From the IMG/VR virus record IMGVR_UViG_3300033995_000320, positions 1 to 22,663 of that record: a stretch of DNA of 22,663 nt; one strand, 5' to 3'. The DNA is from a virus. A program made the translations under genes and the position numbers. Shown here one piece after another: positions 1 through 22,663 of this stretch. The first letter of the stretch is position 1; every line of letters begins with the position of its first letter. The notes below the pieces were generated by a model. The model was given only the letters and a program-made list of their open reading frames with translations, made no database searches and was not told the origin of the DNA.

Positions 1-99
1 TATAGCAAGTCAGAAGAAGTATTGACTGCTGAATTTAATAGCTGGTTTGAATTAAATAAAAAGGTTGTAGCACCGCCAGTTGCACCAATAACTAAATAA
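1..99 (+). CDS. C-terminal end of a cut phage gene
   Basis: The first frame is open from the window edge to a TAA at 97-99 and encodes 32 residues ending in APITK. The start lies outside the window. The next gene begins 7 bases after the stop, so this is probably the upstream member of the same head-gene operon. The visible end has a short acidic/aromatic helix-like segment and then a proline/alanine-rich tail (VAPPVAP), which is common at the ends of virion proteins. No family can be named from so little sequence. Confidence 0.6.
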   Translation, partial: YSKSEEVLTAEFNSWFELNKKVVAPPVAPITK

Positions 100-106
100 A
101 AATTAT

Positions 107-451
107 ATGAGTCAAGTTGCAGTTTACACATTACACAAATTAGGTAGAGAGGGAAATGGATTTAATCCAAATTACAAATTATCAGTAGAAAGACCTCCGC
201 ATTTAGTACACATTACTTTTGCAGACACAACAAATGATAATTGCAAGATCAATGGATTATGGTATGAGAAAGATGAGAAACTTACTAAAATTCATTTAGA
301 AGGAAAAGACTTCTTAGAAGTTCAAGAAGAAGTAGTTGAAGAAAGTAAGGAAGATTTAATATCTAAGTACGAAGAATTATCAGGAGAAAAAGCAAAGCCT
401 ATTTGGGGAGTAAAGAAACTTACTGAAGAAATTGCTAAACTTAACAAATAA
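107..451 (+). CDS. Small phage protein with C-terminal HeH/LEM-like segment
   Basis: This 114-residue protein sits in a tight operon, 7 bases after the previous stop and 3 bases before the next start. The N-terminal 70 residues look like a small beta-rich unit. Residues about 72-80 are acidic. The last 34 residues (from KEDLISKYEEL to KLTEEIAKLNK) resemble the helix-extension-helix/Rho-N-like segment often found at the end of small phage head-region proteins: a helix, a short loop with KP and GV, and a second helix. The start context is A/T-rich with no Shine-Dalgarno sequence. Position beside the scaffold-like gene suggests a head-assembly or connector role, which is inference. The exact function is not recognised. 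Confidence 0.8.
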   Translation: MSQVAVYTLHKLGREGNGFNPNYKLSVERPPHLVHITFADTTNDNCKINGLWYEKDEKLTKIHLEGKDFLEVQEEVVEESKEDLISKYEELSGEKAKPIWGVKKLTEEIAKLNK

Positions 452-454
452 TTT

Positions 455-1246
455 ATGGCATTAGAAAACATTGCAGAAATTGAAACCACATTAGGAATTG
501 AAAGTGGAAAGTTAATTGAAATGATAAATAGTGAAGAAGCGTTTAAAGTGGATTTGTCAGAAAAAGTTTTTTTAGATAAGACCGCTTATGAAGAACGAAT
601 CGCTAACATCAAGAAAGAAAGTGCAACAGTAGCAATTGAAAGTGCTGTAAAAGAACAAAGAAACAATCTTGGATTAGATTTTCAAGGGAAAACAATTGAG
701 AATTTAGTAAGTGCTATTAAAGCAAAGTCAGAATCTGAAAGTAAGATTGAGCCTGAAGAAAAATATAAAACATTAAAGTCAGAGTTTGATGGATTGGTTT
801 CTAAGTTAAATGAAAAAGATGCTGAATTTAATTCATTCAAAACAAAGATTGAACAAACAAATACATTGAATGAAATTAAAAACGAATTTACGAAATACAT
901 TCCTGACAATGTATTGGTGTCTAAATCTACAATTTTTACTGAAGCTAAAGAAAAAGGATTCTCTTTTGAAAAAGAAGATGGTAAAGTTGTAGTAAAAGAT
1001 TCAAATGGAAACATATTGAAAGATGCAAATTACTCTCCAATAACAGTAAAAGATTGGGTATCTACATTCTCAACACCATATTTAGCAAAAGTTGAAGGTG
1101 GAGCTGGAAAAGGAGATGATACTGGAGAAGGTAAAGCTGGAAGTTTTGAAGCATTTATGAAAGAATCCGAAAGAAATAATTGGGATGCTTCTAAACAAAA
1201 TCAAGAGATGGCTAAACGTATTTCTAACGGAACGTTGAAAATATGA
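455..1246 (+). CDS. Putative capsid scaffolding protein
   Basis: This 263-residue protein is very rich in Lys, Glu, Ser and Asn and is predicted to be largely helical. Residues about 40-150 form a long charged, coiled-coil-like stretch (EEKYKTLKSEFDGLVSKL is typical). The second half has a small globular region and then a flexible acidic Gly-rich linker (GGAGKGDDTGEGKAG, about 214-228). The C-terminus is basic and helical, ending QEMAKRISNGTLKI. Coiled coil, flexible linker and basic C-terminal helix just upstream of the capsid gene match the usual build of phage scaffolds (GP20-like), where the C-terminal helix contacts the shell protein. No protease motif is visible. The role is inferred from architecture and gene order. 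Confidence 0.7.
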   Translation: MALENIAEIETTLGIESGKLIEMINSEEAFKVDLSEKVFLDKTAYEERIANIKKESATVAIESAVKEQRNNLGLDFQGKTIENLVSAIKAKSESESKIEPEEKYKTLKSEFDGLVSKLNEKDAEFNSFKTKIEQTNTLNEIKNEFTKYIPDNVLVSKSTIFTEAKEKGFSFEKEDGKVVVKDSNGNILKDANYSPITVKDWVSTFSTPYLAKVEGGAGKGDDTGEGKAGSFEAFMKESERNNWDASKQNQEMAKRISNGTLKI

Positions 1247-1386
1247 GAAAGCTAATTGAATGGTTCTTTTCTTTATTTATTAGTAAGTCTAAAATAGAAG
1301 CACTTAAAAAAGAAGAAGCCGATAAGTTAAGAAGCGAAATCTTGGATTACAAAAATAAAGTTTACTTCAACAAATTAAGAAAGTAA
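1243..1386 (+). CDS. 47-aa small protein, amphipathic helix
   Basis: The start ATG overlaps the scaffold stop in an ATGA arrangement (1243-1246), which indicates translational coupling. The peptide has a hydrophobic aromatic N-terminus (IEWFFSLFI, residues 5-13) and then a strongly charged helix (KIEALKKEEADKLRSEI) ending KLRK. It could be a short membrane-associated or assembly-factor peptide. No family is recognised. Support comes from the overlap, sensible amino-acid composition and termination before the structured noncoding stretch. It ends the upstream head-gene cluster. Confidence 0.55.
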   Translation: MRKLIEWFFSLFISKSKIEALKKEEADKLRSEILDYKNKVYFNKLRK

Positions 1387-1413
1387 TATTTGTTTTTTTT
1401 ACAAGTTTTAATG

Positions 1414-1639
1414 ATTGTTTATAAACAATTTAGCCAAATTTGAGTAAAATGAAAGCTAAGAAGAAGTAATTATTGTACTATCTACCATATTAGGAGTATA
1501 GTATTTCGATGCTCGATACGTTTTAAAATTTACCGAGCCTTGCGGATAAATGATTGCAATCATTTATAAATAAATTACACAAAGTTTTGTGTAAAATAAA
1601 AAAAATCCCTTACGAATTAAAAACTTGTAGGGGATTTTT
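1414..1639 (+). ncRNA. Candidate structured RNA: consecutive stem-loops
   Basis: Inverted repeats follow each other with short gaps. There is a perfect 16-base palindrome at 1414-1429 (half site ATTGTTTA). A 7-bp stem pairs 1475-1481 with 1498-1504. A GCTCG/CGAGC stem pairs 1511-1515 with 1534-1538. A perfect 22-base palindrome lies at 1546-1567 (half site ATAAATGATTG). A 9-bp stem with two central unpaired bases lies at 1575-1594 (arms TTACACAAA and TTTGTGTAA). The last element is the 13-bp terminator stem. Such a chain could be a discrete noncoding RNA or a processed 3' region of the head-gene transcript. The palindromes could instead be protein-binding operators. The repeats are seen directly; RNA function is inference. 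Confidence 0.4.
1601..1639 (+). terminator. Intrinsic terminator before the capsid gene
   Basis: The left arm AAAAATCCCTTAC (1601-1613) pairs with the right arm GTAGGGGATTTTT (1627-1639), giving 13 bp with one G-T wobble and a 13-base loop. The T run is part of the right arm and the left arm is preceded by further A residues, so the hairpin could act in either direction. It would end the upstream head operon before the capsid gene's own promoter-like box. Confidence 0.75.
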
Positions 1640-1652
1640 CGTAACTTTGTAA
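1638..1652 (+). promoter_or_regulatory. Repeated TTCGTAACTTTGTAA element (copy 1), promoter-like
   Basis: This 15-mer contains TAACTTTG, matching the Bacteroidetes -7 consensus TAnnTTTG. A clear TTG at the usual 17-23 base spacing is not seen; the nearest TTG leaves only 14 bases. It abuts the terminator and lies 78 bases before the capsid ATG. An identical 15-mer precedes the tape measure gene and a 13/15 copy precedes the S74 fibre gene, suggesting a late promoter, possibly helped by a phage factor (inference). Confidence 0.5.
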
Positions 1653-1730
1653 AACTTTGGCGGTAGTTGGAGGGAATCGGGCGGTATGCTCACAATTAAA
1701 ACGAGTATTATCAATTAAAATTTAAACAAA

Positions 1731-2762
1731 ATGCCGAACAAAACAACCGCAAATTTGGTTAAAGCTCAAGCAAGATTGCTTGGAGCGTTCCAATCTTCTG
1801 AATTAAGATTCAGATACCCAGCTACTTATTTAGCACTTAAAGGTAATTCAAACATTATGTTCCCTAACTACGATGAACTTCGTACAAGAGAGGACAGAAC
1901 AGTTGAAACCAACTTCATCGCAAGAGCGAAACGTTCTCTTGGAACAGGTGGAAGAACTCATAACCATACTGGTGTGAAACAAGATTCAGCAATACTAACT
2001 CCATCTTGGACACAGTATTCTGACAAATTCAATATGTCATTGAAACAAGCTGACAACTCTTTGTATAATGCAGACGAACAATTGTTCAACGAAATTTCAA
2101 ATGCAGTATCTAACTTTATGGAAGGATATGAAACAGCTGCTACTTCTTACATCTTTACAAATAGAAGTGCTGTTGTTGCTACTGTTTCAGAAGCTACATT
2201 TATAACTGCTGGTACAGTAAATGCTTATGAAATCGCTTCTGCTAACGAAAGTAGAGCTATGCAGATTACTAAAATCGCAATGCAAACTAATAAATATCCT
2301 GAAGGATTTACAGTTTTCTGTGATTCAGTTGCTTATGCTAAATTTGAGTATCAAGCTGCTCAAGGTATTTCTAATTCTGCTAACTTGTCATTCCAATTTA
2401 ATGGAGTAACATTTGTTCACTCAGTAGAACTTAATGCTCTTGCAGTTGCAGTAAAAGCTGGTCATACAAAAGGATATTGGATTGTAGTTCCTGATGGAAC
2501 TGTGTCTACATTGCCTTGGATTCCTAAACAAAACAGAGTTGGAGTTGATACAGTAGTAGGTAACTACTCTAATATTATCAACCCTATTGATGGAGAATCT
2601 TACGCATTGCATACTTATGTAACTGCTGCTGATGATACTGCAAACAATGGTTATGCTCAAGATGTAGTTACTCAATACGAAATATCTCAAGATATGTCAT
2701 TTGCTAAAGCTCCTCTTACAGTATCAACTGAAACTCCTATCATTGCGTTTGCAATTATCTAA
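1731..2762 (+). CDS. Probable major capsid protein (HK97-fold type)
   Basis: This 343-residue protein follows the scaffold-like gene and has its own promoter-like box and an A-rich start context (AAACAAAATG). The first 30 residues are a basic helical arm (NLVKAQARLLGAFQSSELR), followed by a flexible basic segment (ARAKRSLGTGGRTHNHTG, about 64-81) like the extended loop of HK97-type shells. The middle is a helical core (ADEQLFNEISNAVSNFMEGY). The rest is mixed alpha/beta with Ala, Asn, Thr and Tyr typical of shell proteins and few charged residues. Length, order (scaffold, this gene, connectors, tail) and its position as first gene of a new transcription unit support the call. No motif proves it. 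A different abundant structural protein is the alternative. Confidence 0.75.
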   Translation: MPNKTTANLVKAQARLLGAFQSSELRFRYPATYLALKGNSNIMFPNYDELRTREDRTVETNFIARAKRSLGTGGRTHNHTGVKQDSAILTPSWTQYSDKFNMSLKQADNSLYNADEQLFNEISNAVSNFMEGYETAATSYIFTNRSAVVATVSEATFITAGTVNAYEIASANESRAMQITKIAMQTNKYPEGFTVFCDSVAYAKFEYQAAQGISNSANLSFQFNGVTFVHSVELNALAVAVKAGHTKGYWIVVPDGTVSTLPWIPKQNRVGVDTVVGNYSNIINPIDGESYALHTYVTAADDTANNGYAQDVVTQYEISQDMSFAKAPLTVSTETPIIAFAII

Positions 2763-2765
2763 TAG

Positions 2766-3839
2766 ATGATAAACATCACAAAAATACAAACAGCGTTATC
2801 GGGACTTGTAGGGTTTAAACAGCCTTACAATCCTGATTATGCTATTGTAGATTCAACAAATCAATTAAGTTCTTCAGGGTATTACATAACGGATAATCCG
2901 TATGCTAAAATCGAATACATAAAGGACAATCAAGATTATGTTGATATATCTACAACAGGTTTCAATTCATTACTTACTGATATAAAAAAATCATCAGTAG
3001 CAAGTGTTTGTAATCAAGTATTTAGCGATTATGATTTTATAGATAGAACATTATTGTTCAAAAACGCTTCTAATAAAATAGAAGTTGAAACATTACCTAC
3101 TGGATTTGTCGGGTATCATATTAGAGTAACAGGTCAAAAAAATGTGGCTTTTAAAATAAGCCGAGTGTTACTCGATTTTCAAGGTACAGGAAGTTTTACT
3201 TTACTACTTTGGAATACTGCAAAGAAGGCAGCGATACAATCTAAGGTAATAACAATTACAACTGATCATCAAGAAGTAGTGCTTGAATGGGTTATAGACA
3301 ACACAGACACCACTTATAAAGGAGAGTACTATATCGGGTATATTAACAACTCACTTACTGTAACTCCATATAAAAGAGAGTGGAACGCTGGTAATGTCTT
3401 ATCAAACCCAACCTACTTGCAAATTGAAAGAGTAAAAGTGCCAAATCATTTGACAACTACACTATTCGATTTAGATGATGTTGATGGATTGTCAGAAGAT
3501 TCAGGATTAAATTTTGACATATCGGTTTATGAAGATTACACTGATTTCGTTATAAATAACAAAATGATTTTCGCAAGAGCGATTCAGATTGAAGGTATTA
3601 TTGGTTGTATTCAACTATATGTATCATCATTAAGAAGTAACTCAAACCAATCTCAATCATCTCAATTATACGAGAAATTAATGATTGAATTAAAAGGTAC
3701 AGGTAGTGAAAGTATTGTTAAAGTAATCGGTTTAGAAAATCAGTTATTAGGAGAGATTGCTTCTATAAGAACAGAAATAGGTAAGTTAAAAAAGGGTTTA
3801 GTTAAATCCAATCAAATATTTGCTTATACATTAAGATAA
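2766..3839 (+). CDS. Unrecognised structural-region protein, candidate head-tail connector
   Basis: This 357-residue protein starts 4 bases after the capsid stop and overlaps the next gene by one base, so it is part of the capsid operon. Residues about 1-100 are mixed alpha/beta. Residues about 105-215 look like a beta-sandwich with alternating hydrophobic strands (FTLLLWNT, QEVVLEWVI, YYIGYINNS). The C-terminal third is helical, with a conserved-looking IEGIIGCIQLYVSSLRSN stretch and a basic end. Its slot between shell protein and tail terminator is where head-tail adaptor genes usually lie, but it is longer than typical adaptors. I cannot place it in a known family; a head-decoration or connector role is inference. 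Confidence 0.85.
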   Translation: MINITKIQTALSGLVGFKQPYNPDYAIVDSTNQLSSSGYYITDNPYAKIEYIKDNQDYVDISTTGFNSLLTDIKKSSVASVCNQVFSDYDFIDRTLLFKNASNKIEVETLPTGFVGYHIRVTGQKNVAFKISRVLLDFQGTGSFTLLLWNTAKKAAIQSKVITITTDHQEVVLEWVIDNTDTTYKGEYYIGYINNSLTVTPYKREWNAGNVLSNPTYLQIERVKVPNHLTTTLFDLDDVDGLSEDSGLNFDISVYEDYTDFVINNKMIFARAIQIEGIIGCIQLYVSSLRSNSNQSQSSQLYEKLMIELKGTGSESIVKVIGLENQLLGEIASIRTEIGKLKKGLVKSNQIFAYTLR

Positions 3840-4357
3840 TGGCAAACTATACAAAGACAAATCCAGTAGGATTAGATTTAGTGGTTGATAAAGTACAAAA
3901 AAAATTGTACGACAAATTGACTGCTATGTGGAACGTAAAGTTAGATGGTTATCCAAGATGTTATGAGATAAAAAGAGATAAGAAAACTACACTTGAGCAT
4001 TACAAAGGAAAAGGAGAGTACGAATCATTAATTCATACTGACAAAAACAAGTTCTTCTTTACTTGTAAAAAAGATGTTACACAAAATAGCTTTACAACCT
4101 ATAATGCAGAAATAGAGGTATATTTCATAGTAAATGTAAAAGATTGTAAGCCATCGATACAACATAGAGCTGATGAAGAAGTTAGAATGGATGTAATAAA
4201 TATCTTATCCACAATTGGATATGTAGAAGTTACAAAAAAGATAACAACTGATATTACTTCAGTATTTAGTGGATATGATTTTAAATTAGTAAATGATTTG
4301 CATCCGAATCATTGTTTCAAGGTTACATTTCAAGTAAGTGATTTTAAATTAAAGTAG
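3839..4357 (+). CDS. Putative tail terminator / tail completion protein
   Basis: This 172-residue protein starts on the last base of the previous stop (TAATG). It has an N-terminal helix (VVDKVQKKLYDKLTAMW), a short basic segment and a run of beta strands (KFFFTCKK, NAEIEVYFIVNVKD). A helix with RADEEVRMDVINIL follows, and then a final strand ending KVTFQVSDFKLK. This alpha-beta-beta-helix-beta layout just ahead of the tail tube gene fits tail terminator proteins, which cap the tube and join it to the head. Assignment rests on order and predicted fold, not on a diagnostic motif. Confidence 0.65.
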   Translation: MANYTKTNPVGLDLVVDKVQKKLYDKLTAMWNVKLDGYPRCYEIKRDKKTTLEHYKGKGEYESLIHTDKNKFFFTCKKDVTQNSFTTYNAEIEVYFIVNVKDCKPSIQHRADEEVRMDVINILSTIGYVEVTKKITTDITSVFSGYDFKLVNDLHPNHCFKVTFQVSDFKLK

Positions 4358-4519
4358 ATGGAGTACAAAGTAATTAAGCCATTTACATTTGACAAATATT
4401 ACAACAAAGGAGAAGTAATTATCCTCCATACAAAACAATTAATAAAACGTTTAATTAATAACAAATACATACAAAAAAATGCCATTAGCAAATCAAATAA
4501 TAGTAGTTCCAAGCTCTAA
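4358..4519 (+). CDS. 53-aa small protein between tail terminator and tail tube
   Basis: The ATG follows the previous TAG directly, and the frame runs 41 bases into the tail tube gene. The peptide starts MEYKVIKPFTFDKYYNKGEV and continues with a short strand and a helix (HTKQLIKRLINNKYIQ). A compact beta unit with PF, KYY and KGE followed by an L..L..NKYI helix is a pattern common to very small phage head-tail region proteins. The last 12 or so residues, in the overlap, are low-complexity Ser/Asn. It fills a 121-base gap that otherwise has no purpose. Function is unknown; it may be a small neck component. Confidence 0.6.
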   Translation: MEYKVIKPFTFDKYYNKGEVIILHTKQLIKRLINNKYIQKNAISKSNNSSSKL

Positions 4520-5441
4520 AGCAGACTTATTAGGAACAGGATTGGAAGCAACTGCTTTCGATTGGGATAGAGTAGAAACAATTGAGCTTTCTGCAAGAGC
4601 TTATGTTTATCCAACAGCAACAGACCAAAATTTAGCAAGTGTTCAAGCTGCTCAAATTTCATCTGATTTAATTATCCTTCAAGGTATTAAATCTTTCAAA
4701 TTAGTAGGTGTTGAGCCACAAATCAATACTGCCGATGGTTCAGGTTACAAAACCGTAACAGGAGAACTTCCTTACGAATATGAGGTAATGTTTGATAATA
4801 ATGGTGTAAACCTTTGGAAAGCATTGAGAAAACTTAACTCTAAAGATTCTTACAATATAGCTCTTTACGATGTTGAAGGAAATAAAATCTTTACATCTAA
4901 CAAAGCAGGAGATGTTTTCAAAGGATTCCAAGCTAAAATGTTGTTCACAGGACAATACAAGGGTAAAGAAGGAAACAACCCTGCCGAGGTTAAAATGAAT
5001 ATTCAATTAGCTGACAGCGGAGAAATGGAAAGACAAGTATGGATTTCAGGAGATACTCTTGATTTTGATGCTAAATCTGATTTAGATGGTGTTAATGATT
5101 TGTACATTTCAAACGTAGCTCCTCCAGCTGTTACTGGAACATCTTGGACTATTGGGGCGACTTTAGCAGACCGTTCACAATTTGTATCAGGAATTGCTGC
5201 TACCCAATTATTTGTTAAGAAAACTATAACTGGTAATTTCCCTACATATACAGCTTGTACTCTTACATCAATTGATGCAATTGCTAAAACATATACATTA
5301 GGAGTAACAGGTATTACAGCAGGAGCTACTTATCAAATTGTAACAGGCTCAGCTCTTGGTACTTTATCAGCTACTAATATTATTCAAAACTCTACTACTA
5401 AATTGCTTTACAAAGGAATTGGAGAAGTAGTTACTCGATAA
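4479..5441 (+). CDS. Tail tube (major tail) protein with C-terminal extra domain
   Basis: This 320-residue protein is preceded by ACAAAAAA before the ATG. Residues about 1-205 look like a tail tube fold: an N-terminal strand region, a long loop, then strands around TGELPYEYEVMFDNNG and a helix (NLWKALRKLN). Further strands include NIALYDVEGNKIFTS and AKMLFTGQYKGKEG, ending in an NIQLADSGEMERQVWI segment. Residues about 208-320 form a Thr/Ala/Ile-rich beta domain (repeated TGIT, TLG and TYQIVTG strands), likely an Ig-like decoration on the tube surface. Position after the tail terminator and before the tape measure supports the call. No sheath gene follows, consistent with a non-contractile tail. 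A transcription terminator lies directly after it. Confidence 0.75.
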   Translation: MPLANQIIVVPSSKADLLGTGLEATAFDWDRVETIELSARAYVYPTATDQNLASVQAAQISSDLIILQGIKSFKLVGVEPQINTADGSGYKTVTGELPYEYEVMFDNNGVNLWKALRKLNSKDSYNIALYDVEGNKIFTSNKAGDVFKGFQAKMLFTGQYKGKEGNNPAEVKMNIQLADSGEMERQVWISGDTLDFDAKSDLDGVNDLYISNVAPPAVTGTSWTIGATLADRSQFVSGIAATQLFVKKTITGNFPTYTACTLTSIDAIAKTYTLGVTGITAGATYQIVTGSALGTLSATNIIQNSTTKLLYKGIGEVVTR

Positions 5442-5462
5442 TAATTAGATTGTATTAATTAG

Positions 5463-5492
5463 ACCCGATGCGTAACTGTATCGGGTTTTTTT
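5463..5492 (+). terminator. Intrinsic terminator after tail tube gene
   Basis: ACCCGAT (5463-5469) pairs with ATCGGGT (5480-5486). The stem can extend inward by G-T and C-G pairs to leave a TAAC loop, and it is followed by a run of seven T residues. It lies 21 bases past the tail tube stop and would close the capsid-to-tube transcription unit. Confidence 0.85.
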
Positions 5493-5496
5493 ATTT

Positions 5497-5543
5497 GTGA
5501 AGATTCATCTTCACATTTATCTTTAAGAGATAAATCTCTTAAA
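5497..5543 (+). promoter_or_regulatory. Two perfect AT-rich hairpins in tandem
   Basis: GTGAAGA and TCTTCAC (5497-5514) form a perfect 7-bp stem with a 4-base loop. TTTAAGAGA and TCTCTTAAA (5522-5543) form a perfect 9-bp stem with a 4-base loop. They sit between the terminator and the TACCTTTG box of the next gene. They could be operators for a regulator or RNA structures; neither has a clear T tail. Confidence 0.5.
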
Positions 5544-5560
5544 CTCAATTAAATTTTATT

Positions 5561-5568
5561 TACCTTTG
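5561..5568 (+). promoter_or_regulatory. TACCTTTG promoter-like box
   Basis: The box matches the Bacteroidetes -7 consensus TAnnTTTG and is followed by TA, like the other boxes in this window. Only four bases separate it from the ATG at 5573, so transcription would start at or next to the start codon. No -33 TTG is found at normal spacing. Confidence 0.45.
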
Positions 5569-5572
5569 TACT

Positions 5573-6016
5573 ATGGCAACGACAGTTAGAGATTATATAG
5601 ATAAAGCAAAAAGAGTTCAGTCGCAAATAGGAAATGAGATTGATGATATTGTCGTTTCTTTTGAAGATAAGATTTTAGATTTAAACCGAGAAGAACAAAT
5701 ATTTAAAAAAGGTATAGATATAAACGGTGCATTATTAGGAAAATACAAAGACGACTACAAAGGAAATACAAGAGGTTATCCAAAAGAAGGAGGAACTCCA
5801 TTTAACTTTTTTGATACTGGTCAATTATTTAGTAAATTCAATTTATTATCTAAGGGAAACCAAAATAAAATGACAATAGAAAATACAGATGGTAAAGCGA
5901 AATTACTTGCTGATAAATATGGAGAGTTTGTAGGATTAACCGAAGAAAATAAACGCAAACTTAACTACGAAATAATATATCCCGAATTAATGAAATTTAT
6001 AAAAACATATTTATGA
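5573..6016 (+). CDS. Tail completion / virion morphogenesis protein, Mu gpG-like
   Basis: This 147-residue protein has an N-terminal helical region (IDKAKRVQSQIGNEIDDIVVSF) and a middle segment with FFDTGQLFSKFNLL. The second half has ENTDGKAKLLADKYGEFVGL followed by TEENKRKL and a terminal helix. The order 'D/SGxL..S', strand, 'KYG..(F)GLTEEN' and final helix is the pattern of the phage virion morphogenesis (Mu gpG) and HK97 gp10-like families, which help complete the tail or join it to the head. It lies downstream of the tail tube rather than upstream, an unusual order. It overlaps the next gene as ATGA and has its own promoter-like box almost touching the start codon. Confidence 0.65.
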   Translation: MATTVRDYIDKAKRVQSQIGNEIDDIVVSFEDKILDLNREEQIFKKGIDINGALLGKYKDDYKGNTRGYPKEGGTPFNFFDTGQLFSKFNLLSKGNQNKMTIENTDGKAKLLADKYGEFVGLTEENKRKLNYEIIYPELMKFIKTYL

Positions 6017-6639
6017 TTGAATATTATGATAGCATAGAAGTATTACCATTGTATAATTGGGATAAATACACAACGACAAGAGATAACAATTGGTTGATAA
6101 TAGATTTCAATGGTAGACAGCCTAAAATAGACAATGAAGAATTGACTGCATTAGAGGGTAAATTACAAGAGGAATATTTCAAAGCAGTTGATGATAGGAC
6201 TTTTGTAAAAAAGTTGCAGAAATGGGCTAAAATCGACAATCTACGTACACGTTACAATGTGATAGCGATGTTATGTCAAAGACTTTGGTTGGGATTTGGA
6301 GATATGCAAATGGAATTAAGGCAACAATACATTGAAATAATAAATAAATTTGGATTCAATATGCCTTTAATAAATACAGTTGAAGGAGATGCAGAAGAAA
6401 TTGCTTTGATAACAAACTCGATGCAGAATATTAAAACTCAAATTGAAATGCTTGAATCGGAATTAAAAACTGACGAGAAGAAGCAGACATATAGCTTAAA
6501 TAAGCAAATGGTTCTTGTAAGTTTAGGATTAGGATTAGCTTATAAAATTAATTCAAAAGAAACAACCGTTAGCGAATGGATAGAGCTTTGTCATTTGCTC
6601 GAGGAAAAAAACGCTCAACAAGCAAAGAATAATAAATAA
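6013..6639 (+). CDS. Putative tail assembly chaperone
   Basis: The 208-residue protein starts in an ATGA overlap with the previous stop and ends 70 bases before the tape measure gene. It is mostly helical and acidic. Residues about 1-60 include a WLIIDFNGRQP strand, and helices with EELTALEGKLQEEYFKAVDD and KLQKWAKIDNLRTRYN follow. The last third contains a coiled-coil-like helix (MQNIKTQIEMLESELK) and a helical segment with SEWIELCHLLEEKN. The gene between tail tube and tape measure usually encodes the tail assembly chaperone, which binds the tape measure during tail growth. The composition fits, but no family motif is seen, so the role is inferred from position. No useful frameshift extension exists. 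Confidence 0.5.
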   Translation: MIEYYDSIEVLPLYNWDKYTTTRDNNWLIIDFNGRQPKIDNEELTALEGKLQEEYFKAVDDRTFVKKLQKWAKIDNLRTRYNVIAMLCQRLWLGFGDMQMELRQQYIEIINKFGFNMPLINTVEGDAEEIALITNSMQNIKTQIEMLESELKTDEKKQTYSLNKQMVLVSLGLGLAYKINSKETTVSEWIELCHLLEEKNAQQAKNNK

Positions 6640-6642
6640 AAG

Positions 6643-6657
6643 TTCGTAACTTTGTAA
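6643..6657 (+). promoter_or_regulatory. Repeated TTCGTAACTTTGTAA element (copy 2), promoter-like
   Basis: The 15 bases are identical to the copy at 1638-1652 and include the TAACTTTG box. It begins 4 bases after the stop of the preceding gene and lies 52 bases before the tape measure ATG. No TTG is seen at the usual upstream spacing. Confidence 0.5.
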
Positions 6658-6660
6658 TTC

Positions 6661-6695
6661 GGGGATTGCTACGTAATGTGGTTAATCCCCTTTTT
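6661..6695 (+). terminator. Terminator-like hairpin between promoter box and tape measure gene
   Basis: GGGGATT (6661-6667) pairs perfectly with AATCCCC (6684-6690) around a 16-base loop and is followed by TTTTT. It can be the terminator of the preceding two-gene unit. It starts only 6 bases after the TAACTTTG box, so a transcript from that box would begin with this hairpin at its 5' end. It might then act as an attenuator or as a stabilising 5' stem-loop. Confidence 0.6.
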
Positions 6696-6709
6696 AAATT
6701 TAATACACT

Positions 6710-9700
6710 ATGGCAAACGAGATAGATTTAGTAGTTGGTTCAGCAGTAAAGACTCAGTTAGATACTCTAATGAAAGAGTTGGTAAAAATTGACGAACAAA
6801 TACAAAAAATAGGAGATACAGCTGCTAGTATGAACACTAAATTAGGTGTTACAAATACTGCTGATTTAACTAAACTTACTGCTGAAAATGAAAAATTAAA
6901 TAAAAAGATACAAGAGTTAACAGGTTCATCAACTGTACTTGAAACAAAATTAGCTAATTTAGCAGCGGCACAAGCAAGGGCTACTAAAGCAGCGACAGAC
7001 GCTTCAATTGCTGAAGAAAAATTACTTGCAGCTACAAATAAAAATACTGTTGCAACTGAAAAGAAAACTAAAGCAACATTAGCAGATACTATTGCTCAAA
7101 GAGAAGCTACTAATGCTACAACTTTAGAAATAAAAGCTGGACAAGGATTAGCAAAAACCTATGCTGAATTAGATGCTCAACATAAAATAGCAGTTAAAAA
7201 TGCACAAGATTTAGCAGTACAAACTGGTAGAAGTGGAAAGGCTTATGAAGATGCAAAGTTAAAAGCCAATGAATATGGTAAGCAATTAAGAGTTATAGAT
7301 ACTGACATTGGAAAACACACTCGTAATGTAGGTAACTATTCATCATCTTGGAATGGATTAGGTAACTCGATTAACCAACTTACTCGTGAAGCTCCAGCAT
7401 TTGCTAATAGCGTTCAAACAGGTTTTATGGCATTATCTAATAACATCCCAATTTTAACGGATGAGTTAGGTGTGCTTATACAAAAGAATAAAGATTTACA
7501 AGCAGAAGGGAAGCCAACACAGTCAATTCTTAAAACAGTTGCAGGAGCATTTTTCTCTTGGCAAACTGCTATATCTTTAGGTGTAACTATACTTACAGTA
7601 TATGGAGCTAAATTATGGGATATGGTAAGCGGTCTTGATGCTTTAAAAAGAAAGCAAGAAGAATACGCACTTTCTCAAAAATTAATGGATAATCAAATAG
7701 AACAGACTACTAAAAATATACTTGACCAAGCTAAATTAAAAAAAGATGCTTCTATATTAGCTGGAGAATCTTCAGACAAACAAAGAAAAATTGATTTACA
7801 AGCTGAAAAAGATATTCAAGATAATCTTGTTTTTAGGAGGGATTCTGATAAAAAGAAATATGAGAATGCAAAACATTATGCGGACTTAGAAGCGAAACTA
7901 CCAAGTATTTATGCTCAAGGACAAGAAGCTATTAAGCAACGTATTAAAATCAATAATGAATTAAAAAAATATAAAAATTATGAAACAACTCCTGAAGGAT
8001 TAGCAGACTTAAAAAACGCTGCTACTTTATCAGAAGGTATAGTAAAAGAACAAGGGAGAAAAATAACTTTGTTAAAGAGCGCTCAAAAAGTAGAGGAATA
8101 TAATGAAGCAAAAAAATCTCAAGAAAAAATAGACAAGATAAAGCCTGAAAGAGAAAGAAAAGTATTGACTTTTGATGAGGTTAAGTCTGAACACGATTTA
8201 GCAGAAGCAGTATTAGCAACTGATAAAATCAGAGAAAAATCGGCAGATATGTCAGAATGGACTACTGAACAAAAAATAGCTAATTTAGATTTATTAAGTT
8301 TAACAGAAATAAAAACTGCTTCTGAAATAGCTAATAAAGAAATAGATATTGCTAATAAAAAAATGGCTGATAACAAAACAGCAAATGATTTAGCATTAAA
8401 AAATAACAAGGAATTTGCAACGCAACACGCTAAAAATATTCTTGATATTGAGAAAACAAATAAGAATGAAATACTTACCGCAAATGAAGTTTTAAATGGC
8501 AAAATACTTGAATCAGCTTTAAATACTGACAAAGCAATAAAAGCATTAAGCGACGAAGATTTAAAATCAACTCAACAATTAGCTATCGCTAAATTAAATA
8601 CAGAGATTATTGCTGAAAAATTAATTATAGATAATAAAGTTAAAGGTAAAAATTTTACAAAATTACAACAAGAAGAAGCGTTTAAAGAATATATAAAATT
8701 ATCATTAGCTAAAATAGATTTAGAGGAGAAAGTGCAATTAGCTTCTGAACCAAATCCTATTAAGCAAGAGATAATAAAACAAAATTTTGCTGATTTAAGA
8801 AAAGGCATTGAAAACATATTATCTCCAATTGAGGGGGTTAAAAAAGCATTTGCTGATTTATCTACATCAGGAGAAGTGTATAATAAAAGTCTTTCAGCAT
8901 CTTTAGATAAGTTAGGAATGTCAAGTCTTAAAACATTTTTAGATTTTGATGAATTTGGACAATCTTCTTTTCAGAAAATGTGGGAAAATGCAGATACAAC
9001 TCAAAAGAAAACAACTGTTATGTTCCAAGCAATTGGAGATGTGGCTCAACAATATTTTGGAATGATTTCAGAAGTATCTGAAGCTAATTTTCAAGAAGAT
9101 TTAAGAAGATTAGAAGCTCAAAAAGAAATATCATTAAGTTTTGCTGGAGATAGTGCTGTTGCTAAAGAAAGAATTGAAGAGCAATTTGCTAAGAAGAAAA
9201 AAGAACTTGAAATAAAACAGTTTAAGGACAAACAGAAAATGGCTGTTGCAAATATAGCAATAGATACTGCTCAAGCTATTATGCAAATATGGGCGCATAG
9301 TCCTGATTTTACTGGTATATCTCAAAGCGCAATGTCGATAATTATTGGAGCATTAGGAGCTGTGCAAATGGGAATGGTACTTACTCAAAAACCACCTGCT
9401 TACGCTGAAGGTACAGATAATCACTCGGGAGGGTTGATGCTTGTAAATGATGGTAAAGGAAGTAACTTCCAAGAGAAAGTTGTATTACCAAGTGGTAAAG
9501 TTATTAGACCACAAGGCAGAAACGTGCTTATGGATGCTCCTAAGGGAACTAAGGTATTGAATCACGAACAACAATTATTTGAAATGTTACAAAGTAATAA
9601 TATATCAATGTCATCTCAACAATCAAGTGGATTAACTTATGACGAGATGAATGAAATATTCCAAAATAATTTTGCAAATATTAAAACACAAAACACTATC

Positions 9701-9796
9701 TTTGACAAGAACGGATTTCAAACGTATGTTAGAAATGGTAATAGCATCACAAGAAGTAATAGTAATCGTTCTCAAGCAATTGGAATAAGCGTATAA
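6710..9796 (+). CDS. Tail tape measure protein
   Basis: At 1028 residues this has the build of a tape measure protein, which sets tail length and passes through the tube at infection. Residues 1-210 are long Ala/Lys/Thr-rich helices with heptad-like spacing. A hydrophobic stretch at about 274-307 (AFFSWQTAISLGVTILTVYG) could cross a membrane. About 310-740 is a long charged, Lys/Glu/Asn-rich coiled-coil region. A second hydrophobic region lies at about 843-890 (NIAIDTAQAIMQIW and AMSIIIGALGAVQMGM). After it comes a Gly-rich segment with YAEGTDNHSGG, GKGSNFQEKVVLP and GTKVLN, which is characteristic of the C-terminal part of many Bacteroidetes phage tape measures. If the whole chain is extended in the tube, the tail would be roughly 150 nm long (inference from about 0.15 nm per residue). 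Confidence 0.92.
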   Translation: MANEIDLVVGSAVKTQLDTLMKELVKIDEQIQKIGDTAASMNTKLGVTNTADLTKLTAENEKLNKKIQELTGSSTVLETKLANLAAAQARATKAATDASIAEEKLLAATNKNTVATEKKTKATLADTIAQREATNATTLEIKAGQGLAKTYAELDAQHKIAVKNAQDLAVQTGRSGKAYEDAKLKANEYGKQLRVIDTDIGKHTRNVGNYSSSWNGLGNSINQLTREAPAFANSVQTGFMALSNNIPILTDELGVLIQKNKDLQAEGKPTQSILKTVAGAFFSWQTAISLGVTILTVYGAKLWDMVSGLDALKRKQEEYALSQKLMDNQIEQTTKNILDQAKLKKDASILAGESSDKQRKIDLQAEKDIQDNLVFRRDSDKKKYENAKHYADLEAKLPSIYAQGQEAIKQRIKINNELKKYKNYETTPEGLADLKNAATLSEGIVKEQGRKITLLKSAQKVEEYNEAKKSQEKIDKIKPERERKVLTFDEVKSEHDLAEAVLATDKIREKSADMSEWTTEQKIANLDLLSLTEIKTASEIANKEIDIANKKMADNKTANDLALKNNKEFATQHAKNILDIEKTNKNEILTANEVLNGKILESALNTDKAIKALSDEDLKSTQQLAIAKLNTEIIAEKLIIDNKVKGKNFTKLQQEEAFKEYIKLSLAKIDLEEKVQLASEPNPIKQEIIKQNFADLRKGIENILSPIEGVKKAFADLSTSGEVYNKSLSASLDKLGMSSLKTFLDFDEFGQSSFQKMWENADTTQKKTTVMFQAIGDVAQQYFGMISEVSEANFQEDLRRLEAQKEISLSFAGDSAVAKERIEEQFAKKKKELEIKQFKDKQKMAVANIAIDTAQAIMQIWAHSPDFTGISQSAMSIIIGALGAVQMGMVLTQKPPAYAEGTDNHSGGLMLVNDGKGSNFQEKVVLPSGKVIRPQGRNVLMDAPKGTKVLNHEQQLFEMLQSNNISMSSQQSSGLTYDEMNEIFQNNFANIKTQNTIFDKNGFQTYVRNGNSITRSNSNRSQAIGISV

Positions 9797-9798
9797 TT

Positions 9799-12700
9799 AT
9801 GGCAGGAGAAACTTTTGAATTAAGATTTAAAAATAACGAGAATTTAACCGTAAGCATTGATGAACCTATCAACTTTGCTACGGTTGATTTTCAGTTAAGC
9901 CAAAAAGACAAAGGGTATGGTCGTGATGTATCTTTTAATGGTGGCGAGGTTCAATTTGAGTTTGTTAAATATCGTAATCACTATTTAGATAAGTTATTAT
10001 CATACAACAATACCTATGGTTTTGAGTCAATTGTAGAATTAATCATCACTTGTGGAAGTGTAACAACTATAATCGGAGAATTAGATTTCGCAACTGCTAT
10101 TACAGACGATTTAGAGTACTTTAAATGCAAAGTTATTCAGCAATCAAGTAAACAGATAGTAAAGAGAAGAAAGTCTGTTAAAGTTGATTTATTAAGTAAT
10201 AAAGATATTGATGGAAACACTATTACTCCATTAGAAAAAAAGAATTTAATTCTTATCGCTAAACCACTTTATCAAAGTTCAAGGTTAGAGCAAAAAGAAG
10301 ATGTAATAGCAGAAAGAGGTGTCCATAGTTACTCAAGCGGAAGAACTCTTTATAGATTATGGGCGAAAGAACTTACTGACTATTCAATAGAAGATAGTTA
10401 TAACCCTTTCGACGATGGTACTTCAGAAGGGGTAAAGGTTTTAACTGCTCAAAACGCATTAAGAAATATAAACATCAAAGTAAGTGAATTTACTTGTGAA
10501 TATAAGTTGTATAATAGCGGTGGTGCAGGAGTTGCATCAGGATATTTTGGAATAAGATGGGGTCTTGACTTTGAAACTGCTGGATTAACAGAGCAAAAAA
10601 TACCTGAAAGTTTATTTTATTTTAATATTGGAGGTCAAACACATACATATACTAAATCATTAATTTATACTATTCCATCACTTCCAACAACTCATTCTAT
10701 TTGGATATATCATAACTTATATGTAAGAAATGCAGGAGGAGGATATTCTGAAATAAAAGTAACTCAAAACAAAATGAATATTGATTTAGTTGCAGAAACA
10801 TTAGCTTCTGATTCTGTTGTATTTTCATTTAGATTAGTCGATGTAATGCGACAAGTGGTTAAATCAATATCAGGATTAGATATATATGCACCTCGTTTTG
10901 ATGTTGCTGGAGAGTTTTATGATAATAGATTAGTAAACGGTAATTTTTTAAGGAAAATTGATACTATATTAGATAAAGATGATAATCTTATAAATAAAGC
11001 ATTTTTAATTTCATTAGAGGACTTAGAGAAATCTCTCACAGAATTTAATGCTGATTGGGAAATAAACAATGATGGAGACGTGTTTTTTGGTATAGAAGAT
11101 GATTTTTATATAGATGATGAAATCAAAACATTTACTAATACTCAATTTTCATCATTTAACAAGTCATTTAATCCAAAGTTTCAGATTAATGAGTTTAACT
11201 ATGGTTACAAAACTTTTCAATCTTTAAAAGAAAACGAAGAATCTTATAGTGCTGATGTGATTAATGGTCAATCTAAATGGGTACTACAAAATAAATCGGT
11301 AGAGAACAAAAAAGATGTTTCTATTGAATGGATAAGAGATTCGTTTTCGATTGAAACAAATAGAAGAAAAGCATTGGAAATTGAATCTAATACAGCTTCT
11401 CAAGAAGATGATAGTCTTTTTATAATTGATAGTAAGAACACACCTTCAAACCAAACTAATAGTGATTCATCTATATGCAGTCATCGCTTCATAGAATCAA
11501 CAGGTCTTTTAGGGTTGCAATCAACACTTAATTTTGAATTATTACCATTTAATGTAGGGGATGTATTCAAGATAAAATCTCCAACAACTATAAACATTGG
11601 AACTTATATTGTTAAATCAATGGAAGGTTCAAAAATAGAATTAGACAGACAAAGCGACACAGCTCCAACAATAGATGTATCTACAACTTATCTTTGGAAT
11701 GATAACGACCCATTTACATCTCCATCTCCAATAAGTAAAACATACACATTTACTCATAATTATACAAAAATAATATTTAACAGAACATTAAGGTTGTCAA
11801 AAACAACAGTATTTAGTGAAAATTACGATGTAGGAGATTTAATTGAAATAACTACCTGTCTAATAAATAAAGGAAAGTATGAAATTTTAAATGTAAATAA
11901 TGTTGCAGGAAACACATACTTAGATTTAACAAGATTAGACGACACTTCAGTAATTACTGGTATAGGTACTGATTTTGAATATACATTAAATCCTTTAGTA
12001 AATCCCTTTATATCATACACAACCGATGGATTTACAAATATCAAGAATTTAGTAGCTGAGGATAAATTTGCTAATTTAAGGTATTCTATAAGAAGAAACA
12101 TAGATAAATATTGGAAGAAATATCTATCGACTTGTAATTTATATAAAAGAACACAACCTATAAACAATACTTGGTATAAAAACAATAAGTACTTTACAGC
12201 CACTTATGATAATGGAATAGATGAACCATTAACACTTACGGAATCAGACCCTATTACAACTTCATTTTCTGCTCCTATTTTAAGTCCGTTTATGTATAAC
12301 GATGTAGTGTTTTCAAACGTTGAGTTTTCAGATTTCATACAATTACAAAACGATATAAGGACTACAAGAGGATATATAAAAACTTACGATAATAATAGAT
12401 TACCTATTTTATTATATCCAGTTAATATGAAGTATGAAAATTTAAGTAAGGAATTGACTATAAAAGCAGAAGAAAAATTTACATCTACATTTCTTCCTAC
12501 TATTGAAACTTTACCGATAACAAATGTATTATCAAAACAAGCATCGACAGGTGGAAACATATTATCAAATGGATATTTACCAATAACTGCTAAGGGAATA
12601 GTATGGGGAACAAGCTCTAATCCTACGGTTGAATTAAACTCGAAAACAACTCAAGGAACAGGAGATAGTTCATTTACAACTACATTGACATTATTAACAC

Positions 12701-13242
12701 CAAATACGCTATATTACGCAAGAGCTTATGCTACTAATTCAAATGGAACAGCTTACGGAGTAGAGTTTAGTTTTACAACTGTAATAGTTTTACCAAGCGC
12801 TTCAAATGATTCTTACACTCTTAATAATGAAGATGTTGTTGATTTGTTTCCAATGGCTAACGATATATTAGGTGAAATACCTACAACCATTACATCAATA
12901 GATACAACAGATATAACAAGTGGTACTATATCAATAACTGGCGCTAGTAGTAAATTAACTTTCACACCAAATGGATCTGTTGTAGGTAGTGAAACATTTA
13001 CTTATACAATTACCGATAGTGAATCTAACACGAGTACCGCAACAGTTACTTTAAACATAATAGAACTTATTCCTCCTGTAACTGAATATTTCACAGCAAT
13101 AAATGCTTTTGGTTCAATAACCTATATAAATGATGTTAATGAAACAATTACTGAAGAAATATCTTACCTACAATGTGTTGCAATAACTTACAGAGCTATA
13201 ATATCTTCTTTTGGATTAGAGAACTGTTTATCACCAAATTAA
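9799..13242 (+). CDS. Large tail-tip/baseplate hub protein with FN3-like and cadherin-like C-terminal domains
   Basis: This 1147-residue protein starts 2 bases after the tape measure stop, where distal-tail and hub proteins usually lie. The N-terminal 170 residues are beta-rich (FELRFKNNENLTVSI, SIVELIITCGSVTTIIGELDF) and could be a distal-tail/hub domain. Residues about 170-900 are a long mixed region with many aromatic strands. About 905-994 resembles a fibronectin type III domain (ITAKGIVWGTS, TLLTPNTLYYARAYATNS). About 998-1088 resembles a bacterial Ig/cadherin-like domain (DSYTLNNED, FTPNGSVVGSETFTYTITD). A 57-residue end domain with two Cys (LQCVAI, ENCLSPN) follows. Such adhesive domains suggest surface contact with the host envelope. 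The hub role is inferred from position. Confidence 0.8.
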   Translation: MAGETFELRFKNNENLTVSIDEPINFATVDFQLSQKDKGYGRDVSFNGGEVQFEFVKYRNHYLDKLLSYNNTYGFESIVELIITCGSVTTIIGELDFATAITDDLEYFKCKVIQQSSKQIVKRRKSVKVDLLSNKDIDGNTITPLEKKNLILIAKPLYQSSRLEQKEDVIAERGVHSYSSGRTLYRLWAKELTDYSIEDSYNPFDDGTSEGVKVLTAQNALRNINIKVSEFTCEYKLYNSGGAGVASGYFGIRWGLDFETAGLTEQKIPESLFYFNIGGQTHTYTKSLIYTIPSLPTTHSIWIYHNLYVRNAGGGYSEIKVTQNKMNIDLVAETLASDSVVFSFRLVDVMRQVVKSISGLDIYAPRFDVAGEFYDNRLVNGNFLRKIDTILDKDDNLINKAFLISLEDLEKSLTEFNADWEINNDGDVFFGIEDDFYIDDEIKTFTNTQFSSFNKSFNPKFQINEFNYGYKTFQSLKENEESYSADVINGQSKWVLQNKSVENKKDVSIEWIRDSFSIETNRRKALEIESNTASQEDDSLFIIDSKNTPSNQTNSDSSICSHRFIESTGLLGLQSTLNFELLPFNVGDVFKIKSPTTINIGTYIVKSMEGSKIELDRQSDTAPTIDVSTTYLWNDNDPFTSPSPISKTYTFTHNYTKIIFNRTLRLSKTTVFSENYDVGDLIEITTCLINKGKYEILNVNNVAGNTYLDLTRLDDTSVITGIGTDFEYTLNPLVNPFISYTTDGFTNIKNLVAEDKFANLRYSIRRNIDKYWKKYLSTCNLYKRTQPINNTWYKNNKYFTATYDNGIDEPLTLTESDPITTSFSAPILSPFMYNDVVFSNVEFSDFIQLQNDIRTTRGYIKTYDNNRLPILLYPVNMKYENLSKELTIKAEEKFTSTFLPTIETLPITNVLSKQASTGGNILSNGYLPITAKGIVWGTSSNPTVELNSKTTQGTGDSSFTTTLTLLTPNTLYYARAYATNSNGTAYGVEFSFTTVIVLPSASNDSYTLNNEDVVDLFPMANDILGEIPTTITSIDTTDITSGTISITGASSKLTFTPNGSVVGSETFTYTITDSESNTSTATVTLNIIELIPPVTEYFTAINAFGSITYINDVNETITEEISYLQCVAITYRAIISSFGLENCLSPN

Positions 13243-13254
13243 TAAGAAATAAAT

Positions 13255-14028
13255 ATGAGTGCAATAAATTTATACACGACAAAACAAGAAGCTCTTTATT
13301 TTAAAGACAGCCAAAGAAATAGCTTTTACGAGTTTGGAGGAATACAACTTCTTCCTAATAACACATATACTCAAAAAACAACAATAGCTTTAGAAAATCC
13401 GTATGTTGTATCAGTATTAAAAGTTGCAGATAATTCATTAGTTACTAATTTATTGTACTCAATTACAGAGATTATTAATATAAACACTATTCGCATTGAC
13501 AATACCTCTATTCGTATTGATAGTAATGCTCCTTTGACTATTGATGTATATGCAAATAGTCCATACTATTGGTCTATAACTCCAACTGTTGATTGTGGCA
13601 ATGATTTAATATATCTTAAATTTACATACAATACTACATCGTATTACAGTAATCCATTTTACATCACAGCATTAGATGAAGATAGAGTAACTAAATTCAC
13701 ATACAAAGATTTAGCTTCTAATTATTACGAATCAATAGGATTGAAAACTTGGTTTAGACAGAAATCAAGACAATCAGAATTGACTACGTACTACGAATCA
13801 TCAACAAAAAATACAGTTACTCAAGCTATAAAAACACATAACTTAGAGATGTATGAATCAGAATTTATGAGTATAGATGATTTAATTATGACTGCTGAAA
13901 TACTTGAAAACCCATATTTATATATTGGAAGCAAAAGATACAGTTTATTTGAAGCGGTAAAAATACCTGAATTAACACAACAAGAGAACTTTGGTAAAAT
14001 AAAATTCACTTTAGCACCAAACAATTAA
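13255..14028 (+). CDS. Minor tail protein, family not recognised
   Basis: The 257-residue protein lies 12 bases after the hub gene and ends the tape-measure unit; the next gene has its own promoter-like element. It is beta-rich: FGGIQLLPNNTYTQKTTIAL and YVVSVLKVAD open the fold, and the paired repeats NTIRIDNTSIRIDSNAP follow. Later strands include DLIYLKFTYN and YYSNPFYITALDED. The final third is more helical with a basic KTWFRQKSRQSEL segment and ends GKIKFTLAPNN. Order and beta content suggest a tail-tip or baseplate component that links hub and fibres. No catalytic motif or known domain can be named. Confidence 0.8.
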   Translation: MSAINLYTTKQEALYFKDSQRNSFYEFGGIQLLPNNTYTQKTTIALENPYVVSVLKVADNSLVTNLLYSITEIININTIRIDNTSIRIDSNAPLTIDVYANSPYYWSITPTVDCGNDLIYLKFTYNTTSYYSNPFYITALDEDRVTKFTYKDLASNYYESIGLKTWFRQKSRQSELTTYYESSTKNTVTQAIKTHNLEMYESEFMSIDDLIMTAEILENPYLYIGSKRYSLFEAVKIPELTQQENFGKIKFTLAPNN

Positions 14029-14038
14029 TAGAGAAAAT

Positions 14039-14053
14039 TTCGTAACTTTACAA
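14039..14053 (+). promoter_or_regulatory. Diverged copy 3 of the TTCGTAACTTTGTAA element
   Basis: Thirteen of 15 bases match copies 1 and 2 (the sequence here is TTCGTAACTTTACAA), with the last two bases of the TAnnTTTGT core changed. It lies 11 bases before the ATG of the S74 fibre gene, in a 36-base gap. It may be a weaker promoter or a shared binding site. Confidence 0.4.
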
Positions 14054-14064
14054 AAAATTATATT

Positions 14065-15000
14065 ATGGCATTAGGACTTTATTTTGGAACAGGAGATGCA
14101 GGAGATGGAGATAGCTTATTTACCGCATTCACTACTATAAACAATATGTTTTCAACCACTACTAAATTAACGAGTGGGGATTTAACGATAAATGATGTTA
14201 GAGTAGGTAGAGGAGCTGGAAACCTTACTAATAACACAGCAATTGGACTTAATGCATTAACAGCAAATACAAGTGGTGTAAATAATACAGTGGTTGGAGC
14301 TTCTGCATTAGCGACTAATACAATTGGAAATTATAATACAGCGTTTGGACTTTCTGCATTATCAGCTAATACAAGTGGAGATTCAAATACTGCAATTGGT
14401 AACGGTTCAGGCTTTGCTAATCAAGGAGGTGATTATAATACATCTTTAGGTTCTGATAGTTTTTTTTCAAATATAAGTGGAAATGATAATACAGCAATAG
14501 GCAAAGGAGCGTTACAAAATTCTACATCAAATAGTAATACAGCAATAGGTAGTGATGCTGGTTCAACTGTTACCAACCAATCTAATACTACTTGTGTAGG
14601 ATTTAATGCTCAAGCAAACGCAAGTAATCAAGTAAATTTAGGTAATAGTAGTGTTAATTCTTTAAGATGTCAAGTTACATCAATTACTGGTTTATCTGAT
14701 GCTCGTGATAAGACTAATATTATCGAAATAATTGAAGGATTAGAATTTGTAAATAAATTAAAACCTGTAACATTTACTTGGAATCAAAGAGATGGAGGTA
14801 GAGTTGGAATTAAATCAGCTGGATTTATTGCTCAAGATTTATTGGAATTACAAAACGATTCTTTAATAGGAGAGAATTTAGATTTAGTTTCTGAAAATGA
14901 CCCTGACCAATTAGAAGCAAGATACGCAAATCTTTTGCCAGTAATGATTAAGGCAATACAAGAATTAACAGCAAGGATTAACGTATTAGAAGGATTATAA
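14065..15000 (+). CDS. Tail fibre/spike with S74 self-cleaving chaperone domain
   Basis: This 311-residue protein has three parts. Residues 1-55 are a virion-attachment-like segment. From residue 57 to about 180 there are seven to eight repeats of about 17 residues beginning NTAIG or similar (NTVVG, NTAFG, NTSLG), like the YadA-type trimeric beta-roll heads. From about 200 there is a Peptidase S74 intramolecular chaperone: LSDARDKTNI, GFIAQDLLEL and a final coiled-coil helix NLLPVMIKAIQELTARINVL. In this family a Ser and a Lys five residues later form the self-cleavage dyad, here S211 and K216. The chaperone trimerises the fibre and is then cut off. It probably forms a receptor-binding or structural spike. 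Confidence 0.92.
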   Translation: MALGLYFGTGDAGDGDSLFTAFTTINNMFSTTTKLTSGDLTINDVRVGRGAGNLTNNTAIGLNALTANTSGVNNTVVGASALATNTIGNYNTAFGLSALSANTSGDSNTAIGNGSGFANQGGDYNTSLGSDSFFSNISGNDNTAIGKGALQNSTSNSNTAIGSDAGSTVTNQSNTTCVGFNAQANASNQVNLGNSSVNSLRCQVTSITGLSDARDKTNIIEIIEGLEFVNKLKPVTFTWNQRDGGRVGIKSAGFIAQDLLELQNDSLIGENLDLVSENDPDQLEARYANLLPVMIKAIQELTARINVLEGL

Positions 15001-15015
15001 AAAGAAAAAGAAATA

Positions 15016-15354
15016 ATGGCAGATTTTCCAAATATAGAGCATTATAAAGGCGATACTTTTAAACAAGTATTAATGGTATATAAAGTCAATGGTACTCCAG
15101 TTAATTTAACAGGGGCGATTATTCGTATGCAGTTAAGAAAAGAAAGAGATGGCGTTTCTTATTTGGAATTAACTTCCGTTGCTAATGCAGGTATTACCAT
15201 TACAAATGCTTCCACAGGTTCTTTTAAAATAAACACACAAGTAATAGATATTCAAGCTGGTAATTATGTTTATGATATTGAGTTTAATATTGGCGGTGTG
15301 ATTGAAACGTTGATCAAAGGAGATTTTATTATAACTAATGATGTAACACGATAA
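15016..15354 (+). CDS. Small Ig-like baseplate/fibre-associated protein, BppU N-terminal-like
   Basis: The 112-residue protein begins [17 protein letters not shown] and continues with [19 protein letters not shown]. The second half has an [19 protein letters not shown] strand pair and ends [11 protein letters not shown]. The pattern of Y.GD.F, then a Pro-x-Asn-Leu-Thr-Gly turn, then strands ending in G.Y.YDI..... is typical of the small beta-sandwich unit seen at the N-terminus of phage baseplate upper proteins and in free-standing fibre accessory proteins. It lies between two fibre genes and its stop overlaps the next start (TAATG), so it probably anchors or adapts the 813-aa fibre. Exact contacts are inferred. 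Confidence 0.7.
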
Positions 15355-17795
15355 TGGCAGATATAGATGTATTTCAGACTGTAACATCAGTTAGCTTTCA
15401 AGTAGAGCCTAATACTAATGTTATCAATATAAATAAGGTTACTGTTGAAGCTGGTGGATTACAAGATTTACAATCTGTAACTAATGTTGGTGCAACTACT
15501 ACAAATTCTATAATTGTAGAGACTGTTTTTCCAAATGCTGACCCTGCAATAAGTGGAATTTCACTTAGTGGAGAAGGTGTTTACGGTTCATCATCAGAAA
15601 CAAACGGTGTTCACGGAGTTTCACAAAGTGGAGCTGGTGTTTATGGAACTTCAACTAATTCTGTTGGTGTTTATGGAACTTCAAGTATTTCAACAGGAGT
15701 ATTAGGAGATTCTGTTGAAGGAACAGGTGTTTATGGGTATTCAGAAAGTGGATTTGGAATTCAAGCAAGTTCAAGTAATAGTAAAGGTATTTATGCTTCT
15801 TCTGATAACAATGCTGGTGTATCTGCTTATTCAGCATCAGGAATACCAATTGAAACATACGGAAATGGAAATAACACACCAAGTGTTAAAGTTAATCTTG
15901 GCAACACAAACAGAGGTCTTGTCGTAGATAGTGGTACTTCCTCAACAGGAAACCCTATTGAGGTTAAAAAAAATGGAGTTACTAAATTTAGAGTAGCTCA
16001 AAATGGAGGTATAACTACAGACGATATAAGTGCAAATGGAGATGTACTTACATTAGAAGCTGGAGCTACTAAAATTGAAATAAACGATTTAAGTAATGAT
16101 ATTACTGTTGAAGCTGGAAATTTTAATCTTAATTGTCCAATTAGCACACCAAGTGTTGAAGTAAATTTAGGAAACACAAACAAAGGTCTTGTTATAGAAA
16201 GTGGTACTTCCTCAACAGGAAACCCTATTGAAGTTAATAAAAATGGAGTTACTAAATTTGTTGCAAATCAAGAAGGAGAATTAACTGCTACAAAATTAAT
16301 AAAACAAGGTGGTACTTCATCTCAAATATTGGCAGCTGATGGTTCAATAATAACTGCTGGAAATTTTATAACAATTACAAATGGACAAATATCTTCATTA
16401 GGTGGAGCAGGTGGTGGAGGTTCAAGTGTTAATTATTATTTAAATGGTGGAACAAGTCAGGGAACTTTTGGCGGAACAACTTATTATGAATTCAGTAAGA
16501 CTCCCGTAATAGAAACAGGTGCTGACTTTAATAGAAATACAAATGGATATATAGCTTCATTTATAACTGATGTAGCCGACCCTTCATTATTACTTATTCC
16601 TGCTGGAAATTGGAATTTAGAATTTTTCTTTTCTTCAAGTTCTGCTGGTGGTTCACCTTCATTTTATACTGAATTATATAAATACGATGGAACTACATTT
16701 ACATTAATTGCAAGTGGTTCTGCTGTTCCCGAAGGAATAACAAATGGAACGGCTATAGATGCTTATTTTACTGCATTAGCAGTGCCTGAAACTGTATTAA
16801 CAGTTAATGATAGATTAGCTATTAGAGTTTATGTAAATGCTTCAAGTAAAACAATTACACTACATACGCAAAATGGACATCTTTGCGAAGTAATAACAAC
16901 ATTTACTGCTGGATTAACTGCCTTGAATGGATTACAGGCACAAGTTCAGAATTTTGCAGTAGGAACATCAGGAACAGATTTTGCTATTAATTCAAGTGGA
17001 AGTACGCATACATTTAATTTACCTGATGCAAGTGCAACCGCAAGAGGAGCAATTACAACAGGAAGTCAAACTATTGCTGGAGCAAAAACATTTACAGGGG
17101 CAATAAGTGCAAGTAATTTAAGCGGAACTAATACAGGTGATAATGCTACAAATACTCAATATAGTGGATTAGCAACATCGAAAGCAAACGTAGCTTCTCC
17201 AACATTTACAGGAACTGTAACAACTCCAGCTATTATAGTTAGTAGTGAAACCGCCTCTACTTTAGCTTCATTTGATGATTCTAAAAACATAAAAAGTCTA
17301 CCCACTACTACATATCCAAGTTTAACTGAATTAAGTTATGCAAAAGGACTTACAAGTAGAGCGCAAACACAACTTGATGCGTTAAAGTTAGAGTTGATTT
17401 ACTTAGATTCTGACGACACTTATTTTGATTCGTTCTATATAAGAGCAGTAAATGATGGAGCTACATTTGAAGCATCGAACTCATTACTATCTACAATGGC
17501 TAATTTGCGTTCAATATCTTATGTTAGTCAAGGATTTATTCAACAGATAAACGCTGATAAATTTGTTCAATTAGGAGGAACTCCTGAAAAGTATTTAATG
17601 GCAAATGGTTCAGCATTATCGAATATAGCCACGAACACAACAACAACAGCATTATCGTTAGCGACTTTAAATAGTACATATCCAACAGCGATAATAGGAT
17701 TTAGAGTTCATTGCATTAGTATAACCGCAGGTAAATTAATCTACGAAAGAACATCAACAGGATGGGTATCGTATTCAATAACAACAGTAATATGA
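15354..17795 (+). CDS. Long tail fibre protein with decapeptide repeats
   Basis: This 813-residue protein has a short N-terminal segment (1-70). Residues 75-164 then hold nine exact 10-residue repeats with the pattern GVYG-S ([30 protein letters not shown], and diverged copies). Residues 175-212 and 265-302 are a duplicated 38-residue module ([17 protein letters not shown]). After a Gly-rich hinge (GGAGGGGSS, near 360) comes a beta-sandwich domain to about 520. A region with [20 protein letters not shown], a motif common in phage fibres, follows. The end (about 620-813) mixes short helices and strands. The repeats suggest a trimeric beta-helical shaft and a distal binding region. It overlaps its neighbours on both sides. 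Confidence 0.88.
15876..16259 (+). repeat. Direct 114-base duplication within the fibre gene
   Basis: Bases 15876-15989 and 16146-16259 align without gaps, offset by 270 bases. Both begin ACACCAAGTGTT and end ACTAAATTT, with stretches such as GTGGTACTTCCTCAACAGG identical. The duplicated units are in frame and code for the repeated 38-residue module. This is a recent-looking internal duplication of a shaft segment. Confidence 0.85.
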
Positions 17796-19030
17796 GTTTA
17801 TTAACACAAGCATCTTTAATTGTAACCCCGACCGCTGAAAAGGCTGGTAAATTATATTCAGTCGTACCTTCAAATGGTAATGGCGATATGGATGTAGTTA
17901 GAAATACAACAGCAACGAGAGTTAATAGTTTAGGATTAATTGAAAACGTACCTGTAAACGAGCCGAGATTAAACTATGAAGCAGGAAGCCCAAGTATTTT
18001 AATAGAGCCACAAAGAACTAATTTAGCTTTAAGAAGTGAGGAGTTTAACGATGTGTTTTGGGGAAAAGCTAATGCTACAATTAATACCAATACGACAACC
18101 GCCCCAAATGGCACACTTACTGCGGATAAATTAGTTGAAAACACCACTTTAGCTCAACATGCAGTTACAAGAACAGTTACAAGTATATCTAATCAAACAG
18201 CTACACTCAGTATTTATCTTAAAAGAGACGGTAGAGATTCTGCTACTATTTTTATATTTGATAATAGTTATGCAAATGGATTTGGGACTAATGTTAACTT
18301 ATTGACTGGAACTATAACTTTAAATTACAATCAAGGTACAGGAGTTAGATTAGACTCGTCAATTACAAATGTTGGTAATGATTGGTATAGATGTACAATT
18401 ACTGGTATAGTTGGAGGAACAAGTAATAACATAGCTGTATATACAGCAATAGGCAATAACACTATATATGCTGGAGATGGTACAAGTGGTGTATTTATTT
18501 GGGGCGCTCAATTAGAATTAGGAGCTTACCCTACATCTTACATACCAACTCTTGGAAGTGCTATTACAAGGAATGCGGATTTATTAACAAGAGCAAACAT
18601 TTTTACAAATAATCTAATTACAAGCGCTGGAGGTACTTGGTTTATTCATTTGATAAATAATATACCTTATATTAGAGATTTAGCTACAAATGGATTATTT
18701 TTAATGGATTCAACGACTCTTAACTTTGGATTTAGACTTAAAACCCCCGGTGGCGGTACATTTAGATTTTCTATTGCTAAAGTATTAGCTGGAGCTGAAA
18801 TTCCATTATATACCACTCTTACAAACATTGTAAAAATTGCAATTAAATGGAATGGAACAACTTCTGATATTTTTGTAAATGGGGTAAAAGTAGTAACAGC
18901 AACAGTTTTTACGAATACAAATATGAATTCTATTGGTGCTAATATTTTAGTTCCAAAATCAATAAATTCTATGATGTTATTTCCTGCCCCTTTAACTGAT
19001 ACAGAATGTATAAACTTAACAACATTATGA
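17792..19030 (+). CDS. Lectin-like tail protein (carbohydrate-binding jelly roll plus LamG-like)
   Basis: The start at 17792 is chosen because it forms an ATGA overlap with the fibre stop; an in-frame ATG 30 bases earlier lies inside that gene. The 412-residue protein has an N-terminal segment with [16 protein letters not shown] and [20 protein letters not shown]. That wording is typical of a widespread phage tail protein type. A carbohydrate-binding-module-like jelly roll at about 75-250 ends [17 protein letters not shown] second beta domain follows to the end, resembling a LamG/concanavalin-like fold ([20 protein letters not shown]). Placement at the end of the fibre block suggests binding to host surface sugars. 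No hydrolase residues are evident. Confidence 0.8.
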
Positions 19031-19311
19031 TATTTAAACTAAACTACCCAGACAAACAAACAGCAATAGCTGATTTAATAGATAAAAAAATAATTGATGC
19101 AGATTTCAACTATTTAAAAGGCACTCACGCTGTTGTGGAAATAGGCAAAGTCGTAAAAATACCAGCCACATTTGATGAAAATGGGGAACTACTTACAGAG
19201 CCTATTTATTACGATGGGTATGCTTATGATGTGATGAGTGATGAAGAAGTGGATTTTGGTTCTTTTGAGATATTTCCTAAAAACCCAGTTCACGGATTCT
19301 CTGGATTATGA
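19027..19311 (+). CDS. 94-aa fibre-associated protein, function unknown
   Basis: The start at 19027 gives an ATGA overlap with the lectin-like gene; the longer frame from 19006 lies inside it. The protein begins with a helix (DKQTAIADLIDKKIID) and then has strands around GTHAVVEIGKVVKIPATF. It continues with ENGELLTEPIYYDGYAYDVM and FGSFEIFPKNPVHGFSGL. The PKNPVHGFSG ending and YYDGYAYDVM segment look familiar from small proteins that follow fibre genes in flavobacterial phages, but I cannot give a function. Its place between fibres and lysis genes allows a fibre-assembly helper or a small structural role. The stop overlaps the next ATG, again as ATGA. Confidence 0.75.
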   Translation: MIFKLNYPDKQTAIADLIDKKIIDADFNYLKGTHAVVEIGKVVKIPATFDENGELLTEPIYYDGYAYDVMSDEEVDFGSFEIFPKNPVHGFSGL

Positions 19312-19511
19312 TATTAATAGCACAAGACAAACCATTTTTTATACGGTTTTTTAATATTTATTATTAGTCAATATTTTTTAAATGACTATTTAAGTTTTGG
19401 AATTGTATTCGCTTTCGCATTAGGGAAAGAAATTAAAGACCAAATAGTCTATAAAGGATTTAATTACAAGGATTTATTAGTACCATCAATTATAATACAT
19501 TTTTTAAGATG
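19308..19511 (+). pseudogene. Frameshifted small membrane protein gene (holin-cassette candidate)
   Basis: The ATG at 19308 overlaps the previous stop, but its frame ends after 19 codons (TAG 19365-19367). The adjacent frame is open from 19321 to a TGA at 19509-19511 without an ATG and reads HFLYGFLIFIISQYF, then GIVFAFALGKEIKDQI and DLLVPSIIIHFLR. Removing the single C from ATAGCACAAG (near 19321) joins the frames into a 67-residue protein starting MILIDKTNHFLYGFLIFII. That has the DKxxHFxxGFLI and GKEIKD pattern of a family of small two-helix membrane proteins. The restored stop overlaps the next ATG as ATGA. A real mutation, a sequencing error or a rare recoding event could each explain it. 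Confidence 0.7.
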
Positions 19512-19691
19512 AGCAAAGAACAAATAGATATAATATTAAGTAAATGGATTTCACGTAAGTTATTAGTATTTTTAGTAGCTTGTTTTGGTTTATTCGCTGG
19601 GGATTTAACATCTCAAGATTGGGTTATTATCGCAACTGCCTATATAGGAATGCAAGGATTTACTGATATAGTTAAAAAAATAAAAAGTTAA
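19509..19691 (+). CDS. 60-aa membrane protein, putative holin
   Basis: The start overlaps the previous frame's stop in ATGA. The peptide has a short charged N-terminus (MSKEQIDIILSKWISRK) and a hydrophobic segment at 18-32 (LLVFLVACFGLFAGD). A short turn with TSQDW follows, then a second hydrophobic segment (VIIATAYIGMQGF, 39-51) and a basic tail (KKIKS). Two membrane segments, a basic end and a place just ahead of the endolysin gene fit a holin or other lysis membrane protein. Sequences of the type SRK..... TSQDWV..A.AYIG.QG are common in phage lysis regions. The neighbouring 54-aa protein is an equally small candidate, so which one forms the lesion is not settled. Confidence 0.7.
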   Translation: MSKEQIDIILSKWISRKLLVFLVACFGLFAGDLTSQDWVIIATAYIGMQGFTDIVKKIKS

Positions 19692-19692
19692 A

Positions 19693-19857
19693 ATGGAATC
19701 TACTAAACTATACTTACTTAATTCACTTACAATGCTTATAACATTTACCAATGTTGAGAATACATTAAAGTTATTATTGTTGTTACTTTCCATTATATAT
19801 ACTGGAGTAAAAATATATGAATCATTAAAACCAAAGAAAGATGAAGCTGGACAGTAA
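19693..19857 (+). CDS. 54-aa membrane protein beside the endolysin
   Basis: The ATG is 2 bases after the previous TAA and the frame overlaps the endolysin start by 17 bases. The peptide has a moderately hydrophobic first helix (LYLLNSLTMLITF, 7-19). A short polar VENT turn leads to a strongly hydrophobic second helix (LKLLLLLLSIIYTGVKI, 25-41) and a charged tail (KPKKDEAGQ). It lacks a signal peptidase site. Overlap with the lysozyme gene indicates translational coupling. It may be a second holin or an antiholin paired with the 60-aa protein (inference). No named family is recognised. Confidence 0.7.
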   Translation: MESTKLYLLNSLTMLITFTNVENTLKLLLLLLSIIYTGVKIYESLKPKKDEAGQ

Positions 19858-20293
19858 AGGCTATTTAATTATCACAAGTTTTGAAGGGTTTAGTGCTAAA
19901 CCTTATTTATGCCCTGCTAAGTTAGCCACTATCGGGTATGGTAATACCTTTTATAAAGATGGTAAAAAGGTTACTATGATTGACAAGTCAATTACAAAAG
20001 AGGAAGCGCTTGATATTTTTAAAGACATTGCAGATAAATTCGCTAAAAGAGTTTCGGCTTGTGTTAAATCTCCAATAACTCAAAACCAATTCAATTCTTT
20101 AGTGTCTTTCACTTATAATGTGGGTGTGGCAAATTTTATGAATAGTACGTTATTAAGGAAAGTAAACGCTAATCATACAGACCCATCTATACGTGCAGAG
20201 TTTTTAAGATGGGATAAAGTAGGAACAAAAAAATTAGCAGGTCTAACAAGAAGAAGGATATATGAAGCAGATAATTATTTCAGTGAGGAGTAG
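19841..20293 (+). CDS. Endolysin, GH24 T4-type lysozyme
   Basis: The 150-residue enzyme cleaves the glycan chain of peptidoglycan to release progeny. The catalytic core FEGFSAKPYLCPAKLATIGYG (split over residues 14-34) shows the E-8-(D/C)-5-T pattern of GH24: E15, C24 and T30. Cys stands where T4 lysozyme has Asp20; this variant is known in the family. Downstream conserved parts include ITQNQFNSLVSFTYNVG (79-95) and GLTRRRIYEADNYF near the end. Length is normal for the family. There is no signal peptide or hydrophobic signal anchor, since the catalytic Glu is at residue 15, so export must depend on a holin. It overlaps both the upstream membrane gene and the downstream spanin gene. Confidence 0.93.
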   Translation: MKLDSKGYLIITSFEGFSAKPYLCPAKLATIGYGNTFYKDGKKVTMIDKSITKEEALDIFKDIADKFAKRVSACVKSPITQNQFNSLVSFTYNVGVANFMNSTLLRKVNANHTDPSIRAEFLRWDKVGTKKLAGLTRRRIYEADNYFSEE

Positions 20294-20729
20294 GTTTATA
20301 GCGTTTTGGCTATTAGTTGTATTATTAGCTACAATACTATCATCTTGCGGTACACGTAAAGTAACTATAAACAAGGTTAAGAAGGATTCTTTGTCTCAAA
20401 TTTACACTAAAATAGTAACTAAAGAGGATATTAAGATTGAAACTAAAAACGATGTTACAATAGATGAATTTACGATAACTCCATTAGATACTTGTAAGGA
20501 TATTGTTATTGATGGTAAAACGTACAGAAACGCTATTTTAAGCTATAAAAAGACAAAAGACAACACTATACAAGTACAAGATATAAAAGTGTCTAAAAAC
20601 AATTTAAAACTACAAGAAACAAAAGTATCAACAACAGAAAAAGTTAAAAGTATGGAAAGAACTTATGAAATTTTATTAATTTTAATTCCGATTTTATTGT
20701 GGTTATATTATGAATTTAAAATAAGATAA
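20262..20729 (+). CDS. Putative unimolecular spanin (lipoprotein with C-terminal membrane helix)
   Basis: The frame starts 32 bases inside the endolysin gene, a nested arrangement usual for spanins. The 155-residue protein has a basic N-terminus, a hydrophobic core (FWLLVVLLATIL, 15-26) and a lipobox LSSC with Cys29, so it should become an outer-membrane-directed lipoprotein. The middle (35-130) is a charged Lys/Thr/Val-rich periplasmic segment with strand- and coil-like stretches. The end has a second hydrophobic helix (ILLILIPILLWLYY, about 137-150) followed by EFKIR. Lipoprotein anchor plus C-terminal inner-membrane helix is the layout of the one-piece spanins of T1-like phages, which fuse the membranes in the final lysis step. 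Confidence 0.75.
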   Translation: MKQIIISVRSRFIAFWLLVVLLATILSSCGTRKVTINKVKKDSLSQIYTKIVTKEDIKIETKNDVTIDEFTITPLDTCKDIVIDGKTYRNAILSYKKTKDNTIQVQDIKVSKNNLKLQETKVSTTEKVKSMERTYEILLILIPILLWLYYEFKIR

Positions 20730-20757
20730 AATTGTCGAGTATTAAGAAATAATTACA

Positions 20758-20765
20758 TATATTTG
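20758..20765 (+). promoter_or_regulatory. TATATTTG promoter-like box before exonuclease gene
   Basis: The box fits TAnnTTTG and is followed by TA. A TTG at 20732-20734 leaves a 23-base spacer, at the long end of the range known for flavobacterial promoters. Only four bases separate the box from the ATG at 20770, the same spacing as at 5573. Confidence 0.5.
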
Positions 20766-20769
20766 TAAT

Positions 20770-21672
20770 ATGAAAAAAAATGCTGAAAGGCGGTATCGAT
20801 TTAACCATTATATCGCAAACAAAGTTGGAGTAACTATTAATAAACAAGGTCGTTATCGACTAACTCCCGAACAAGAAAATAAGTACTTTGACATCGTTCA
20901 AAATCAAGAGCATATCAAAAGGCTTTTCTTTGACATCGAAACATCTCCTAATCTTGTGTACGCTTGGAGGATTGGTTACAATCTAACTATACATCCCGAT
21001 AGTATTGTAGATGAGCGTAAAATTATATGTATATCTTACAAGTGGGAACACGAGGATAAAATCCATAGATTAACGTGGGATAAAGATATGTGTGATAAGC
21101 AAATGCTTATTGATTTTATATCGGTGGCTAATAAGGCTGACGAAATGATTGCACACAATGGGGATAGGTTTGACATTAAATGGATAAGAACACGTTGCAT
21201 ATTCCATAGGGTTTCAATGTTTCCTCAGTACAAGACATTAGATACTCTTAAAAAGGCTAAAAGTGGCTTCAATTTCAATTCCAACAAACTGGATTACATT
21301 GCACAATTTTTAGGAGTTGGAGCAAAAATTAAGCATAGTGGATTTGATATGTGGAAGGAAGTTATGAAAGGCAATCCTGATGCACTTGAAGAAATGGGTA
21401 ACTATTGCGATGGAGATATAGTTGTCTTGGAAGATGTATTCTTGACGATGCAGAACTACATTAAACCAAACACTCACGCTGGAGTTATAAATGGTAATCT
21501 TAAATATAGTTGTCCATCTTGCTCAAGTGAAAATGTAATCTTACTTAAAAATATAGTTACCGCTATGGGAACTATCAAGAGATTAATGGAATGTCAAGAT
21601 TGCGGTCAAGTCTACGAGATAAGCAATTCAGCATACAAACTTCATTTAGAAATGAAAGATAAGTTTAAGTAA
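20770..21672 (+). CDS. DnaQ/PolB-like 3'-5' exonuclease with C-terminal zinc ribbon
   Basis: This 300-residue protein carries the three exonuclease motifs of the DEDD superfamily. Exo I is LFFDIETSPN with D55 and E57. Exo II is HNGDRFDIKW with D135. Exo III is YCDGD with Y212 and D216, the DEDDy form of the PolB-type proofreading domain. An N-terminal 45 residues are helical and basic and may bind nucleic acid. After the nuclease comes a zinc ribbon with CPSC (C248, C251) and CQDC (C275, C278). It is transcribed from its own box after the lysis genes and ends at a palindromic terminator. It could trim DNA ends in replication, recombination or packaging, or degrade host DNA. The substrate is not evident. 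Confidence 0.88.
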   Translation: MKKNAERRYRFNHYIANKVGVTINKQGRYRLTPEQENKYFDIVQNQEHIKRLFFDIETSPNLVYAWRIGYNLTIHPDSIVDERKIICISYKWEHEDKIHRLTWDKDMCDKQMLIDFISVANKADEMIAHNGDRFDIKWIRTRCIFHRVSMFPQYKTLDTLKKAKSGFNFNSNKLDYIAQFLGVGAKIKHSGFDMWKEVMKGNPDALEEMGNYCDGDIVVLEDVFLTMQNYIKPNTHAGVINGNLKYSCPSCSSENVILLKNIVTAMGTIKRLMECQDCGQVYEISNSAYKLHLEMKDKFK

Positions 21673-21700
21673 TTCGGTAAATAACGGCGATAATCACCGT

Positions 21701-21735
21701 AACCCCTAATAAATATATTTATTAGGGGTTTTTCT
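21701..21735. terminator. Bidirectional terminator, perfect 30-base palindrome
   Basis: Bases 21701-21730 form a perfect palindrome whose half is AACCCCTAATAAATA, followed on the plus strand by TTTCT. It lies between the exonuclease stop and the convergent metallophosphoesterase stop at 21736-21738. The T run is better on the plus strand; on the minus strand the hairpin is followed by a shorter, poorer T run. Confidence 0.88.
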
Positions 21736-22422
21736 TTACAATTCAAATATGTTACCATTACTACTCAACTTGCCAAACCTTCTATCGGTTACTACCGAGC
21801 CATTACTAAATATTGTATCGCAAATAGATAGCTTCATTGTTCCAGCATTAATAATGTCATCACTATTATGGATATGACCGAATAACATTAGTTTTGGTTT
21901 AATTCTTGTGATAATGTGTCGTTTTAACGCTTTACAGCCACAAAAATCTAATTTACCATCTCTATCTTCAGAAATATCTAATATTCCCTTAGGAGGTGTG
22001 TGAGTGATTAATATATCTACATCATCATCAACACTTTGTTCCCAGTGTCTATCTAATTTATCTCGGCTTTTCATAAAGCTCCAATTACCAAAGTTAGGAG
22101 ATACTGGACTACCGTGAATTTTAAATCCATCTATATGAATAAAATCATCTTCAAGGTATATGATTCCTTTTTCTCCAAAATCTCCAATTGATACCAATTT
22201 CTTTTCAATCGATGAATCGTGATTTCCAGCTACATATATTTTTGTTGGAATAGGTAGCTTGGAATACCAATCAATAAATCTTCTGACTTCAGGTTCATTA
22301 TTGTAAGGATCTCTTACATTACTACAATCTCCTGAATGGATTACAATATCTATATTATCAGGAATTTCTAATAAATCGTGATAGGTATGTGAATCACTTA
22401 TATGCCAAATTCTTTTTTTCAC
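21736..22422 (-). CDS. Calcineurin-like metallophosphoesterase, MPPED/UPF0046-like
   Basis: The 228-residue protein has all blocks of the metallophosphoesterase fold: D10-x-H12 (ISDSH), GDC with D32, GNHD (66-69), THTPPKG with H141, and FGHIH with H183 and H185. These bind two metal ions. Segments such as KIHGSPVSPNFGNWSF and the CGCKAL stretch resemble the MPPED1/2 and UPF0046 branch, which hydrolyses phosphodiesters such as cyclic nucleotides; the phage substrate is unknown. The start is GTG, since an in-frame TAG lies 18 bases upstream and no ATG intervenes. It overlaps the upstream 43-aa frame by 29 bases, so translation is probably coupled. The gene converges on the exonuclease gene and could act in nucleotide turnover or defence against nucleotide signalling (inference). 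Confidence 0.9.
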   Translation of the reverse strand: MKKRIWHISDSHTYHDLLEIPDNIDIVIHSGDCSNVRDPYNNEPEVRRFIDWYSKLPIPTKIYVAGNHDSSIEKKLVSIGDFGEKGIIYLEDDFIHIDGFKIHGSPVSPNFGNWSFMKSRDKLDRHWEQSVDDDVDILITHTPPKGILDISEDRDGKLDFCGCKALKRHIITRIKPKLMLFGHIHNSDDIINAGTMKLSICDTIFSNGSVVTDRRFGKLSSNGNIFEL

Positions 22423-22525
22423 GTTCTTTACATTTTTCTAATAGTTCTTTTGCTTTTTGTTTTTGCTCTGATGCGTACTCCCATATCGAAAGTCTTTTAT
22501 CTACTGTGTGTTTGCTGTAAGCCAT
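22394..22525 (-). CDS. 43-aa small protein, helical
   Basis: The minus-strand frame starts with ATG inside the end of the 53-aa gene (25-base overlap) and runs 29 bases into the metallophosphoesterase gene. The peptide begins MAYSKHTVDKRLSIWEYASE and continues as a charged helix (KAKELLEKCKEREKK), ending NLAYK. The composition, the overlaps with both neighbours and the tight cluster support a real short gene. No family is recognised. A small accessory or DNA-associated protein is possible. Confidence 0.55.
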   Translation of the reverse strand: MAYSKHTVDKRLSIWEYASEQKQKAKELLEKCKEREKKNLAYK

Positions 22526-22662
22526 TCTTTTCTAAGTTTTTTAATGAAATCTTTAACTGCTCCTTCCATTTCTGTTGGAACACGTAACTGTAATATTTTG
22601 AAATCGTAATCTAATTGCTTCCTTCCAGCTCCTTCTCTTTTTCCGCCTTGTGTGTTACTCAT
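22501..22662 (-). CDS. 53-aa KREGAGRK-type small phage protein
   Basis: The complete minus-strand frame starts one base inside the window edge. It begins MSNTQGGKREGAGRK and continues with DYDFKILQLRVPTEMEGAV and a helix KDFIKKLRKEWL. A Gly/Arg-rich GGKREGAGRK head followed by a short strand with RVP and a helix is the layout of small phage proteins that resemble ribbon-helix-helix DNA binders; the DNA-binding role is inference. It is the first gene seen of the minus-strand cluster, and its promoter must lie outside the window. Confidence 0.7.
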   Translation of the reverse strand: MSNTQGGKREGAGRKQLDYDFKILQLRVPTEMEGAVKDFIKKLRKEWLTANTQ

Positions 22663-22663
22663 T

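Follow-up and report, generated by a model that had tools for sequence, protein, structure and literature searches.

Conserved matched-loop hairpins precede a phage major capsid gene and may form an RNA operator

The window analyzed here is the whole stretch of 22,663 nucleotides that makes up the virus record IMGVR_UViG_3300033995_000320 (IMG/VR). Ahead of its major capsid gene lie a chain of inverted repeats, the terminator of the upstream transcription unit, a promoter, and a leader with two small hairpins, as follows.

1414-1429, strand-neutral: perfect palindrome of 16 bp, ATTGTTTATAAACAAT, specific to the window
1446-1469, plus strand: gene relic, the 3'-terminal 24 bases of a small gene for a basic protein (MPLKKGYSKKS...KMKAKKK)
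around 1473-1504: imperfect stem, an inverted repeat of the chain
1511-1538: imperfect inverted repeat, GCTCG...CGAGC
1546-1567, strand-neutral: perfect palindrome of 22 bp, ATAAATGATTGCAATCATTTAT, specific to the window
1575-1594, strand-neutral: AT-rich palindrome before the terminator, TTACACAAAGTTTTGTGTAA, with 9-bp arms and a 2-nt loop
about 1599-1640, plus strand: intrinsic terminator of the upstream unit, with a stem of about 15 bp that includes G-U pairs and a 9-nt loop
1642-1649, plus strand: promoter -7 box TAACTTTG (TAnnTTTG; Bacteroidota sigma-A type), predicted start 1654
1655-1672, plus strand: hairpin H1, CTTTGGC-GGTA-GTTGGAG, 7 bp with RNA loop GGUA, where the capsid mRNA is predicted to begin
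1679-1691, plus strand: hairpin H2, GGGC-GGTAT-GCTC, 4 bp with RNA loop GGUAU
1703-1712, plus strand: P3', GAGTATTATC, a possible alternative partner that can pair with GGTATGCTC (1683-1691) and thereby excludes H2
1731-2762, plus strand: major capsid protein gene (PHROG 7231, head and packaging)

The capsid gene is identified by homology, both to PHROG 7231 and to a protein annotated as major capsid protein in the Pseudanabaena (cyanobacterial) phage Pan5; AlphaFold, run with 16 sequences, gave a pLDDT of 32. A first-pass annotation had singled out the chain at 1414-1639 as a run of six inverted repeats, a terminator stem among them, with no reading frame, and had suggested a structured RNA or a multi-operator region for capsid expression. 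The repeats are present and exceed what shuffling produces: the folding of 1400-1660 is far stronger than that of shuffled sequences on both strands (z of -4.7 and -5.3, with neither strand equalled in any of 200 shuffles), and none of 500 shuffles produced two perfect repeats whose arms were 9 bases or longer. The last part is indeed a terminator, with a 15-bp stem and then a U run. No open reading frame fills the chain, although positions 1446-1469 are the exact 3' end of a small gene, and no tRNA or tmRNA remnant was found.

For comparison, viral contigs supplied 37 loci that carry a relative of the capsid gene. Within 1387-1660, close relatives have counterparts only for 1445-1470 and about 1568-1660; nothing convincing matched 1387-1444 or 1471-1567 in any relative fetched, an exact scan with the repeat at 1508-1538 returned no match, and DNA similarity in known phages was limited to two weak 39-base matches (one Enterococcus phage). 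The first counterpart is the relic: the small basic-protein gene (47 amino acids) is intact in L004-L007, L011, and L014, and the window keeps its last 24 bases, with 100% identity over 24-26 nt to L004, L005, and L014. The second is the terminator together with the promoter behind it. Other relatives have other DNA at this site, namely, an open reading frame in place of the chain in L001, L008-L010, and L015, which, judging from its repeats, looks like a homing endonuclease, and, in L012 and L013, a cluster of tRNA-like genes (read from sequence) upstream of the capsid gene, where other phages have the terminator. Because counterparts are missing and other genes occupy the chain site, the chain is not conserved as a unit, and the expectation that it would be an RNA with compensatory changes fails in the relatives fetched. 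Moreover, it lies upstream of the capsid promoter and so cannot be in a capsid mRNA made from that promoter. On the comparison of sequences, 1414-1639 is the end of the previous unit, made up of a terminator, the remnant of a gene, and palindromes that change rapidly.

In 9 of 11 close relatives, the terminator ahead of the capsid gene is directly preceded by a perfect, AT-rich palindrome (18-22 bases), whose sequence differs in nearly every phage while palindromy is kept; that of the window (1575-1594) has a near-identical copy in L001 and other sequences in the other relatives. Since these palindromes precede A-rich sequence, a U-rich tail would follow them on the minus strand only, and they are possibly weak terminators against antisense transcription. 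Palindromes also occur farther along the window. Two lie at 5496-5543, between a terminator and a promoter, of which TGTGAAGATTCATCTTCACA nearly recurs elsewhere in L006, before the capsid terminator; and a perfect palindrome of 30 bases, AACCCCTAATAAATATATTTATTAGGGGTT, at 21701-21730 between convergent genes is probably a two-way terminator.

In the predicted fold, the terminator at 1599-1640 has an A run before its G+C-containing stem and UUUUU after it; a simple terminator scan missed it, probably because its 9-nt loop is above the scan's loop limit of 8. It is conserved in close relatives, and where it has been replaced (L001 and L012), H1 and H2 persist. A TAnnTTTG box stands 17-20 nt upstream of the H1 loop in nearly all Flavobacterium-type leaders. 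The Flavobacterium promoter box lies at -12 to -5 from the transcription start (PMC9723704), so that the box at 1642-1649 predicts a start at 1654, with H1 from +2. The capsid mRNA would then have a 5' untranslated region (UTR) of 77 nt; the median in F. psychrophilum is 24 nt (PMC9723704). Predicted leaders elsewhere are much shorter than these 77 nt: the promoter boxes at 5561-5573 and 20758-20770 lie so near an ATG that their mRNAs would have almost no leader. The capsid unit is ended by a terminator at about 5460-5492, with new promoters at 5561 and 6647. Between the latter box and the tape-measure start codon stands a terminator-like hairpin, GGGGATT...AATCCCC-TTTTT, and this combination of promoter and hairpin (6647-6710) looks like an attenuator.

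The first-pass annotation had noted neither the promoter (1642-1649) nor the conserved hairpins (1655-1691), and its stretch ends 16 bases before the conserved structure begins. A structured RNA dedicated to capsid expression does exist, and it covaries among related phages, but it lies just downstream of the chain and not within it. The H2 loop follows the H1 loop by 21 nt, and H2 lies 39 nt before the capsid ATG. A covariance model, seeded in a structure-guided manner from ten relatives, matched the window at 1655-1693 (25.3 bits). It gave exactly one match in each of 35 of the 38 sources (365 kb), and every match immediately preceded the capsid gene, even at loci with a replaced upstream terminator. 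Among whole records in which the model reached an E value of <0.01, nothing but the capsid leader matched convincingly, and most records lack a second copy of the leader hairpins at another promoter. Most of the contigs are metagenomic.

In the hairpin alignment (26 distinct rows), 88.8% of cells are paired, compared with 78.7% after shuffling (0 of 500) and 33-47% when partners are slid by 1-3 columns, and the covariation score is 0.404, compared with 0.258 for shuffles (none of 500 reach it) and at most 0.205 when slid, with both counts leaning toward structure because the alignment was fitted to it. The arms of H1 are also readable without the model, as TTTGGC/GTTGGA, TTTGGC/GTCAGA, TTTGGC/GCTAAA, and TATTGGC/GTTGATA. 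Relatives with capsids 62-97% identical keep both hairpins with differing stems and GGU(A) loops, such that the pairs of H1 and H2 are retained through sequence change; L016 keeps H1 alone, and H2 has only 3-4 bp in many phages. G-U pairs make up about 30% of the paired cells tallied over the alignment, which fits an RNA of the sense strand and not DNA. The hairpins are sense-strand hairpins, selection acts on them, and their link to the capsid gene is exclusive.

A DNA-operator reading was considered and discarded, as the stems vary while the loops are conserved, and as many pairs are G-U, on one strand only. Rfam 15 scans gave no match for this part of the window and none for six relatives at E values up to 1, RNAalifold applied to a plain MAFFT alignment gave no structure because the loops vary from 4 to 6 nt, and loose scans of viral contigs with the pattern GGCGGTA returned mostly chance matches. 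The capsids of L001 and the window are 97% identical and their leaders are of different types, as if the leader had been exchanged as a unit.

Rows of hairpins are not confined to close relatives: they precede the capsid genes of Flavobacterium-type phages, Chitinophagaceae phages, and Pan5, and where capsid identity falls to 35-63% (Bacteroidota-type) or about 27% (Pan5), the stems differ and the loops within a leader still match, as follows.

Pan5 leader: four GGU triloops
L331 leader (a Pan5 relative): three GGU triloops
L334 leader: three GGUU/GGUA loops
L335 leader: three AGGU(G/A)C loops
L336 leader: three AAGA loops
L322 and L341 leaders: two CGC triloops

These leaders have two to four hairpins with a loop-to-loop step of 21-27 nt, and 29-49 nt separate the end of the last hairpin from the start codon in all those tabulated except L025 (116 nt). 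The loops broadly track capsid clades in the tree, with the exception of the sisters L334 and L335, whose loops differ. At least two GGT-loop hairpins occur in 13 of 39 distinct leaders, where shuffles predict 0.5, and in 1 of 304 upstream regions that served as controls at these loci. When matching loops were totalled across all leaders in a motif-free test, the sum (89, with 83 expected) was not significant, although single leaders such as those of Pan5, L334, and L335 were. No array occurs in Polaribacter phage P12002L or in a Rhodobacteraceae phage, where the gap upstream of the capsid gene is only 34-50 nt. A search of about 790 Bacteroidota genomes for PHROG 7231 yielded two further distant capsids.

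H2 itself may have a competitor. The segment at 1683-1691, which is the loop and 3' arm of H2, can pair with P3' in a duplex of -8.6 kcal/mol (0 of 300 shuffles), and the free fold of the window leader favors this pairing, P3, over H2. P3-like pairing was found in about half of the Flavobacterium-type relatives tested, with matching changes in L001 and L012, where GGUAAAGUU pairs with AACUUUAUU, and only 50 of 5,000 permutations of partners reach the cognate sum. The pairing is absent from L022, L029, L030, L032, and L034 and is therefore not general.

The loops are conserved while the stems change, the copies are evenly spaced and attached to a single gene, and they recur in phages whose hosts are far apart, all of which suggests that a protein encoded by the phage recognizes the loops. 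The reading we tentatively prefer is that the capsid leader (about 1654-1730) acts as an RNA operator: a phage protein would bind its loops and tune capsid synthesis, in the manner of the gp43 operator of T4. Transcription from TAACTTTG would start directly into H1, and H1 and H2 would offer their GGU(A) loops at fixed spacing to a phage-encoded RNA-binding protein that grips both together. Once bound, this protein could set capsid translation from just outside the ribosome footprint, by analogy with the T4 hairpin, and in the phages with P3 (about half of the Flavobacterium-type relatives), binding could switch the exposure of the AU-rich start region by way of the competition between H2 and P3. 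We infer the transcript start, the protein binding, the identity of the protein, and the direction of control. The simplest candidate for the partner, and a guess, is the capsid protein, as the only component known to be common to all these loci; a scaffold or other conserved protein would do. A more far-reaching version, which we regard as doubtful, is that of an ancient autogenous operator, in which the family's major capsid protein would bind the matched loops on its own mRNA and adjust its own synthesis to assembly, loop sequence and capsid coevolving across phages of Bacteroidota and cyanobacteria.

A 5'-terminal hairpin may add a stabilizing role to such an operator, and stabilization could also be the whole function, with H1 at the 5' terminus, and H2 behind it, shielding the capsid mRNA from 5'-dependent decay with no dedicated protein. 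The predicted start at 1654, the nearly fixed distance from promoter to H1, and the need for an abundant, long-lived capsid mRNA all suit this explanation, which we nonetheless consider unlikely, given that a stabilizer needs stems but neither conserved loops nor two to four evenly spaced copies with matched loops, and that no promoter box was recognized near the first hairpin of Pan5, L331, or L334.

Two further explanations are less probable again, to a similar degree. One is that, as in put RNA, the hairpins contact RNA polymerase as they emerge (or a Nus-like complex together with a phage factor) and let it read through late-operon terminators. Two stem-loops directly after a promoter are what HK022 putL has (PMC9378689), and terminator-like hairpins do lie downstream, at about 5460-5492 and 6660-6695. 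These are, however, followed or preceded by promoters of their own (5561 and 6647), such that the late region looks divided into units; put recognizes the host polymerase, but the rows span hosts from Flavobacterium to a cyanobacterium; the loop sequence changes between capsid clades; and a second copy at another promoter is missing from most records. Antitermination of the put type is thus less likely than the loop-read operator. The other is that of a translation enhancer or standby site, in which the hairpins would leave the AU-rich sequence upstream of the ATG accessible, or the GGU loops would contact the ribosome, so that capsid translation rises with no phage regulator. An AU-rich 29-49 nt does separate the last hairpin from the start codon, and initiation in F. 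johnsoniae relies on weakly structured mRNA instead of Shine-Dalgarno pairing (PMC6847099). But flavobacterial ribosomes do without that pairing, the CGC and AAGA loops of some clades do not fit a single rRNA partner, and P3 would hide part of the AU-rich stretch of the window. Finally, that the chain at 1414-1639 is itself the structured RNA or multi-operator region is highly improbable, strong folding and recurrent pre-terminator palindromy notwithstanding, because it is conserved in neither sequence nor composition, its palindromes differ in each relative, and it stands upstream of the capsid promoter.

This compact leader, shared by phages that infect widely different hosts, offers a testable model for how the supply of the most abundant phage protein is set, and a row of hairpins with matched loops is possibly a small, portable RNA-protein control part. 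To our knowledge, RNA-level control of the major capsid gene has scarcely been described in tailed double-stranded DNA phages, and we found no description of it in the open-access literature searched.

Several known systems resemble parts of this arrangement. Flavo-1 and other structured 5' UTRs of Flavobacteriaceae (PMC9723704) share a structured 5' UTR and the host family, but Rfam scans matched none of them in this region of the window or in the six relatives. HK022 put, like the capsid leader, places two stem-loops in nascent phage RNA just after the promoter (PMC9378689), the capsid leaders having two in the window and up to four in relatives. Unlike the hairpin part here (about 37 nt, with two to four hairpins, in a structural operon), put is about 70 nt long and belongs to early transcripts, and the capsid unit has its own terminator followed by new promoters. 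In operators of the MS2 type, the coat protein acts through an RNA hairpin and its loop; that operator differs in being a single hairpin over the replicase start of a single-stranded RNA phage, and coat binding in the present case is conjectural. The closest in layout is the autogenous translational operator of gp43, the DNA polymerase of T4 and RB69, an RNA hairpin before the start codon of a phage gene, located about 40 bases upstream of it in T4, in which recognition depends on loop bases that are mostly the same in relatives (PMC3014915). It comprises one hairpin, serves a polymerase gene, and extends over the ribosome binding site, whereas the capsid leader presents two to four hairpins with matched loops of another sequence and a putative bound protein before a capsid gene; what the two have in common is an upstream hairpin with a conserved loop.
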